Notes under the pieces: model-generated | Told to the model about the DNA's origin: nothing | The model's input: only the letters and a program-made list of their open reading frames with translations | Databases searched by the model: none | Made by a program: the position numbers and the translations under genes | Source of the DNA: Crocinitomicaceae bacterium | GTDB lineage: Bacteria > Bacteroidota > Bacteroidia > Flavobacteriales_D > Crocinitomicaceae | Length of the DNA: 64,000 nucleotides | Direction: 5' to 3' | NCBI GenBank assembly: GCA_002709305.1 | Contig: PAQM01000027.1 | Coordinates: 1-64,000 of the forward strand | Part shown: positions 1 through 64,000 of the stretch, one piece after another | Layout of the letters: the number at the start of each line of letters is the position of its first letter | How positions within the stretch are numbered: position 1 is the stretch's first letter

Positions 1-3000
1 AATATGGATTAGGAACTACATTAATTAAATCCAAAGCACTTGTTAATTCATCTGCGCTTCCAAGTTCCGTAGCTATATCACTTGTGTTCCAAGAATACAT
101 AGGCTTACCTCCATTTGGTCCTCCCGTTGGATTTGTTGGATTAGAAAAGTTCTTATATTCCTTATTAACTCTCAAACGAATCGTCGCGTCTGTTGACAAT
201 AACGTTTGAGCATAACCTAATACTGGATTACCTACCCAAGAAATACTACTATATACTTTTTTCTTTGCAGAAGTTTGATTTGATTCAATATTTTGGAAAT
301 CGTTATACAATTCATTCGTCGCATTATTTTCAGCTTGACTTGGAATATAAGCAGGATAATTTTCTGCCTGTAAAAATGAATTCTTTGACTTATTCTGGAA
401 ACTAAATACATAAAATGCATGCATCCCACCAAAAATTGGAGTCCCATTATCATCAACTAATGTTCTTGTTGGATTCCAAATCATGTCAGCACCATTATCC
501 GATACCAAGAATGAATTCTCTCCAAATGCCATATAAAGACGAGCACCAGATTCAACATCTATAGCATATCCAGGGAACCAACCCATACCCGTACCTGTAC
601 CATCAGGATTACCATTTCTATCAACGCTTGGACTCGCTCTTAATGCACCAGGAGAAGCACCTCCAACATTTAATGAAGCCTCTCTACCAAGTTCAATAAC
701 TGGACAACGTGTCCATTTAGATTTGTCTGATGTAAAAACAATATCAACGCTAGGAAGCCAACTTAAAGAAGCTAATTTACGCGCAACACCAACACCAGCA
801 TAATTATAATATGCTATGGGCATATAGCTTGCTTCATAACCAGTCAACTTATGAGGAGCTATACCTCCTCCGAGAATACCTGCCCATATTTTCTCATTAT
901 CTTGATTTAAAACATCTGGATAACTACAAGGATCTGTCCATGATAAATAATTAGGATCAGTCGCATCAGTACAGTCATCATCATCAACAGTGCTTGTACC
1001 ATTTGTAGGATCATAATCCCCTGAACGAATCCAATTAAATGGATAAAAACCATCTGAATCAGGAACTGGAGCCAACCATCTCTTTGAGCTATCAGCAAAC
1101 GTAATCGATGCACTTAACAAATCTGTTGTCTTCTCCTTAGCATCTCCAGATGCTCCTTCAGGAAAATAATAATTGTTTTGATTAATCTGTACCGAAACAC
1201 CCCATTCAGGAATAATTTGCTCATTATTATTATTTATAGATCGCTTAGAAGATACCGACTCTATAAATACTCCTCCTTCAGAAGCATACCGATTAATAAT
1301 CCAATCTGCTGTATCTGCAGAATTTGAAGTAGTAGTATTATAATCTGTAAATAAACACTCAAAATAACCATCTACAACATTTAAAGGATCTACAACTTTA
1401 ACATTTATTGGACCACTACCATTATTATAAACCGGGTTCTCAACATAACCACTCGATATAATAGTAGATTTAGTAGAAGAAGTTAATTCTAATTCTTGTC
1501 CACCATTACCATGACCATCTAATCTCTTAATTTTTGGACCTGATCCATAAGATACCATCTGTATTGTACCATCTAACTCCGGTGATGGATTATGGGGGAT
1601 AACTTCTAAAACTTTTATTTCACCTATTGGTGCTTTTCGACTTGCTATATAGGGCATTTTCTGACCATCTAGACCTAATGGGTCATTAGGATCGTATGTT
1701 TTATAATTATTATAAGCATATGCAATTGCAACAAAATAATACCGTTTAAAATTAACTAGTTTTGATTCTCCTTGAGCAAAAAGATCTTCACTAACATAAA
1801 AACTATGTTTAATTCCTTCGTTAGATCCGTTAACACGCTCTATAGGCATACTAGCATCAATCTCATCATCATATTCAAAATTAATTATACGATCAATATT
1901 ATCCTGGATATCACATTGAGCAACTAAACGAGCTTTTGATGCATCTTGCAACTCAGATACAGAAACGTCTTTTCCTGATAATTGATATATTTGATAACCT
2001 TGAAACCTATAATCTCGATCATTAAAAGCACTAATAATAAAAGGATCCCTCTCAATATAATTTTCTAGATAATTATTTGAATTAATTGGGTTAGATAAAG
2101 TCAATATTACACTATTATCTAATTCTTGAGCTTCCAATAATGGAGCATGAGGTGCATCTAAAACTTTAAAACAATTTTCAAACAATGATTGAGCCTTATC
2201 ATCCGCACGTTTTAATGATTCTACAGAGGCAAACGGATCACCTCCTGGTGCACGAGCCCATACAACACCAACAGTGATATTGTTAACAGCACCAGGCTTT
2301 AATATAAATGGTCCAGCAGATTGGACAAAACGTCTATCATTTGGTGGGTTTCCAGCAGTCTGTTCTGTCCATTCTGGTTGAGGAATTCCTCCAGTACCCC
2401 ATCCTAAAGGATCTGTATCTCCAGGAAACATGAAATCACATGGTACATTTTGATCAGCTTCACTGTCTGAAACGTGTCCAGAACCACCATAATAAAAACG
2501 TGTTCCATCTTTCCAGAATCCTTTTAAATAACTATAATAATCTGCTGCATACTGAGGGTCAGTCTGACTAGGATTAGCCCCATTAGTATTATTACTATAA
2601 TACAAGAATCTTCGCATTCCATAACGTTCATTATCAATTATTGAATCTCCAAATCCAATGCCATTTAAAGCTTCACCGGGTAGAATTCCGTATGCATTAT
2701 CGATACCATCATCATCTTGATATGGTCCCTCAAAAAAATCAACCCCTACTGCAGGAGGATTATCTCCATATCCAAAAAAACCTGAATTATCTCCATCAAA
2801 ATTATCTCCATTATAATAATAGCCTAAACCTCTATTCACATCACAACCAACATAATCATCATAAGGGTCTCCTAATGCACCATCTGTAAAGCATCCAAAA
2901 TAAGTATCAAATAATGTCTGAGTCCCTCTATTAATTAATTCATAATTATAGAATGTCATATTATTAATCTCATCATTTGAGGAAAAAGAAAAAGCTTGTG

Positions 3001-3787
3001 ATCTAATTTCCATACCAATAGGATCGGCTCCTGTTTCTGTATGAATATTTCCCTTGTCATTCATTACCCACCAAAAATTTAAATCCCCATAAAGAGATAC
3101 ACTTCGGTCTGAGGAACATTCTTTTGTTTTATTTATATCATACCATGGATAATCCCCATTTTCCCAATTATAAACACCATCATCATCACGATCAAAAAAG
3201 GGTGCTAAATAGAAATCCTGACCTATTGAAATATCTCCATGAGCTGGCCATTCCTTAATCATACTTGGCACTTCATATTCTGGAAATAATTCTATCTGTG
3301 TTGAGGTACCATTTGTTTCATCATCAATCCCTGCTTGAAACCAAGCATTAAATTCACGAATTGCATCTTGAGTTGTTACAAAATGTTTATCATAAAACAC
3401 GCAGTTTTCAGCAGTTGTCTCAGCACCTCCTTGAGTTAATGGTCCTGTCCAATAATCTTGTCCTGATCTATAACGTAATGCTGCTAATTTGAGTTGATTA
3501 TTTGCATCAACACCTCCAAGCCAAAGAGCGGAAGTGAACAATGCCATAATACCAGAATTTTTTGGAACCTCATATTGAGAATAATTCTGACCAGGAATTT
3601 GCCATAAATTACCCGCTGTATGAATAATTGCTTTAACATTATTCATTTGCATAAAAGTAGAAGAAGACGGTGGCGAACAATTTGCACCTTTTATTGGGCC
3701 TATTATATTTGGATTATCTCCAACAAATAACTGTGCATTAGAAATAAGTAAAAAACCAGTAACTATAATAGTTGAGATAAATTTCAT
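1..3787 (-). CDS. Large secreted protein, probable T9SS cargo (C-terminus beyond window)
   Basis: An open frame runs from an ATG at 3787 to the left edge without a stop, giving 1262 complete codons. It begins with a signal peptide (MKFISTIIVTGFLLISNAQ) and is rich in Asp, Asn, Gly, Tyr and Trp, with acidic stretches such as FDRDDDGVYNWENGDYPWYD that look like calcium-binding loops. The last visible residues read LINVVPNPY, which in Bacteroidota typically marks the start of a C-terminal sorting region, so the missing part is probably a type IX secretion signal. No enzymatic motif was recognised. It is probably a cell-surface or released structural protein. The ORF is partial because of the window edge; I saw no frameshift in the parts I translated. 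A TAAATTTG element lies upstream at 3820-3827. Confidence 0.85.
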   Translation of the reverse strand, partial: MKFISTIIVTGFLLISNAQLFVGDNPNIIGPIKGANCSPPSSSTFMQMNNVKAIIHTAGNLWQIPGQNYSQYEVPKNSGIMALFTSALWLGGVDANNQLKLAALRYRSGQDYWTGPLTQGGAETTAENCVFYDKHFVTTQDAIREFNAWFQAGIDDETNGTSTQIELFPEYEVPSMIKEWPAHGDISIGQDFYLAPFFDRDDDGVYNWENGDYPWYDINKTKECSSDRSVSLYGDLNFWWVMNDKGNIHTETGADPIGMEIRSQAFSFSSNDEINNMTFYNYELINRGTQTLFDTYFGCFTDGALGDPYDDYVGCDVNRGLGYYYNGDNFDGDNSGFFGYGDNPPAVGVDFFEGPYQDDDGIDNAYGILPGEALNGIGFGDSIIDNERYGMRRFLYYSNNTNGANPSQTDPQYAADYYSYLKGFWKDGTRFYYGGSGHVSDSEADQNVPCDFMFPGDTDPLGWGTGGIPQPEWTEQTAGNPPNDRRFVQSAGPFILKPGAVNNITVGVVWARAPGGDPFASVESLKRADDKAQSLFENCFKVLDAPHAPLLEAQELDNSVILTLSNPINSNNYLENYIERDPFIISAFNDRDYRFQGYQIYQLSGKDVSVSELQDASKARLVAQCDIQDNIDRIINFEYDDEIDASMPIERVNGSNEGIKHSFYVSEDLFAQGESKLVNFKRYYFVAIAYAYNNYKTYDPNDPLGLDGQKMPYIASRKAPIGEIKVLEVIPHNPSPELDGTIQMVSYGSGPKIKRLDGHGNGGQELELTSSTKSTIISSGYVENPVYNNGSGPINVKVVDPLNVVDGYFECLFTDYNTTTSNSADTADWIINRYASEGGVFIESVSSKRSINNNNEQIIPEWGVSVQINQNNYYFPEGASGDAKEKTTDLLSASITFADSSKRWLAPVPDSDGFYPFNWIRSGDYDPTNGTSTVDDDDCTDATDPNYLSWTDPCSYPDVLNQDNEKIWAGILGGGIAPHKLTGYEASYMPIAYYNYAGVGVARKLASLSWLPSVDIVFTSDKSKWTRCPVIELGREASLNVGGASPGALRASPSVDRNGNPDGTGTGMGWFPGYAIDVESGARLYMAFGENSFLVSDNGADMIWNPTRTLVDDNGTPIFGGMHAFYVFSFQNKSKNSFLQAENYPAYIPSQAENNATNELYNDFQNIESNQTSAKKKVYSSISWVGNPVLGYAQTLLSTDATIRLRVNKEYKNFSNPTNPTGGPNGGKPMYSWNTSDIATELGSADELTSALDLINVVPNPY

Positions 3788-3819
3788 AGGTTGAATATCG
3801 AAATTAATTAATATACCAA

Positions 3820-3827
3820 CAAATTTA
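3820..3827 (-). promoter_or_regulatory. Putative -7 promoter element (TAAATTTG)
   Basis: On the minus strand the bases read TAAATTTG, an exact match to the Bacteroidota -7 consensus TAnnTTTG, 33-40 nt upstream of the ATG at 3787. No clear TTTG -33 box is present at the usual spacing. In AT-rich DNA such matches occur by chance, so this is only a candidate. Confidence 0.4.
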
Positions 3828-3872
3828 TATTTTTAAATAAAAAAGTAATTTGATTTAATAACTTATTTTTAT

Positions 3873-5138
3873 TTATAATTGATTAACAAATTGTATCAAT
3901 AATCTAATTATATCTATACTCTCAGCAAAACTTAAAGAATCATAAGTGTCAAATATATCATGATAATGTTTATTTGGACCTCTAGTATAAATAAAGAAAG
4001 CTGGAACACCTTTCTGAGAGAACCAATAATGGTCTGAGTTGGCAGAAGGTCCTCGCTTTTTTATTTCTTTCACCAATAATTCCGATTTATTAATTTGATT
4101 CATTATTGAAAATTCTTTATCAAATAAACTGCCATTAACAATAGTAATACCATCTTCTCCACTTCCCATAATATCTAAATTAATAACAAAACGGATATTT
4201 TTTAAATCCAAAATAGAGTTCTCAACAAAATATTTTGACCCTACTAATCCTGCTTCCTCACCAGCAAAAGCAACAAACATAATATTAAAATTTGAAGGGT
4301 TTTCTTTAAAGTATTCTGCTAAAGAAAAGATCATCGCTGTACCAGATGCATTATCATTTGCCCCAGGAAAATAAGTATCATTACCCATTTTACCTAAATG
4401 ATCGTAATGTGCAGTAAATATGATTGTTTTAGCATTATTTTTTTTTGAAGGAATATAACCAATAACATTTCTACATTCATAGTTGATGTGCATCTCTGAA
4501 TAAATATTTAAAGACAGGACACCATCATTATTAATACAATTTTCTTGGATTTGAATATACGGTAGAAATAGTTCATCTAATCCAACAGACCAAGTAAATT
4601 TATCATTTACAATTTCTACTACTGGAATAAACATTGCTAATTTTGATGCAACTTGCCTTAACAATTTAACAGTGTCACTTGAAACTAAAGTCATATCAAA
4701 AAGGACTGCCGGATCCTCTATATGATTTATAGAAAATAAGTTTTGAATAAATGACTTTAGAGAATCGACTATCAAAGCATCATTAACTCCAATCTCATAA
4801 AGTTTTAACTTACCTACACGACCAGAAGAATTAGGATTAATTAAAAAGTCAATCCCAGGTTTTAATAATTTTCCCTCATAATAAATTTCCATTTCATTAG
4901 GAAACGTGTTAACATCAAGATTAAAACTCTGAAAATACGATTCATAATAGGGCTTCACGCCAATATTTTGGAATTCAGTTTTAAGAAATTCAGCGGCAAT
5001 TGAGTCTCCTTTATTAACATATCCTCTCCCATGAAAATCTGGAGAACATAACGTTTTTGTTCTTCTCTTTAATTCATCTATTTGAGAAAAGGTTTGTTGA
5101 GTAAATAAAAGAAATAATATTAATAAAAATTTAAACAT
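3873..5138 (-). CDS. Secreted M28-family zinc aminopeptidase
   Basis: A 421-residue protein with an N-terminal signal peptide (MFKFLLILFLLFTQQTFS). The ATG at 5138 is preferred over an in-frame start 30 nt upstream because the signal peptide begins there. The zinc-peptidase core is visible: HYDHLG (first ligand), GANDNASGTA (bridging Asp), GEEAGL (catalytic and ligand Glu), NLDIMG (Asp) and SDHYWF (final His). The N-terminal third is a lid or PA-like region without recognised motifs. It probably trims peptides in the periplasm or outside the cell. Its start overlaps the end of the upstream gene by 8 nt, so the two are likely translated together. Confidence 0.88.
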   Translation of the reverse strand: MFKFLLILFLLFTQQTFSQIDELKRRTKTLCSPDFHGRGYVNKGDSIAAEFLKTEFQNIGVKPYYESYFQSFNLDVNTFPNEMEIYYEGKLLKPGIDFLINPNSSGRVGKLKLYEIGVNDALIVDSLKSFIQNLFSINHIEDPAVLFDMTLVSSDTVKLLRQVASKLAMFIPVVEIVNDKFTWSVGLDELFLPYIQIQENCINNDGVLSLNIYSEMHINYECRNVIGYIPSKKNNAKTIIFTAHYDHLGKMGNDTYFPGANDNASGTAMIFSLAEYFKENPSNFNIMFVAFAGEEAGLVGSKYFVENSILDLKNIRFVINLDIMGSGEDGITIVNGSLFDKEFSIMNQINKSELLVKEIKKRGPSANSDHYWFSQKGVPAFFIYTRGPNKHYHDIFDTYDSLSFAESIDIIRLLIQFVNQL

Positions 5139-5685
5139 ACCTTCTATTGATAAAATCAATAAACTCAATTACAATTGTTGACTCCAAATCCCAATTATAT
5201 TTTAACGATAATGATGAAATAACTTTTTTAGCTTCTTCTAGTGTTGATTTTGAGTCTAGAGTTTTAATGGAATCCGAAAATAAATCACTTGAACCATTAA
5301 ACAGATCATTAATGTACCTCATTTTTTGATTTAACCCAAAAGAGCCAACTAATGTATCTAACCTTGAACCGTTAAAACTTGCATTGACTGAATTATCTAT
5401 ATGTTCAATCGTATCTATAAATATCTCTTTAGATTTTATAATTTCATCTTGAAAATCACCCTCTTCTTCTGAATCCAATTTTTGTGAGTTTTCTTTATCC
5501 CTCTTTTCTGATAAAGTATATGGTTCTTCTAGATTATGTTTTATAATAATTATCCTTTCATAAAGATTCCGGACTAAATCTTCAATAACATTTAATTCTT
5601 TCTTATTGATTGATAAAGAATTAATTTTATCTATTATATTTTCTAGTTGCTTTATTTGATCCTTATAATTGATATTATTACTCAT
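5131..5685 (-). CDS. Hypothetical coiled-coil protein upstream of M28 peptidase
   Basis: A 184-residue protein with no signal peptide or membrane segment. It is highly charged and mostly helical, with heptad-like runs near residues 5-55 (KQLENIIDKINSLSINKKEL) and an acidic linker around residues 60-85. The middle holds a region NASFNGSRLDTLVGSFGLNQ followed by a helical segment with FNGSSDLFSDSIKTLDSKST, which resembles small cytoplasmic proteins of Bacteroidota that stand near the end of operons. I cannot assign a function. It overlaps the M28 peptidase start by 8 nt, which indicates shared expression but not necessarily shared function. Confidence 0.7.
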   Translation of the reverse strand: MSNNINYKDQIKQLENIIDKINSLSINKKELNVIEDLVRNLYERIIIIKHNLEEPYTLSEKRDKENSQKLDSEEEGDFQDEIIKSKEIFIDTIEHIDNSVNASFNGSRLDTLVGSFGLNQKMRYINDLFNGSSDLFSDSIKTLDSKSTLEEAKKVISSLSLKYNWDLESTIVIEFIDFINRRYV

Positions 5686-5760
5686 TATATTTTATTTTTC
5701 AACATTTTAAATAAGTTTGTAACTAAATGATAGTATTTTAAATACTTAATAACGAATTTT

Positions 5761-5825
5761 AGACTCTAAATTTAACGAAAGAAAAAATCTTGAATATTTA
5801 ATTCAATAGTTTTTCTCTAGAGTCT
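5761..5825. repeat. Inverted repeat upstream of thymidine kinase
   Basis: AGACTCTA at 5761-5768 is matched by its exact reverse complement TAGAGTCT at 5818-5825, with 49 nt between. It lies in the divergent gap before the thymidine kinase start at 5855. It could be a long-loop RNA structure or paired operator half-sites, or chance in a 170-nt gap. Confidence 0.35.
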
Positions 5826-5854
5826 TTTGTTAATAACCTTATAAGACAGAAAAT

Positions 5855-6430
5855 ATGTTATTAGAACAATTTCCAGACGAATCAAGAAGCCATGGTTGGA
5901 TTGAGGTTATCTGTGGATCAATGTTTTCTGGTAAAACAGAAGAATTGATTCGTAGAGTTAAGCGAGCTAAAATCGCTAATCAAAAGATTCTATTAATAAA
6001 GCCAAAAATAGATGAACGCTATCACAAGAAAAATGTTGTAAGTCATCAAGGTAAATCTCTTAAAGCTATTAGTGTCAAAAAAGCATCAGAAATAATTACA
6101 ATATGGAAAGGGGAAAAAGTTGTTGCTATAGATGAGACACAATTTTTCGATAATGGAATAATTAATGTTTGTAATGAACTATCAAAAGACGGGGTGCGTG
6201 TTATTATTGCAGGTTTAGATATGGATTTCAAAGGAATGCCTTTTGGACCAATGCCAGAACTTCTAAGTATTGCTGAATATGTCACAAAAGTTCATGCTAT
6301 TTGTATGTCTTGTGGGAATCTTGCGCAGTTTTCACATAGAAAAATTAAAAGTGACGAACAAGTACTTATTGGTGCAGTGGAAGAATATAAGCCCCTTTGT
6401 CGTCTATGTTATAATAAAAATAGAACTTGA
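5855..6430 (+). CDS. tdk: Thymidine kinase (type II)
   Basis: A 191-residue cytoplasmic enzyme that phosphorylates thymidine (and deoxyuridine) with ATP in the pyrimidine salvage pathway. The ATP-binding P-loop GSMFSGKT lies at residues 21-28, the Walker B-like DETQFF at about 93-98, and the structural zinc site is formed by CMSC (near residue 150) and CRLC (near 182). The flexible lasso with a Gly-rich segment FKGMPFGPMPEL is also intact. Length matches the family. Its stop codon overlaps the TTG start of the MurF-Alr gene (TTGA), implying translational coupling. Confidence 0.95.
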   Translation: MLLEQFPDESRSHGWIEVICGSMFSGKTEELIRRVKRAKIANQKILLIKPKIDERYHKKNVVSHQGKSLKAISVKKASEIITIWKGEKVVAIDETQFFDNGIINVCNELSKDGVRVIIAGLDMDFKGMPFGPMPELLSIAEYVTKVHAICMSCGNLAQFSHRKIKSDEQVLIGAVEEYKPLCRLCYNKNRT

Positions 6431-8682
6431 ATCTAAAATACTCATTTAGTGACATATCAAAAATACTTGGGGAGAAAAATTCAACTGACACATCTCTTAT
6501 TAAGGCAATCTCTTTTGATTCTCGAAAAATAATAAGCGGTAGAAGCATATTATTCTTTGCGTTAAAAGGAAACTTTAGAGATGGACATGACTATATAAAA
6601 TCTTCATATAATAAAGGTGTTAGATTTTTTGTTGTCTCAAAACCTAATTTATTAGACTCATTTCCTGGAGCTCAAGAAATTTTAGTTGAAGATACTTTAT
6701 CTGCATTACTCAAATTAGCTAGGTACCACAGAGATCAGTTCAACTTTCCAATTATAGCAATAACAGGGAGTAATGGTAAAACAACAACTAAAGAATGGCT
6801 TTCCAAACTTTTAAGTTGTAAGTTTCAAGTAACACGAAGTCCTAAAAGCTATAATAGCGCTATAGGAATTGCAATATCCATTCTTGAATTAAATGAAAAA
6901 ACTAATATAGGAATTATTGAAGTAGGAGTGTCTTCTTTAAATGATATGAAGCAATTAAGAGAAATAATAAAACCAACTCATGGTATAATTACATCTTTTG
7001 GCAGTGCACATAGAGAATTATTCAAATCAGCATCAGATCATTTATCTGCTAAACTTGAAATATTTAAGAATGTTGAAAATCTATTTTATCCAGAAACACT
7101 CAAATTAGAAAAGGGTATAGTCGTAAAACAAGATTCAAATAAAGATATTATCAAACACTTTAAGTTAGCTGGTGATTTTAATAAAATAAATGCTCAAATG
7201 GCAATAAGTGTTGCTCTTTTTTTTGGTGTTGAATCAAATGAATTAAAAAAAAATGTACCATATATTAGCCCTCTTGCTCTTAGACTAGAAACTTTTCGTG
7301 GGACTAATAATAATACAATTATAAATGATACATATAGCCTAGATATTGAATCATTACGTGATTCATTAGAGTATCAACTTTTTATAAGTAAAGAAAAAAA
7401 ACGCTTTGCAATTATTGGGTTACTAGATTCTAAACATGAAAATAAATACAGATTACTCTTAGATAAATTTAAACTGAGCCAATATTTCTTTTATTACAAT
7501 GGAGAAAAAATTAATTATAAATTTGAAAACTCTAATGTTTTAATTAAAGGAAATAGAAAGTTAAGAATGGAACTCTTAGCAAATAAATTTAAAGAAAAAA
7601 ACCACCAAACCTACCTGGAAATTAATACTAAAGCAATTAGAAATAATATTAACTATTTAAAATCGCTATTGAATAAAGACACTAAAATCCTATGTATGGT
7701 GAAAGCCTCATCTTATGGCTCTGATTCTAAAACAATGGGTCATTTTCTCCAAAAAACAGGTATAGACTACCTTGGGGTAGCATACTCTGATGAAGGAGTT
7801 GAATTAAGAAAAAATGGGATAAAAAAACCTATACTAGTAATGAATGCAGAAGAAAAAACTTTTGCAGATTGTATAGAATACAACTTAGAACCTGCTATTT
7901 TTTCAATTAAACAATTAGAATCATTAATAAAAGAATTAATAGCCCAAGGGTGTTCAAATTTCCCGATTCATATAAAAATTGAAACAGGCATGAACCGTCT
8001 AGGGTTTGATAAATCAAATATCCAAGAATTAATTGATATTATAAAAACACAGCCCGAAGTTATTATCAAATCCATATACTCCCATTTAGCTGAATCTAAT
8101 ATTGTTGATTCTATATTTACTAAAAAGCAAATTAATTCATTTAATAATATATCTATGTTTATGATGAATAATTTCTCACACAAAATTGACCGTCATATTC
8201 TAAATTCAGAGGGTGTTAAAAATTATACAGAAGCACAATTTGAAATGGTTCGTTTAGGTATTGGGATGTATGGAGTATGTGGAAGTGAAAATATCCAACC
8301 AGCTATAACTTGGCTAAGTTCTATTTCTCAAATAAAAACAATAACCCCATCTGAATCTATAGGCTATAATAGAAGCTTTGTTGCGAAAAAAAATATGACT
8401 ATTGCTATCATCCCTGTTGGATATGCTGATGGATTTAAACGAATATTAGGTAATAGTAATGGTGGGGTTTTTATTCAAAATAAATTTTGCCCTACACTAG
8501 GAGAGGTTTGTATGGATATGATTATGGTAGATATTACAGGTATTGATGCAGAAGAAGGTGAAACTGTTGAAATTATTGGTAAGAATCAAACTATAATTAG
8601 TTTTTCAAAAAAAGCAAACACAATTCCTTATGAAATAATGACTAGTTTTTCACAAAGGATTCACAGAATATATATTGATTAA
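6427..8682 (+). CDS. murF-alr: Bifunctional MurF ligase / alanine racemase
   Basis: A 751-residue fusion, a layout typical of Bacteroidota. The first half is a Mur ligase (UDP-MurNAc-tripeptide:D-Ala-D-Ala ligase) with the ATP loop ITGSNGKTTTK at about 112-122 and SPKSYNSAIG soon after. The second half, from about residue 395, is a PLP-dependent alanine racemase: MVKASSYG near 424-431 carries the PLP lysine, and GIGMYGVC near 611-618 carries a Tyr at the usual position. One protein would thus make D-Ala and add D-Ala-D-Ala to the precursor. The start is TTG; no ATG is available close by and family N-termini (KYSFSDISKILG) begin here. The MurF part looks shorter than usual between the central and C-terminal domains. 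Confidence 0.92.
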   Translation: MNLKYSFSDISKILGEKNSTDTSLIKAISFDSRKIISGRSILFFALKGNFRDGHDYIKSSYNKGVRFFVVSKPNLLDSFPGAQEILVEDTLSALLKLARYHRDQFNFPIIAITGSNGKTTTKEWLSKLLSCKFQVTRSPKSYNSAIGIAISILELNEKTNIGIIEVGVSSLNDMKQLREIIKPTHGIITSFGSAHRELFKSASDHLSAKLEIFKNVENLFYPETLKLEKGIVVKQDSNKDIIKHFKLAGDFNKINAQMAISVALFFGVESNELKKNVPYISPLALRLETFRGTNNNTIINDTYSLDIESLRDSLEYQLFISKEKKRFAIIGLLDSKHENKYRLLLDKFKLSQYFFYYNGEKINYKFENSNVLIKGNRKLRMELLANKFKEKNHQTYLEINTKAIRNNINYLKSLLNKDTKILCMVKASSYGSDSKTMGHFLQKTGIDYLGVAYSDEGVELRKNGIKKPILVMNAEEKTFADCIEYNLEPAIFSIKQLESLIKELIAQGCSNFPIHIKIETGMNRLGFDKSNIQELIDIIKTQPEVIIKSIYSHLAESNIVDSIFTKKQINSFNNISMFMMNNFSHKIDRHILNSEGVKNYTEAQFEMVRLGIGMYGVCGSENIQPAITWLSSISQIKTITPSESIGYNRSFVAKKNMTIAIIPVGYADGFKRILGNSNGGVFIQNKFCPTLGEVCMDMIMVDITGIDAEEGETVEIIGKNQTIISFSKKANTIPYEIMTSFSQRIHRIYID

Positions 8683-9146
8683 AAAGTCAAAAACTTCTTT
8701 AAATCAAGTCCACTTATAACAATTTTTTCATTGACATGAACTTTTTTTCCAAAAATCCATACTGCAGATTGTAAGTCCCCTTTGAGACAAATCTCTATCT
8801 CTTTCTTAGTGATAAATTTTGATATTCGAAACATTTCATTCATACTAAAAGATCTTGTGCTAGCTGTAAAAGAACCTTCTACATATTCTTTACTTTTTCT
8901 TTTCAGCCGAACTTCTTCGTTAAGATTTATAATACCTATATATGCTCCTTCTATATAGAGAGATAAAGAAGATGGCCTTAGTTTAATAGCAAAATTATTT
9001 GGATTTGAAATTTTTGCCCCAGCATTAAAAAACACTTTTTTATCCTCTAATTTTTCAAATGTAAAACTTTGTTCTCCTAAATATTTTATTTGCTGAAATG
9101 AACAGGAAGAAAAAAGGTATAGAATTAATACAAAAAAAAATTTCAT
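8679..9146 (-). CDS. Small lipoprotein, LEA type 2-like
   Basis: A 155-residue protein with a lipoprotein signal peptide ending LFSSCS, so Cys15 is the likely lipidated residue. The rest is a beta-rich domain with the pattern AKISNPNNFAIKLRPSSLSL, which resembles the LEA type 2 / WHy fold (water-stress proteins). No catalytic residues are evident. It overlaps the end of murF-alr by 4 nt tail to tail and shares TAATG (1-nt overlap) with the upstream M20 peptidase gene, so it is likely co-translated with that peptidase. LEA assignment is by pattern only. Confidence 0.7.
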   Translation of the reverse strand: MKFFFVLILYLFSSCSFQQIKYLGEQSFTFEKLEDKKVFFNAGAKISNPNNFAIKLRPSSLSLYIEGAYIGIINLNEEVRLKRKSKEYVEGSFTASTRSFSMNEMFRISKFITKKEIEICLKGDLQSAVWIFGKKVHVNEKIVISGLDLKKFLTF

Positions 9147-10543
9147 TAATCTAAGGACTTAAATAATTTAGAATAAAAAGAGAAAAAATAAGGTATTGTC
9201 TCTATACCCTTGTAAAAATTGAATAAACCATAATGTTCATTTGGGGAATGAATTGCATCACTATCTAAACCAAATCCCATTAAAATTGTATTTATACCTA
9301 ATTCTTCTTCAAACATTGCTACAATAGGAATCGATCCACCACTTCTTATAGGGATAGGTTTTTTATTAAAAGTCTTTTCGAAAGCCATGCTTGCCGCTTT
9401 ATACCCAATAGAGTCTATAGGTGTAACAGCAGGCTTACCTCCGTGGTGAGGAGTTACTTTAACATTTACTCCTTTCGGCGCAATTGATGTAAAATAATCA
9501 CTGAATAATTTTGAAATATCCTCTGGGTCTTGATTAGGTACTAAACGCATTGATATTTTAGCAAAAGCTTTCGATGGGATGACTGTCTTTGCCCCTTCGC
9601 CAATGTAACCTCCCCAAATACCATTAACATCTAATGTTGGTCTAATAGATCCTCTTTCCATAGTTGAATATCCTAACTCACCATAAACATCTTCAATATT
9701 TAAAGATTCTATATAACTCTGTTTTTTAAATGGTGCCTTAGACATCTCTTTACGCTCATCTTCAGATATTAAAAGAACTTTATCATAAAAACCTGGAATA
9801 GTAATTTTATTGTTTTTATCATGTAATGAACTAATCATTTTAGATAAAATATTAATTGGATTAGCGACACAACCACCATATAGACCTGAATGTAAATCTC
9901 TATTTGGCCCCTCGACTTCCACCTCAACATAACTTAAACCTCTAAGTCCTGTAGTGATAGATGGAATGTCATTTGAGAAAATACCCGTATCAGAAACTAA
10001 AATTACATCAGCATTAAGCCGCTTTCGATTCTCTTTAACAAAAGTCGCTAAATTTTCACTCCCAACTTCTTCTTCTCCTTCAATCATAAACTTAATATTG
10101 CAAAATAAAGAATCTGACTTATTCATTGCTTCAAAAGCCTTTATATGCATAAACATTTGCCCCTTATCATCACAAGCTCCTCGAGCAAAAATTGCTCCAT
10201 CAGGATGAATTTCTGTATTCTTAATTACTGGTTCAAAAGGGGGGTTATCCCAAAGTTCAATTGGATCGGCTGGTTGGACATCATAATGTCCATAGATTAA
10301 TACAGTTGGTAAATTAGAGTCAATAATTTTATCTCCATAAATAATAGGATATCCTTCTGTACTACATATTTCAACATTATCTAAACCAACTTTTATCAAT
10401 CCATTTGCCACTAATTCTGCTGTTTTTAGAACATCTTTTTCGAAATTTGGATCAGCTGAAATTGAGGGAATCTTCAATATTTCTATTAATTCTTCTAAAA
10501 AACGTTTTTTATTCTTTTCAATATATGATTGAATCCTTTCCAT
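9146..10543 (-). CDS. M20-family dipeptidase
   Basis: A 465-residue cytoplasmic metallopeptidase of the M20 carnosinase/CNDP-like group. The first zinc ligand is in YGHYDVQPA, followed by the bridging Asp in GACDDKGQ, the catalytic Glu pair in IEGEEEVGS and an Asp in LVSDTG; the terminal His lies in DAIHSPNEHYG. The dimerisation (lid) domain lies between, with a His in GPNRDLHSGLYGG. It probably hydrolyses dipeptides imported or released by turnover. No signal peptide. It is the first gene of a two-gene unit with the LEA-like lipoprotein. Confidence 0.9.
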   Translation of the reverse strand: MERIQSYIEKNKKRFLEELIEILKIPSISADPNFEKDVLKTAELVANGLIKVGLDNVEICSTEGYPIIYGDKIIDSNLPTVLIYGHYDVQPADPIELWDNPPFEPVIKNTEIHPDGAIFARGACDDKGQMFMHIKAFEAMNKSDSLFCNIKFMIEGEEEVGSENLATFVKENRKRLNADVILVSDTGIFSNDIPSITTGLRGLSYVEVEVEGPNRDLHSGLYGGCVANPINILSKMISSLHDKNNKITIPGFYDKVLLISEDERKEMSKAPFKKQSYIESLNIEDVYGELGYSTMERGSIRPTLDVNGIWGGYIGEGAKTVIPSKAFAKISMRLVPNQDPEDISKLFSDYFTSIAPKGVNVKVTPHHGGKPAVTPIDSIGYKAASMAFEKTFNKKPIPIRSGGSIPIVAMFEEELGINTILMGFGLDSDAIHSPNEHYGLFNFYKGIETIPYFFSFYSKLFKSLD

Positions 10544-10659
10544 AAAATAAAGTTTTATTAATCTACATTAGTAAAAATCGTGATTTTATTAACAAGATTA
10601 GGTATTCTATTTAAATTAATCGAACTTTACGCAACCTTTTTAGTCTAGATTATGTCTAT

Positions 10660-12963
10660 ATGATTAACTTAACCAAAATTATTATGCTGTTAAAATCAAG
10701 TACATTATTATTTATCCTATTACTCTCAATTAATGTTAAAGGTCAAATAACAATTGATCCTAATCCATCAGCTTATGATTTAGTAACTAACACATTAATC
10801 GGACCTGGCCTTGTCACAAGTAATATTACTTTTCTAGGTAATTCAAATCAAATCGGTTCATTTAATGCAGGAACAAGTAACATCGGTTTACCAACCGGAA
10901 TTGTAATGTCATCTGGCGATGTAACTTCAATTCAAGCTGGTGGTAATCCTTCTACTAATTATGGCGGTCCTGGTGATGCGGATGTATTAGCTACAGCTCA
11001 ATCCGTAACAAGCAACCCAAATGCAGGTTTTATTAACACAACTAATGATGCGGCTGTCCTTGAATTTGATTTTATCCCTGATGGGGATGAAGTTATTTTC
11101 AATTTCGTGTTTGCATCGGAAGAGTACCTTACATGGATTAATTCTCAGTATAATGATGCGTTTGGATTTTATTTGTCTGGACCAAACCCAGCTGGGGGGA
11201 ATTATTCCTCTGAAAACCTTGCTTTAGTTCCAGGTACAAATGAACCTATTACAATTAGTACAATATATATTGACCCAAGTCAAACTCCTCCTTCAATGAA
11301 TGGCTCTTACTTTTTAAACAATCCTAATGGACATAGTTTTAATGGTTTTACAATTCCTATTGAAATTCGTTTTAATGTAATCTGCGATTCTACATATCAT
11401 TTCAAATTTGCTGTTGCAGATTGTGTTGATGGAATTTTAGACACCGGCGTTTTTCTAGAAGGAGGTAGCTTTCAGGCTGTTCCTGTTGATATATCGTTAC
11501 AAACAAACATCGACCAAGGGCTGTTTGGTGATAGTGTAATACTTGAAGGGTGTGGTACTGCAGCAGACTTAACTTTCACAAGACCTTCTTGTCAATCAGG
11601 AGATTCTTTATATATCGAAGTAGATATATCTGGATTAGCTACAAATGGAATTGATTATCCCCTTTTCCCTGATTCAGTTTTATTTCTACCAGGAGAGACA
11701 TTAATCACATTACCATTTACTGCATTTGCTGATAATAATTTTGAAGGTTTTGAAGATGTTGTCCTAACTGTTACTAGCATTTTACCCAATGGAAATAGAA
11801 TCGTCACCTCAGGTACAATATGGATTCTTGATCAACCTGAATTAAATATTCAAGCTCAGGATACTACTATTTTTTGCATTGGAGATTCATTAGATGTTTT
11901 TGCTCAGGCTTCTGGAGGACTTCCGCCCTATAGTTATTCTTGGAGCCATTCAAACGATACAATAGGAATAACAACTGTTCCTATAAATTCAAATGGTATT
12001 GTAGAATATTATGTAACTGTCCAAGACTTCTGTGGATATACAGCGACAGATACTTTATCTGTAAATGTTAATCAGACGCTATCTGTTGATGCTATTCTAG
12101 ACCAAAATACATCATCTTGTTATAATTCGGGAATTGTTTCCTCAATTTGGTCAGGAGAATCACTATCTCAAGGAAGTATTCTTCAATTCCAATGGTTTAA
12201 TCAGGACTTCTCTGACTCAATTGATGCTTCAGTATGGACAGGATTACCTGGTGGATGGTACATAATAACTATTTCAGATGATGTCTGCTCCGTTTCAGAC
12301 AGTATATTTGTGGATGTTGATGAAGCTCCTATTGCTGATTTTTCAGCAAACATAACTAATGGTTGTAATCCATTAACAGTAAACTTTATTAATAACAGCC
12401 AATATACAGCAAGCTATACTTGGAACTTTGGGGATGGAAGCCCACTAGTAAATGTAAATAACTCTGGATCACAGAATCATACATTTAGCGAAAATTCAAC
12501 TGTAACACTGACAGCTTATACATTAGATACTCTTTGTTTTGAAGAGGCAACAATAGATATTATCGTTAATAATTGTGGTTGTACAGATCCTAGCGCAATA
12601 AATTATGATCCTAACGCTATTGTTGATGATGGTAGTTGTCTTTTCCCTGTTCCATCAATTTCTGCACCAAATGTTTTTACCCCCAACTCAACAAACGGGA
12701 CAAATGATGTATTTTTCTTAAAGCATGAAAATGCAATCAGAATTGAACTTATCATTTTAAATAGATGGGGAAATGTTATGCATGAGAGTACTACTGAATA
12801 TGATGATACAGGAAACCCTATAGGTCAAAATCAAGCTGAATGGGATGGTACAACAAAATCAGGGTCAAAAGCCGAAGAAGGAACTTACTTCTATAAATAT
12901 ATTGCTACCGGTATTGATAATTCAGAAATTGAAGGTCATGGATATTTTCAATTAGTTCCATAA
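10660..12963 (+). CDS. Surface adhesin-like protein: choice-of-anchor L, PKD, T9SS type B C-terminus
   Basis: A 767-residue secreted protein. After a signal peptide (hydrophobic to about residue 29, ending VKGQ) comes a choice-of-anchor L domain (about 40-270; typical FNAGTSNIGLPTGIVMSSG and a VFASEEY motif). A beta-sandwich with Calx-beta-like features follows (about 285-395), then a PKD domain near 565-640 (YTWNFGDGSP), a Cys motif GCTDPSAINYDPNA with DDGSC (near 645-665), and a C-terminal region APNVFTPNSTNGTNDVF that marks the type IX secretion type B (gliding-associated CHU_C) sorting domain. Probably an adhesin or matrix protein. ATG at 10684 is an alternative start. Confidence 0.88.
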   Translation: MINLTKIIMLLKSSTLLFILLLSINVKGQITIDPNPSAYDLVTNTLIGPGLVTSNITFLGNSNQIGSFNAGTSNIGLPTGIVMSSGDVTSIQAGGNPSTNYGGPGDADVLATAQSVTSNPNAGFINTTNDAAVLEFDFIPDGDEVIFNFVFASEEYLTWINSQYNDAFGFYLSGPNPAGGNYSSENLALVPGTNEPITISTIYIDPSQTPPSMNGSYFLNNPNGHSFNGFTIPIEIRFNVICDSTYHFKFAVADCVDGILDTGVFLEGGSFQAVPVDISLQTNIDQGLFGDSVILEGCGTAADLTFTRPSCQSGDSLYIEVDISGLATNGIDYPLFPDSVLFLPGETLITLPFTAFADNNFEGFEDVVLTVTSILPNGNRIVTSGTIWILDQPELNIQAQDTTIFCIGDSLDVFAQASGGLPPYSYSWSHSNDTIGITTVPINSNGIVEYYVTVQDFCGYTATDTLSVNVNQTLSVDAILDQNTSSCYNSGIVSSIWSGESLSQGSILQFQWFNQDFSDSIDASVWTGLPGGWYIITISDDVCSVSDSIFVDVDEAPIADFSANITNGCNPLTVNFINNSQYTASYTWNFGDGSPLVNVNNSGSQNHTFSENSTVTLTAYTLDTLCFEEATIDIIVNNCGCTDPSAINYDPNAIVDDGSCLFPVPSISAPNVFTPNSTNGTNDVFFLKHENAIRIELIILNRWGNVMHESTTEYDDTGNPIGQNQAEWDGTTKSGSKAEEGTYFYKYIATGIDNSEIEGHGYFQLVP

Positions 12964-12964
12964 A

Positions 12965-14161
12965 TCAGTACAGAAAATTATGATAAGGATATCTGTCTTG
13001 AAAAATCTCTTTTACATGACTATATATAAGACTCTTTAACTCATTAAAATTTTCTTTTGTTGCAGCCGAAATAAATATACATTTCGTGTCATTTAATTTT
13101 GACATCCAAGATTTTTGAAGATCTTTAAGAGAATAATTGAAATCTTCAAATGGAGTCAAATCTGTTTCCTCTTTAGCCACATATGAATAAGCATCTATCT
13201 TATTGAACACAACAATAGTAGGCTTCTCTGACTTATCTATCTCTATTAAAGTATCATTTACAACATTGTAATGTTCTTGAAAATTAGGATGAGAAATGTC
13301 TAAAACATGAACCAACAAATCTGCTTCTCTAACTTCATCTAAAGTAGACTTAAATGAATCTATCAACTGATGAGGTAACTTTCTTATAAAACCAACAGTA
13401 TCAGTCAATAAAAATGGTAAGTTATCAATTACAACTTTTCGTACAGTTGTATCTAGAGTTGCAAATAATTTATTTTCAGCAAAAACATCAGATTTACTTA
13501 GAATATTCATAATTGTGCTTTTACCTACATTTGTGTAACCTACCAAAGCAACTCTAACCAAATTACCACGATTTCCTCTTTGTACAGATTTTTGTTTATC
13601 AATCTTTTTTAACTTATCCTTTAATAAGGAAATCTTGTCTTTTATAATTCGTCTATCAGTCTCAATTTCTCTTTCTCCAGGACCCCTCATTCCAATACCT
13701 CCTTTTTGACGATCTAAATGTGTCCATAAATTAGTTAATCTAGGAAGTAAATATTGAAGCTGAGCTAGTTCAACTTGTGTTTTAGCACTTGAGGTTCTTG
13801 CACGAGTCGCAAAAATATCTAAAATCAAATTTGTTCTGTCTAGTACTTTTATTCCTAGAATACGCTCAATATTCCTAGCCTGAGATGGACTTAATTCATC
13901 GTCAAAAATAATCACCTCAATATCTTTTGAACAAATATATGCTCGAATCTCTTCTAGTTTTCCTGAACCTACATAAGTTTTAGAACTAGGAATTAACATT
14001 TTTTGGGAGAACCGTTTACAAGTAACCGCTCCAGCTGTAAGTGCTAAAAACTCTAGTTCATCAAGATACTCTTTAGCCTGCTCTTCCGAAGAATCTTTAG
14101 TAATAACAGAGACTAAAACACATGGTTCCTTAATTTCATCCGCAGTAATATCACCCTTCAT
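12965..14161 (-). CDS. hflX: GTPase HflX
   Basis: A 398-residue ribosome-associated GTPase of the HflX family, which splits stalled or heat-damaged ribosomes. The N-terminal HflX domain contains VGSGKLEEI and FDDELSPSQARNIE (about 60-105). The glycine-rich linker KGGIGMRGPGE precedes the G domain, with G1 GYTNVGKST (near 210), G3 DTVGF and G4 NKID. The C-terminal tail ends with DRYPYHNFLY. Its stop is 1 nt from the stop of the adhesin gene, so the two converge almost without a gap and there is no room for a separate terminator. Confidence 0.95.
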   Translation of the reverse strand: MKGDITADEIKEPCVLVSVITKDSSEEQAKEYLDELEFLALTAGAVTCKRFSQKMLIPSSKTYVGSGKLEEIRAYICSKDIEVIIFDDELSPSQARNIERILGIKVLDRTNLILDIFATRARTSSAKTQVELAQLQYLLPRLTNLWTHLDRQKGGIGMRGPGEREIETDRRIIKDKISLLKDKLKKIDKQKSVQRGNRGNLVRVALVGYTNVGKSTIMNILSKSDVFAENKLFATLDTTVRKVVIDNLPFLLTDTVGFIRKLPHQLIDSFKSTLDEVREADLLVHVLDISHPNFQEHYNVVNDTLIEIDKSEKPTIVVFNKIDAYSYVAKEETDLTPFEDFNYSLKDLQKSWMSKLNDTKCIFISAATKENFNELKSLIYSHVKEIFQDRYPYHNFLY

Positions 14162-14266
14162 ATAACTCTTTAATTTAATGAATTATATACAATATTACTT
14201 TAATAATTTATACTATGTATTAATAATACTTATAAAAAATAAGAAGCCTAATTTGATTAGTATTTT

Positions 14267-14274
14267 TAATTTTG
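14267..14274 (+). promoter_or_regulatory. Putative -7 promoter element (TAATTTTG)
   Basis: TAATTTTG matches TAnnTTTG and lies 28-35 nt upstream of the ATG at 14302, at a distance compatible with a short leader. A TTTG at 14252-14255 is closer than the usual -33 spacing, so the upstream box is unclear. Confidence 0.4.
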
Positions 14275-14301
14275 CAGTTATATTTCTTAATAAAAATTAA
14301 A

Positions 14302-17300
14302 ATGAAATTATTTTTCTTTTTTACTTTTCTATCTATCTCGATATCAATATTTAGTCAATTAACACCTCAGAATGGAGTACTGAAATCTGAAGCAGAGTTT
14401 TACGCTTTAGAAAATGCAACAATATATATTAATCCCTCTGAAAAATTATCTAATGGAACAATCCTAATTAAAGATAATCGAATTATAAAAGTTGGTAAAT
14501 CATTAAATATCCCTAAAAATGCTGTAGTTATTGACTGTAAAGAAAAAGTCATAATACCGTCTTTTATAGAATTGTATTCCGATATAGGTATACCTAAAAG
14601 AAAAAGAGCAAGTAATTCCAATAGTATAAAATACGACAGAGATTCCCCTAATTCTCTTTATTGGAATGAAGCAATCCATCCTGAAACTAACGCTGCTGAT
14701 TTATACCTAAATAATAAAAAATCAAATGAGTCCCTTATAAAAAAAGGTTTTGGATTTGCCCTAACACACCAAACAGATGGGATCCTGAGAGGACAAGGGG
14801 CCTTAATATCTTTAGGCACAAATCAATTAATATTAAAGAATAATCTTCCCGCGAGTTTCTTCTCTTTTGAAAAAGGAAGTTCAAAACAACGATACCCTTC
14901 ATCATTAATGGGTTCAATTGCTCTTATACGACAATGCCTATATGATGCCCAGTGGTACACTAATAATAACTTTGAAAGAAATCTCTCACTTGAAGCATTA
15001 AACAAACAAATTTCGGGTGTTCTATATTTAAAAACACGTGATAAGTTAGATATATTAAGAGCTGAGAAAATAGCAAAAGAGTTTAATTTAAATTTTAACT
15101 ACATTGGTTCAGGAAATGAATATGAAAGTATTAATGAAATAAAAAAAATAAAATCTACAATTGTAGTTCCTATCAATTTTCCTAAGCCATATGATGTTAA
15201 AAACCCTTACATTTCAAGACAAATACCATTAAGTGATTTAAAGCATTGGGAAATGGCACCTCAAAATCCAGCAATTTTATCAAAAAATGGTGTCAAAATT
15301 GCTATAACATCAAAGGATATCAAAGAATCTAAAGTCTTTTGGGCCAATATTAGAAAAACAATTGACCATGGTATGAGTATTGAAAAAATACTAAAGGCTC
15401 TAACAATAAGTCCATCAATTTCAATGGGATTAGAAAAAGAGATAGGTTCATTAGAACCTGATAAAATTGCAAGTTTTATCATTTACAATTCCGATCCTTT
15501 TAAAGAAGAAACTACTGTAGCTGAATCTTGGTCTATGGGAGAACGAACAGTATATAATCGAAAAAACAAATCGAAGATTAATGGAAAATATATCATAACT
15601 CTAGACGATATCCAACTTCCTATTGAAATAAAAGGAGACCCAAATAAACTTAGTGGAATAGTGACATACAAAAGAACAATTGATGGAGTAACCAGAGACA
15701 CATCTAGCAAAGCATTTGTTGAGTTAACTGGAAATAATATTACAATTCAATTTAATATTAACAATACTGAATTAATCGGAAGTGTAAATCTCAGGGGTAA
15801 AATCAATACAAAATTTGGTGTTTTTGAAGGAAATGGTTTTTTACCAAATGGTAAATGGATTAAATGGAATGCTATTAAAAGTGAAAAAAATGACAAAGGT
15901 GAACCTAATAAAAAAAATAAATTTTACATAGATACTAGTAACTATACATGGTTCCCTAACTTATCCTATGGATTTAAAGAAATTCCTAAACCAGAAACTA
16001 TTATCATAAAAAATGCAACTATATGGACTAATGAAAATGAAGGAATTATAGAAAATGGTATGATAATAATAAAAGACAGTAAAATTTCATACGTGGGTGA
16101 TATGAATCATCCCATTCCTAAACTAGGCCGAATTATAGATGCAAAAGGTAAGCATGTAACATCTGGTATTATAGATGAGCATTCTCATATTGCTATCTCT
16201 AAAGGAGTTAACGAAAGTGGGCAAGCGATAAGCGCAGAGGTTAGTATTGGACATGTTGTAAATCCAGAGGATATTAATATTTATCGACAATTATCCGGAG
16301 GAGTTACAGCAGCACAATTACTTCACGGGTCTGCAAATCCCATTGGAGGTCAATCCGCCCTGATTAAATTAAAATGGGGATATCCAGCTGAAGAAATGCT
16401 AATTGAGAATGCTCCTAAATTTATCAAATTTGCTCTTGGAGAAAATGTGAAACAATCAAACTGGGGTATAAATTCAGGGAGATTTCCTCAAACAAGAATG
16501 GGTGTTGAACAAGTTTATTATGATGCATTTATGCGCGCTATAAATTATTCTAAAGAATGGAAAGAATACAAGACTGGTAAAAGAAATAAAATTCCAAGAA
16601 AAGATTTAGAACTTGAAATAATTGATGAAATACTAAATAGTGAACGTTTTATTTCTTGTCATTCCTATGTTCAATCTGAGATTAATATGTTAATGCATGT
16701 AGCTGATTCGATGGGTTTCAAAATAAATACTTTTACTCATATATTAGAAGGATACAAAGTAGCCGATAAAATGAAAGAACATGGAGCCGGTGGATCAACT
16801 TTTTCGGATTGGTGGGCATACAAATATGAAGTAAACGATGCAATTCCTTATAACGCTTCAATGATGCACGAACAAGGTGTCATAGTCGCAATTAATTCTG
16901 ATGATGCAGAAATGGGAAGAAGATTAAATCAAGAAGCAGCAAAAAGTGTTAAATACGGAGGGATGAGTGAGGAAGATGCGTGGAAATTAGTAACACTAAA
17001 TCCTGCGAAACTTCTTCATCTTGATGAGAGAATGGGAAGTATTAAAGCTGGAAAAGATGCTGATATTGTTGTATGGACTGAAAATCCTTTATCTATCATG
17101 GCAAAAGTAAATTATACCATCATTGATGGAATAGTATTATTTGATTCTGTTAAAGATGTTGAATTGAGAGAAAATAACTATAAAGAACACTCAAGAATTA
17201 TATCAAAAATGCTTAGTAAAAATAATAAGGGTGATAAAAAAATAAAATTTATCAAAAAGAAAAACGGTCATTATCACTGCGATACCATAGGAGAAGAAAA

Positions 17301-17325
17301 ATCTACAACAGAAAATAAACACTAA
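14302..17325 (+). CDS. Secreted two-module amidohydrolase
   Basis: The ATG at 14302 starts a 1007-residue protein with a clear signal peptide (MKLFFFFTFLSISISIFSQ); an in-frame TTG 30 nt upstream is rejected. Two amidohydrolase (imidazolonepropionase-like) modules follow. Module 1 (about 30-430) has the beta-strand VIDCKEKVIIPSF but reads ELYSDIG where DxHxH is expected, so its metal site is missing. Module 2 (about 560-960) has GIIDEHSH (HxH), a His in ISCHSYVQSEI, HILEG and an Asp in AINSDDAEMGR, so it should bind metal and be active, perhaps on a peptide, guanidine or carbamoyl substrate. It lies 6 nt before another amidohydrolase-like gene. Confidence 0.85.
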   Translation: MKLFFFFTFLSISISIFSQLTPQNGVLKSEAEFYALENATIYINPSEKLSNGTILIKDNRIIKVGKSLNIPKNAVVIDCKEKVIIPSFIELYSDIGIPKRKRASNSNSIKYDRDSPNSLYWNEAIHPETNAADLYLNNKKSNESLIKKGFGFALTHQTDGILRGQGALISLGTNQLILKNNLPASFFSFEKGSSKQRYPSSLMGSIALIRQCLYDAQWYTNNNFERNLSLEALNKQISGVLYLKTRDKLDILRAEKIAKEFNLNFNYIGSGNEYESINEIKKIKSTIVVPINFPKPYDVKNPYISRQIPLSDLKHWEMAPQNPAILSKNGVKIAITSKDIKESKVFWANIRKTIDHGMSIEKILKALTISPSISMGLEKEIGSLEPDKIASFIIYNSDPFKEETTVAESWSMGERTVYNRKNKSKINGKYIITLDDIQLPIEIKGDPNKLSGIVTYKRTIDGVTRDTSSKAFVELTGNNITIQFNINNTELIGSVNLRGKINTKFGVFEGNGFLPNGKWIKWNAIKSEKNDKGEPNKKNKFYIDTSNYTWFPNLSYGFKEIPKPETIIIKNATIWTNENEGIIENGMIIIKDSKISYVGDMNHPIPKLGRIIDAKGKHVTSGIIDEHSHIAISKGVNESGQAISAEVSIGHVVNPEDINIYRQLSGGVTAAQLLHGSANPIGGQSALIKLKWGYPAEEMLIENAPKFIKFALGENVKQSNWGINSGRFPQTRMGVEQVYYDAFMRAINYSKEWKEYKTGKRNKIPRKDLELEIIDEILNSERFISCHSYVQSEINMLMHVADSMGFKINTFTHILEGYKVADKMKEHGAGGSTFSDWWAYKYEVNDAIPYNASMMHEQGVIVAINSDDAEMGRRLNQEAAKSVKYGGMSEEDAWKLVTLNPAKLLHLDERMGSIKAGKDADIVVWTENPLSIMAKVNYTIIDGIVLFDSVKDVELRENNYKEHSRIISKMLSKNNKGDKKIKFIKKKNGHYHCDTIGEEKSTTENKH

Positions 17326-17331
17326 TTAATT

Positions 17332-18624
17332 ATGAGGCTAATTTTTATATTTATTAATTCCTTTTTTATTATATCAACAACAATTTTTTCTCAACAACAT
17401 GAAAAAATATTATTAGTTGATGGTTATCTTCATGTTGGAAATGAAAAAGTTCTCAAAACAGCAGCTATAGGAATAATCGATGGCCGAATTTCCTTCATTA
17501 AAAATTCAACTGCATATACCCCTTCAGCTTCAGAATGGGATACAATAATTGAGCTTAAAGGGAAACATATATATCCAGGATTTATTGCACCAAACTCAAC
17601 ATTAGGATTGACAGAAATTGATGCTGTACGAGCCACACGTGACTTTGATGAAGTAGGAACTTATAACCCACACATAAGATCCCAAATTGCTTTTAATATT
17701 GAATCAAAAATTATTAGTACAATCAGAACAAATGGTGTTCTAATCTCTCAAGCTACTCCCAGAGGCGGAAATATTTCAGGGACCTCATCAATTATGAAAT
17801 TAGATGGTTGGAATTGGGAAGATGCAACAATAAAAAAAGATGATGGTATTCATTTAAATTGGCCATCTAGTACTTCTGGTGGAGGATGGTGGGCTGATCC
17901 AAAACCAAAAACTCAAAACAAAAATTATGAGACACAAAAATCAGAAATTTATGACTTCTTCGAACTAGCAAAAGCATATTCTAAATCAAATAAAAAAAAG
18001 AAAATAGATATTCGTTTAGAAGCATTGGTTAATTGTTTTAAAGGAAATAAAAGAGTTTACATCCACGCAGATGAACTTCAACAATTAGTCGATGCTATTG
18101 ATTTCTCTAAACACTTTAAGTTAAAATATCCAGTAATTATTGGAGGGTATGATTCTCATAATATTACTCGTCTATTAACAGATAATAACATCCCTGTAAT
18201 GCTTAAAAGACCCCATAGTCTTCCAGAAAATGAAAATGATGACATTGATATAAATTATAAGTTAGCTTACCTATTGCAAAAAGATGGTGTCAAATTTTGC
18301 ATTCAAAATGAAGGTGATATGGAAGCGATGAATGCCCGTAATCTTCCATTTTTAGCTGGTACAGCTATGGCATATGGTTTAACTGAAGAACAAGCAATTA
18401 AATCAATTAGCTTGTCTACTGCAGAGATTATTGGGATTGCTAACGATTATGGATCAATTGAAAAAGATAAGTCTGCAACTTTATTTGTATCAAATGGAAA
18501 TGCATTAGATATGCGTTCAAATCAAATTTTTATGGCATTAATAGATGGAAAATTTATGAGTACTTCTAATATGCAGTTAGAATTGTATAAAAAATACAGC
18601 AAAAAATATAATAACAAACAATAA
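17332..18624 (+). CDS. Amidohydrolase-like protein, probably non-catalytic
   Basis: A 430-residue protein with a signal peptide (to about residue 21, ending IFSQQ) and the N- and C-terminal beta-sandwich framework of amidohydrolases (IIDGRISFIKNS; ELKGKHIYPGFIAPNS). Where an active enzyme has PGFIDxHxH, this has PGFIAPNSTLG, so the first two metal-binding His are absent. Later elements such as VYIHADELQQ, GYDSHNI and NEGD are present. Homologous to the first module of the upstream gene. Because only 6 nt separate the two, the proteins may form a complex in which this one is a scaffold or regulator; that is inference. Confidence 0.8.
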   Translation: MRLIFIFINSFFIISTTIFSQQHEKILLVDGYLHVGNEKVLKTAAIGIIDGRISFIKNSTAYTPSASEWDTIIELKGKHIYPGFIAPNSTLGLTEIDAVRATRDFDEVGTYNPHIRSQIAFNIESKIISTIRTNGVLISQATPRGGNISGTSSIMKLDGWNWEDATIKKDDGIHLNWPSSTSGGGWWADPKPKTQNKNYETQKSEIYDFFELAKAYSKSNKKKKIDIRLEALVNCFKGNKRVYIHADELQQLVDAIDFSKHFKLKYPVIIGGYDSHNITRLLTDNNIPVMLKRPHSLPENENDDIDINYKLAYLLQKDGVKFCIQNEGDMEAMNARNLPFLAGTAMAYGLTEEQAIKSISLSTAEIIGIANDYGSIEKDKSATLFVSNGNALDMRSNQIFMALIDGKFMSTSNMQLELYKKYSKKYNNKQ

Positions 18625-18655
18625 AAAATCTGTTATAATTATTTTCGGTTTTTAG

Positions 18656-18683
18656 ACTTGATTTTATATCTTTAGAGTCAAGT
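18656..18683. promoter_or_regulatory. Inverted repeat in the sod promoter region
   Basis: ACTTGA (18656-18661) and TCAAGT (18678-18683) form a perfect inverted repeat with a 16-nt centre. The centre contains TATCTTTA (18667-18674), one base from the -7 consensus TAnnTTTG, which would place transcription start some 20-25 nt before the sod ATG at 18704. A repressor or activator bound here could regulate sod; untested. Confidence 0.35.
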
Positions 18684-18703
18684 ATAATTAATAAAATATT
18701 TCT

Positions 18704-19303
18704 ATGTCTTTTGAATTACCAAAATTACAATATGCATATAATGCACTAGAACCACATATTGATGCTAAAACTATGGAGATTCACCATTCAAAACATCATA
18801 ATGGCTATACAAATAACTTAAATAATGCAATAGAAGGAACTGATTTAGAAGGAAAATCGATTGAATATATCCTTCAAAACTGTTCTAATAATCCAGGCTT
18901 AAGAAACAATGCTGGTGGATTTTGGAATCATAATTTATTTTGGGAAGTAATTAGCCCAAATGGTGGAGGTGAACCACAAGGAGATTTAGCCCAAGCAATT
19001 AATTCAAAGTTTGAATCTTTTTCAAATTTTAAAACTCTTTTCTCTAAAGCAGCAGCTACAAGATTTGGCTCTGGTTGGGCATGGCTATGCATAGTTGATG
19101 GAGAATTAGAAATTTGTTCAACTGCAAATCAAGATAATCCACTGATGGGTTCTGGTTGTGGAGGCACACCAATTTTAGGAATAGACGTTTGGGAACATGC
19201 TTATTATTTAAACTACCAAAATAGAAGACCGGATTACATTGCAGCTTTCTTTAATTTAGTTGATTGGACTATAGTCTCTGAAAAATATAATGCTTCAAAG
19301 TAA
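18704..19303 (+). CDS. sod: Superoxide dismutase, Mn/Fe family
   Basis: A 199-residue enzyme that dismutates superoxide to oxygen and hydrogen peroxide in the cytoplasm. Metal ligands are visible: His27 (MEIHHSKHH), His in GFWNHNLFW, and Asp/His in DVWEHAYYL. Residues that tend to separate the metal types (Gly in NNAGGFWNH and Gln in STANQDNPL) match the Mn-type pattern of E. coli SodA, so manganese or cambialistic use is more likely than strict iron, but prediction from these residues is not firm. Length is typical. A probable promoter with an inverted repeat lies just upstream. Confidence 0.95.
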
Positions 19304-19324
19304 ATAGAATAGACTGTCTGAAAT

Positions 19325-19340
19325 TTTGTCGGGGTAGCAG
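19325..19340. repeat. 16-bp direct repeat, copy 1
   Basis: TTTGTCGGGGTAGCAG, identical to copy 2 at 19546-19561. On the minus strand it reads CTGCTACCCCGACAAA, which resembles a tRNA acceptor 3' strand (TACCCCG), discriminator A and CA. Preceding minus-strand bases (GGGGTTCATTT) give a TTC but no pairing T-stem. Confidence 0.7.
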
Positions 19341-19390
19341 TAAATGAACCCCACCCTATCTAACTGATTAAAGCAGTTTTACAAAACAAA

Positions 19391-19412
19391 TTTTGCGCCG
19401 TTTTTTGCGCCG
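19391..19412. repeat. Tandem repeat of TTTTGCGCCG
   Basis: TTTTGCGCCG occurs at 19391-19400 and again at 19403-19412, 12 nt apart. Its G+C content stands out from the surrounding DNA. Confidence 0.7.
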
Positions 19413-19452
19413 TTTTAATCTTTTTGTGCAAACACATCAGATATAGACATGT

Positions 19453-19479
19453 GACTTTTATTTTTTAAAATAAAAAGTC
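19453..19479. repeat. AT-rich hairpin
   Basis: GACTTTT (19453-19459) and AAAAGTC (19473-19479) pair around an A/T centre that can extend the stem. There is no GC core and no T-tract on either side, so a terminator is not supported. Confidence 0.4.
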
Positions 19480-19545
19480 AAAAAAGTTTTGAAAATTGCA
19501 GTTATCAGATAAGAAACTTGAAAAAAGTCCCTGATTTTTGAAAAG

Positions 19546-19561
19546 TTTGTCGGGGTAGCAG
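19546..19561. repeat. 16-bp direct repeat, copy 2 (tRNA 3'-end-like)
   Basis: Identical to copy 1 and 221 nt from it. On the minus strand the preceding bases read GAGGTTGTAATC, so the whole reads as a degraded T-arm (loop TTGTAAT, stem half CCTGC) followed by acceptor TACCCCG and A. No D-arm or anticodon arm is present upstream, so it is not a working tRNA. Confidence 0.65.
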
Positions 19562-19608
19562 GATTACAACCTCTTTACATTTTACTTGAAAAGTCGGGGT
19601 TTTATAAT

Positions 19609-19869
19609 TTAGATTGTACTAGGCATATTAACACCTATAACTCTCTTTACCTGTGGGCAATTTTTTTTAATTGTTTCTTCAACACCAGTTTTCAGAGTCA
19701 TCGAAGACATTGAACAATCACTACAGGAACCTAATAAGCGCACTATTACTGTGCCATCATCTTGAACTTCAACAAACTCCATGTCACCACCATCTGCGTG
19801 AAAAAAAGGTCTTAATTCATCTAAAGAATCTAACACTTTTATCTCTATTTCTTTTTTATCAATTGACAT
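19609..19869 (-). CDS. NifU-like Fe-S scaffold domain protein
   Basis: An 86-residue protein made of a single NifU C-terminal (Nfu) domain, which carries Fe-S clusters for delivery to apoproteins. The conserved CSDC (CxxC) motif lies at about residues 54-57 in GSCSDCSMSSMTL. The start is taken at the ATG at 19869, which overlaps the mrp stop by 11 nt; a start 39 nt upstream would lie in mrp and is rejected. It pairs with Mrp upstream, as expected for Fe-S assembly. Family length is about 70-100 residues. Confidence 0.88.
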   Translation of the reverse strand: MSIDKKEIEIKVLDSLDELRPFFHADGGDMEFVEVQDDGTVIVRLLGSCSDCSMSSMTLKTGVEETIKKNCPQVKRVIGVNMPSTI

Positions 19870-20944
19870 TCTTCTTGTTTTTTTCTTTTGACAAGTCAAT
19901 TTGTTCAACTAAATTAACAACTAATTTATCAAAAAGATTAGAAATCATTGTTTTTTCTTGGAATACCGCAGGCCTACCAACATCTGCTGATTCTCTAACA
20001 CTTTGTATAAGTGGTATGTGGCCAAGAAATGGAACTCCCATTCCCAAAGCTAAGTTTTTAGCTCCATCACGCCCAAAAATATAATATTTGTTTTCTGGCA
20101 ATTCTTCTGGTGTAAACCAGGACATGTTTTCCATCAAACCAATTACTGGAATATTTATCGAATCTAAATTAAACATGTTTATTGCCCTTCTAGCATCAGC
20201 TAAAGCAACTTCTTGTGGTGTACTAACAATAATGGCTCCATCTAATGGAACTGTTTGTACTAAAGATAAATGGATATCACCAGTACCTGGAGGTAAATCA
20301 ATTAATAAATAATCTAATTCACCCCAATAAGCGTCTGTAAACATTTGAGTTAAAGCTTTTGAAGCCATTGGTCCTCTCCAAACAACAGCGCTATCTTGTT
20401 CAGTAAAAAACCCTATTGATAATATTTTAATACCATAACTTAAAACAGGATTAATTTTAGGCACCCCGTCAATATCAATCATATCTGGTTTTTTATCAAA
20501 TACATCAAGCATTGTAGGAATAGAAGGTCCATATATATCTGCATCAACTATACCAACACGATGCCCTAACTTTGTTAATCCAGCTGCAATATTAACTGTA
20601 GCTGTAGATTTACCAACTCCACCTTTTCCAGAGGCAATTGCAATAATATTCTTTACTTCAGGGAGAATTTTACGAAATGTTGATTTAGATTCAGATGACA
20701 TACCTGCAACCTCAAGATCAACAATTAAATTTTCACTAAATTCTCTTTTTAAATTAAAATTAATTGCCTCTGACATCCTTTTACGTGCATGCATTGCAGG
20801 ATTTGAAATCAATACTCTTAATTTAACCTTACCATCAATAATTTCAAGTGTGTCTATTAAGTTAGCAGAGACTATATCTTTCTTTAAATCTGGCTCAATA
20901 ATTAAACCTAATACTTTTAAAATTTCATCTCGATTTAATACCAT
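19859..20944 (-). CDS. Mrp/ApbC-type Fe-S carrier ATPase
   Basis: A 361-residue cytoplasmic P-loop ATPase that binds and transfers Fe-S clusters. Residues 1-80 form the DUF59 (MIP18-like) domain. The ATPase follows, with ASGKGGVGKST (near 105, deviant Walker A), VDADIYGPS and LLIDLPPGTGD (switch). The C-terminal half lacks the CxxC cluster site seen in some family members, which in Bacteroidota may be supplied by the partner NifU domain just downstream. That gene overlaps by 11 nt, supporting joint work in Fe-S biogenesis. Confidence 0.92.
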   Translation of the reverse strand: MVLNRDEILKVLGLIIEPDLKKDIVSANLIDTLEIIDGKVKLRVLISNPAMHARKRMSEAINFNLKREFSENLIVDLEVAGMSSESKSTFRKILPEVKNIIAIASGKGGVGKSTATVNIAAGLTKLGHRVGIVDADIYGPSIPTMLDVFDKKPDMIDIDGVPKINPVLSYGIKILSIGFFTEQDSAVVWRGPMASKALTQMFTDAYWGELDYLLIDLPPGTGDIHLSLVQTVPLDGAIIVSTPQEVALADARRAINMFNLDSINIPVIGLMENMSWFTPEELPENKYYIFGRDGAKNLALGMGVPFLGHIPLIQSVRESADVGRPAVFQEKTMISNLFDKLVVNLVEQIDLSKEKNKKNVN

Positions 20945-20972
20945 CCAACATTTTTAATTTAAAAATAGGGCG

Positions 20973-21566
20973 TTAAATTGAATTAATAGATTTTACTGAT
21001 TTAGCAATTAATTCAACAATAATTTTTTCATTCCCATCCTGACGAGATCTAAACTCATATGTAATACCATTTATTACTTTGGAAGCATATATATGATAAG
21101 ATTTATGCTCAACACCTACATTTGGAGAAGCTTTATCAATTCCTTTTACAAGTAATGTTCTTTCATATAAAATTAAATCCGGTTCATCTATTAGATAGTT
21201 TACTTGAAAAAAGGTTTGTTCTGAAAGTTCTTGTTTTTTTACTTCAATCAAATCATCAATATATCCATAATCTTCTATAAGCAGCTCAAAATTGGCGCCG
21301 ATCTGAATAGACCATTTAATATCACCTTTAATATGACTTATAATAGGTTTAGTTGATGCACCAATATTAGCTGTTTCATCTGGCAAAGAGATAAAGGCAG
21401 GAATATCATAATCTTCTAAACTTAATTCTTGAAATTGATAATAATCATTAGCTATGTTTTCATTCTCTGAAATCTGAGTAGATTGATCATTATTACATGA
21501 ATTAAATATTAGGTATAAGATAACATAAAAAATAAAAGATATTTTATTTAAAATTTTTCTAAACAT
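20973..21566 (-). CDS. Hypothetical lipoprotein
   Basis: A 197-residue protein with a lipoprotein signal peptide (hydrophobic run ending LIFNSC, Cys24 the likely lipid site). The mature part is acidic at first (STQISENENIAND) and then forms a predicted beta-sandwich-like domain with LPDETANIGASTKPIISHI, in which a short patch WSIQIGANFELLIEDYG recurs in unannotated Bacteroidota proteins. No function is recognised. It lies 28 nt upstream of mrp, and may share the transcript. Confidence 0.75.
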   Translation of the reverse strand: MFRKILNKISFIFYVILYLIFNSCNNDQSTQISENENIANDYYQFQELSLEDYDIPAFISLPDETANIGASTKPIISHIKGDIKWSIQIGANFELLIEDYGYIDDLIEVKKQELSEQTFFQVNYLIDEPDLILYERTLLVKGIDKASPNVGVEHKSYHIYASKVINGITYEFRSRQDGNEKIIVELIAKSVKSINSI

Positions 21567-21638
21567 AATATAATCCTAAAATATACTTTCTAATAAAGAG
21601 TTTAACAAATATACAAAATGAAGATATACAGACATAAT

Positions 21639-22841
21639 TCAATACTCTGAGGCTATTAATTTTGCAAGATTAATATAATCGAATAAATCAGGGGAATGAC
21701 CCAATTTAAGGCTTATTTCGTCAAAATCATTATTAGAAACTCTTATTCTCTTCTTTGATTTTGCGCCTAGTCTAACAATAACAATGTTTTCTTTAGGAAT
21801 AGTAATAATATATTGACCACGCATACCGCGACAATAATTAACTTTTCCTTTAGGGTCCAAATATGTCCAAATGTGTAATCCATATCGATAATTTGATGTC
21901 CCGTCTAATGTAATTAGATTCTGAGGTGAAACCATTTCATTATAGTACCATTCAGGAATAATTTGCTCATTATTATATACTCCTTTATTTAATAATAATA
22001 GGCCTAACTTAGCGTAATCTCTGGCAGTTGCATAGATACAACAAAATGCTTTTTCATCTCCGTCCTCTTTATCTAGACTCCAAAAAAGATCATGCTCTAA
22101 ACCTATTTTTCTCCAAATCTTCTCCTCTGCATATTTAGTCAAATCTTTCCCTGTAGCTGATTCAATAACATAAGCTAACAATTGTGTATTGCCACTTTGA
22201 TAGCGAAACATTTTACCGGGAATATTCTTAATTTTTTTACGCATTATTAACCCCCTCAAATCACTCCCATAATAAGATTCAGCATTATCTGAAAATGGAT
22301 TTTTACCGCTTTCATCCCAATCTAATCCAGATGACATACTCAAAAGATGTCTTAGTGTTAAATTAGAATTAAGGCTATTACTAAACTCTGAAAAGTACAT
22401 TGATACAGGATCATCTATGCTGTTTATATATCCTTCTTTTATTGCTACACCGACTAGAATAGAGACCAATGTCTTTGCAACTGAAAATGAATTTGAGACA
22501 GTATCTTTATTATGCTCTCCCCAATATCTTTCATAAATCATTGTGTCAGATTTAAAAACTAAAAAAGCTTTCGTATCTAGCTCTTCAAAAATAGAATCAT
22601 ATTTCAATGGTAGAATAAAATCATTCTGTCTTATTGCTTTTACGCTCTTTTTAGTTGAGGATATTTTTGAATACGGGAATAACCTTAGATCATAGATGCT
22701 TGGGCCTGTTTTTCCTACTAAATATGTGTTTGTAATACCTTTATAAAGGTAAAACCTACCTGATAAAACAATAAACAGATTTAATGTTATTAATAACACC
22801 AACAAAAGAGAAAAAATAACCTTAATGGTCTTAAAAAACAT
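21639..22841 (-). CDS. Membrane-anchored serine hydrolase (beta-lactamase/class C-like)
   Basis: A 400-residue protein with one N-terminal membrane segment (about 7-28) and a periplasmic penicillin-binding-protein-like hydrolase domain. SVAKTL (SxxK; Ser and Lys near 120) supplies the nucleophile and general base, and YQSGN (YxN) lies near 215. It is likely a carboxypeptidase or esterase acting in the envelope rather than a true beta-lactamase, since this family includes many such proteins. It starts directly after the lipB stop (TAAATG), so they are probably co-transcribed. Confidence 0.85.
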   Translation of the reverse strand: MFFKTIKVIFSLLLVLLITLNLFIVLSGRFYLYKGITNTYLVGKTGPSIYDLRLFPYSKISSTKKSVKAIRQNDFILPLKYDSIFEELDTKAFLVFKSDTMIYERYWGEHNKDTVSNSFSVAKTLVSILVGVAIKEGYINSIDDPVSMYFSEFSNSLNSNLTLRHLLSMSSGLDWDESGKNPFSDNAESYYGSDLRGLIMRKKIKNIPGKMFRYQSGNTQLLAYVIESATGKDLTKYAEEKIWRKIGLEHDLFWSLDKEDGDEKAFCCIYATARDYAKLGLLLLNKGVYNNEQIIPEWYYNEMVSPQNLITLDGTSNYRYGLHIWTYLDPKGKVNYCRGMRGQYIITIPKENIVIVRLGAKSKKRIRVSNNDFDEISLKLGHSPDLFDYINLAKLIASEY

Positions 22842-23543
22842 TTAAATTATATATGAAAAATCAAATTGTGTTGAAAGCTTTTCTTTTAAAATATTTGAGA
22901 CTTCACCCATATCTATTTTACAGCCCAATTCCTTCTCCATTGAAGTTACAGCTTTATCTTGAATACCACAAGGGATAATGTTAGAAAAGTAAGAAAGATC
23001 AGAGTTAATATTAAACCCAATTCCATGCATTGTTACCCATCTAGAAGTTTTAACGCCAATAGCACAAATTTTTCGAGGGCTTGTTTTTCCAACATCTATC
23101 CACACACCAGTTAGGCCATCTAGACGAGTTGATTTGATACCATATTCCAGAAGAGTATTAATTACACTTTCTTCTAAATATCGAAGAAATTTATGGATGT
23201 CTGAAAAAAAATAATCTAAATCAAAAATTGGGTAAACAACTAATTGACCAGGCCCATGGTATGTAATATCTCCACCACGATTTATTTCATAATATTTAAC
23301 ATTCTTTTCCTTTAAATTATCTTCATCTAATAAAAGATTTTTTTTATCGCCACTCTTCCCTAAAGTATATACATGAGGATGTTCACAAAATATAATATGA
23401 TTCTCTGATGGAGATAGTTTTTCTCCGTTACGGATTCTTATTTTTCTATCAACAGTAGACCTGAATATTTTTTCTTGATAATCCCAAGCATCTTTATAAT
23501 CAATCAATCCTAAATTTTCATATCTAACTGTTGGCTTACTCAT
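22842..23543 (-). CDS. lipB: Octanoyltransferase LipB
   Basis: A 233-residue cytoplasmic enzyme that moves octanoyl from acyl carrier protein to the lipoyl domain of target proteins. Motifs are RGGDITYHGPGQLV (substrate-binding), CAIGVKTSRWVTMHG (catalytic Lys) and IPCGIQDKAVTS (catalytic Cys). All active-site residues are in place. lipA is not in this window. The gene ends directly before the serine hydrolase gene. Confidence 0.95.
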   Translation of the reverse strand: MSKPTVRYENLGLIDYKDAWDYQEKIFRSTVDRKIRIRNGEKLSPSENHIIFCEHPHVYTLGKSGDKKNLLLDEDNLKEKNVKYYEINRGGDITYHGPGQLVVYPIFDLDYFFSDIHKFLRYLEESVINTLLEYGIKSTRLDGLTGVWIDVGKTSPRKICAIGVKTSRWVTMHGIGFNINSDLSYFSNIIPCGIQDKAVTSMEKELGCKIDMGEVSNILKEKLSTQFDFSYII

Positions 23544-23689
23544 TTAAAAAACTAAAATATAATTCACTATTATAAAATTAGAAAACTTGCTAAAAAATTA
23601 ATGGATATATTCTTAAAATAAAACTTAAAAAAATAATCTTGTTTAATTTCATAATTCTTGATTAATCATAATTTTACAAGAAAAAGAAT

Positions 23690-24199
23690 ATGAAGACAAA
23701 AAAAGCAAAAGATACATTATCAATAACAACAAAAGTTGTTCTCCCAAATGACACAAATACATTAGGGAATCTATTTGGAGGAGAATTACTGGCATGGATG
23801 GATGTTATTGCTAGTGTTTCCGCTCATAGACATTGTAAACGTGTTGTTGTAACTGCTTCTGTGAACAACGTGTCTTTTAAACAACCTATCAAAGAAGCCT
23901 CTATAGTTACTTTAGAAGCAAAAGTGTCTAGAGCATTTACATCTTCTATGGAAGTTTTTGTTGATGTTTATGTTGAAGATCATGTTACAGGTGAACGAAT
24001 AAAATGTAATGAAGCAATTTATACATTTGTTGCAGTAGATCAAAATGGAGGTCCTATTGAAGTGCCCAAATTAATTCCAGAAAGTGATATGGAGAAGGTT
24101 CGTTTTGAAGGTGCTTTAAGAAGAAAACAATTAAGCTTAATCCTTGCAGGTAAAATGAATCCTAAAGAGGCCACTGAATTAAAAAAACTTTTTTCTTAG
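23690..24199 (+). CDS. Acyl-CoA thioesterase (hotdog fold)
   Basis: A 169-residue hotdog-domain protein related to YciA/BACH thioesterases, with LGNLFGGELLAWMD (conserved Gly and the Asp-containing helix start) and SFKQPIKEASIVTLEAKV. The conserved Asp in WMD is the probable catalytic residue. It hydrolyses acyl-CoA to free acid and CoA. No signal peptide. TGATTAATCA, a 10-bp palindrome, lies at 23659-23668 next to TAATTTTA (23669-23676), a near-consensus -7 element. Confidence 0.87.
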   Translation: MKTKKAKDTLSITTKVVLPNDTNTLGNLFGGELLAWMDVIASVSAHRHCKRVVVTASVNNVSFKQPIKEASIVTLEAKVSRAFTSSMEVFVDVYVEDHVTGERIKCNEAIYTFVAVDQNGGPIEVPKLIPESDMEKVRFEGALRRKQLSLILAGKMNPKEATELKKLFS

Positions 24200-24222
24200 A
24201 ATAAAATAAAAATATTCCTATA

Positions 24223-25179
24223 TCAGACACCTAGCTTAATTACAGATTCATAAATATCTTCAATAGAAATTGTCTTGATGCAACCGTCAGGTTGAAAACG
24301 ACAATATTTACCGTGCTTAGAACATGGATACTTCGAATTTTCTGATAAAATCATTCTAGAATTTCTTTCGTCAATAAGTGGGGTGAAACCAATTATAGGC
24401 TTAGTACACCCCCAAAATGATATAATCTTTTTATTATATGCAGCTGCAATATGCATAAGACCAGTATCATTAGTTAAAACAAGGTTGCTTTCTTTAAGTA
24501 AATATGCAGCCTGACTAATAGATAAATGACCACAGAAATTTACAACATTATTGTTTTTTATTGATTTCATAATAGATAGAGCTAACTCTTTATCATTTAC
24601 TCCGCCAATAATTACAACTCTATTAATCAACCTGTTGCACACTTCTGCTATTTGTTGACTAGATAATTTTTTTTTATTAAAACTAGCTCCAATATTCCAA
24701 ACTATAAATGGTTTTGAAACATCATAATCTATATGTGTATTAGAAGGGATATCAAAATCAAGACCTTCTTTATCATTATAAACTCCTAATGATTCAACGC
24801 ACTTAAAATATCTATCCAGAACATGATTCTTTAACAAATCAATACGAAGGTAAATTAAAAGAAATTTATGCCAATTAGCCTTTTGTACAGTATATGTCTT
24901 AGAATTTATAAGCTTCCTTATGATAAAGGATTTAAAATTGTTTTGTAAGTCAATTACAAAATCAAATTTTTCACTCTTCAAGTCGGATAAAATTTGTTTA
25001 TACTTTTGATCTATAACATGTATTTTATCAATGTAGGAGTTGTTTTCTATTACTTCTTTATATTGTCTTTTAATTAAATAATGTACAATACATTTTTTTT
25101 GTTTTTTTAAACATCTTAAAATAGGAGATGTCAACACAACATCACCTATGGAACTAAAACGAATAATTAAAATTTTCAC
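24223..25179 (-). CDS. Glycosyltransferase family 9 (heptosyltransferase-like)
   Basis: A 318-residue GT9 protein that should transfer a heptose or related sugar to the LPS core. N-terminal MKILIIRFSSIGDVVLTSPI is characteristic; the sugar-nucleotide-binding region includes WNIGASFNKKKLS and VLTNDTGLMHIAAA, the conserved D-T-G-x-M-H. The start is GTG at 25179, one nt after the stop of the upstream gene. The C-terminal region has a Cys-rich segment (PCSKHGKYCRFQPDGC). It lies after the sulfatase-fold gene, suggesting a shared envelope role. Confidence 0.88.
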   Translation of the reverse strand: MKILIIRFSSIGDVVLTSPILRCLKKQKKCIVHYLIKRQYKEVIENNSYIDKIHVIDQKYKQILSDLKSEKFDFVIDLQNNFKSFIIRKLINSKTYTVQKANWHKFLLIYLRIDLLKNHVLDRYFKCVESLGVYNDKEGLDFDIPSNTHIDYDVSKPFIVWNIGASFNKKKLSSQQIAEVCNRLINRVVIIGGVNDKELALSIMKSIKNNNVVNFCGHLSISQAAYLLKESNLVLTNDTGLMHIAAAYNKKIISFWGCTKPIIGFTPLIDERNSRMILSENSKYPCSKHGKYCRFQPDGCIKTISIEDIYESVIKLGV

Positions 25180-25180
25180 A

Positions 25181-27055
25181 CTATAATTCTTTATAATATT
25201 GATAAATTTTATGTAAAAATGCTTTCCCCTTATTTATTTCTTCTTCTTCTTTTTCCTTCGGAAAAGTACTATTAATTATTTTTTGACTTTGTAAAGAATA
25301 AATCATAGAACCCTTTTCGGTTACCCATCCATAACCTCCAATAACTGTATGGAAAGCAAATTGAGAAACATTTGGGTTTAATAAATCTTTACTCCAAGTA
25401 TAAAAAGTGTTTTCATCATCTATTTGATTCATTAAGGTTCTAGCAATGTCCAATTGAGAGCCTATCTTATTTATTTTTTTTCCACGAAATTCTTCTTTGA
25501 GGGGTTTGCCCCAAAAAAGCAATGGGATTCTATAAAATCCTGTCTCATGAGGGCTTTGAACATTAGGGGATGCATGTCCGTGATCTGCAACAAATATAAA
25601 TACCGTATTATCATACCAAGATTTTTCCTTACACTTTTTCATAAAGTCTCCAATGCATCGATCAGCATATATTAATGAATTCATAAAATTACTTTCAATA
25701 CCCTTCCAGTTAAAATTTTCATCTTTTGGGTGATCATATGGTGAATGTGTACTACCAGTAAATGCACATTGAAAAAATGGTTCGATTGATTGATTTATTC
25801 GATCAAAAAATAAATTATATAAAGATTCATCATAATAATTTAACTTTCCTCTATCTAGTTGAGAAGGAAAACTTCTTTCATCTATTACGTCTTCAAATCC
25901 ATGATCTAAAAAATAACCCTCAATATTACCATACTTTAAATCTCCACTAAATATATATCCTGAAGAGTATCCTAATTTTTGAAAATCTTGATTTAATGCC
26001 CGTAATTTACGATGTTTTTCTGGTTGTGAAGAAAAAGAAATTTGAGGAATAGAGGGTACACCACTAAAAATACTCATATTACCTATCTCAGAAGTACTAC
26101 CTGTTGAATATATATTAGTAAACAAAAGTCCTTCTTCTGAAAGTAAATCAAAATTGGAAGTAGCTCCTTTAGTTTCACTTAGACACCCTACTGCTTCTGC
26201 TGCCCAACTTTCTAAAATAACTAAGACTATATTGGGATATTTTACTGTGAAAATTTTTGAATCATAATCACGGCTATAATTATAAAGCTTTTCTACAATA
26301 GAGTTTGCGAAATTAGGATCAACTACTGGTATTAAATTATCAATTTCACTTCTATTATAAATTAAATAACTATTTGCAAAATAATAGGTTGAATTAGTAC
26401 ATAAATCATTAATAATATGATTTTTAGAAAAAGAAGATGAATTTATATTTATTGGTATTTGTTGAGTTCCACCTCTTGCTAATAAAAAGGAAAATGCACC
26501 TAAAAAAATAAAAGAAAGAACTCCTTTAAAAACTCTAAAAAATATTTTTTGAGATATTATAATATCGTTTCTTTTAAAGAAGAAAAAAATTATTTTCCAT
26601 GAAAAAAGCATTTGAAGGAATGTATAAAAAAAGAAAAAGAAAGTCATTAAATAATCTGCCGTTCTAAATACTTCATTAGGATTAGATAAATGAATAAAAA
26701 CTCTTGGAGTTAACTTATGATTCCATTCGATATATGCATTAATTTCCCCAGCTTGAATGAAAGAAGAAATTAATACTTCAATAAATATTAAACAAATAAA
26801 TATCCTATATGTTACCTTCGATGGATAAACAATATAAACAAGTATAAGAAACAATGGAAATATTGTTAAGAATGAAGCTGTAGATAAATCTAGTGGAATT
26901 GAATATATAAATGATAAAAACCAATCCGAATAATGAAAATCATGAAATTTTTCCCAATTGTGAATTGAAAATAAAACTCGTTGAAAATCAAATAATAGAA
27001 CCCAAAATAAAATTAACTTCAAAAAATAAAATACCAGTTCTCTTATTATTTTCAT
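25181..27055 (-). CDS. Membrane sulfatase-fold (LTA synthase/MdoB-like) transferase
   Basis: A 624-residue protein with five or so N-terminal membrane segments (about 9-200) and a periplasmic alkaline-phosphatase-superfamily domain. The nucleophile Thr is expected in YSTGSTSEIGNMS and other metal ligands in ADHGHASPN (DHGH) and the VLVILES-like IVLVILESWAAE. Relatives transfer phosphoglycerol or phosphoethanolamine to glycans or lipids. In a Gram-negative envelope this suggests modification of LPS or a surface glycolipid. It leads into the GT9 gene with 1 nt between. Confidence 0.85.
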   Translation of the reverse strand: MKIIRELVFYFLKLILFWVLLFDFQRVLFSIHNWEKFHDFHYSDWFLSFIYSIPLDLSTASFLTIFPLFLILVYIVYPSKVTYRIFICLIFIEVLISSFIQAGEINAYIEWNHKLTPRVFIHLSNPNEVFRTADYLMTFFFFFYTFLQMLFSWKIIFFFFKRNDIIISQKIFFRVFKGVLSFIFLGAFSFLLARGGTQQIPININSSSFSKNHIINDLCTNSTYYFANSYLIYNRSEIDNLIPVVDPNFANSIVEKLYNYSRDYDSKIFTVKYPNIVLVILESWAAEAVGCLSETKGATSNFDLLSEEGLLFTNIYSTGSTSEIGNMSIFSGVPSIPQISFSSQPEKHRKLRALNQDFQKLGYSSGYIFSGDLKYGNIEGYFLDHGFEDVIDERSFPSQLDRGKLNYYDESLYNLFFDRINQSIEPFFQCAFTGSTHSPYDHPKDENFNWKGIESNFMNSLIYADRCIGDFMKKCKEKSWYDNTVFIFVADHGHASPNVQSPHETGFYRIPLLFWGKPLKEEFRGKKINKIGSQLDIARTLMNQIDDENTFYTWSKDLLNPNVSQFAFHTVIGGYGWVTEKGSMIYSLQSQKIINSTFPKEKEEEEINKGKAFLHKIYQYYKEL

Positions 27056-27140
27056 TGGTCAAAGTGATATGATAGTATCAATTATATATCAAGAAAGAGC
27101 TCCAAAAATTAACGCTCTTATAGAAATTCATCAATTAGCT

Positions 27141-28475
27141 TTAAAATTCAAATGTATCCATAAAGCTTGTCGTGAAATCTCCTAAATTAAACTTTTCATC
27201 TTGCATTAACTTTTGATGAAAAGGAATTGTAGTTTTAATACCCTCTATAATATACTCATCCAAAGCTCTTTTCATTTTTAATATTGCTTCTTCTCTTGTT
27301 TGAGCTACAACAATTAATTTTGAAATCATTGAATCATAATTTGGAGGAATCACATAACCCGAATAAACATGAGAATCAATACGTATACCATGTCCTCCTG
27401 GATCATGATAACTTGTGATTTTACCTGGAGATGGTCTAAAGTTTGAGTATGGATCCTCAGCGTTAATTCTACATTGAATAGCATGTAATGCTGGATAATG
27501 GTTCTGACCAGATAGTTTTTCACCAGCAGCTAATTTTATCTGTTCCTTTATCAAGTCAAAGTTAATGACCTCCTCGGTAATTGTATGTTCCACTTGAATT
27601 CTAGTATTCATTTCCATAAAATAAAATTCTCGATGTTTATCTACCAAGAATTCAACTGTTCCTACGCCTTCATAATTAACCGCTTTAGTAGCCTCAATTG
27701 CAGCTAAACCCATTCTTTCTCTTAAATCATCTGTCATGAAAGGTGATGGTGTCTCTTCAACTAATTTTTGATGACGACGTTGAATTGAACAATCCCTTTC
27801 AGATAAATGACAAGCATTACCATACTGATCTCCTGCAATTTGAATTTCAATATGCCTAGGCTCCTCAATAAACTTCTCCATGTAAAGTCCATTATTACCA
27901 AAAGCTGCGGCAGATTCAGCACGAGTACTATCCCATGCTGACTCCATATCTTCCTCTTTCCAAACTACACGCATTCCTTTCCCTCCTCCACCTGCAGTTG
28001 CTTTTAAAATAATTGGATATTTAATTTTTTTTGCAACAGATTTAGCTTCCTTCAAATCTTTAAGAATACCATCTGAACCGGGAATACAAGGCACCCCTGC
28101 TGCAATCATTGTAGCCTTAGCACTAGCCTTATCTCCCATACCAGCAATTTGTTCAGGAGTTGCACCAATAAATTTAATATCATGTTCCTGACAAACTTTA
28201 GAGAATTTTTCATTCTCAGAAAGAAATCCATATCCAGGGTGAATAGCATCTGCATTAGTTATTTCAGCAGCTGCAATAATATTAGGAATTGATAAATAAG
28301 AGTTGGTACTAATTGCTGGACCAATACATACTGCTTCATCAGCAAATCGAACAGGAAGACTATCTTTATCAGCAGTAGAATAAACTGCTACTGTCTTAAT
28401 TCCCATTTCTTTGCACGTACGTATAACTCTCAAAGCAATTTCACCTCTGTTAGCAATTAATATTTTTTTAAACAT
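27141..28475 (-). CDS. accC: Acetyl-CoA carboxylase, biotin carboxylase subunit
   Basis: A 444-residue ATP-grasp enzyme that carboxylates biotin on AccB, the first half-reaction of malonyl-CoA synthesis. It shows the N-terminal [19 protein letters not shown], the glycine-rich ATP loop [24 protein letters not shown] and the C-terminal domain [14 protein letters not shown]. An in-frame TTG 6 nt upstream was rejected in favour of the ATG at 28475. Last gene of a run with accB and fabH; typical length. Confidence 0.96.
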
Positions 28476-28521
28476 AAACAAATGTTTTATAGAAAGTCAA
28501 GTTATCTTTGTTACCTAATTT

Positions 28522-29022
28522 TTAATTTGGATCAACTAAAAATAAAGGTTGATCATATTCAACCGGAGTAGCATCATCAACCAATACCTTAACTATTTTA
28601 CCTTTAACTTCTGAATCAATCTCATTAAAAAGTTTCATAGCTTCAATTATACAAATCGTATCACCATCGCCTATATTATCCCCAACTGAAACAAAAGGTT
28701 CTTTATCTGGACCCGAAGAACGGTAAAAAGTTCCAATCATTGGAGATTTTATTGTTAAATATTTAGAATCCTCTTCTGGTTCATTAACCGATGGAGCATT
28801 TGTTTCAGCAACCTTAGGCTCTGGGATTGGAGAGCTTACTACAGGAGGAGTAATTATCTGAGGTTGAGGTGGTGCTTGAATATATAGTTCATTATCTTTT
28901 TTATCTTTCTTTTTACCTTCAGATTTAATTGTAATTTTAAAATCTTTTTGTTCAATCTCTACTTCACTAACTCCTGATTTAGCGACAAATTTGATTAAAT
29001 CTTGTACCTCTTTAATATTCAT
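28522..29022 (-). CDS. accB: Biotin carboxyl carrier protein
   Basis: A 166-residue protein with an N-terminal helical region, a Pro/Ala-rich linker (about 50-85) and the biotinyl domain at the C-terminus. The biotin acceptor Lys sits in IEAMKLFNEI near 130. It carries carboxybiotin between AccC and the carboxyltransferase. It lies between fabH and accC as in other Bacteroidota; 46 nt separate it from accC. Confidence 0.95.
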   Translation of the reverse strand: MNIKEVQDLIKFVAKSGVSEVEIEQKDFKITIKSEGKKKDKKDNELYIQAPPQPQIITPPVVSSPIPEPKVAETNAPSVNEPEEDSKYLTIKSPMIGTFYRSSGPDKEPFVSVGDNIGDGDTICIIEAMKLFNEIDSEVKGKIVKVLVDDATPVEYDQPLFLVDPN

Positions 29023-29059
29023 CTATTACTAATTTAAATTAATATAAAAATAATACTTT

Positions 29060-30049
29060 TTAAGTATTATAAAGCCATTTTATATATACTGCACCCCAAG
29101 TAAATCCTCCGCCAAAAGCAGACAATATTAATGTGTCTCCTTTTTTTAATTGCTTTTCATAATCCCAAAGACATAATGGTAATGTTCCTGCAGTAGTATT
29201 ACCATAATTTTGAATATTTATCATAACCTTATCTTTCGAAAGACCCATTCGATTTGCAGTAGCATCAATAATCCTTAAGTTTGCTTGATGAGGAACAAGC
29301 CAATCAACATCATCACTTGAAAGATTATTTCTTTCCATAATCTCAGCTGAAATTTCAGCCATGTTTGTTACAGCAAATTTAAATACTTGTTTCCCTTCTT
29401 GTTTGACAAAATGCATTCTCTTTTCAACAGTATCATATGATGCTGGATTTTTTGAACCACCAGCAGGTTGTAATAAGTGGTTCCTTCCTGAGCCATCAGA
29501 GCGAAGAATAAAATCTATTATACCTAAGCCCTCATTATTTGGCTCTAGCATAACCGCACCTGCACCATCACCAAAAATAACACATGTAGTTCTATCCTCA
29601 TAATCAATAATAGAGCTCATTTTATCTACGCCGACAACTATTACTTTTTTATATTTTCCAGTTTCAATAAATTGAGCACCAGTCGAGATTCCATAAATAA
29701 ATCCAGAACAAGCAGCGATTAAATCAAAACCCCATGCGTTTTTCATCCCTAGTTTATCACATAAGACATTTGCTGTGCTAGGGAATGGATAATCTGGTGT
29801 AACAGTAGCTAATATAACCAATTCAACATCCTCAGGATTAGTGTTTGTTTTTTTTAATAACCCTTCTACAGCATTAGCGGCCATATCTGAAGATGCACCA
29901 TTTTTCATGATACGCCTTTCTTTAATGCCCGTTCGTGTTGTAATCCACTCATCACTTGTATCAACAATTTTTGAGAGATCATGATTAGTCAGAATATCTT
30001 CTGGTAAAAACCCTTGAACTCCTGTTATTCCTGCAGTTATATTGGACAT
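29060..30049 (-). CDS. fabH: 3-oxoacyl-ACP synthase III
   Basis: A 329-residue condensing enzyme that joins acetyl-CoA (or branched starter) to malonyl-ACP to begin fatty-acid synthesis. The catalytic Cys is in [12 protein letters not shown] (about 112), His in VPHQANLRI and Asn in [11 protein letters not shown]. Length is family-typical. The starter specificity cannot be read from the sequence. Follows rpmF and precedes accB and accC, so ribosomal and lipid genes share the transcript. Confidence 0.96.
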
Positions 30050-30138
30050 AAAAAAGATTTGATACTTTATTCGAAGTAATTATAAAATATAATTGGTTTT
30101 CTGTAAAGAATTATGAAAAATAATAGATAAAGACATCT

Positions 30139-30330
30139 TTAAACTGCAACTTCCTTCTCCGCGACTACCTTACCCTTATAATACAATTTCCCCTCATGCC
30201 AATGAGCATGATGAAATAAATGTGGTTGGCCAGTTGTTGGACATGTCGCTATATTTTTGGCCTCTGCAGTAACATGAGTTCTTCTTTTATCACGTCGTGT
30301 CTTTGATATTTTGCGTTTTGGATGTGCCAT
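30139..30330 (-). CDS. rpmF: 50S ribosomal protein L32
   Basis: A 63-residue basic protein; the N-terminus [19 protein letters not shown] is characteristic of L32, and the C-terminal part lacks the zinc-binding Cys pairs apart from one Cys (ATCPTTG), so it looks like the zinc-independent (C-minus) type. It lies at the head of the fabH-accBC run. In many bacteria a DUF177 (YceD) gene precedes rpmF; none fits here because only 105 nt separate it from pdxA. Confidence 0.95.
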
Positions 30331-30366
30331 TTTTGTTTTTTTACTATTTTATTTGCTTTCAATATT

Positions 30367-30414
30367 CCTCTCTAAATACAATTCAAAACACTTCAAAATG
30401 TAAGTAAAGAGAGG
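30367..30414 (-). promoter_or_regulatory. Possible stem-loop between pdxA and rpmF
   Basis: CCTCTCT (30367-30373) and AGAGAGG (30408-30414) can pair across 34 nt; TACA and TGTA just inside may extend the stem. It lies 37 nt before the rpmF start. It could be an L32 leader structure or a processing site. Whether it folds was not computed. Confidence 0.35.
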
Positions 30415-30435
30415 TAAATTTAATAATTTTATTTA

Positions 30436-31533
30436 TTACTTAGCTTTTTTATTTTTTTTATCTACTTGCAATTCTTGTTTTTGTAATTTATTTGAGTTTA
30501 TTTCTTTATTCAACTGCCTGTTTCTAAAAACATCAATTGCTGTATAAATAGCATTTCTCATTGAATTTCCAGAGGCTTTATCTTGACCAACAATATCATA
30601 GGCTGTGCCATGATCAGGAGATGTCCTTACAATTGGTAATCCTGCGGTAAAATTAACCCCTTCATGAAAAGAAATAGCTTTAAATGGGGCTAACCCTTGG
30701 TCATGATACATTGCTAAAATTCCATCATAATTTTTCCATATGTTAGAACCAAAAAATCCATCTGCTGGAAATGGGCCCATAGCTATAATACCCTCCTCTT
30801 TTACTTTTTCAATACTTGGAATTATTATATCTAATTCTTCTGAACCTATTTTCCCGCTTTCGCCAGAGTGAGGATTTAAACCTAAAACAGCAATCTTTGG
30901 TCTCAATATTCCAAAATCGGTAATTAAGGTTTTAGAGAAAGACTTTATTTTATTTTGAATTTTATCTGCTGTTAACTTTTGAGAAACCTCTTTTAAAGGA
31001 ATATGACTAGAAACAAGTCCAACACGTAAATCTGATTCAACCATCAACATTAGAGCATCTTCTTGACCCGACATATCAGCTAAATATTCTGTATGTCCAG
31101 GAAACTTAAACCCAAATTGATTCATCGCATCTTTTGATATAGGTGATGTAACAAGAACATCTATTTTGCCTTTAGCTAAATCACTAGTTGCTGCCTCAAG
31201 TGACTCAAAAGCTAATTTACCTGAATTAAATGTTGGTTTACCTAAATCAAACTTAAGTTCACCATCCCAAAGGTTTATAATGTTAACCTTTCTAGGTTTA
31301 ATATCATCAATAGAACTACAACTATGTAAAACAAACTCTTTTATTGAAATTCTTTTCTTATAAAAAGAAAACACTTTTGAAGAACCATATATTACTGGAG
31401 TAAAATCGAAAAGTAAACGATTATCATTTAACGATTTCATTATTACCTCAGGTCCTATGCCGTTTATATCTCCAATAGATATCCCTACACGAACAGGTTT
31501 GCTTGATGTGATTTCTTTATTTATTTTTTTCAT
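30436..31533 (-). CDS. pdxA: 4-hydroxythreonine-4-phosphate dehydrogenase
   Basis: A 365-residue NAD-dependent enzyme of the pyridoxal phosphate pathway. Motifs include VGISIGDINGIGPEVI at the N-terminus, VTSPISKDAMNQFGFKFPGHTE with a metal-ligand His, GLNPHSGESG and MYHDQGLAPFKA near the C-terminus. The C-terminal tail of about 25 residues is Lys/Gln-rich (KLQKQELQVDKKNKKAK), longer than usual. It sits between rplY and rpmF. Confidence 0.93.
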   Translation of the reverse strand: MKKINKEITSSKPVRVGISIGDINGIGPEVIMKSLNDNRLLFDFTPVIYGSSKVFSFYKKRISIKEFVLHSCSSIDDIKPRKVNIINLWDGELKFDLGKPTFNSGKLAFESLEAATSDLAKGKIDVLVTSPISKDAMNQFGFKFPGHTEYLADMSGQEDALMLMVESDLRVGLVSSHIPLKEVSQKLTADKIQNKIKSFSKTLITDFGILRPKIAVLGLNPHSGESGKIGSEELDIIIPSIEKVKEEGIIAMGPFPADGFFGSNIWKNYDGILAMYHDQGLAPFKAISFHEGVNFTAGLPIVRTSPDHGTAYDIVGQDKASGNSMRNAIYTAIDVFRNRQLNKEINSNKLQKQELQVDKKNKKAK

Positions 31534-31631
31534 TTTATTAAATCGCTAGAATTAATCTTTAGCTGAAATAAAAAAGAAAAAAAGAAGACATTGCAAAAAA
31601 TAATATCAGGAACTGTTTTATCAAACTATTT

Positions 31632-32297
31632 TCAATTTCCCTCTGCACCTTTTTCTTCAGATTTTTCTGCACTTTCTTCACTAGATGACTCGTCTTTAGT
31701 TTCTTCTCCACCTTCTTCACCACTTTCTTCTTCTAGTTCCACCTCTTCAATAATGTTTCTAGCTGTTTTAACAGCAATAACTACAGCATTTTCAGGAGCA
31801 TCTATTTTAATGGCCTGAAGATCCAATTCTGATACACGAATAGAATCTCCAATCTTAAGTAAAGAAATATCAACCATTATTTCTTCTGGAATATCGTTAG
31901 GTAGACCTACAACTTTTAACATTCTGTACGGTTGTCTTAATTTACCTCCATTCATAACTCCAATAGAGGAACCCTTTGTTCTTATTGGCAAATTAACTTT
32001 TACATCTTTTTGGTCATTTAATTCTAGAAAATCAATATGGACTGCTGTATCACGAACAGGATGCATTTGCTTATCTTGAATAATCGACATTACTTTTTTC
32101 CCTTCGATATCTAACTCTATGCGATATACATCTGGAGAGAATATTATTTTATGAATATCTACTGCTCTTACAGAAAAGTGAACTTGTTCACCAGATCCAT
32201 AAAGCACACAAGGAACTCTTCCTTCACGTCTTAGTGAAGAACTATCCTTTTTCCCTACGTTCTTTCTTAGTGAACCGCTCAATTGTGCCTTTTTCAT
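31632..32297 (-). CDS. rplY: 50S ribosomal protein L25/CTC family
   Basis: A 221-residue member of the long (CTC) form of L25, which binds 5S rRNA. The N-terminal L25 domain (about 1-95) and C-terminal beta domain (about 100-190) are followed by an acidic tail (EELEEESGEEGGEE and beyond). Starts MKKAQLSGSLRKNVGKKDS. It is downstream of prs by 32 nt, a frequent gene pair in Bacteroidota. Confidence 0.93.
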   Translation of the reverse strand: MKKAQLSGSLRKNVGKKDSSSLRREGRVPCVLYGSGEQVHFSVRAVDIHKIIFSPDVYRIELDIEGKKVMSIIQDKQMHPVRDTAVHIDFLELNDQKDVKVNLPIRTKGSSIGVMNGGKLRQPYRMLKVVGLPNDIPEEIMVDISLLKIGDSIRVSELDLQAIKIDAPENAVVIAVKTARNIIEEVELEEESGEEGGEETKDESSSEESAEKSEEKGAEGN

Positions 32298-32329
32298 TTT
32301 TATTTATTTAAGTTTATATTTTGTGTTTA

Positions 32330-33268
32330 TTATGAAATAATAAAATGCGAACTAATTGACTGATTATTAACCATCCTTTTCATAACGTCCGCAAATAAAT
32401 TTGCTACAGTTAAAACACGAATCTTATCGTGCTCTTCTGATAATTGAATTGTATCTGTTACTATTAATTCTAAAATTGAAGATTTTGTGATTCTTTCATA
32501 TGCTGGGCCTGATAAAACGGCATGTGTGCAAAATGCACGAACAGTATTCGCTCCTTTTTCCATAAATAAATCAGCTGCTTGTGTCAAAGTTCCCGCTGTA
32601 TCACACATATCATCTATAAGAATAACATCTTTACCTTCTACATCTCCAATCACAGTCATCTCAGCAACTTCATTAGGTTTTTTTCTCTGTTTATGACATA
32701 TCGCTAATCCAGTATTTAGTCTTTTAGCATATGCATTTGATCTTTTTGCACCTCCAGCATCTGGAGCAGCCATTATCAAGTTCCCATTATTTAATTTCTC
32801 AATCTCTGGATAAAATATTGTTGATCCATACAAATGATCAACAGGAACCTCAAAGAAGCCTTGAATTTGATCAGCGTGCAAATCCATTGTCATTATTCTA
32901 TCAATACCTGAGGCCATTAACATATTCGCAATTAACTTTGCACCAATTGCCACTCGAGGTTTATCTTTTCTATCTTGACGTGCAAAACCAAAATATGGTA
33001 TTACAACAATAATTTTTCTTGCAGAAGCACGTTTTGCAGCATCAACCATTAACAATAATTCCAATAAGTTATCTGCAGGGGGTATTGTGGATTGAACAAT
33101 AAATACATCCTGTCCTCTTACCGTTTCCTCAAATGAAGGCTGAAATTCCCCATCACTGAATTTAGTAAGCTTAACATCTCCTAAAGAAAGACCAAAAGAG
33201 GTAGCTATTTTCTTAGCCAAAACTTTAGAAGCACAACCTGAAAATATTTTAATTCCTGAAACAGACAT
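32330..33268 (-). CDS. prs: Ribose-phosphate pyrophosphokinase
   Basis: A 312-residue enzyme that makes PRPP from ribose 5-phosphate and ATP, feeding nucleotide, histidine and NAD synthesis. The catalytic flexible loop and PRPP loop are visible: FARQDRKDKPR, MDLHADQIQGFF, and VILIDDMCDTAGT. Length is typical. Promoter candidate TAACTTTG at 33293-33300. It heads a run prs-rplY-pdxA. Confidence 0.96.
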   Translation of the reverse strand: MSVSGIKIFSGCASKVLAKKIATSFGLSLGDVKLTKFSDGEFQPSFEETVRGQDVFIVQSTIPPADNLLELLLMVDAAKRASARKIIVVIPYFGFARQDRKDKPRVAIGAKLIANMLMASGIDRIMTMDLHADQIQGFFEVPVDHLYGSTIFYPEIEKLNNGNLIMAAPDAGGAKRSNAYAKRLNTGLAICHKQRKKPNEVAEMTVIGDVEGKDVILIDDMCDTAGTLTQAADLFMEKGANTVRAFCTHAVLSGPAYERITKSSILELIVTDTIQLSEEHDKIRVLTVANLFADVMKRMVNNQSISSHFIIS

Positions 33269-33292
33269 GTAATTAAAGACTAATTAGGGGCG

Positions 33293-33300
33293 CAAAGTTA
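33293..33300 (-). promoter_or_regulatory. Putative -7 promoter element (TAACTTTG) for prs
   Basis: Minus-strand TAACTTTG matches TAnnTTTG exactly, 25-32 nt upstream of the prs ATG. No clear TTTG was seen at the -33 spacing. Confidence 0.45.
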
Positions 33301-33365
33301 GTATAATTTTAATTATAATTAGTTCTTTAACCCCTTATTATTACTTTATTCAAATTATTGGGGTA

Positions 33366-33887
33366 TTAAACATCATTAATAATACTCATTTTTTGTAAAA
33401 AAAAATAACTCTCTTCTAAAGAAGGAACAAAGATGTCCATTATCCTATGAATAGGAAAATAGACTAATGATTTAGATTTAATACTATCTGCAATATATTC
33501 CCCTTTCGGATCAAATAATTCAGTAAAGTATATTAAAAACCCAAATAATAAAACAATTTTTAATATTGAAAACATAACACCTAAAATTCTATTTAATAAT
33601 CCTAATTGAACTAATGATATGAATTTTTGAAATACTATACCTGCAAAATAAACAGTAGAACCAGTGATTAAAAAAATAATAACAAAAGATATAATAGGTA
33701 AATAATCCAAACTTATTTCCAACCTTTCAATCAAAATTTCAATTAATGAATCTGAAAAATTAAAAGCAGTGTAAATAGCTATAAATAAGGATAAAAAAGT
33801 AAAGAGCTCTATGATAAAGCCCTTTTTAAAACCACGAAAAGCTGCTAAAATTATAGAAATAAAAAAAATAATATCAATAAAATTCAT
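33366..33887 (-). CDS. CvpA-family membrane protein
   Basis: A 173-residue inner-membrane protein with about four hydrophobic segments (near 3-20, 28-45, 60-85, 100-120). The start MNFIDIIFFISIILAAFRGFKKGFI is the CvpA/colicin V production family pattern. Its function is not established; it is linked to envelope homeostasis in some bacteria. It lies 12 nt downstream of the YceI-like lipoprotein gene. Confidence 0.85.
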   Translation of the reverse strand: MNFIDIIFFISIILAAFRGFKKGFIIELFTFLSLFIAIYTAFNFSDSLIEILIERLEISLDYLPIISFVIIFLITGSTVYFAGIVFQKFISLVQLGLLNRILGVMFSILKIVLLFGFLIYFTELFDPKGEYIADSIKSKSLVYFPIHRIMDIFVPSLEESYFFLQKMSIINDV

Positions 33888-33899
33888 TTATTAATAAAT

Positions 33900-34532
33900 T
33901 TAATCACAATCTGATTTTAACTTGGTTGTTAAAGATAATCTTACCTGAGGCCATAGTTTAGAAATTCCATCTTTACCAGTATGAACATCTCTACAAACAT
34001 TATTTAAAGCAATTATTCCAGACATAGCATTCCAAGATGAAACATCTACTATTGATGTAAATGAAAATATGTTTTCTGCTAAAGAATATTTTCCAATAAC
34101 ATCATATGATAAAAGATTCATCTTAATGTTGATTTTACATGTTCCATCATCATTAAGTGAAATAATTGAACCTTTAATAGTTGGAGTGTTTATTGTCTCA
34201 AAAAAATATTTAAGTATTTTCCCATTTCTTTCAAGATTATTCGTCTCAACAGAACTTGTATTAATTTCAAATGAGATTGATTCTATTACAGAAATAGGAT
34301 CATCAAACTTCTTACTCTTAACTTCTATTTCATTAAAACCGCCCAAAACACCTACTCTTTCAGATGTCTTATAAGCTTCCCAACTAAACTTTGTAGTGCC
34401 TTCATTGTAAGAATAAAAACAAGAAGAAGGTGACTCTAATTGTTTGATGTTAGATTTTTCAGAATCTGATTTACATGAACTTAAAAAAACAAGAAAGAAG
34501 ATGTTTAATAATATGATTATTTTATTCAGCAT
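33900..34532 (-). CDS. YceI-like lipoprotein
   Basis: A 210-residue protein; the ATG at 34532 is chosen over the TTG 12 nt upstream. A lipoprotein signal peptide ends VFLSSC (Cys about 20). The rest resembles a YceI lipocalin-like fold (TTKFSWEAYKTSERVGVLGGFNE, followed by SISFEINTSSVETNNLERNG), which in related proteins binds isoprenoid-type lipids. No catalytic site is known. TAACTTTG lies 10-17 nt upstream. Confidence 0.78.
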   Translation of the reverse strand: MLNKIIILLNIFFLVFLSSCKSDSEKSNIKQLESPSSCFYSYNEGTTKFSWEAYKTSERVGVLGGFNEIEVKSKKFDDPISVIESISFEINTSSVETNNLERNGKILKYFFETINTPTIKGSIISLNDDGTCKINIKMNLLSYDVIGKYSLAENIFSFTSIVDVSSWNAMSGIIALNNVCRDVHTGKDGISKLWPQVRLSLTTKLKSDCD

Positions 34533-34541
34533 TTTTTTCTT

Positions 34542-34549
34542 CAAAGTTA
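34542..34549 (-). promoter_or_regulatory. Putative -7 promoter element (TAACTTTG) before YceI-like gene
   Basis: Exact TAnnTTTG match on the minus strand, only 10 nt before the ATG at 34532, so the leader would be very short. No -33 TTTG found. Confidence 0.4.
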
Positions 34550-34585
34550 GAAATAAACTAGAATATATTTATATAAAATCTAAAT

Positions 34586-34963
34586 ATGAATATTTATTTT
34601 TGTCATATGGATTATGACGTTGAATTAAAATTTCAAGAAGTAAAAAAACAACTTGAAACAATCTTTGGAGAAGGTATGGATATTCAAAGCCTATTGTTTA
34701 TGGTTGGTGTAAATGAATTGGGTTTTGGTTATAAAAATTTCTCAAAAGCAGAAAAGACTAATCTTATTCATATTGCAATTTGTACATTACTAGAACCATA
34801 TGGATATTACCAATTTGAAGGACTCGATAAAGATAAATGGCCCCATTTTAAGCTCCTAAAAAAAATCCCTTACATTAACAGCAGGGAACAACAACATTTA
34901 ATAAAAGAAGCACTGACATCATATTTCCTTGAAAATAATTATGTTTCCCTCTCTTCTTCTTAA
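34586..34963 (+). CDS. Conserved-looking hypothetical protein next to rseP
   Basis: A 125-residue soluble protein with no signal peptide or membrane segment. It looks helical, with FQEVKKQLETIFGEGMDIQSLLFMVGVNELGFG in the first half and a KAEKTNLIHIAICTLLEPYGYY core. The order 34 nt upstream of rseP and the well-formed residue pattern suggest a conserved gene rather than chance. An internal ATG at 34607 is an alternative start. I do not recognise the family. Confidence 0.6.
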   Translation: MNIYFCHMDYDVELKFQEVKKQLETIFGEGMDIQSLLFMVGVNELGFGYKNFSKAEKTNLIHIAICTLLEPYGYYQFEGLDKDKWPHFKLLKKIPYINSREQQHLIKEALTSYFLENNYVSLSSS

Positions 34964-34997
34964 TAAAACAATATATTTGCAGGAATAAATTTTAAAT

Positions 34998-36329
34998 ATG
35001 GTTTTTTTAATTAAGGCTTGTCAATTATTATTATCACTTTCAATATTAGTCATTCTTCATGAATTTGGTCATTATATTGCCGCTCGACTTTTTAAAATTC
35101 GTGTAGAAAAGTTCTATCTATTTTTTAATCCTTGGTTCTCAATATTAAAAAAGAAAATTGGAAATACTGAGTGGGGCATTGGTTGGTTGCCTTTAGGAGG
35201 TTATGTCAAAATTTCAGGAATGATTGACGAATCAATGGATAAAGAACAAATGAGTAAACCACCTCAACCATGGGAGTTTAGATCAAAACCTGCATGGCAA
35301 AGACTAATTGTTATGATTGGTGGAGTCGTGGTTAATTTAATCCTCGGTATTTTGATATACATTTTTGTAGTTTTCTCATGGGGTGAAGAACAAGTGCAGA
35401 CAAAAAACTTAAACCATGGATTAAACATTCACCAATCATTAGCAAAATATAATATCAATAATGGAGACAATATTATTGCAATTAACAATAAGGAAGTCAA
35501 ACATATTAATGATATAAATAATGGGCTTCTTTTAAGAAACTATAGAGAATTAAGAGTAAAACACAAAAATGGCACAGTAGAATCTATTACTCTACCAGAT
35601 AATATAGATTATGAACTTTTTGAAGCAGGAGCTTTTCCTGTAGTTACTTTACAAAGTTACGCAATAGTTCAATCTGTTAATCCTGGAAGCATTGCTGAAA
35701 ATGCAGGCTTTGTAAAAGGAGATGAAATAAGAAAAATTAAACAAGAAACCGTGTACTATGGTGATATCCAACCTATATTACGTGAAAATGCGGGAAAAAC
35801 AATTACTGTAGATATCATACGTGATGGTCAAGAAATGACAATTAATACACCTGTCGGGTCTGATAGTTTAATTGGTTTTTCTTATAACATCGAAAGTTTT
35901 ATTGAAAAGGATAAAATTCAAACAGTATATTATAGCTTTTTGGGTAGTATTGGAAGAGGAATGAATCGTGGACTAAATACTCTTGGAGATTATGTAGCAC
36001 AATTAAAATTCTTATTTACAAAAAAAGGGGCAACTTCTTTAGGAGGATTTGGTGCAATAGGAAATTTGTTTCCTGCTCAATGGGATTGGCAAAAATTTTG
36101 GCTAAATACTGCGTTAATATCCATAATATTAGCTTTTATGAATATACTCCCTATTCCCGCGCTTGATGGTGGACATGTAGTATTCTTATTATATGAAATA
36201 ATAACAGGTAAAGAAGCTCCTCAAAAAATATTAGAATATGCTCAATATGTCGGTTTCTTCATACTAATAAGCCTATTAATTTATGCAAATGGTAATGATT
36301 TGTACCGCGCCATATTTGGAGGATTTTAA
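34998..36329 (+). CDS. rseP: RseP site-2 zinc metalloprotease
   Basis: A 443-residue inner-membrane intramembrane protease that cleaves anti-sigma factors and cleans signal peptides. The active-site HEFGH lies at 21-25 in the first membrane segment, LPLGGYVKISGM follows, one or two PDZ domains occupy about 110-290, and LDGGH (metal-ligand Asp) sits near 400 with the final membrane segments. All elements of the family are intact. It is preceded by a small unknown gene. Confidence 0.95.
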   Translation: MVFLIKACQLLLSLSILVILHEFGHYIAARLFKIRVEKFYLFFNPWFSILKKKIGNTEWGIGWLPLGGYVKISGMIDESMDKEQMSKPPQPWEFRSKPAWQRLIVMIGGVVVNLILGILIYIFVVFSWGEEQVQTKNLNHGLNIHQSLAKYNINNGDNIIAINNKEVKHINDINNGLLLRNYRELRVKHKNGTVESITLPDNIDYELFEAGAFPVVTLQSYAIVQSVNPGSIAENAGFVKGDEIRKIKQETVYYGDIQPILRENAGKTITVDIIRDGQEMTINTPVGSDSLIGFSYNIESFIEKDKIQTVYYSFLGSIGRGMNRGLNTLGDYVAQLKFLFTKKGATSLGGFGAIGNLFPAQWDWQKFWLNTALISIILAFMNILPIPALDGGHVVFLLYEIITGKEAPQKILEYAQYVGFFILISLLIYANGNDLYRAIFGGF

Positions 36330-36347
36330 TCCTCATTATTTCATTTT

Positions 36348-37277
36348 TTAATAATTTGTAATAAATTTTATATTCCTTTTTAAACCATCATATTTTGTCC
36401 TTTTAACTGCACTTTTCCTAAAAATTTCACGAAACACTTCTTCAGATATGTCTTCCCAATCAGCCTTTGACATCTTTACTAATTTGATGTGAGGATCAAA
36501 ATTTTCTTGATTATGAGGCTTTGAAAACCTATTCCAAGGACATACATCTTGACAAACATCACACCCAAAAATCCAATTATCCATTTTACCTTTAAACTCA
36601 CTTGGAATTTGACTCTTAAGTTCAATTGTCAAATATGAAATACATTTAGATGCATCTAATTTATATGATGTTAAAGCTTCTGTTGGACATGCATCAATAC
36701 ACTTTGTACATGACCCACAATAATCTTTTATAGGACCATCCTCTTCTAAATCAATATCTAAAATCAACTCTGCGATAAAAAAATACGAACCACTTTTTGG
36801 ATTTATAATATTAGTATTCTTACCCATCCATCCTAAGCCACTTCGCTTAGCCCATACCTTATCCATAACCGGTGCTGAATCAACAAAAACTCTTCCTCCA
36901 ACTTCTCCAATTTCTATATTAATAAACTCTAATAATTTTTTTAATTTTTTTTTTATTACAAAATGATAATCCTCACCATAAGCATATTTAGAAATCTTGA
37001 GACCATCATTATTCTCCTCTATATCCTCTTTAGGAAAATAATTCAACAATAATGAGATAATAGATTTAGCTCCATCAACTAAAAGACGAGGATCTAAGCG
37101 CTTATCAAAATGATTCTCCATATAAGCCATCTGACCATGATGTCTTTTTTTCAACCAATCTTCCAACTTTTTTGCTTCTTCTTCTAAGAAATCTGCCTTA
37201 GAAATTCCAGTATAAAAGAACCCTAATTCTTTTGCCTTCTCTTTAATCAATCTTGTATATTCAACTTTTTTATTCAA
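36348..37277 (-). CDS. queG: Epoxyqueuosine reductase QueG
   Basis: A 309-residue enzyme for the last step of queuosine synthesis in tRNA. The cobalamin-binding N-terminal domain is followed by two 4Fe-4S motifs, [12 protein letters not shown] and [12 protein letters not shown]. The catalytic Asp lies in [11 protein letters not shown]. The start is TTG at 37277, 9 nt after ruvB; no ATG occurs near. It is the last gene of the respiratory cluster's run. Confidence 0.93.
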
Positions 37278-37286
37278 AATAAGATA

Positions 37287-38327
37287 TTAGAACAAGTCAC
37301 CTTGAGTATTCTCTCTTTGCTTGCCTAAATGTTCATAAGCTTTTTCAGTGACCTTACGACCTCTTGGGGTTCGAAGTAAAAACCCTTCTTGAATTAAAAA
37401 TGGTTCATATACTTCTTCAATAGTCCCTGAATTTTCACCAATAGCTGTTGCAATTGTGGTCATCCCAACAGGACCACCTTTAAATTTATCTATCATAACA
37501 GATAATATCTTATTATCCATTTCATCTAATCCATTTTGATCTACATTTAATGCCTCAAGAGATATTTCAGTAATTTCTATTGTTATATTCCCATTTCCTT
37601 TAATTTGAGCGAAATCACGAACTCTACGAAGTAGAGCATTTGCAATACGAGGAGTCCCTCTACTTCGGCTAGCTATTTGATAAGATGCTTCTTTTGATAT
37701 AGGAATATCTAATAAATTGGCTGAACGACTAACAATTACTGTTAACATTTTAGAATTATAATATTCTAAACGTAAATTAATTCCAAATCTTGCTCTTAAC
37801 GGAGATGTAAGCAGGCCAGACCGAGTTGTTGCACCAATTAATGTAAATGGATTTAATGCAATTTGAACACTTCTAGCATTTGGTCCAGTATCAATTAGTA
37901 CGTCAATACTATAATCTTCCATTGCTGAATATAAATATTCTTCAACAACAGGACTAAGGCGATGAATTTCATCAATAAATAAGACATCTCCTGTTTGAAG
38001 ATTTGTAAGTAAACCTGCAAGGTCACCTGGTTTATCTAATACAGGTCCACTAGTAACCCTAAAACCAACGTTTAATTCATTGGCTATAATATGAGCTAAC
38101 GTTGTTTTACCGAGACCAGGTGGTCCATGCAATAAAATATGATCTAATGGTTCCTTTCTTAGTAAAGCAGCTTTAATAAATACTTGAAGATTATCTACAA
38201 TTTTTGATTGGCCTGTGAAATCTTTTAATCTTTCAGGTCTTAACACCTTGTCAAAATCGTTCTCACCCTTACTATCAGCTGCTTCCCTATAATCAAATGT
38301 GTCTTCCAAGTATTTGAATTTACTCAA
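37287..38327 (-). CDS. ruvB: Holliday junction branch migration ATPase RuvB
   Basis: A 346-residue AAA+ motor that with RuvA moves Holliday junctions. Walker A is [13 protein letters not shown], Walker B LFIDEIHR, sensor elements IGATTRSG and the C-terminal DNA-binding winged helix [19 protein letters not shown]. Start is TTG; the ATG codon next available lies well inside the protein. It follows ctaD with 55 nt between and precedes queG by 9 nt. Confidence 0.95.
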
Positions 38328-38382
38328 AAATACAAAAAGACCTTTGTCAAATCAAAGGATATTTTAAATTTTCAAATATTAT

Positions 38383-40170
38383 TTAATGTTCTTCTTCTCC
38401 TTCTTTTAATGGAATAATCTGAGAAATAAAATCCTCTTCTGCTCCTGGTTTAGAATAATCATAAGCCCATCTGTGAACTGTTGGCAATTCATTTGGCCAA
38501 TTACCGTGAATATGCTCCACTGGTGTAGTCCATTCTAGGGTGTTAGATTTCCAAGGGTTTTTATTGGCTTTAGGCCCTCTGAATATACTATAGAAAAAGT
38601 TAAATAAGAAAATAATCTGAGCTAATGCAGAAATAATTGCAAAAATTGTAATAATAACATTTAAATCAAACATTAAATTATAAGATTCCATGTCAAAATC
38701 TTGATATACAGAATAATTATAATACCTTCTTGGAGCACCTGCTAAACCAACAAAATGCATAGGGAAAAATACACCATAAGCACCGACTATTGTTATCCAA
38801 AAATGAACATAACCCATACGATTATTTAGCATCCTACCAAACATCTTTGGGAACCAATGATACACACCCGCAAACATGCCAAAAACAGCAGAAAGGCCCA
38901 TCACAACATGAAAATGTGCTACAACAAAGTAAGTGTCATGAATAGCAATGTCTAAAGCCGCATCAGCTAAAATAATGCCTGTAACTCCTCCTGTAATAAA
39001 TGTTGAGACTAAACCAATTGTAAATAACATTGCAGGAGTGTATACAATAGAACCTCTCCATAAAGTAGTTATATAATTGAATACTTTTACTGCAGATGGT
39101 ATAGCAATTAATAAGGTAGTAAACACAAACACCGAACCTAAAAAAGGATTCATTCCTGTAACAAACATATGATGAGCCCATACAATAAATGATAAAAATG
39201 CAATAGCTAAAATAGATCCAATCATAGCTCTATAACCAAATATCGGTTTCCGAGAATTAGTTGAAATAATTTCAGAAGATAATCCAAGGGCAGGAATTAA
39301 TACGATGTATACCTCAGGGTGACCTAAAAACCAAAATAAGTGTTGGTATAATAAAGGTGAACCACCATGTTGTGCAAGCATTTCTCCACCAACAATAATG
39401 TCAGACAAATAAAAACTAGTCCCTGCAACTCTATCCATGATTAATAATAGGACTGCTGAAAATAGAACTGGGAATGACAAAACACCTATAATTGCTGTAA
39501 TAAAAAAGGCCCAAATTGTTAAAGGTAGTCTTGTCATACTCATTCCTTTAGTTCGAAGGTTTAAAACCGTAACAATATAATTTAGAGACCCAATTAATGA
39601 TGATGCAATAAAAACTGACATTGACATAAGCCACAAAGTCATTCCTGTTCCAGATCCACTAACTGCTTGGGGTAAAGCTGAGAGAGGAGGATAGATGGTC
39701 CAACCAGCCATAGCAGGACCAGATTCAACAAATAGAGATGCCAACATAAGTATAGAAGACAAGAGAAAAAACCAATAAGATAACATATTTAAAAAGCCTG
39801 AAGCCATGTCACGAGCTCCTATTTGGAGAGGGATAAGTAAATTAGAAAATGTTCCTGATAAGCCTCCGGTTAGAAGAAAGAAAACCATAATAGTACCATG
39901 AATTGTCACTAGACCTAAATACATATCTTCTTTCATAATACCACCAGGAGCCCATTCTTCACCTAAAAATAAAGAAACAAAATCAGAACTTTCTCCTGGC
40001 CAAGCTAATTGCATCCTGAAAAGTGTAGACAATAACATTGCAACAATACCCATAAATACGGCAGTCATTAAAAACTGCTTTCCTATCATCTTATGGTCTT
40101 GACTAAAAATGTACTTTGACACAAATGTTTCATGGTGATGATCGTGGTTATCTTGATTTCCTTCACTCAT
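38383..40170 (-). CDS. ctaD: Cytochrome c oxidase subunit I
   Basis: A 595-residue membrane protein of the heme-copper oxidase family with twelve or so membrane segments. HPEVY (about 285, Cu-B/heme region), HHMF, and HDTYFVVAHFHVVMG (heme ligands) are present, so the catalytic core is complete. It reduces oxygen to water and pumps protons, receiving electrons from subunit II. It lies after coxB and actF; subunit III and IV genes are not in the window. Confidence 0.96.
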   Translation of the reverse strand: MSEGNQDNHDHHHETFVSKYIFSQDHKMIGKQFLMTAVFMGIVAMLLSTLFRMQLAWPGESSDFVSLFLGEEWAPGGIMKEDMYLGLVTIHGTIMVFFLLTGGLSGTFSNLLIPLQIGARDMASGFLNMLSYWFFLLSSILMLASLFVESGPAMAGWTIYPPLSALPQAVSGSGTGMTLWLMSMSVFIASSLIGSLNYIVTVLNLRTKGMSMTRLPLTIWAFFITAIIGVLSFPVLFSAVLLLIMDRVAGTSFYLSDIIVGGEMLAQHGGSPLLYQHLFWFLGHPEVYIVLIPALGLSSEIISTNSRKPIFGYRAMIGSILAIAFLSFIVWAHHMFVTGMNPFLGSVFVFTTLLIAIPSAVKVFNYITTLWRGSIVYTPAMLFTIGLVSTFITGGVTGIILADAALDIAIHDTYFVVAHFHVVMGLSAVFGMFAGVYHWFPKMFGRMLNNRMGYVHFWITIVGAYGVFFPMHFVGLAGAPRRYYNYSVYQDFDMESYNLMFDLNVIITIFAIISALAQIIFLFNFFYSIFRGPKANKNPWKSNTLEWTTPVEHIHGNWPNELPTVHRWAYDYSKPGAEEDFISQIIPLKEGEEEH

Positions 40171-40203
40171 TTATCTATATTTTAAATTTTTATTTTACAA
40201 TTG

Positions 40204-41388
40204 TTAATTAGAAGCAAAATATTTATCTCTAAATGTTTGTGTTGATTTATTATTCAACCAAATCTTGTAAGTATTTTCTTCTAATACTACTACCATCATT
40301 TTCATCTTATAATGAGCACCACCACATATTTTATTACACAAAAGGGCATAATTAAATTTCTTGTCATTTTTTTTCTCTCGCATTTCTAATGTTGTTAGAG
40401 TAGGGGTAAACTTCATCCTTGTGGTCATTCCAGGGACGGTATTCATTTGTGCACGAAAATGTGGGAAATAAGCTGAATGTATAACATCTTTAGATCTAAA
40501 ATTAAACTCATATTCTTTCCCCTTACATAGATAAAGGGTGTCTTTTTGAATGAAATCGTCCCAAGCTGTTGCATCTGAATTTGGGTCATGTCTTTCTTTC
40601 ATTTGATAAAGCAAACCTACAAGCTTATTTTTTCTGTCTAAATCTATTAAAAGAGATTCTCTATCAGAATCAGAGAAAATTAAATGTTCATCATTTAATT
40701 TGTCCTCTATTAAATTTATCCCATCACTACCACTCTCCATGTAATGAATGGCGGAATCAATAGTATTGGTAGTCATGATAGCTAGTTCATTATTGTCAGC
40801 AGTCAATTTATAATCAAATTTTCCTAAAATATTATCTAACCCTGAATAACGAGCAGTCCAATCAAATTGTTTAGAAAATAACTCTACTCGAATTGATTCA
40901 GGATTGGCGCTAGAGGTAACTTCATTCCAAGTTCTTAAACCTAAAATTATAATAACAGCTAAAACAAGAGCTGGTGCTATGGTCCACATCATCTCTAATT
41001 TATTGTTGTGTGGATAGAAGTATGCTGGAACACCAATTTTTTTAACATATTTATATGCAAATATGAATAATAAAGAGTTTGTTAGAAAGAAAACAGCAAT
41101 TATGATAATAAAATTTAAGTTCAATAACCAATCTGTCTCTTTTCCATGAACGGAAGCTGCTTCTCCACGACCAGTCCATCCGTATGATAACATTAACCAT
41201 ATAAATCCACCAAACAGAACGAACATAAATAAAAGCATCAAATTAGCATTAAACTTATTGTCTCGAGTACTAATTTCCGCTTCATTATTATTTCTCAATT
41301 TAGAAGATATTTCATATACTCTGATTAGCTGAGCAATCGCAATTACTCCTAAAATTATTACCCCTATTACAACTAATTTACTTACCAT
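40204..41388 (-). CDS. coxB: Cytochrome c oxidase subunit II
   Basis: A 394-residue protein, longer than classical subunit II. It has N-terminal membrane segments (about 4-25, 50-70, 95-115 and 135-155) and a Cu-A domain with CNKICGGAHYKM (CxxxC, His, Met) and an upstream His in VIHSAYFPHF. An extra segment of roughly 70 residues (near 200-270, acidic, ESGSDGINLIEDKLNDEH) lies in the periplasmic domain before the Cu-A site. It takes electrons from the c-hemes of alternative complex III. Confidence 0.93.
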   Translation of the reverse strand: MVSKLVVIGVIILGVIAIAQLIRVYEISSKLRNNNEAEISTRDNKFNANLMLLFMFVLFGGFIWLMLSYGWTGRGEAASVHGKETDWLLNLNFIIIIAVFFLTNSLLFIFAYKYVKKIGVPAYFYPHNNKLEMMWTIAPALVLAVIIILGLRTWNEVTSSANPESIRVELFSKQFDWTARYSGLDNILGKFDYKLTADNNELAIMTTNTIDSAIHYMESGSDGINLIEDKLNDEHLIFSDSDRESLLIDLDRKNKLVGLLYQMKERHDPNSDATAWDDFIQKDTLYLCKGKEYEFNFRSKDVIHSAYFPHFRAQMNTVPGMTTRMKFTPTLTTLEMREKKNDKKFNYALLCNKICGGAHYKMKMMVVVLEENTYKIWLNNKSTQTFRDKYFASN

Positions 41389-41398
41389 CTATTATAAA

Positions 41399-42586
41399 TT
41401 ATATTTCATGATGAATACTTTCGTCTAAGAATGGATGATTAACTGGACTAATCGGAGCTTTAGTCAAGTTATTCAAAATTACTCTTATAAAAATACCCGT
41501 CATTAAAACAACCATACCTATTTCTAAAAATCCAATTTTCGCTGTGGCGCCCATTGAACCTGCACATACCATAATATAAACGTCAATCCAGTGAAAAGCT
41601 AAAATAATTAATCCAACGATAGTTAAAATACCTGAATGACGTTTAGCCTCTCTTGACATAAATAATAACATTGGGAACACAAAGTTTACAACAAACATTC
41701 CAAAGTACATGACTTTATAATTTTCTATCCTCATCATGTAATAAGCAACCTCTTCTCCTATATTAGAATACCATATTAACATATATTGGGAAAACCATAA
41801 ATAAGACCATAAAAAAGATGTAGCAAAAATCCATTTACCAATATCATGAATGTGACTATCATTAACCTTTGTTAAATAACCTTGTTTTTTCAAGTACAAA
41901 GTGAGTAAAACTAGAACAACCATAGATGAACACCAAATTCCAGCAAATGTATACCAACCAAACAATGTAGAAAACCAATGAACATCTATAGACATTAACC
42001 AGTCCCATGAAGACGTAGAACTAAATACAGCAAAAAACACCAAAAATAAGGCTCCTTTTTTATAATTTTTAAAATGAATTTCTGTTCCTCCTTTAATGTC
42101 TTCTTCTAAAGATCTCTTTCTGAATCCTCTCCAAAAAATATAATATACCCCTAGGTATGCTATGGTTCTAATCCAAAAAAACAACTTATTTAAATAAAAT
42201 GATTTGCCTTTTATAATTTCATCATGAGCAACTACCTCAGGATCCATCCATGTATAGAGATGAGATCCATCATTAATTGTAATGACAAAAAGTGTAAGCA
42301 CCATAAAGCCAATTCCATAAGGAATGTATCCAGCAATACCCTCAATAACTCTCTTGATTAAAGCATACCAACCTGATTCAGTAGCATACGCTAAAGCTAA
42401 ATAAAACAAAGCCCCTAAGCCAATCGAAAAGAAGAAGAAACTATTTATTAAACTACTAGCTAAGATTCTTTGTGTTCTATTACTGTCTCCCCATACCAAA
42501 ATTATTCCGAGTAAAGTAAATATAAGCCCTATGGAAATTAATATTAAGGTGAACTTATTTGCTTTATTTGTTATTTTAAACTCCAT
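41399..42586 (-). CDS. actF: Alternative complex III subunit ActF
   Basis: A 395-residue integral membrane protein with about ten membrane segments, of the quinol:cytochrome c oxidoreductase ActF family. It partners with ActC and lacks cofactor motifs. Characteristic aromatic segments include DGSHLYTWMDPE and VFFAVFSSTSSWDWLMSIDVHW. It is last of the actABCDEF set and directly precedes coxB by 10 nt. Confidence 0.92.
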   Translation of the reverse strand: MEFKITNKANKFTLILISIGLIFTLLGIILVWGDSNRTQRILASSLINSFFFFSIGLGALFYLALAYATESGWYALIKRVIEGIAGYIPYGIGFMVLTLFVITINDGSHLYTWMDPEVVAHDEIIKGKSFYLNKLFFWIRTIAYLGVYYIFWRGFRKRSLEEDIKGGTEIHFKNYKKGALFLVFFAVFSSTSSWDWLMSIDVHWFSTLFGWYTFAGIWCSSMVVLVLLTLYLKKQGYLTKVNDSHIHDIGKWIFATSFLWSYLWFSQYMLIWYSNIGEEVAYYMMRIENYKVMYFGMFVVNFVFPMLLFMSREAKRHSGILTIVGLIILAFHWIDVYIMVCAGSMGATAKIGFLEIGMVVLMTGIFIRVILNNLTKAPISPVNHPFLDESIHHEI

Positions 42587-42601
42587 CTATCTTTTTATAA
42601 T

Positions 42602-43318
42602 TTATTGCTCTAAATTTGATGCGTCATTTAAATCAAAATTCCCATAATCAGGGTCTTGAAATTTTCTAACATAATGCACTAATGTCCATATTTCTTTTTT
42701 ATTTAAAAGAGAACTATGCGCACCCATCATACCTTTACCGTAGTATATAGAATAGAAGATTTGTCCATCACCCAAATTTGTTAGATTAGAATAATTTGGA
42801 ACTCCAGCGTAAGCACCACTTTTAACCATTGGGCCATTTCCATCTCCCTTTTTACCATGACAATGAGCACAATTTGAATTAAACAACTGCTTCCCTTCTT
42901 CGAAAATTTTTGTGCTATTTTCTAGAGTTAATTTTAATGGATTTTTATCAGAAACGGCCAAATCATATTGATTTATTTCTGATAAATCATCGTCATACAT
43001 ACCATGAGTAGTTTTCATAGAAATATGTGCTTTTCTATTATATGGCATCATTATACTAACTGTAGAAGAATCAGTGCCAACATATGGTATAGATCCATAA
43101 GGTGGCCTCTTGGCTGAACGTTTAAGTTTAATCTCTTTATTTTCTCTCCCTCTTATTTCAGCATAGTCAACGTAAGGTTCAATCGCTGGAGAACGATACA
43201 TGTCTGGCATATATTCCAAACCGGGACTGTCAGGGTCAGAAGAGCATGAGACAAAGTTAAGTAGGATAAAAAATACCGTTACTACCTTAATTAATGCTAT
43301 ATAATTTATTTTAATCAT
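42602..43318 (-). CDS. actE: Alternative complex III cytochrome c subunit ActE
   Basis: A 238-residue lipoprotein cytochrome c with signal peptide ending FVSCSS (Cys about 26). One heme motif CAHCH near 149 and an axial Met candidate in GKGMMGAHSS. It is the mono-heme subunit that passes electrons from ActA toward oxidase. Lies 15 nt upstream of actF. Confidence 0.92.
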   Translation of the reverse strand: MIKINYIALIKVVTVFFILLNFVSCSSDPDSPGLEYMPDMYRSPAIEPYVDYAEIRGRENKEIKLKRSAKRPPYGSIPYVGTDSSTVSIMMPYNRKAHISMKTTHGMYDDDLSEINQYDLAVSDKNPLKLTLENSTKIFEEGKQLFNSNCAHCHGKKGDGNGPMVKSGAYAGVPNYSNLTNLGDGQIFYSIYYGKGMMGAHSSLLNKKEIWTLVHYVRKFQDPDYGNFDLNDASNLEQ

Positions 43319-43327
43319 ATTTAATTA

Positions 43328-43861
43328 TTATATCTCTTTTTGTTCAATTTCAACAAAACTAGTTTCTTTAATAAAAGCTTCTAATTCCTTTGCAGAATAA
43401 TTTGAATTTTGAGACGCTCTTAATTCAATTACAAAACGATCATCTGTTGTTCTCACATCTGGATTCTGAGCTTTCATACCAGGTAAAGTCCTATTAGCAA
43501 TAAAATAAGTAATTGCCATACCATGAGCTGCACATAATACAGTAAACTCAAATGAAATTGGAATAAAAGCTAACATATTCTCTAAATAAGAGAAATTAGG
43601 TTTACCTCCAATATTCATAGGCCAATCAACAACCATAAAATATCTCATCCCTACAGTCGCGAGAGTCAATCCAATTAATCCATATATAAATGCAAATATT
43701 CCTAAACGAGTATGTTCTACACCAATTATTGGATCTATTCCATGAATAGGAAATGGGGAGAAAACTTCATGAACTTTTACTCCTTTCGAAACAAGATGTT
43801 TTGCACTCTCTTTTAAAACATCATCGTCATCATACATTGCATATATTAGTTTATCAGCCAT
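43328..43861 (-). CDS. actD: Alternative complex III subunit ActD
   Basis: A 177-residue protein of the DUF3341 (ActD) family: cytoplasmic N-terminal domain with VKVHEVFSPFPIHGID, two membrane segments (about 60-80 and 97-120) and a C-terminal domain RFVIELRASQNSNYS. It holds no cofactor. Lies 1 nt from actC and 9 nt from actE. Confidence 0.92.
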   Translation of the reverse strand: MADKLIYAMYDDDDVLKESAKHLVSKGVKVHEVFSPFPIHGIDPIIGVEHTRLGIFAFIYGLIGLTLATVGMRYFMVVDWPMNIGGKPNFSYLENMLAFIPISFEFTVLCAAHGMAITYFIANRTLPGMKAQNPDVRTTDDRFVIELRASQNSNYSAKELEAFIKETSFVEIEQKEI

Positions 43862-43862
43862 T

Positions 43863-45290
43863 CTATTTTGAATTAGATTTTTTAGCTTTTTTTAATTCTG
43901 ATTTACTCTTTATTTTAATATTTGTACCATTTTTATATGACTCCCCAGATGATTTCAAAATTGATTTAATTTCAGCAATAGGTAATACAGGGAAATATCT
44001 AGCAAATAATAAGAAGAAAACAAAAAATAAACCAATAGTACCAATATATACACCTATATCGATATGACTAGGGTAATGCATGCTCCAAGAAGAAGGAAGA
44101 TAGTCTCGATGAAGAGATGTAACAATAATTACATAACGTTCGAACCACATACCAATATTAACAACAATTGAGATAATGAATGTAAATAATAAACTTCTTC
44201 TTAATCGTCTAAACCACATTAATTGTGGTGAAATAACGTTACAAGTCATCATCGACCAATAAGCCCACCAATATGGTCCTGTAGCTCTATTTATAAATGC
44301 ATAAGCCTCATATTCTACACCAGAATACCAAGAAACAAACAACTCTGTTATGTACGCTGTACCTACTATTGAACCAGTAACCATAATTACAATATTCATA
44401 TACTCAACATGCTTTGTGTGAATATATGCTTCCAATTTCATTGCTTTACGCATAATAAGCATCAATGTCTGAACCATTGCAAAACCAGAGAATACAGCTC
44501 CAGCAACAAAATATGGAGGAAAAATTGTTGTATGCCAACCTGGAATAACTGATGTGGCAAAATCAAAGGATACTATAGAGTGAACTGAGAAAACAAGTGG
44601 TGTTGCTAATCCAGCTAAAACTAATGAGATCAACTCAAACCTATTCCAATGTTTTGCACGACCTGACCAACCAAAAGATAAAATACTATACATCTTCTTA
44701 GAGATTGGTTTCTTTGATCTATCTCTAATAGTAGCAAAATCTGGAATTAAACCTATATACCAAAAAACCAATGAAACTGATAGATATGTTGATATAGCAA
44801 ACACATCCCAAAGAAGTGGGGAATTAAAGTTAACCCATAAAGATCCAAATTGATTGGGTATAGGCATAACCCAATACCCAACCCATAAACGCCCCATATG
44901 AATTAAAGGGAACAATCCTGCCATAAATACTGCGAATATGGTCATAGCTTCCGCTGAACGGTTTATAGCCATTCTCCATTTTTGACGGAATAATAAAAGT
45001 ACAGCTGAAATTAATGTCCCAGCATGTCCGATACCAACCCACCAAACAAAGTTAGTTATATCCCAAGCCCATCCAATTGTCTTATTTAATCCCCAAACAC
45101 CAACACCAGTACCTAATAAATATAAAATACAACCAATACCATATATACCTATAATTAAAGCTATACCAAAGAGAATATACCATGTTCTTGGAGCTTTATC
45201 TTCTATAGGCTTACATACATCTTGCGTGACATCATTGAAGGTCTTATGTCCTAATATAAGTGGCTCTCTGATCGCTGATTCTTTATGCAT
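43863..45290 (-). CDS. actC: Alternative complex III subunit ActC (NrfD-like)
   Basis: A 475-residue integral membrane protein of the NrfD/PsrC family with about ten membrane segments, which carries the quinol site together with ActB. Typical signatures include NFVWWVGIGHAGTLISAVLL and SFDFATSVIPGWHTTIF. The C-terminal 40 residues are Lys/Ser-rich and cytoplasmic. It lies after actB with 19 nt between. Confidence 0.94.
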   Translation of the reverse strand: MHKESAIREPLILGHKTFNDVTQDVCKPIEDKAPRTWYILFGIALIIGIYGIGCILYLLGTGVGVWGLNKTIGWAWDITNFVWWVGIGHAGTLISAVLLLFRQKWRMAINRSAEAMTIFAVFMAGLFPLIHMGRLWVGYWVMPIPNQFGSLWVNFNSPLLWDVFAISTYLSVSLVFWYIGLIPDFATIRDRSKKPISKKMYSILSFGWSGRAKHWNRFELISLVLAGLATPLVFSVHSIVSFDFATSVIPGWHTTIFPPYFVAGAVFSGFAMVQTLMLIMRKAMKLEAYIHTKHVEYMNIVIMVTGSIVGTAYITELFVSWYSGVEYEAYAFINRATGPYWWAYWSMMTCNVISPQLMWFRRLRRSLLFTFIISIVVNIGMWFERYVIIVTSLHRDYLPSSWSMHYPSHIDIGVYIGTIGLFFVFFLLFARYFPVLPIAEIKSILKSSGESYKNGTNIKIKSKSELKKAKKSNSK

Positions 45291-45309
45291 GGATAGGTTT
45301 TATTACAAA

Positions 45310-48300
45310 TTAATGACTACTTTGATTTTCTTCATGTGCATGAGAATGATTTCCACCATGAGTTTCGTTATCACCATGATGAATAGATTCTTTAACTACT
45401 TGAAGAGATTCAACTTCTTTATCTTCCTCATTCCTTACCTTAACTTTATACCATATATTTGGTTTAACACCAATTTCTTCTAGAACTTGATATGATCTTT
45501 TATCTTCAGAACTTGCTCGTACGTTAGAATTAACATCATTCCAATCTCCAAAAGTAATTGCCCCTGCAGGACACGCATCGCCACAAACTGAAGATGTATC
45601 TTTATCTGTGATTGGTCTACTTTCAGATTTTGCTTTCAATTTAGCAGCCTGAATATTTTGAACACACATAGAGCATTTCTCCATTACACCTCTAGTTCTA
45701 ACTGTAACATCAGGATTTAAAACCATACGACCTAAATCATCCTGTGCAGGATTAATTTCGGCTTGAGCCTTATAAGAAGGATAATTAAACCAATTAAAAC
45801 GACGAACTTTATATGGACAATTGTTAGCACAATATCTAGTACCTATACATCTATTATAGGTCATTTGATTTAACCCTTCATTACTGTGTGTTGTAGCTGC
45901 AACAGGACAAACTGTTTCACATGGAGCATGATTACAATGTTGACACATCATAGGTTGGTGTACAACTTTAGGATTTAAAGCAGGATGTTCAGCATCAGCA
46001 AACCATTCCATTTTACTTTTATTGTGATCACTTCTAAGCCCAACATTAGCCTCTTCTTCAGAAGAAAAGTACCTGTCAATTCTTAACCAATGCATTTCAC
46101 GACCTTTTCTAACCTCCGTTTTACCTACTACTGGCACATTGTTTTCAGCTTGACAGGCTATTAGGCAAGTCCCACAACCAAAACATTTGTTTAAATCGAT
46201 TGTCATAGCCCAACGATGTCCAATTTTTTCTACTGGATGAGCATCCCATAAATCAAAATCTTCTACTGGAGCATCTACATGATGACCATGATCGTCGAGC
46301 TTCTGAAGGGTATGATCAGGATTATATGATTGTTTATCTTTCGATTTATAAACATCTAAAGTAGTTTCTCTGATAATTGAGTGACGCCCCATAACAGTGG
46401 AATGAATTTGAGTCGCAGCAATTAAATACTTTTCATCCAACTTTTGAATATCTCCAGATGTTTCATAACAGTTGGTCCCATTAAAAAGTTGAACAAATTT
46501 AAATGCATTCTGGCCAATTGGGAGAGGATTACCATTATTATCCGTGTGATAACCTCCATACTCTTTAGTCTGATATGCGGCTTTACCTATTTTTTCACCA
46601 TTACCTCCTCGACCATAGCCTAAAGCAACTCCAACTGTACCTAGAGCTTGACCTGGTAAAGGATAAACAGGTAATTTAAGTTCAGCCTTTCCAACCTTTA
46701 TTGTAGCAAGATCTAATCCATTTTCTTGATCAAAAGTAGTAGCATACTCCTTCATTTCAAGAGGATTCATTGTGATGTAATTGTCCCAAGTAACTTTAGT
46801 CATAGGGTCTGGCATTTCCTGCAACCAAGGATTATTAGCTTGTAAGCCAATACCCAAACTAGCTTTTTGATATAAGACTATTTCATGTTTTCCTGAAAAC
46901 TTAGGGAATTTTAACCCCGATAATGAAATAGAATTAAACTCCGTATCTTTAGTGTCTGAAATTTCAGAAGAGCTAACAGAACTATTATGTACTAAAATAT
47001 TCCAATCTGATTGTTTATAATTAGAAGAATTACCTAGTCTTTCTCGAATTGTATTTTCCCAATGATTTTTAATGAAATCATAGGCAACTTTAGAATCTTT
47101 ACCACCTCTATCTGACTTATTAGACCATACAAGAATTGATTCTATAACAGAAGCTGTATTATGAAGTGGTCGAATAGTTGGTTGAGCAATGCTGAAATGG
47201 TTTTTTACTGGCATATAATCTAACCAAGATTCTAAAGCATGATGATCAGGAACAACATATTTACAAAGAGACGCTGTTTCATCTGCATATAGAGAAAATG
47301 AAATAGACGTTTTAATTTTTTTGATCGCTCTACCAAAATCCGACCCATCAGATAAAGAGTAAACAGGATTAACTCCATAAAACATAACTGCATCAGGCAA
47401 ATCACCATTTATGGAATTTTTAACAAAAGAATCCATAATTAAATCATCTGATTTAAAAAGATTAATTGGATTATTTATATTTATTGTAGACCTGTAGGCT
47501 CCCAACACAAAATTCAATTTATTTGTCAAAATCTGGATAGAAGTCTCGTTTGAACCACAAACGACTAAAGAATTAGATTCTGATTTTTTTAATGAAATAA
47601 TCGCTTCTTTAACTTTAGCTTCGATATCTTTATTTAACTTAAAAGGAAAATCTACTTTTACTCCAAAAGCATTTAGCATGTATGCTAAAACAGCTTTTTG
47701 TTCAGAAGGTTTTATCATCCCTCTAACATCAGCATTAGATCCAGTAATTGACATTACTGACTCAAACTGGAAATGCTTTGACATCCATTCTCCATCAGGA
47801 TCTCTTCTAGCTCCATACTGACCAGAAAACTGAGTTGGCATTAGCCAAGAATTCAGGAAGTCTGCTCCTATACTAACTATAGTTTTAGCTTTAGAAAAAT
47901 CATAACTTGGTATAAAACCAATATTTGAATCTGAATTTTCACTTAAGAATGAAACTTTATTTGCATTACGGATTCCTGAATAGGAGACGGCGTCATATTG
48001 AATGTGTTCTATTTGTGAATTTGGCAGAGAATCTTTCATAGTAGAAATTGCCTCTGAAATAGAAGGGCTAATAATTGTGTTTGAAACAATTACGATTTTC
48101 TTCGCAGATTCTAATCCAGAACGAATTTTAGTATCTACTTCTAAGTAATTTGCTTTTTGACCATCAATAGTAGGATTTTTCAATCTTTCACTATCATAAA
48201 GACTTAAAACTGAAGCTACAATTTGAGGATTAGTATTACCATGAGTAATACCATAGTCTTTATTGCCTTTTATCAAGATAGGGCGACCTTCTCTAGTCTT

Positions 48301-48627
48301 CACTAAAATACTTGCATATGAGTTTCCATCATAGTATGTAGAAGCATACCATGTTGCAAGACCCGGAGTGACATTTTCAGGCTTGTTAACATAAGGAATT
48401 GCCTTAGTAACAGGAGCCTCACATGCTGCGACAGTTGCAGCAGCAACACTAAAACCTAAAAATTTCAAGAAATCTCTTCGACCAGTAGATGATTCTTGAA
48501 GACTTTCGTCTCCCAAGAAATCTTGAACCGAATTTTCAATTGGAAACTCTCTATTAGCAGACTCAAGATAAGAGTCTGTTTCTTTAAGTTCGCCTATGTC
48601 TTTCCAATATTTCCTTTCCTTTGCCAT
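45310..48627 (-). CDS. actB: Alternative complex III molybdopterin-like and Fe-S subunit ActB
   Basis: A 1105-residue fusion. N-terminal GRRDFLKFLGFSVAAATVAAC resembles a variant TAT signal with a Cys. Residues about 75-700 are a molybdopterin-oxidoreductase-like domain that in ActB has no metal cofactor. The C-terminal part has ferredoxin-type clusters: CFGCGTCLIAC, CQHCNHAPCETVC, CIGTRYCANNC, and CSMC with CGDAC near 1030, consistent with the four Fe-S clusters of ActB. The His-rich end (HHGDNETHGGNHSHAHEEN) may bind metal. Confidence 0.94.
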   Translation of the reverse strand: MAKERKYWKDIGELKETDSYLESANREFPIENSVQDFLGDESLQESSTGRRDFLKFLGFSVAAATVAACEAPVTKAIPYVNKPENVTPGLATWYASTYYDGNSYASILVKTREGRPILIKGNKDYGITHGNTNPQIVASVLSLYDSERLKNPTIDGQKANYLEVDTKIRSGLESAKKIVIVSNTIISPSISEAISTMKDSLPNSQIEHIQYDAVSYSGIRNANKVSFLSENSDSNIGFIPSYDFSKAKTIVSIGADFLNSWLMPTQFSGQYGARRDPDGEWMSKHFQFESVMSITGSNADVRGMIKPSEQKAVLAYMLNAFGVKVDFPFKLNKDIEAKVKEAIISLKKSESNSLVVCGSNETSIQILTNKLNFVLGAYRSTININNPINLFKSDDLIMDSFVKNSINGDLPDAVMFYGVNPVYSLSDGSDFGRAIKKIKTSISFSLYADETASLCKYVVPDHHALESWLDYMPVKNHFSIAQPTIRPLHNTASVIESILVWSNKSDRGGKDSKVAYDFIKNHWENTIRERLGNSSNYKQSDWNILVHNSSVSSSEISDTKDTEFNSISLSGLKFPKFSGKHEIVLYQKASLGIGLQANNPWLQEMPDPMTKVTWDNYITMNPLEMKEYATTFDQENGLDLATIKVGKAELKLPVYPLPGQALGTVGVALGYGRGGNGEKIGKAAYQTKEYGGYHTDNNGNPLPIGQNAFKFVQLFNGTNCYETSGDIQKLDEKYLIAATQIHSTVMGRHSIIRETTLDVYKSKDKQSYNPDHTLQKLDDHGHHVDAPVEDFDLWDAHPVEKIGHRWAMTIDLNKCFGCGTCLIACQAENNVPVVGKTEVRKGREMHWLRIDRYFSSEEEANVGLRSDHNKSKMEWFADAEHPALNPKVVHQPMMCQHCNHAPCETVCPVAATTHSNEGLNQMTYNRCIGTRYCANNCPYKVRRFNWFNYPSYKAQAEINPAQDDLGRMVLNPDVTVRTRGVMEKCSMCVQNIQAAKLKAKSESRPITDKDTSSVCGDACPAGAITFGDWNDVNSNVRASSEDKRSYQVLEEIGVKPNIWYKVKVRNEEDKEVESLQVVKESIHHGDNETHGGNHSHAHEENQSSH

Positions 48628-48639
48628 TTTGTTAATTAA

Positions 48640-49983
48640 TTAATAGTGGCATTTTGCACACTCCCATCCCCCTAACTCCTTAACAGTTACTTTCCCATCT
48701 TCTAAATATTTTCTATATAAGTCTTTATCGCCGTCCATTAAACGTTTATGAATTTCATCATAATATCCATCTTTTTTGCTATCTAACGATCCTGTTGATA
48801 TTTCTTTTGCACCATGACATTCAATGCACCATCCCATTGTTAATGTTGGCTTAGTTAACTTGATATTCCCTTCAACCATATTTAACGCTTGAATAGACTG
48901 AACCTTAACTGTTTCATCCATTTTAGTCATATCACCATGACATTGCTTACAATCAATCCCTCCTACTTTCACATGTTGAGAATGGTTAAAATATACATGA
49001 TCAGGTAACTGATGTACTTTATTCCATATTATCTCTTTTGTTTCTCCTGTATATTTTCCAGCACCTGATGGATCATATCCTGCAGCAGCATATATCTTTT
49101 GGATTTGTTCTTGTTGTTCTGGGGTGTTTCCATTAATTTGCTTGTGACAATTCATACAAACATTTACTGTAGGAAGGCCTGCTGATTTTGATTTGTTAAC
49201 TGAATTATGACAATACTTACAATCGATTCCATTAACTCCAGCATGAATAGAATGAGGGAAGTTAATTGGTTGAGAAGGTTGGTAGTTTTCAACCACTCCT
49301 ACGCTGTAAAGTGTTAGGAAAAGAGATACCACCAAACCTATAATAATACATACGATAGATATAGCAACAGTTTTTCTGTATTTCCATGCTAGCCTTTTTA
49401 GTTCATCTAAGTAGGATAAATCTTCTTCTAATTTTCCCCCATCTATTTCAAGCGAAGTAGATTGTAACTGGCGGCGAACGCCACCAACAGCAAGAATAAT
49501 AATTGAAAAAATTACACCTAATATAATCCATATCCAAGTTGAATTAGATGACTGATCAATATCTTCGGCACCCACTTCAGATGACGGACCCGCAGATGCA
49601 ACTACTTCTTCTTGAGAATCGATCCAATCAAATATACTTGTGATTTGATCTTTTGACAAATCAGGGAAATTATTCATTGCTGTCGGAGACCAAGTAGAAA
49701 CTTGTTGAGCATATGGGTCAGCTGCAACAGCTTTGCTCCAATTATTAACCCATAAAATAATTGAATTTTCTTTAGCTCCTCCATCAGACCACTTTTGACG
49801 AACTTGGTATAGCTTAGGGCCAGTTCCATCTTTAAAAATTTGGTGACAAGTGGCACATTTAGCTTTAAATAGAGCCTCTCCTTGTCCATTTGATTTAAAT
49901 GACGGAATTATAAACAGAATGATTATAGCCCGAATGGACAACTTAATAAAAATTGCAAGAACCTGACTACTAGATATTTTCAC
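48640..49983 (-). CDS. actA: Alternative complex III multiheme cytochrome ActA
   Basis: A 447-residue protein starting at GTG (49983) with an N-terminal hydrophobic segment. Six CxxCH motifs occur: CATCH (near 43), CKYCH, CMNCH, CKQCH, CIECH and CAKCH (C-terminus). A second membrane segment at about 150-168 and another at about 205-225 separate the N-terminal mono-heme domain from the remaining pentaheme domain. It accepts electrons from quinol oxidation and passes them to ActE. A promoter and two palindromes lie upstream. Confidence 0.92.
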   Translation of the reverse strand: MKISSSQVLAIFIKLSIRAIIILFIIPSFKSNGQGEALFKAKCATCHQIFKDGTGPKLYQVRQKWSDGGAKENSIILWVNNWSKAVAADPYAQQVSTWSPTAMNNFPDLSKDQITSIFDWIDSQEEVVASAGPSSEVGAEDIDQSSNSTWIWIILGVIFSIIILAVGGVRRQLQSTSLEIDGGKLEEDLSYLDELKRLAWKYRKTVAISIVCIIIGLVVSLFLTLYSVGVVENYQPSQPINFPHSIHAGVNGIDCKYCHNSVNKSKSAGLPTVNVCMNCHKQINGNTPEQQEQIQKIYAAAGYDPSGAGKYTGETKEIIWNKVHQLPDHVYFNHSQHVKVGGIDCKQCHGDMTKMDETVKVQSIQALNMVEGNIKLTKPTLTMGWCIECHGAKEISTGSLDSKKDGYYDEIHKRLMDGDKDLYRKYLEDGKVTVKELGGWECAKCHY

Positions 49984-50028
49984 TTAAAAAACTGTTAGTC
50001 CAAGATTAATTTATCAATTTAACTAAAG

Positions 50029-50036
50029 CAAAGTTA
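50029..50036 (-). promoter_or_regulatory. Putative -7 promoter element (TAACTTTG) for actA operon
   Basis: Minus-strand TAACTTTG matches TAnnTTTG exactly, 46-53 nt before the actA GTG. The -33 position lies in or near the palindrome at 50043-50059 and carries no TTTG, suggesting dependence on a regulator. Confidence 0.45.
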
Positions 50037-50042
50037 GTTAAA

Positions 50043-50070
50043 TGTCATATTTTATGACAGTTTTATGACA
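50043..50070. promoter_or_regulatory. Palindrome TGTCAT-N5-ATGACA plus third half-site
   Basis: TGTCAT (50043-50048) and ATGACA (50054-50059) are exact inverted arms; a second ATGACA at 50065-50070 makes an 11-nt-period direct repeat with the first. It adjoins the actA -7 element and covers the expected -33 region, so it is a plausible operator for the respiratory operon. Not tested. Confidence 0.5.
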
Positions 50071-50090
50071 AAAAAAAACGGAAAAGGTTA

Positions 50091-50109
50091 ATTTAGAATT
50101 ATTCTAAAT
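50091..50109. promoter_or_regulatory. 19-bp perfect palindrome (Fur/PerR-style 9-1-9)
   Basis: ATTTAGAATTATTCTAAAT has arms of nine bases around one central T. The core TTAGAATTATTCTAA is a 7-1-7 repeat like PerR/Fur-family boxes. It lies between actA (-) and the SPOR gene (+), about 55 nt upstream of the actA -7 element and 110 nt before the opposite candidate promoter. Confidence 0.5.
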
Positions 50110-50218
50110 AATGGCAGCTTAATAAAATCATCTATTGTAAATTTAACTAGGCAAATTTTACAACTAAAAATCAGACTACTTTAATTCTTTAGGCACAAAA
50201 ATTGATTAAAGTATTTTG

Positions 50219-50226
50219 TAACTTTG
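50219..50226 (+). promoter_or_regulatory. Putative -7 promoter element (TAACTTTG) for SPOR gene
   Basis: Exact TAnnTTTG match, 9 nt upstream of the ATG at 50235. A TTG is present 14 nt upstream of it (50202-50204), closer than the usual -33 spacing. The leader would be very short, so a chance match is possible. Confidence 0.35.
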
Positions 50227-50234
50227 TAATTCAA

Positions 50235-50672
50235 ATGACTACCTTATATAAAATAAAAATCATAATACTATTACAAACACTAAGTATTAATATAACTCTA
50301 TCTCAAAGGGAGGGCGTAAAAATAATACAAGATGAAAGAATTGAAAACATTATACATGAACAAAGTGAAATTTCATCTAAATCAACAAGGCAAAAAATAA
50401 ATGGTTTTAGAATACAATTATTTTTTGACTCTGACAAAGAAAAAATCAATGTCGCTAAAGCCCTTTTTATGGCTAATCATAAAAAGATTGATACTTACAT
50501 TACTTATAAAGCCCCTAACTTTTTTCTGAAAGCTGGTGATTTTAGGACACGTTTAGAAGCAGAAAAAGTAAGGTCAACTATTGAAAGTTTATTCCCCACT
50601 AGTTTTGTTATCAAAGAAAAAATCAACCTCCCTCGTCTCAAACGAAAAAACAGTTTCGAGGATGAATTATAA
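50235..50672 (+). CDS. SPOR-domain periplasmic protein
   Basis: A 145-residue protein from the ATG at 50235, chosen because the signal peptide (MTTLYKIKIIILLQTLSINITLSQ) begins there; a TTG at 50202 is rejected. The C-terminal half matches a SPOR domain (GFRIQLFFDSDKEKINVAKA, then YKAPNFFLKAGDFRTRLEAE), which binds denuded peptidoglycan at division sites. It overlaps the rnpA start by 11 nt, which suggests translational coupling. The link to RNase P is genomic rather than functional. Confidence 0.82.
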   Translation: MTTLYKIKIIILLQTLSINITLSQREGVKIIQDERIENIIHEQSEISSKSTRQKINGFRIQLFFDSDKEKINVAKALFMANHKKIDTYITYKAPNFFLKAGDFRTRLEAEKVRSTIESLFPTSFVIKEKINLPRLKRKNSFEDEL

Positions 50673-51054
50673 GCTCGGTAAAAATTATAAACTTTGTAGT
50701 AAAGCAATTATAAAATCGCTTTTTGAAACAGGTATAACTATAAAACACTACCCTTTTATTGCCACATTTAAAGAAATAAATTTAACCCTCCCTCCTCCTT
50801 TAAAAGTGACTTTTTCTGCACCCAAGAGAATCTTTAAAAAAGCTCACAGAAGAAATAAAATTAAACGAAAAACAAAAGAAGCATTTCGTTTAAACAAAAA
50901 TATAATTGAACATTACCTCATAGAAAAAAACAAACAAATCGCTTTGTTTTTGGTATATTCAACTCAAGAAGAATTTAGCCATATTGTTCTTGAAGAAAAA
51001 ACAAAAAAATTATTTGACAAAATCATCAATAAATTAGAAGAAAACCATGATTAA
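50662..51054 (+). CDS. rnpA: Ribonuclease P protein component
   Basis: A 130-residue basic protein that helps the RNase P RNA mature tRNA 5' ends. The signature KKAHRRNKIKRKTKEAF matches the RNR motif; hydrophobic strands follow. The ATG at 50662 is chosen over one 81 nt upstream, which would lengthen it beyond the family. It is overlapped on both sides: 11 nt with the SPOR gene and 8 nt with the CtpA-like gene. rpmH is not nearby. Confidence 0.92.
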   Translation: MNYKLGKNYKLCSKAIIKSLFETGITIKHYPFIATFKEINLTLPPPLKVTFSAPKRIFKKAHRRNKIKRKTKEAFRLNKNIIEHYLIEKNKQIALFLVYSTQEEFSHIVLEEKTKKLFDKIINKLEENHD

Positions 51055-52702
51055 TTTTGCTAAACATTTTAGTACTACATTCACAGCTATTTTATTAACA
51101 TTAACAACCCCATGTCTATCTCAATCAAACGGATTCGAAGTTATTCGTAGCCTTGAGTTACTAGATCAAATTTACGAACATCTTGAAAAGTATTATGTTA
51201 ACGATATAGAGGCAGGTAGATTATCTAAAACTGCAATTGATGCCGTTCTAAAAGATCTTGATCCTTATACTATATACTACCATGAGTCTAATATTGAAGA
51301 CTATAAATTAATGACTACCGGCCAATATGGAGGAATTGGAGCTCTAATACGCAAAAACAATAACTATGTTTACATTTCCGAACCATATAAAGATAAACCA
51401 GCTGAAAAATCGGGGTTAAAAGCAGGTGATAAAATTTTAGTTATTGATGGCAAAGGAATGAAAAATAAATCTTCATCAGATATATCGAAAATTTTAAAAG
51501 GTCCAAAAGGGAGTGAAGTTGAAATAAAAATAGAACGAGATATAGGGGAGCGTAAAACAATAAAAACTTTCACTGTTTATCGTGATGAAATAAAACTACC
51601 AGATGTTCCTTATTCTGGTATGCTTAATGAAACAACTGGATATATCAAACTAAACAGCTTCACAAAGACAGCCTCTTCAGCTGTAAAATCTTCTTTCTTA
51701 CAGTTAAAGAATGAAGGCATGAAAGAACTCATACTTGATTTAAGAGGGAATGGTGGTGGCTTGCTGATTGAAGCGGTTCGAATCGTTAATATGTTTGTAG
51801 AAAAAAACCAAGTTGTTGTTTCTACTAAAGGCAGGTTAGAAGAAGAAAACAACACATACAAAACAATGGCAGATCCTTTAGATATAGAAATCCCTTTAAT
51901 CGTTTTAATTGATAGAAGATCCGCATCAGCTAGTGAAATTGTTTCTGGAAGTCTACAAGATTTAGATCGCGCATTGATTATTGGTGAAGAATCTTTTGGG
52001 AAAGGGCTAGTGCAAAGAACATATAATTTAAAGTATGGGTCAAAGGTGAAATTAACTATCGCTAAATATTACACACCATCTGGCAGATGTGTTCAACGGC
52101 TAGATTATTACGACAAAAATAACCTAGAAAAAGTTTCAGAAATCGCAGATTCACTAATTAAAAAATTCAAAACTAAAAATGGTCGAACCGTAACAGATGG
52201 AAGAGGTATAGAGCCTGACATCAAATTAGAACCTAAACTTCTTAGCCCTATAACCAAAACCCTTTTTAAAGAAAACTTTTTATTTGATTACGCTACAAGT
52301 TACTACTACAAGAATGATTCAATTGAAAAAGCGTCAAAGTTTAAATTGTCTGAAACAGAGTATACTGACTTTATAAACTATGTTTTAAACCAAGAATTCT
52401 CATATTCGACTAAGTCAGAAATAATTCTAAAAGATGTTAGAGAAAAACTAGAAAAAGAAGGGTTGTTTGAAGATGCTAAAATAGAATATAATGCATTAAT
52501 GGATAGAATAGTTCCTTCAAAACAAAATGATTTAATTAAATTTAAAAGTGAAATAAAATCAATTTTAGAAAATGAAATTATTTCGAGATATTATTACCAA
52601 TCAGGGAGAGCTCAAAACTCACTAAAAGAGGATATTGTTATAAACAAGTCTATTGAAGTTCTAAAAGATATAGATAATTACAACCATTTACTCGGCAACT
52701 AA
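51047..52702 (+). CDS. C-terminal processing protease, S41 family
   Basis: A 551-residue periplasmic serine protease. After a signal peptide (ending CLSQS) comes an N-terminal helical part (NDIEAGRLSKTAIDAVLKDL), a PDZ domain (about 85-170), and the S41 catalytic domain with Ser in RRSASASEIVSGSLQD and Lys in GEESFGKGLVQRTYNL. A C-terminal helical extension of about 130 residues follows. Typical substrates are C-terminal tails of envelope proteins. It precedes the O-antigen ligase-like gene by 2 nt. Confidence 0.92.
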   Translation: MINFAKHFSTTFTAILLTLTTPCLSQSNGFEVIRSLELLDQIYEHLEKYYVNDIEAGRLSKTAIDAVLKDLDPYTIYYHESNIEDYKLMTTGQYGGIGALIRKNNNYVYISEPYKDKPAEKSGLKAGDKILVIDGKGMKNKSSSDISKILKGPKGSEVEIKIERDIGERKTIKTFTVYRDEIKLPDVPYSGMLNETTGYIKLNSFTKTASSAVKSSFLQLKNEGMKELILDLRGNGGGLLIEAVRIVNMFVEKNQVVVSTKGRLEEENNTYKTMADPLDIEIPLIVLIDRRSASASEIVSGSLQDLDRALIIGEESFGKGLVQRTYNLKYGSKVKLTIAKYYTPSGRCVQRLDYYDKNNLEKVSEIADSLIKKFKTKNGRTVTDGRGIEPDIKLEPKLLSPITKTLFKENFLFDYATSYYYKNDSIEKASKFKLSETEYTDFINYVLNQEFSYSTKSEIILKDVREKLEKEGLFEDAKIEYNALMDRIVPSKQNDLIKFKSEIKSILENEIISRYYYQSGRAQNSLKEDIVINKSIEVLKDIDNYNHLLGN

Positions 52703-52704
52703 CT

Positions 52705-54246
52705 ATGCTTAAAAAAAAAAGATTAGATATACATAATTTTGTACACTTAATAGCTATATCTGGTATTGCTTTTGGAATCCCAATCAGCAAAGCTATAATG
52801 TCAATTTCTATGGTCTTATTAATTACAAACCTCCTTCTTGAAGGAGATTTATATTCATATTGGGACAATATAAAAAAAAACAAACTATACCACCTAGTTC
52901 TTTCATTTCTAATTCTAAAAATTTGCAGCCTTATTTGGACATCAAATTTAAATTATGCTATTCATGACTTAAAGATGTCTCTACCTTTGCTCGTTATAAT
53001 GACTTGTTTAACAATAAAACCAATAATTATAAAGAAACATTTGCACTTAATATTAACTCTATTTATCAGCTCTACAACTGTAGCTTCATTAATTAACTTT
53101 GGATTATATGTTAATTGGATTGGAGGCATAGAATACACAGATATAAGGGGTATGTCTGTTTTCTCTTCACACATAAGGTTTGGGCTAAGCATAAGTTTTT
53201 CTGTTGCAATATTATTATACTTTTTATCCTATTTTAAAAACAATAGTATAATTATATATTCATTAATTGCTTGGTTAATATTTTACACTTATTATAGCCA
53301 AGTAATTTCAGGATATTTAACTCTATTTGCGGTACTTTTAATCTATACAACATATAAAGCTTGGAAAATAAATAGAGGAATAGTTTTGCCAATTCTAACA
53401 ATCTTTATAGGGTTAATAACACTTTTTTCTTTATCGATATTTATGCCAATTAGAATTAACAAAAATGATTATAAAGACTTGCCAAAAAAAACTTCAAACG
53501 GAAATTATTACACAAATAATTATAGTGAAATATCTCCCATTACAAAAAAACCAATTAATATTTTAGTTTGTGAACCTGAATTAAAAAATCAATGGCCAAA
53601 ATATTCAAACATCGATTTTGACTCTACAGATAAAAAAGGTCAACCAATTAAGTCAACAATAATTCGTTACTTATCCTCAAAAGATTACCCCAAAGATTCG
53701 CTAGGACTATCAATGCTTAAACTTGAAGATTTAAAATCTATAGAAAACGGTGAAACTAACTATATTAAGAATGGTTTAATGTCTAGAATTTATAGTATTA
53801 AGTATCAACTATACAATAATAAAGATCCAAACAATCACTCACTATTGCAAAGATTAGAATACTGGAAATGTGGAATTAAAATATTATCTAAAAACTATAT
53901 TGTTGGTGTAGGAATAGGAGATGTGGAAGATACATTTAAATCATATTACAAAAAAACCAAAACATTATTATTAGTAGAAAACCAACACAGAGCACATAAT
54001 ATGTATCTAACGATATTTATATCTTTAGGAATTTTAGGTATTTTAATTTTCCTCTTTATTCATGTTTTTTTCTTTAAACTAATGTTGAAAAAAAAGAACA
54101 TTTTAGGCATATTTTTTATTATAATTATATTGATCTCTTTTACAATTGAAGATACATTAGAGACACAAGCAGGTATAACATTTTATAGTCTATTCATAGG
54201 ATTGTTATCTACCAATGAAACAAAGAAAAAAAAGATCGAAAATTAA
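52705..54246 (+). CDS. O-antigen ligase/polymerase-like membrane protein
   Basis: A 513-residue polytopic protein with about ten to twelve membrane segments and a large external loop (about 245-410, hydrophilic, PKKTSNGNYYTNNYSE). The loop precedes NQHRAHNMYLTIFISLG, a Wzy_C/O-antigen ligase-type motif with the conserved His. It likely attaches or polymerises surface glycans. Substrate cannot be told from the sequence. Two nt after the protease. Confidence 0.82.
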   Translation: MLKKKRLDIHNFVHLIAISGIAFGIPISKAIMSISMVLLITNLLLEGDLYSYWDNIKKNKLYHLVLSFLILKICSLIWTSNLNYAIHDLKMSLPLLVIMTCLTIKPIIIKKHLHLILTLFISSTTVASLINFGLYVNWIGGIEYTDIRGMSVFSSHIRFGLSISFSVAILLYFLSYFKNNSIIIYSLIAWLIFYTYYSQVISGYLTLFAVLLIYTTYKAWKINRGIVLPILTIFIGLITLFSLSIFMPIRINKNDYKDLPKKTSNGNYYTNNYSEISPITKKPINILVCEPELKNQWPKYSNIDFDSTDKKGQPIKSTIIRYLSSKDYPKDSLGLSMLKLEDLKSIENGETNYIKNGLMSRIYSIKYQLYNNKDPNNHSLLQRLEYWKCGIKILSKNYIVGVGIGDVEDTFKSYYKKTKTLLLVENQHRAHNMYLTIFISLGILGILIFLFIHVFFFKLMLKKKNILGIFFIIIILISFTIEDTLETQAGITFYSLFIGLLSTNETKKKKIEN

Positions 54247-54295
54247 GTTTTTATTTATACAGTTCAAAAGTATTAACTTTACTAAAAAATAAATA

Positions 54296-55648
54296 ATGAG
54301 TTTCGAATTAACAAAAGAATTTCTCGAATTGTTAAATAGTGCTATTCAAAAAAAGGATACTCTTTGGATGAAAAAAAATCTTTTTATTCTTCATCATGCA
54401 GATATTGCTGCAATCATTAATGAATTAGAATTTGAAAATTATTCCTACATATATAGCCTTATTAGTGAAGAAATTAAACCAAATGTACTTGTTGAGTTAG
54501 ATAAAGATATTAGGGATAATATAATTCGAACATTTTCGACTTCAGAAATTGCAGAACAATTAGAATATATGGATTCTGATGATGCGGCCGATTTCTTAAT
54601 CGGTTTCTCAAAAGAGAAAGTAGAAGAAATAATAGGAAAAATAAAAAATATTGAGACCGCGGAAGATATTGTAGACTTATTAAAATATGCACCTAATACT
54701 GCTGGTGGATTAATGCAAAAGGAATTCATCCAAGCCAAGGCAGAATGGCCTGTAAATAAATGTGTGGTTGAATTGAGAAAACAAGCTGAACAAGTTGAAA
54801 AAATATTTACAATTTATGTGGTCGATGAAAAAAATAAACTCATTGGATACCTATCATTAAAAAGCTTGTTAGTTGCAGACCCAAAAACAAAAATTAGTAA
54901 ATTATACCAAAGCCAAAATATCATATCAGTCAAAATAAGTGATGATAAAGAAGATGTAGCTAGGGTTATGGAGAAATACGATTTAGTATCTGTACCTGTT
55001 ATTGATATCCAAAACAAATTAGTTGGACGTATTACAATAGATGATATTGTTGATGTAATCAAAGATGAGGCTGAAAAAGATTTTCAATTAGCATCTGGTA
55101 TCTCTGAAAACATTGAATCAAGTGATGGTGTTTGGAGGATTTCTAGAGCTCGAATCCCTTGGCTATTAATAGGATTGCTGGGAGGTGTTTTTGGTGCTCA
55201 AGTAATCTCTCTATTCGAAGGAGGAATTAGTGATGTACCCCAATTAGCTTTCTTTATTCCCCTTATCACTGCTATGGGAGGGAATGTTGGAGTTCAGTCA
55301 TCTGCCATTGTCGTCCAATCGCTTGCTAGAGGTAATGATCAATTCGATTCAATTTTAAAAAAATTACAAAAAGAAGCTTTAGTCAGTATAATAAATGGAT
55401 TACTTCTTTCTATAATTATTTATGGAATTAGTTTTTTCTTCCATAGCAATACGCTTGGCTTAGTTGTTAGTATATCATTGTTAACTGTTATTATTTCATC
55501 AGCAATATTTGGGACACTTATTCCTTTACTACTAGACAAATACAAAATTGACCCCGCTTTAGCTACTGGGCCATTCATTACAACGTTAAATGATGTACTT
55601 GGACTATTTATATATTTAACAATCGGTGTAGTTACATACGGTATATAA
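54296..55648 (+). CDS. mgtE: Magnesium transporter MgtE
   Basis: A 450-residue Mg2+ channel. N-terminal cytosolic domain (about 1-130), tandem CBS domains (about 135-255, GGLMQKEFI, VPVIDIQNKLVGRI), a connecting helix with RISRARIPWLLIGLLGG and five membrane segments with TAMGGNVGVQSSAIVVQ, whose Asp-containing pore and Asn are typical. A near-consensus -7 element TAACTTTA lies at 54274-54281. Confidence 0.95.
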   Translation: MSFELTKEFLELLNSAIQKKDTLWMKKNLFILHHADIAAIINELEFENYSYIYSLISEEIKPNVLVELDKDIRDNIIRTFSTSEIAEQLEYMDSDDAADFLIGFSKEKVEEIIGKIKNIETAEDIVDLLKYAPNTAGGLMQKEFIQAKAEWPVNKCVVELRKQAEQVEKIFTIYVVDEKNKLIGYLSLKSLLVADPKTKISKLYQSQNIISVKISDDKEDVARVMEKYDLVSVPVIDIQNKLVGRITIDDIVDVIKDEAEKDFQLASGISENIESSDGVWRISRARIPWLLIGLLGGVFGAQVISLFEGGISDVPQLAFFIPLITAMGGNVGVQSSAIVVQSLARGNDQFDSILKKLQKEALVSIINGLLLSIIIYGISFFFHSNTLGLVVSISLLTVIISSAIFGTLIPLLLDKYKIDPALATGPFITTLNDVLGLFIYLTIGVVTYGI

Positions 55649-55661
55649 TAAAACAAATACC

Positions 55662-56624
55662 ATGAAAGTTGTTTTCCTTGACACTGTTCATTCGATTCTG
55701 GAAGAACGATTACTAGCCAGTGGATTTACATGTATTAATGCTATAAAACTTGACTACGAAAGTTGCTTAAACGAAATCTCTAATACTGATGGAATTATCA
55801 TTCGTTCAAGGTTTAAATTAGATTTGGATTTTTTGTCTAAGTGTCATTCTCTAAAATTTATTGCGCGTTCAGGATCAGGTTTAGAAAATATCGACTTAAA
55901 CTATTGTAAAAGGAGAGGGATAAAGGTTTATAATTCGCCTGAAGGTAACAAAAATGCAGTAGCCGAACATGGTCTAGGAATGCTACTGAACTTATTTAAT
56001 AATATTCTAATAGCAGATTCAGAAATCCGAAAAGGGAAATGGATCCGTGAAAATAATAGGGGAATTGAATTAGCCGGTAAAACAATTGGTATTATTGGAT
56101 TTGGGAATAATGGAGAGGCGTTAGCAAAAAAATTAAGTAGACTCAATATGCAAATTCTAGCTTATGATAAATATAAAACTGGATTTGGTGATTGTAAAAT
56201 AAAAGAATCTAGTTTAGAAGAAATATATGAAAAAGCTAACATTGTTAGTTTCCATATACCCCAAAATGAAGAAACAATAAATTATGCTAACGATCAATTC
56301 TTTGACAACTTTAAACATGAAATCTATTTAATGAATTTGTCTAGAGGGAAGATTGTAAACACAGCTTCTCTAGTTAAAAACCTAAAAAAAGGTAAAGTAA
56401 TCGGTGCTTGTTTAGATGTACTAGAATATGAAAAAACAAATTTTGAAGAATTATTTAACGAAAAATTATCTCTAGAATATGATTATTTAATTAATTCAAA
56501 AAAAGTCATATTATCTCCGCATATAGCAGGGTGGACAAACGAAAGTTTTTTTAAACTAAGTAATGTTTTAGCAGATAAAATATTGAATCAATTTAATCCT
56601 CCAACTCTAAGTAAATTTCCATAA
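55662..56624 (+). CDS. D-2-hydroxyacid dehydrogenase (SerA-like)
   Basis: A 320-residue NAD-dependent oxidoreductase of the SerA/LdhA type. Nucleotide-binding GIIGFGNNGEALAKKL lies near 147; catalytic Arg in NLSRGKIV, Glu in DVLEYE and His in SPHIAGWT. Lacks the C-terminal ACT domain of full SerA. Substrate not predictable. Its last 37 nt overlap the convergent methyltransferase gene. Confidence 0.9.
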   Translation: MKVVFLDTVHSILEERLLASGFTCINAIKLDYESCLNEISNTDGIIIRSRFKLDLDFLSKCHSLKFIARSGSGLENIDLNYCKRRGIKVYNSPEGNKNAVAEHGLGMLLNLFNNILIADSEIRKGKWIRENNRGIELAGKTIGIIGFGNNGEALAKKLSRLNMQILAYDKYKTGFGDCKIKESSLEEIYEKANIVSFHIPQNEETINYANDQFFDNFKHEIYLMNLSRGKIVNTASLVKNLKKGKVIGACLDVLEYEKTNFEELFNEKLSLEYDYLINSKKVILSPHIAGWTNESFFKLSNVLADKILNQFNPPTLSKFP

Positions 56625-57445
56625 AAAAGATCTTTACCTGTTGATGTTTTCATCCAAAGTTCAAATACTTCAATTCTACTCTTACGAAAATGTTTTTCTG
56701 CAAAAACCTTCAATTTTAAACAATCAATCTTTGGAGAGTATGTATTTACAATTAAAAAACCATTAGATTTTATGACTTTAGAGACCTTGAAAATAAGTTC
56801 TTCCAATTCATTTTCTAATTTCCATTTCTCTTTTTTTGGACCAATTCCCCATACAGGAGGGTCCATAATAACCCCATCATACCTTTTTTCTCTATTCATC
56901 TCTCTAGAAATAAATTTTAAGGCATCTTCATGAACCCATCTAATATCAGAAAAATCATTAATAGTCATATTTTTCTTAGCCCAAGCTAACATTTTCCTCA
57001 CAGAATCTACATGAAAAACTGTATTACAAATATTTTTTGCAAATAAAGATGAGGCTCCCGTATATGCAAATAAATTTAAGAATGTATCTGTTTTATTTAA
57101 ATTATTAAGTATATAATCCCAATTTATTCTCTGCTCAGGGAATAATCCAATGTGCTTGTTGTTTGTAAGCTTAAGAGAAAACCTTAACATCTGATAATTA
57201 ATCACCCATTCACTTGGACTACCTGATTTTAGACATTTCCATTTACCCGTTTTTGTGCCAGTAGAAATAAATTCCCAATTTGCAATTTCAATCCATTGCT
57301 GAAAAGTTTTTTCTGACTTAAAATATGCTTGAACCTCTGGTCTAATTGTAATGATAGATCCCCAGCGTTCTAATTTTTTCCCTCCACCAGCATCTATTAA
57401 CTCATAATCCTCCCAACCTCTTGTATACAGACGGTTAAAAGACAT
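56588..57445 (-). CDS. Class I SAM-dependent methyltransferase (RlmI/RlmK-like)
   Basis: A 285-residue methyltransferase with an N-terminal PUA-like region and the SAM-binding motif NLFAYTGASSLFA (about 122). Catalytic-type motif MDPPVWGIG near 193. It resembles the COG1092 rRNA large-subunit methyltransferases, without the full-length N-terminal PUA domain. The target base is not clear. It overlaps the dehydrogenase gene by 37 nt at its 3' end. Confidence 0.85.
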   Translation of the reverse strand: MSFNRLYTRGWEDYELIDAGGGKKLERWGSIITIRPEVQAYFKSEKTFQQWIEIANWEFISTGTKTGKWKCLKSGSPSEWVINYQMLRFSLKLTNNKHIGLFPEQRINWDYILNNLNKTDTFLNLFAYTGASSLFAKNICNTVFHVDSVRKMLAWAKKNMTINDFSDIRWVHEDALKFISREMNREKRYDGVIMDPPVWGIGPKKEKWKLENELEELIFKVSKVIKSNGFLIVNTYSPKIDCLKLKVFAEKHFRKSRIEVFELWMKTSTGKDLFYGNLLRVGGLN

Positions 57446-58024
57446 TTATCTACGAGGAGTCTTTTTTCTTCCACCCATCATCTGTGCCATCCTCATTTGA
57501 TTCTTAGATGGTGCTACTTTGAGCTGCCTTTGCATCTGGCTAATTTGTTCTTTCATCATACCTCCACTGTCAAATTTCTTAGCTTCTGCTAAAAGTGTTA
57601 ATGATTCCTTCTTCCTACCTGTTTGGGCACATATTCCAGCTAAATGCATTCTTGCAACAGCATTATCTTGTCCTGTTCTTAAACCTAAAGACATCGCTTT
57701 CCTTAAATATATTTCACTTTCAGAAAATCCAAGCTTTTGTGTATTCAAAACTGCTTTTAATAATAAAACATATGCATGCTGCTTCTTTGGCAAAAATTGT
57801 GGGTGTTTAATCTTATTAATATATTTTGATGCTTTCTCGGTATCTCCCGTTCTCATTGAATTCAAAGCAAGCACCATATTCTCGTTCCTAAAAAATGACA
57901 AGCCAACAATACATGTTAATAATATTAAAACTATTCCCCAACCCCAATAACCATTATAAAACATCATAATAGTTGATAACAAAGACAATGTTGCAACTAT
58001 GCAACGAAGAAAAAATCTAACCAT
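57446..58024 (-). CDS. Membrane protein with tetratricopeptide-like repeats
   Basis: A 192-residue protein with two N-terminal hydrophobic segments (about 5-22 and 26-44) and a soluble helical domain with TPR-like helices (RMHLAGICAQTGRKKESLTL). The C-terminus is basic and Met-rich (MRMAQMMGGRKKTPRR). No enzymatic motif. Its stop is directly before the methyltransferase start (0-nt gap), and 2 nt follow ridA. Role unknown. Confidence 0.72.
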   Translation of the reverse strand: MVRFFLRCIVATLSLLSTIMMFYNGYWGWGIVLILLTCIVGLSFFRNENMVLALNSMRTGDTEKASKYINKIKHPQFLPKKQHAYVLLLKAVLNTQKLGFSESEIYLRKAMSLGLRTGQDNAVARMHLAGICAQTGRKKESLTLLAEAKKFDSGGMMKEQISQMQRQLKVAPSKNQMRMAQMMGGRKKTPRR

Positions 58025-58026
58025 AA

Positions 58027-58461
58027 TTATTTAATTGTTGCAATACATTTCAACTCAATGGCGATTGGAGTTGGCAATGAACTAATTTCTACTGTGGTTC
58101 TACAAGGTTGATTATCCTTAAAATATTCTGCATATATTTTATTATATAAATTAAAGTCCCGCTTCATATTTACTAAAAAAACAGTAACATCAATTAATTG
58201 GTCCCAATCTGAGTCACATTCCTTAAGGATTAAACGAACATTTTCAAACACACTACGACACTGACTTTCAAAATCAAAATCAACAAAATTTTTATTCTCG
58301 TCTATGCTTAAACCAGGAACAACTGTGTCATTTTGGCTTGAACCTGATATACGAGGCCCAACACCAGATAAAAACAACAGGTTCCCTGCCCTACGGGCAT
58401 GAGGATATAAACCAACAGGCTTAGGTGCTTTACTTATAGAGAACTTATTTTCAGAAGACAT
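58027..58461 (-). CDS. RidA-family enamine/imine deaminase
   Basis: A 144-residue trimeric RidA-type protein, which hydrolyses reactive enamines and imines. The conserved Arg is in CRTTVEISSLP and the Glu in IAIELKCIA. N-terminal extension (residues 1-25) is a little longer than E. coli RidA. Resembles the 2-aminomuconate deaminase branch. Follows the epimerase gene with 62 nt between. Confidence 0.88.
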   Translation of the reverse strand: MSSENKFSISKAPKPVGLYPHARRAGNLLFLSGVGPRISGSSQNDTVVPGLSIDENKNFVDFDFESQCRSVFENVRLILKECDSDWDQLIDVTVFLVNMKRDFNLYNKIYAEYFKDNQPCRTTVEISSLPTPIAIELKCIATIK

Positions 58462-58523
58462 ATTAAATTATAATATTTAAAATTTATTTATGTTAAACAA
58501 ATATAACGAGTATTCAAAAAAAA

Positions 58524-59402
58524 TTAAAGTTTTAAATCCTTTAATGCTAAATTAAGATTTGAATACTTGAATCTAAAACCTGTAGATCTAATTTTATGAT
58601 TTGATATATGAACTCCATTTATTAATAATGTACTCATCTCACCAAAAATGAATCTAAAAAAAATGGCAGGAATGGCCGGTAAAAATATTTTTTTATTAAT
58701 GGAATTAGCCAAATCATTTATGAATTCTCTATTTGAGGTGTTTTGAGAAATGGCATTAAATGTCCCAATTAATTTTTTTTCAATTACATGAATAAATAAA
58801 GAAATTAAATCATCAATATGAATCCATGATATAATTTGTTCGCCGCTAGCAATAACAGAGCCTAAACCAAAACGAATGGGCTTAATCATCTTTTCAATAG
58901 CACCTCCATTCTTTGTCAACACAATACCCATTCTGATCTTTGTTGTTGGAACGAAATCAGTAAATAACTCAGCAGCTGACTCCCATTCTTTTACAAGAGA
59001 AGATATGTAATCATTTCCAAAAGAGTCTTTTTCATTATATCCACTAGGATTAGATAAACTTCCGTAGCATGTTATTCCTGATGCAGAAATATAATGTTTC
59101 AGATTAGGCATATATTTTCTATAAGAAAATAACAATTTCGTAGTCTCTACGCGAGAATCTTTAAGCTCTTGTCTTCTTTTTTTTGTCCATCTTTTGTCTG
59201 CAATACCCTCGCCACAAAGATTAATTACAACCTCAACTTTATCTAAAAATTTTCTTTCTATGTTCTTTGATTTTATATCCCAAGTAATTAAATCTTCATC
59301 ATTAGTTCGAGATAATATAAAAACATTATGCCCTTTATTTAAAAGCGCCTTTCTTAATTCTTGACCTATTAGACCTGTTCCACCAGCTATTAAAAAATTC
59401 AT
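58524..59402 (-). CDS. TIGR01777-family NAD-dependent epimerase
   Basis: A 292-residue protein of the SDR fold. N-terminal nucleotide-binding motif GGTGLIGQEL (residues 7-16), the conserved central ISASGITCYGS, and the family's C-terminal domain (DUF1731-like) with GFRFKYSNLNLALKDL. Family has unknown substrate. Overlaps the GNAT gene by 4 nt (ATGA), indicating coupling. Confidence 0.9.
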   Translation of the reverse strand: MNFLIAGGTGLIGQELRKALLNKGHNVFILSRTNDEDLITWDIKSKNIERKFLDKVEVVINLCGEGIADKRWTKKRRQELKDSRVETTKLLFSYRKYMPNLKHYISASGITCYGSLSNPSGYNEKDSFGNDYISSLVKEWESAAELFTDFVPTTKIRMGIVLTKNGGAIEKMIKPIRFGLGSVIASGEQIISWIHIDDLISLFIHVIEKKLIGTFNAISQNTSNREFINDLANSINKKIFLPAIPAIFFRFIFGEMSTLLINGVHISNHKIRSTGFRFKYSNLNLALKDLKL

Positions 59403-59842
59403 TCAAAAAATATTCTTCCATTTAACCAATCTCTATCTATAACCGCTCCTTTATACTTATAAAAATCAATAGCGACGTCATTCCAATCTACAATTTGCCA
59501 ATCCATACGAGAAAATCCTTCTTTCTGTGCTTGCAGTACTAAATTATCAAATAACTTTGAACCTACACCCTGCGAACGATATTCATTTAAAACAAATAAA
59601 TCTTCTAGATAGAGACATGGCCCATTCCATGTAGAATAAGAAGTATAATATAAAGCAAAACCTAATATTAAATTATTTTTTTCTGCAACTATTGCATCAC
59701 AATAATGATTGGTAAAAATATCTTCTAATAGTTTTTCAGGTGTGTTCTCAACAGAAGATGAAAAACCTTCGTACTCTGCAAGTTTTATAATTAAATCCAT
59801 TACAGATTGTATATCTCTTTCTTCTATTTGACGAATAATCAT
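59399..59842 (-). CDS. GNAT-family N-acetyltransferase
   Basis: A 147-residue acetyltransferase with the acetyl-CoA-binding motif RSQGVGSKLFDNLV (about 95-107) and the C-terminal YKYKGAVIDRDW typical of diamine-like GNATs. Its substrate may be a polyamine or another amine, but that is not determined. Shares TAATG (1-nt overlap) with the end of sprA, so it may be translated with it. Confidence 0.88.
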   Translation of the reverse strand: MIIRQIEERDIQSVMDLIIKLAEYEGFSSSVENTPEKLLEDIFTNHYCDAIVAEKNNLILGFALYYTSYSTWNGPCLYLEDLFVLNEYRSQGVGSKLFDNLVLQAQKEGFSRMDWQIVDWNDVAIDFYKYKGAVIDRDWLNGRIFFE

Positions 59843-62800
59843 TATTGAACCCCCGCTAAGTTAAACCTTAACCTAATCCCGGCAGCAATATTTCCTGTAG
59901 GGTATGATGTCGCAATCTTAGGTGTATTAATAGTCTGCTCATAGTACAATGTTAATGTCAAATAACGAGACATATTATAATCTCCAGAGGCCTTAATAGA
60001 AAGGACTTGCTGACCCGCTGTGGCTTGGTTTGTATTCTCAACCACTTTTCGAATAACTGTCAAATTATCCCTATAAGAACAATCAAACCTCAGATTAACA
60101 GGACTCGCAGGTATTTTTTCAATTGGTAGTTTTACTTTTGCAAACTTATATCCAATACCAATAACCCACTCATCACCTAAAATTTCTGTAACTTGATTAT
60201 TGTTTAAAGATAAGGTCGCCGATCGATCTTTCTTATATTCAAATTTTGTGGTCAACCCTTGCCCTTTAACATTCCATGTAGCATCCATACCAATAAGTGG
60301 AGAGAAACGTTCACTAATTGCAACATTTTGAATCTGACTTTCAGCAATAAAATTACTGTTTAAATCTCTAGCTGAAGCATCTCCATTATCATCAAATTCA
60401 GCAGTAAGGTTAGATTGCATGCCAGAGATACTTACGGTCGAACTATATGAATGTCTTAAAACAAAGTTTTTTAAATGTTTTTTCATAAACTTAAAATTCT
60501 TTAACCCATTATAATTAACTGACCAATTAGGTAGTGGAAGATTCTTAATTGGATCAATATTATTCTCATTAATTGCTCTCTGAGTATATGAAGTAATAAA
60601 AGCACCTAATATAACTTCTTGCTGAGTACCACCATAACCATCATAATATCCAGAATTTAAAAGAGATGAGTTCCCATTTTGTTCGCCTAAAATTTCTGAA
60701 ACCTCTTTCCTGTTTTCTAAAAGAGAAGAAAAAACAGATGATTTATATCCATTACCCAAAGCACTAAAGGCAGAGTTAATAGAAACGTTTGAATATGTTA
60801 AAGTTGAGATGGCTACCTTGCTTTGACTTTCAAAAATCGATACAGAGGGGTTCCATCTAAAAAACTCATTTTGATTTTCACTAAATGTTCTTAATACTTT
60901 AAGTTCGATTGTTAAATCCTTGATTGGCTCAAGTGTAGCCCTAAAATTTAAGTTTTTTGAATGTGTATTTGTATACTGTTTATTTAAATTTTCATTTTGA
61001 ACTAACCATCCATTGTCTCTTGACGTCTCAGCAATGTTATAATTTGTTTCACGACCCCAAACATTATACCTTTGTTTACCAAGTATAAATCCTGACATGC
61101 CTAAATCAAAATTTGGATTAAACCCAAGTATTCTTGACTCTTGATTATATCCCGGCAATAATGTCCCGTCAGTTAAGTTGTAAGTAGCTGAAATATTTCT
61201 GACGCTCATAACCAACCTTGCAAAAAAACTAGTAACTGGATGAACCTTACCTTTTCTCTTTTTCTCTCTTTTTTCTTTTTTCTTCTTACGTTTTTCCTTA
61301 CGCTCTTTCTTTTTCTTTTGGCGAAGTTCTTTTTTAGTCATCTCAGATTCTGGTTTATCTAATTCTTCTGAAATCGACTCTTTTTGTTCTTCATCTGTTT
61401 CAGATTCTTTACCTGTTTCTTTCCTTTCATCAATACTATTAACACCTCTTCTATTTGACTTGCCTCCTTGATTAACCTTCTTGAAGAATGGAACCTTGTT
61501 GTATAAATTCGTGAAATTCATCTGACTAGTCATATTAATATTACGACTGTTTTGAACAGTATTGCCAAATTCTGTTTGAGCTAAAGGTGCCCTTTGCCAA
61601 TTATATGTCGCATCATACTTAATGCTTGCATTAATCCAATCTGTTAATGGTATACGGTCTAAAGGAATAGTATAATTTATACTGTAACTATGAGTATAAT
61701 CCATTGTTTTACCAAAAGTAGAAAGTTGTGATTTTATAGAATCTTGAAAAATACGATAACCATCAGGGTCCTCCTTTCGGTCAACTTGACCATCAGCTTC
61801 CTCAAAAATAGAACGATTATTCGCAGTAAAATTAAATTTTAACTTCTTTGTAATATCATATGCTAAAGCGTAATTGCGATCCCAATTAAAAAACTTCATA
61901 TAAACTGGTGCAAATTCATAATCTGGAACAATATTATTTCTGACTTGACGCTCATTATATGTTCTTAATAAATTTGTCCCAAATGATATATTCTTTGGCT
62001 TAGTATAAAAATTCAATTCTCTAAACAAAGCAAACCATTTTGATTTCTTCAAAATTTTCATCTTTTTCAATGGTGTAATTGGTTTGACATCAAATGAATA
62101 ATTGTAGTTCAAGCCTCCTCCCCAGGTTTTTGTCCTATCATAATTTGTATTAAAATTTCTATGAAAATCTTCAGAATAGGCATAATTTGCAGACCAATTA
62201 GATAGCCTCCAAAAATGTGGTTTTGCCCCAGCTTTTATTTCTTTACGAACATTTGTAAAATTATAAGATTTACGTTCAGTAAAATCTTGTCCCAACTTAG
62301 CCCTCTCTTTCCGAGTTCCCTTATCATACTCTTCTAGTTTAATGTCTGGGTTAAATGGGTCAAACTCAGGGTTAATGATTCCTAACGAATAGCCATAGAA
62401 AAATGGTAGTGATACTTTTGCTTGCTTTCCAAAAAATTGTCCTAACTGAACATTAGCATTAAAATCAAATCCTATTTGTTCATTTCTCTGACGATCTTGA
62501 ACACGACTTTCTACTGAACCCCAATTAATACCTGAATAACTTCCTGACATGTTAACATTTGCAAAATCAGCAAATTGAACCTGCATTTGAGCAACTGCAG
62601 CAGAACCTCCCTCACTTACGAAGTCTGTTAATCTTAATTCATTAACCCATACAATTGCACATTTAGCATCTCCATCATCATCCCAATTATCAATATTGTG
62701 TGAGTCCTTATCTGGATTACGAATACCTACCATTATCATTTTTAATGCTTGTAAATTCGGACTCCCTTTTACTTTTATTATTCGTTCAGAATTAGCTGGA

Positions 62801-64000
62801 TCTACCTTGGAGTATTCTACGACATAAGATGCTAAAGAAGAACCAGAATTAATCAAATCATTACGCTCTTTTTTTAAGTTTAATAAGTCTTGAAAAATAA
62901 TTTCCATAAAATTATCTTCTGGCCATATATCAGTATCAATATTTGCCCCCCAAGGCGTAATCTTTAATGGGAATTCATATTCATAATAGTTTTCAGTATA
63001 ATCCGTACCTAAACGAAAAAACAAAGTAACATCATCATTATTTAAAGGTTTTAAAGGGTCTAATTCTTCTGCATGAACAAACATTTTCAATTTTTTATAT
63101 GCTCTAACATCAAACTGTACATTTCGATAAGCCGCCCTTGAATCTCCATCTTGAAGGTCACAAACCTCTAAACTTAAAGATTGTTCATTTAATAGCCTTT
63201 GAAAAGTTTGAGATGGATCAACTTCTTGAGTAATCCCTGGAGGTACTTTATATTCAATTGGAACACGTTTATCATTTTCTTGAATGTTTACTGCTCCAAC
63301 ATTAAACATAGTCAAATTAGGGTCTACAACGACACCTTCGCCAGGTTCCGCTAAATCATCAAAATATCGACGCCATTCACCTCTAATAAACTCCAAACGA
63401 GCAAATCGTAACACAACCTCTTCATCAAATCCTTTCAAGAACATTCTCATAAAACGTATAGATCTAAAGTCATTTATACCATTTACTTTTCTCTCAAAAT
63501 CACGAATTGGTATTTTTAACTGATACCATTTTTCAATATCCCCATTACCTTTATCATATGTTTGAATGTCTGTAATAAAATTTTGCCCCACTTTCATCTG
63601 GCTAGGTCGAAGACTTACCTTATACTGAAAATAACTTTCTGTTTCTGATAAATTATTATCTTGATTTACATCTTCAACGTCTGGAGAATTCGTTCCTAAC
63701 GTTGGATAACCATCAACATTAGCTGAACTAGACATTTCAGTGGTAGGTGAGTTACCTTCCATTCCATTAAACTTCTTATATCTCTCTAGAATATTTAATT
63801 GCTGTGAATCATAGTCATCATCTCTATAATAATTGTAATCATCATTTGAAGGGTCTGAGATAAGACTAGATTTAACCGATGGATCCAATACACTATTATT
63901 CTGAACCCAATTTACATAATCTGAAAAATGTATTTGTTCGTCTAAATTGTTCCAGCCATCTAAGCCAATATCTTGATTAACTCGTGTGCTAGGATCATTG
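59842..64000 (-). CDS. sprA: Gliding/T9SS outer-membrane protein SprA (C-terminal part, N-terminus beyond window)
   Basis: The frame is open to the right edge; 1385 residues are visible. Full SprA in other Flavobacteriia is about 2400 residues, so the N-terminal half is outside. SprA is a giant beta-barrel that forms the T9SS translocation channel. The visible part begins QDIGLDGWNNLDEQ and includes many amphipathic strand pairs and the C-terminal barrel end ATSYPTGNIAAGIRLRFNL. A strongly charged stretch (acidic near 61341-61430, then Lys/Arg-rich from 61340 down to about 61248) lies in the middle. TTG at 63888 is not its start. Confidence 0.94.
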   Translation of the reverse strand, partial: NDPSTRVNQDIGLDGWNNLDEQIHFSDYVNWVQNNSVLDPSVKSSLISDPSNDDYNYYRDDDYDSQQLNILERYKKFNGMEGNSPTTEMSSSANVDGYPTLGTNSPDVEDVNQDNNLSETESYFQYKVSLRPSQMKVGQNFITDIQTYDKGNGDIEKWYQLKIPIRDFERKVNGINDFRSIRFMRMFLKGFDEEVVLRFARLEFIRGEWRRYFDDLAEPGEGVVVDPNLTMFNVGAVNIQENDKRVPIEYKVPPGITQEVDPSQTFQRLLNEQSLSLEVCDLQDGDSRAAYRNVQFDVRAYKKLKMFVHAEELDPLKPLNNDDVTLFFRLGTDYTENYYEYEFPLKITPWGANIDTDIWPEDNFMEIIFQDLLNLKKERNDLINSGSSLASYVVEYSKVDPANSERIIKVKGSPNLQALKMIMVGIRNPDKDSHNIDNWDDDGDAKCAIVWVNELRLTDFVSEGGSAAVAQMQVQFADFANVNMSGSYSGINWGSVESRVQDRQRNEQIGFDFNANVQLGQFFGKQAKVSLPFFYGYSLGIINPEFDPFNPDIKLEEYDKGTRKERAKLGQDFTERKSYNFTNVRKEIKAGAKPHFWRLSNWSANYAYSEDFHRNFNTNYDRTKTWGGGLNYNYSFDVKPITPLKKMKILKKSKWFALFRELNFYTKPKNISFGTNLLRTYNERQVRNNIVPDYEFAPVYMKFFNWDRNYALAYDITKKLKFNFTANNRSIFEEADGQVDRKEDPDGYRIFQDSIKSQLSTFGKTMDYTHSYSINYTIPLDRIPLTDWINASIKYDATYNWQRAPLAQTEFGNTVQNSRNINMTSQMNFTNLYNKVPFFKKVNQGGKSNRRGVNSIDERKETGKESETDEEQKESISEELDKPESEMTKKELRQKKKKERKEKRKKKKEKREKKRKGKVHPVTSFFARLVMSVRNISATYNLTDGTLLPGYNQESRILGFNPNFDLGMSGFILGKQRYNVWGRETNYNIAETSRDNGWLVQNENLNKQYTNTHSKNLNFRATLEPIKDLTIELKVLRTFSENQNEFFRWNPSVSIFESQSKVAISTLTYSNVSINSAFSALGNGYKSSVFSSLLENRKEVSEILGEQNGNSSLLNSGYYDGYGGTQQEVILGAFITSYTQRAINENNIDPIKNLPLPNWSVNYNGLKNFKFMKKHLKNFVLRHSYSSTVSISGMQSNLTAEFDDNGDASARDLNSNFIAESQIQNVAISERFSPLIGMDATWNVKGQGLTTKFEYKKDRSATLSLNNNQVTEILGDEWVIGIGYKFAKVKLPIEKIPASPVNLRFDCSYRDNLTVIRKVVENTNQATAGQQVLSIKASGDYNMSRYLTLTLYYEQTINTPKIATSYPTGNIAAGIRLRFNLAGVQ

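Follow-up and report, generated by a model that had tools for sequence, protein, structure and literature searches.

What reads the palindrome that stands in front of the respiratory operon in the window (the whole 64-kb stretch of DNA analysed here), and does it turn that operon up or down? The palindrome, ATTTAGAATTATTCTAAAT, occupies exactly positions 50091–50109, with nine complementary bases flanking one base (9-1-9), as the original prediction had described it; the window has no second perfect palindrome of this 9-1-9 form. It lies inside a 251-nt gap between divergent genes, bounded by a GTG start codon at 49983 on the minus strand and by the ATG of a plus-strand open reading frame (ORF) at 50235. 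The minus-strand gene (48640–49983), which carries Cytochrome_C7, Cytochrom_CIII and Cytochrom_C domains, probably encodes the multihaem cytochrome c subunit of alternative complex III (ACIII); the name actA is based on gene order and domains, and the gene would be the first of the presumed target operon. Downstream in the same presumed operon, profile searches identify an actB-type gene for a fused molybdopterin-like/4Fe-4S subunit (45310–48627, minus strand), and an actC-type gene for the NrfD quinol-binding subunit (PF03916) is located at 43863–45290, also on the minus strand.

The divergent small ORF (50235–50672, 156 aa) had been labelled a SPOR gene, for which the profile searches gave no confirmation: no Pfam match was obtained at E ≤ 0.001, and NCBIfam gave a weak RlpA-type hit (E 0.00077). 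The start listed for this ORF, a TTG at 50202 (50202–50672), lies upstream of the ORF’s own −7-type element (TAACTTTG, 50219–50226, plus strand), and the ATG at 50235 is the likelier start.

Taken alone, the palindrome is weak evidence. When the gap, 253 nt long in the script, was shuffled by composition, 202 of 20,000 shuffles (1%) contained a 9-1-9 palindrome, and 206 of 3,000 (7%) contained some 9-bp inverted repeat with a spacer of 0–8, so the earlier statement that such a pair of arms is unlikely to occur by chance was too strong. Loose matches in the same genome hardly exceed those of a backwards control, with 28 strand hits against 24 for the palindrome at up to three mismatches, and 16 matches against 10 for a looser family form at up to two mismatches. 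Both results are what would be expected if the palindrome were an AT-rich chance occurrence without function. That reading is nonetheless ruled out for practical purposes by the conservation of the site in place upstream of actA, at a fixed spacing, across relatives, and it is this comparison that makes the evidence strong.

Near relatives were collected by a scan for ActA, from which the best 80 of 585 loci were taken (the named set, labelled Flavobacteriales, Crocinitomicaceae, Fluviicola and others, and nearly all from MAGs). Two of these, L047 and L062, were dropped because less than 100 nt of upstream sequence was available, leaving 78 usable loci with at least 100 nt scanned. The family consensus TTATTTAGAATnATTTTAAATTA, a 23-bp conserved block of the actA promoter that covers 50089–50111 on the minus strand of the window, was found upstream of actA at up to three mismatches in 77 of the 78 usable loci, and in 0 of 1,560 shuffled upstream regions. 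In the single miss (L034), the box is cut by the contig edge. Absence from close relatives, which the original prediction had named as the first part of its refutation, is therefore not what is seen.

The comparison was extended to 197 sampled genomes of the class, taken as Bacteroidia from the named Flavobacteriales relatives, and an ActA match was found in 187 of them. Eighty class loci were scanned, comprising the 30 best matches, 40 loci hand-picked across families and 10 more, among which four were chosen because their genomes lack Fur; L311 (the same gene as L228) and L308 were left out, and the in-class loci L337–L348 were scanned and kept out of the count. The box is present upstream of actA at 51 of the 80 loci at up to two mismatches and at 58 at up to three, and shuffles of 40 distant class loci reach the two-mismatch level in about 0.6% of cases. 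Among the 75 class loci from Fur-bearing genomes, 25 have no box at up to two mismatches. Outside the class, 2 of the 15 actA-like loci scanned have the box, both belonging to one family (L360, one mismatch, spacing 56 bp; L363, three mismatches, spacing 55 bp). Perfect symmetry was discarded as the key feature, with pairing at all nine positions found in none of the 77 named relatives and in 7 of the 51 class-level boxes.

The distance of the box from the actA promoter is nearly fixed as well. An element of the form TAnnTTTG, which we take to be the −7 consensus, lies at 50029–50036 on the minus strand of the window (TAACTTTG), with the box centre 64 bp upstream and no TTG in the −33 zone, defined as 14–26 nt upstream of the −7 start. 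The corresponding spacing is 66 bp in 74 of the 77 named loci and 56 bp in one; two have no such element. At class level, 45 of the 51 box-bearing loci have a TAnnTTTG within this range (six have none there), and the 45 are distributed over spacings of 44 (1 locus), 54 (6), 55 (5), 56 (2), 64 (1), 65 (12), 66 (17) and 67 bp (1). The resulting classes, 44, 54–56 and 64–67 bp, are about one helical turn apart. TTG is absent from the −33 zone in 38 of the 45. A phased operator combined with a missing −33 TTG is the layout of a class I activator-dependent promoter, in which the promoter lacks its upstream hexamer and the operator precedes it with constant helical phasing. The fixed phase between box and promoter, which the first reading of the locus had missed, points to activation. 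Over 12 loci, the distance from the box to the listed start of the divergent gene ranges from 67 to 183 bp. Because the distance is nearly fixed to the actA −7 element and variable to the divergent gene, the box is assigned to the actA promoter, and control of the divergent small gene was rejected.

Between the box and the −7 element, the window contains a direct repeat with an 11-bp period, TGTCATAAAACTGTCA (50055–50070, minus strand), which we presume to resemble a PhoB box and which might be a second activator site confined to the near family, where the presumed actA transcription start follows about 40 bp downstream of it. Among the 77 named loci, 72 have TGTCA at offset 31 as well as at offset 42, counted from the box centre, and at least two copies of TGTCA/TGACA are found at just 6 of the 51 class-level loci with a box; loose matches to the repeat in the same genome number 36, against 35 for the backwards control. 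The repeat was accordingly set aside as the main element and is regarded as secondary. The hemA box (C28:157231) likewise has a TGTCA-type repeat next to it. Within the actA leader (49984–50028 in the window, minus strand), some relatives have an inverted repeat such as GTCAAAAAGTGTTTTTTTGAC, a possible leader structure, and many share a stretch like ACTAACAGTTTTTTACATG. No repeat of the GTCAAAAAGTGTTTTTTTGAC type is evident in the window, where the start codon is GTG.

The motif was then followed through 24 genomes, the present one and its relatives, using the pattern ATTTAGANTNATTNTAAAT and a backwards control. The pattern is present in 22 of the 24 and the control in none. It defines 53 distinct sites, found before actA (14), nqrA (11), sufA (9), genes for DUF4856 lipoproteins (6) and HmuY-like genes (4), the rest being at sod (2), DUF6607 (2), hemA (1), Mrp-type (1), HTTM (1) and response regulator (1) genes and at the gene for the L158 protein (1); 42 of the 53 precede actA, nqrA, sufA, HmuY-like, sod, hemA or Mrp-type genes. 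These groups were assigned by eye from N-termini, and each named kind was checked by Pfam/NCBIfam profiling of one or two representatives. The hemA kind was profiled on the gene of the present genome (L003), L158 was counted without a profile, and the HmuY profile scored below the Pfam cut-off for L146 and above it for L094 of the present genome. Near-matches in the present genome precede hemA (L003), an HmuY-like gene (L094), nqrA (L004) and a response regulator gene, and most of the others examined fall inside genes. At the LuxR-type response regulator gene, the box is located between the −7 element and the start codon in two genomes (L163, 1810–1828; L002 of the present genome, 1501–1519).

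The layouts of these promoters fall into two kinds. The nqrA box lies at a spacing of 65–66 in 10 of the 11 loci of the order, the −7 element of the present nqrA being degenerate. TTG is found in the −33 zone of none of the 9 actA and none of the 10 nqrA promoters counted (0 of 19 together), and in that of all nine sufA promoters, at which the box centre is 23–35 bp downstream of the −7 start. This count leaves out the present nqrA, which has no TAnnTTTG, four actA loci of other families, and the hemA sites. The smaller groups give 2 of 2 HmuY-like, 1 of 2 response regulator, 1 of 1 DUF4856 and 0 of 2 sod promoters with a −33 TTG. The actA/nqrA layout is the one to be expected of activator sites and the sufA layout the one to be expected of repressor sites, with the proviso that related genomes are not independent. 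The rule is not clean: the two sod promoters, with boxes 26 bp upstream of the −7 element and no −33 TTG, fit it poorly. A class-wide nqrA box was rejected, because 25 of the 30 class loci scanned have none at up to two mismatches; five have a box at that level and seven at up to three, and the four nqrA loci besides the present one have spacings of 54, 54, 54 and 65. A second palindrome, ATACC-N8-GGTAT, is found next to the Fur box at 18 of the 28 scanned sites that belong to haem, iron, SUF or other non-respiratory genes (L094, 1485–1502; L134, L142, L146, L143 and others) and near the box at 0 of 20 actA/nqrA sites. The form AATACC-N8-GGTATT occurs in 22 of the 24 genomes and its backwards control in 5 of the 24; as a guess, it might be read by an Rrf2/IscR-type protein.

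The identity of the box is indicated by the literature on Riemerella anatipestifer. All 19 letters of the palindrome, an inverted repeat with an AAT-n-ATT core, are identical to the Fur box predicted for this species (PMC5609570). That box was predicted in strain YM with RegPredict, and Fur gel shifts were reported on four promoters (PMC5609570). Fur also shifts the rhuB promoter, which contains the one-letter variant ATTTAGAATTATCCTAAAT (PMC10986502), and a box mutant derepresses rhuH (PMC11967795); an E. coli-type consensus is quoted instead in PMC7976709. The present genome was found to encode one protein of the Fur family (PF01475). The ten structures that match it best are Fur-family proteins, all described as Fur; among NCBIfam models those of Fur score highest, at values below the cut-offs, and matches to PerR and Irr models are weak. 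Because the match to the R. anatipestifer box is joined by an iron, haem, Fe-S and respiration gene set in 24 genomes, by a single Fur-family protein and by conservation at actA, the Fur part of the original prediction has good support, and 50091–50109 is very probably a Fur box.

Fur and the box do not coincide everywhere. PF01475 is found in 22 of the 24 near genomes; the two without a match (G005 and G008) have the motif and are both incomplete (82% and 76%), and two others (G020 and G021) have Fur and no match to ATTTAGANTNATTNTAAAT. In the class, 192 of 197 genomes have PF01475. Four of the five without it also have no actA box, and the fifth (G051) keeps a box at a spacing of 54. The association between actA box and PF01475 is weak, with a Fisher p of 0.055 at up to two mismatches and 0.019 at up to three and with three of the four Fur-less, boxless genomes being of one family. 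A protein search for Fur in the Fur-less genomes was uninformative, since G124, which has a PF01475 match, gave no signal either. The promoter of the present fur gene has no box (best match, four mismatches), and an autoregulatory box there was rejected.

In the mechanism proposed here, the palindrome would be a Fur operator that forms part of the actA promoter. When iron is sufficient, a Fur dimer would bind some 80 bp ahead of the presumed transcription start, so placed that it and RNA polymerase share one face of the helix, and would activate a promoter that has a −7 but no −33 element. Iron supply would thereby set the synthesis of the iron- and haem-rich ACIII, and Na+-NQR, which has an equally distant box, would be coupled to iron likewise. 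Where the box follows directly after the −7 element, as at sufA and some HmuY-like genes, Fur should repress, and SUF and haem uptake would be kept down. We put the probability that this Fur box acts positively on ACIII at about two in three.

Expression in R. anatipestifer is partly for and partly against the proposal. A gene named ‘Cytochrome c oxidoreductase quinone-binding subunit 1’, presumably actC to judge by that name, drops on iron restriction in the wild type (−1.01 as printed) and drops further in a fur deletion (−3.47), with a deletion-to-wild-type value of −2.23 without iron; no value is listed for the deletion with iron (PMC5609570). The effect of Fur is positive, yet the pattern is not simply that of activation by iron-loaded Fur.

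The drop on iron restriction would also be expected if iron-free Fur repressed the operon when iron is scarce (PMC5609570), and iron-loaded Fur might repress as well, by blocking, looping or hindering a protein bound at the TGTCA repeat, the second candidate site that lies near the box in the window. Precedent exists in the Fur targets rhuB, rhuH, B739_0103 and B739_0173, all repressed by Fur (PMC10986502, PMC11967795, PMC7976709). Repression at actA is nevertheless unlikely: the box is far upstream, in helical phase with the −7 element and present also at loci without TGTCA repeats, the −33 element is mostly absent, and without iron the ActC-type gene is expressed less, not more, when fur is deleted (PMC5609570). 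Somewhat less likely again is control of ACIII and NQR by another class-wide regulator, an activator of respiratory or redox type whose palindrome is similar, the resemblance to a Fur box then reflecting convergence or competition for the site. The box retained in G051, the geometry common to actA and nqrA boxes and not seen at sufA sites, and the binding of RprY to the nqrA promoter in P. gingivalis (review PMC5706477) would all suit such an activator. It would leave unaccounted for the same motif before HmuY-like, sufA and sod genes in the same genomes, its loss at actA in most Fur-less genomes and the exact match to the R. anatipestifer Fur box (PMC5609570).

Peroxide control by a PerR-type regulator, the other half of the original prediction, found no support and is very improbable. 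The 7-1-7 shape of the core, the two sod genes in the set and the weak matches of the Fur-family protein to PerR models are compatible with it; a PerR box would, however, call for a PerR-type regulator and peroxide genes, and the sole Fur-family protein scores best against Fur profiles and Fur structures. The set is mainly one of haem, Fe-S and respiration genes, and no catalase or alkyl hydroperoxide reductase was recognized by eye among the 53 sites.

Returning to activation by Fur, the two layouts may be parts of a Bacteroidia-wide position code, for and against which we see about equal odds. A single operator would activate ACIII, and NQR in some lineages, from phase-locked positions about 44, 55 or 66 bp ahead of promoters without a −33 element, and would repress haem uptake and SUF from positions at or downstream of the −7 element. 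If the code is real, it would achieve iron-sparing in one step; enterobacteria do so with a small RNA. It could be very old wiring, given that boxes also precede two actA-like loci, both from a single family, outside the class. Activation of ACIII by Fur would mean that, in a major group of aquatic and soil bacteria, the capacity for aerobic respiration is set directly by iron supply; thanks to the spacing classes, contact between Fur and polymerase is open to simple spacer-insertion tests.

Among known systems, Fur serves as a direct activator in Neisseria and Helicobacter, with its box upstream of the core promoter of iron-positive genes. The loci described here differ in their stereotyped spacing in steps of about 11 bp across the class and in promoters mostly without a −33 element. 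The Irr/ICE box of alphaproteobacteria, the target of a Fur-family protein in haem and respiratory gene control, has a core (TTTAGAA-n3-TTCTAAA) similar to the present palindrome, whereas lineage and regulator differ, Irr models matching the present protein weakly. The kind of operator is already known. That it occupies a nearly constant position in front of the ACIII operon throughout the class was not found in print in the open-access literature searched, where no paper came to light that links Fur to ACIII or to cytochrome c oxidoreductase. RprY, which acts at nqrA in P. gingivalis, is also a regulator from the Bacteroidetes, but a response regulator and not a Fur-family protein (review PMC5706477). 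Closest in sequence is the system of R. anatipestifer, of the same order Flavobacteriales, whose Fur box has the same 19 letters (PMC5609570) and whose boxes lie at haem and iron genes (PMC5609570, PMC10986502, PMC11967795). The boxes published there lie less than 100 bp from the start codon, and Fur is discussed as a negative regulator, unlike the arrangement proposed here (PMC5609570). None of the 11 boxes given in that paper is at an ACIII or NQR operon (PMC5609570).
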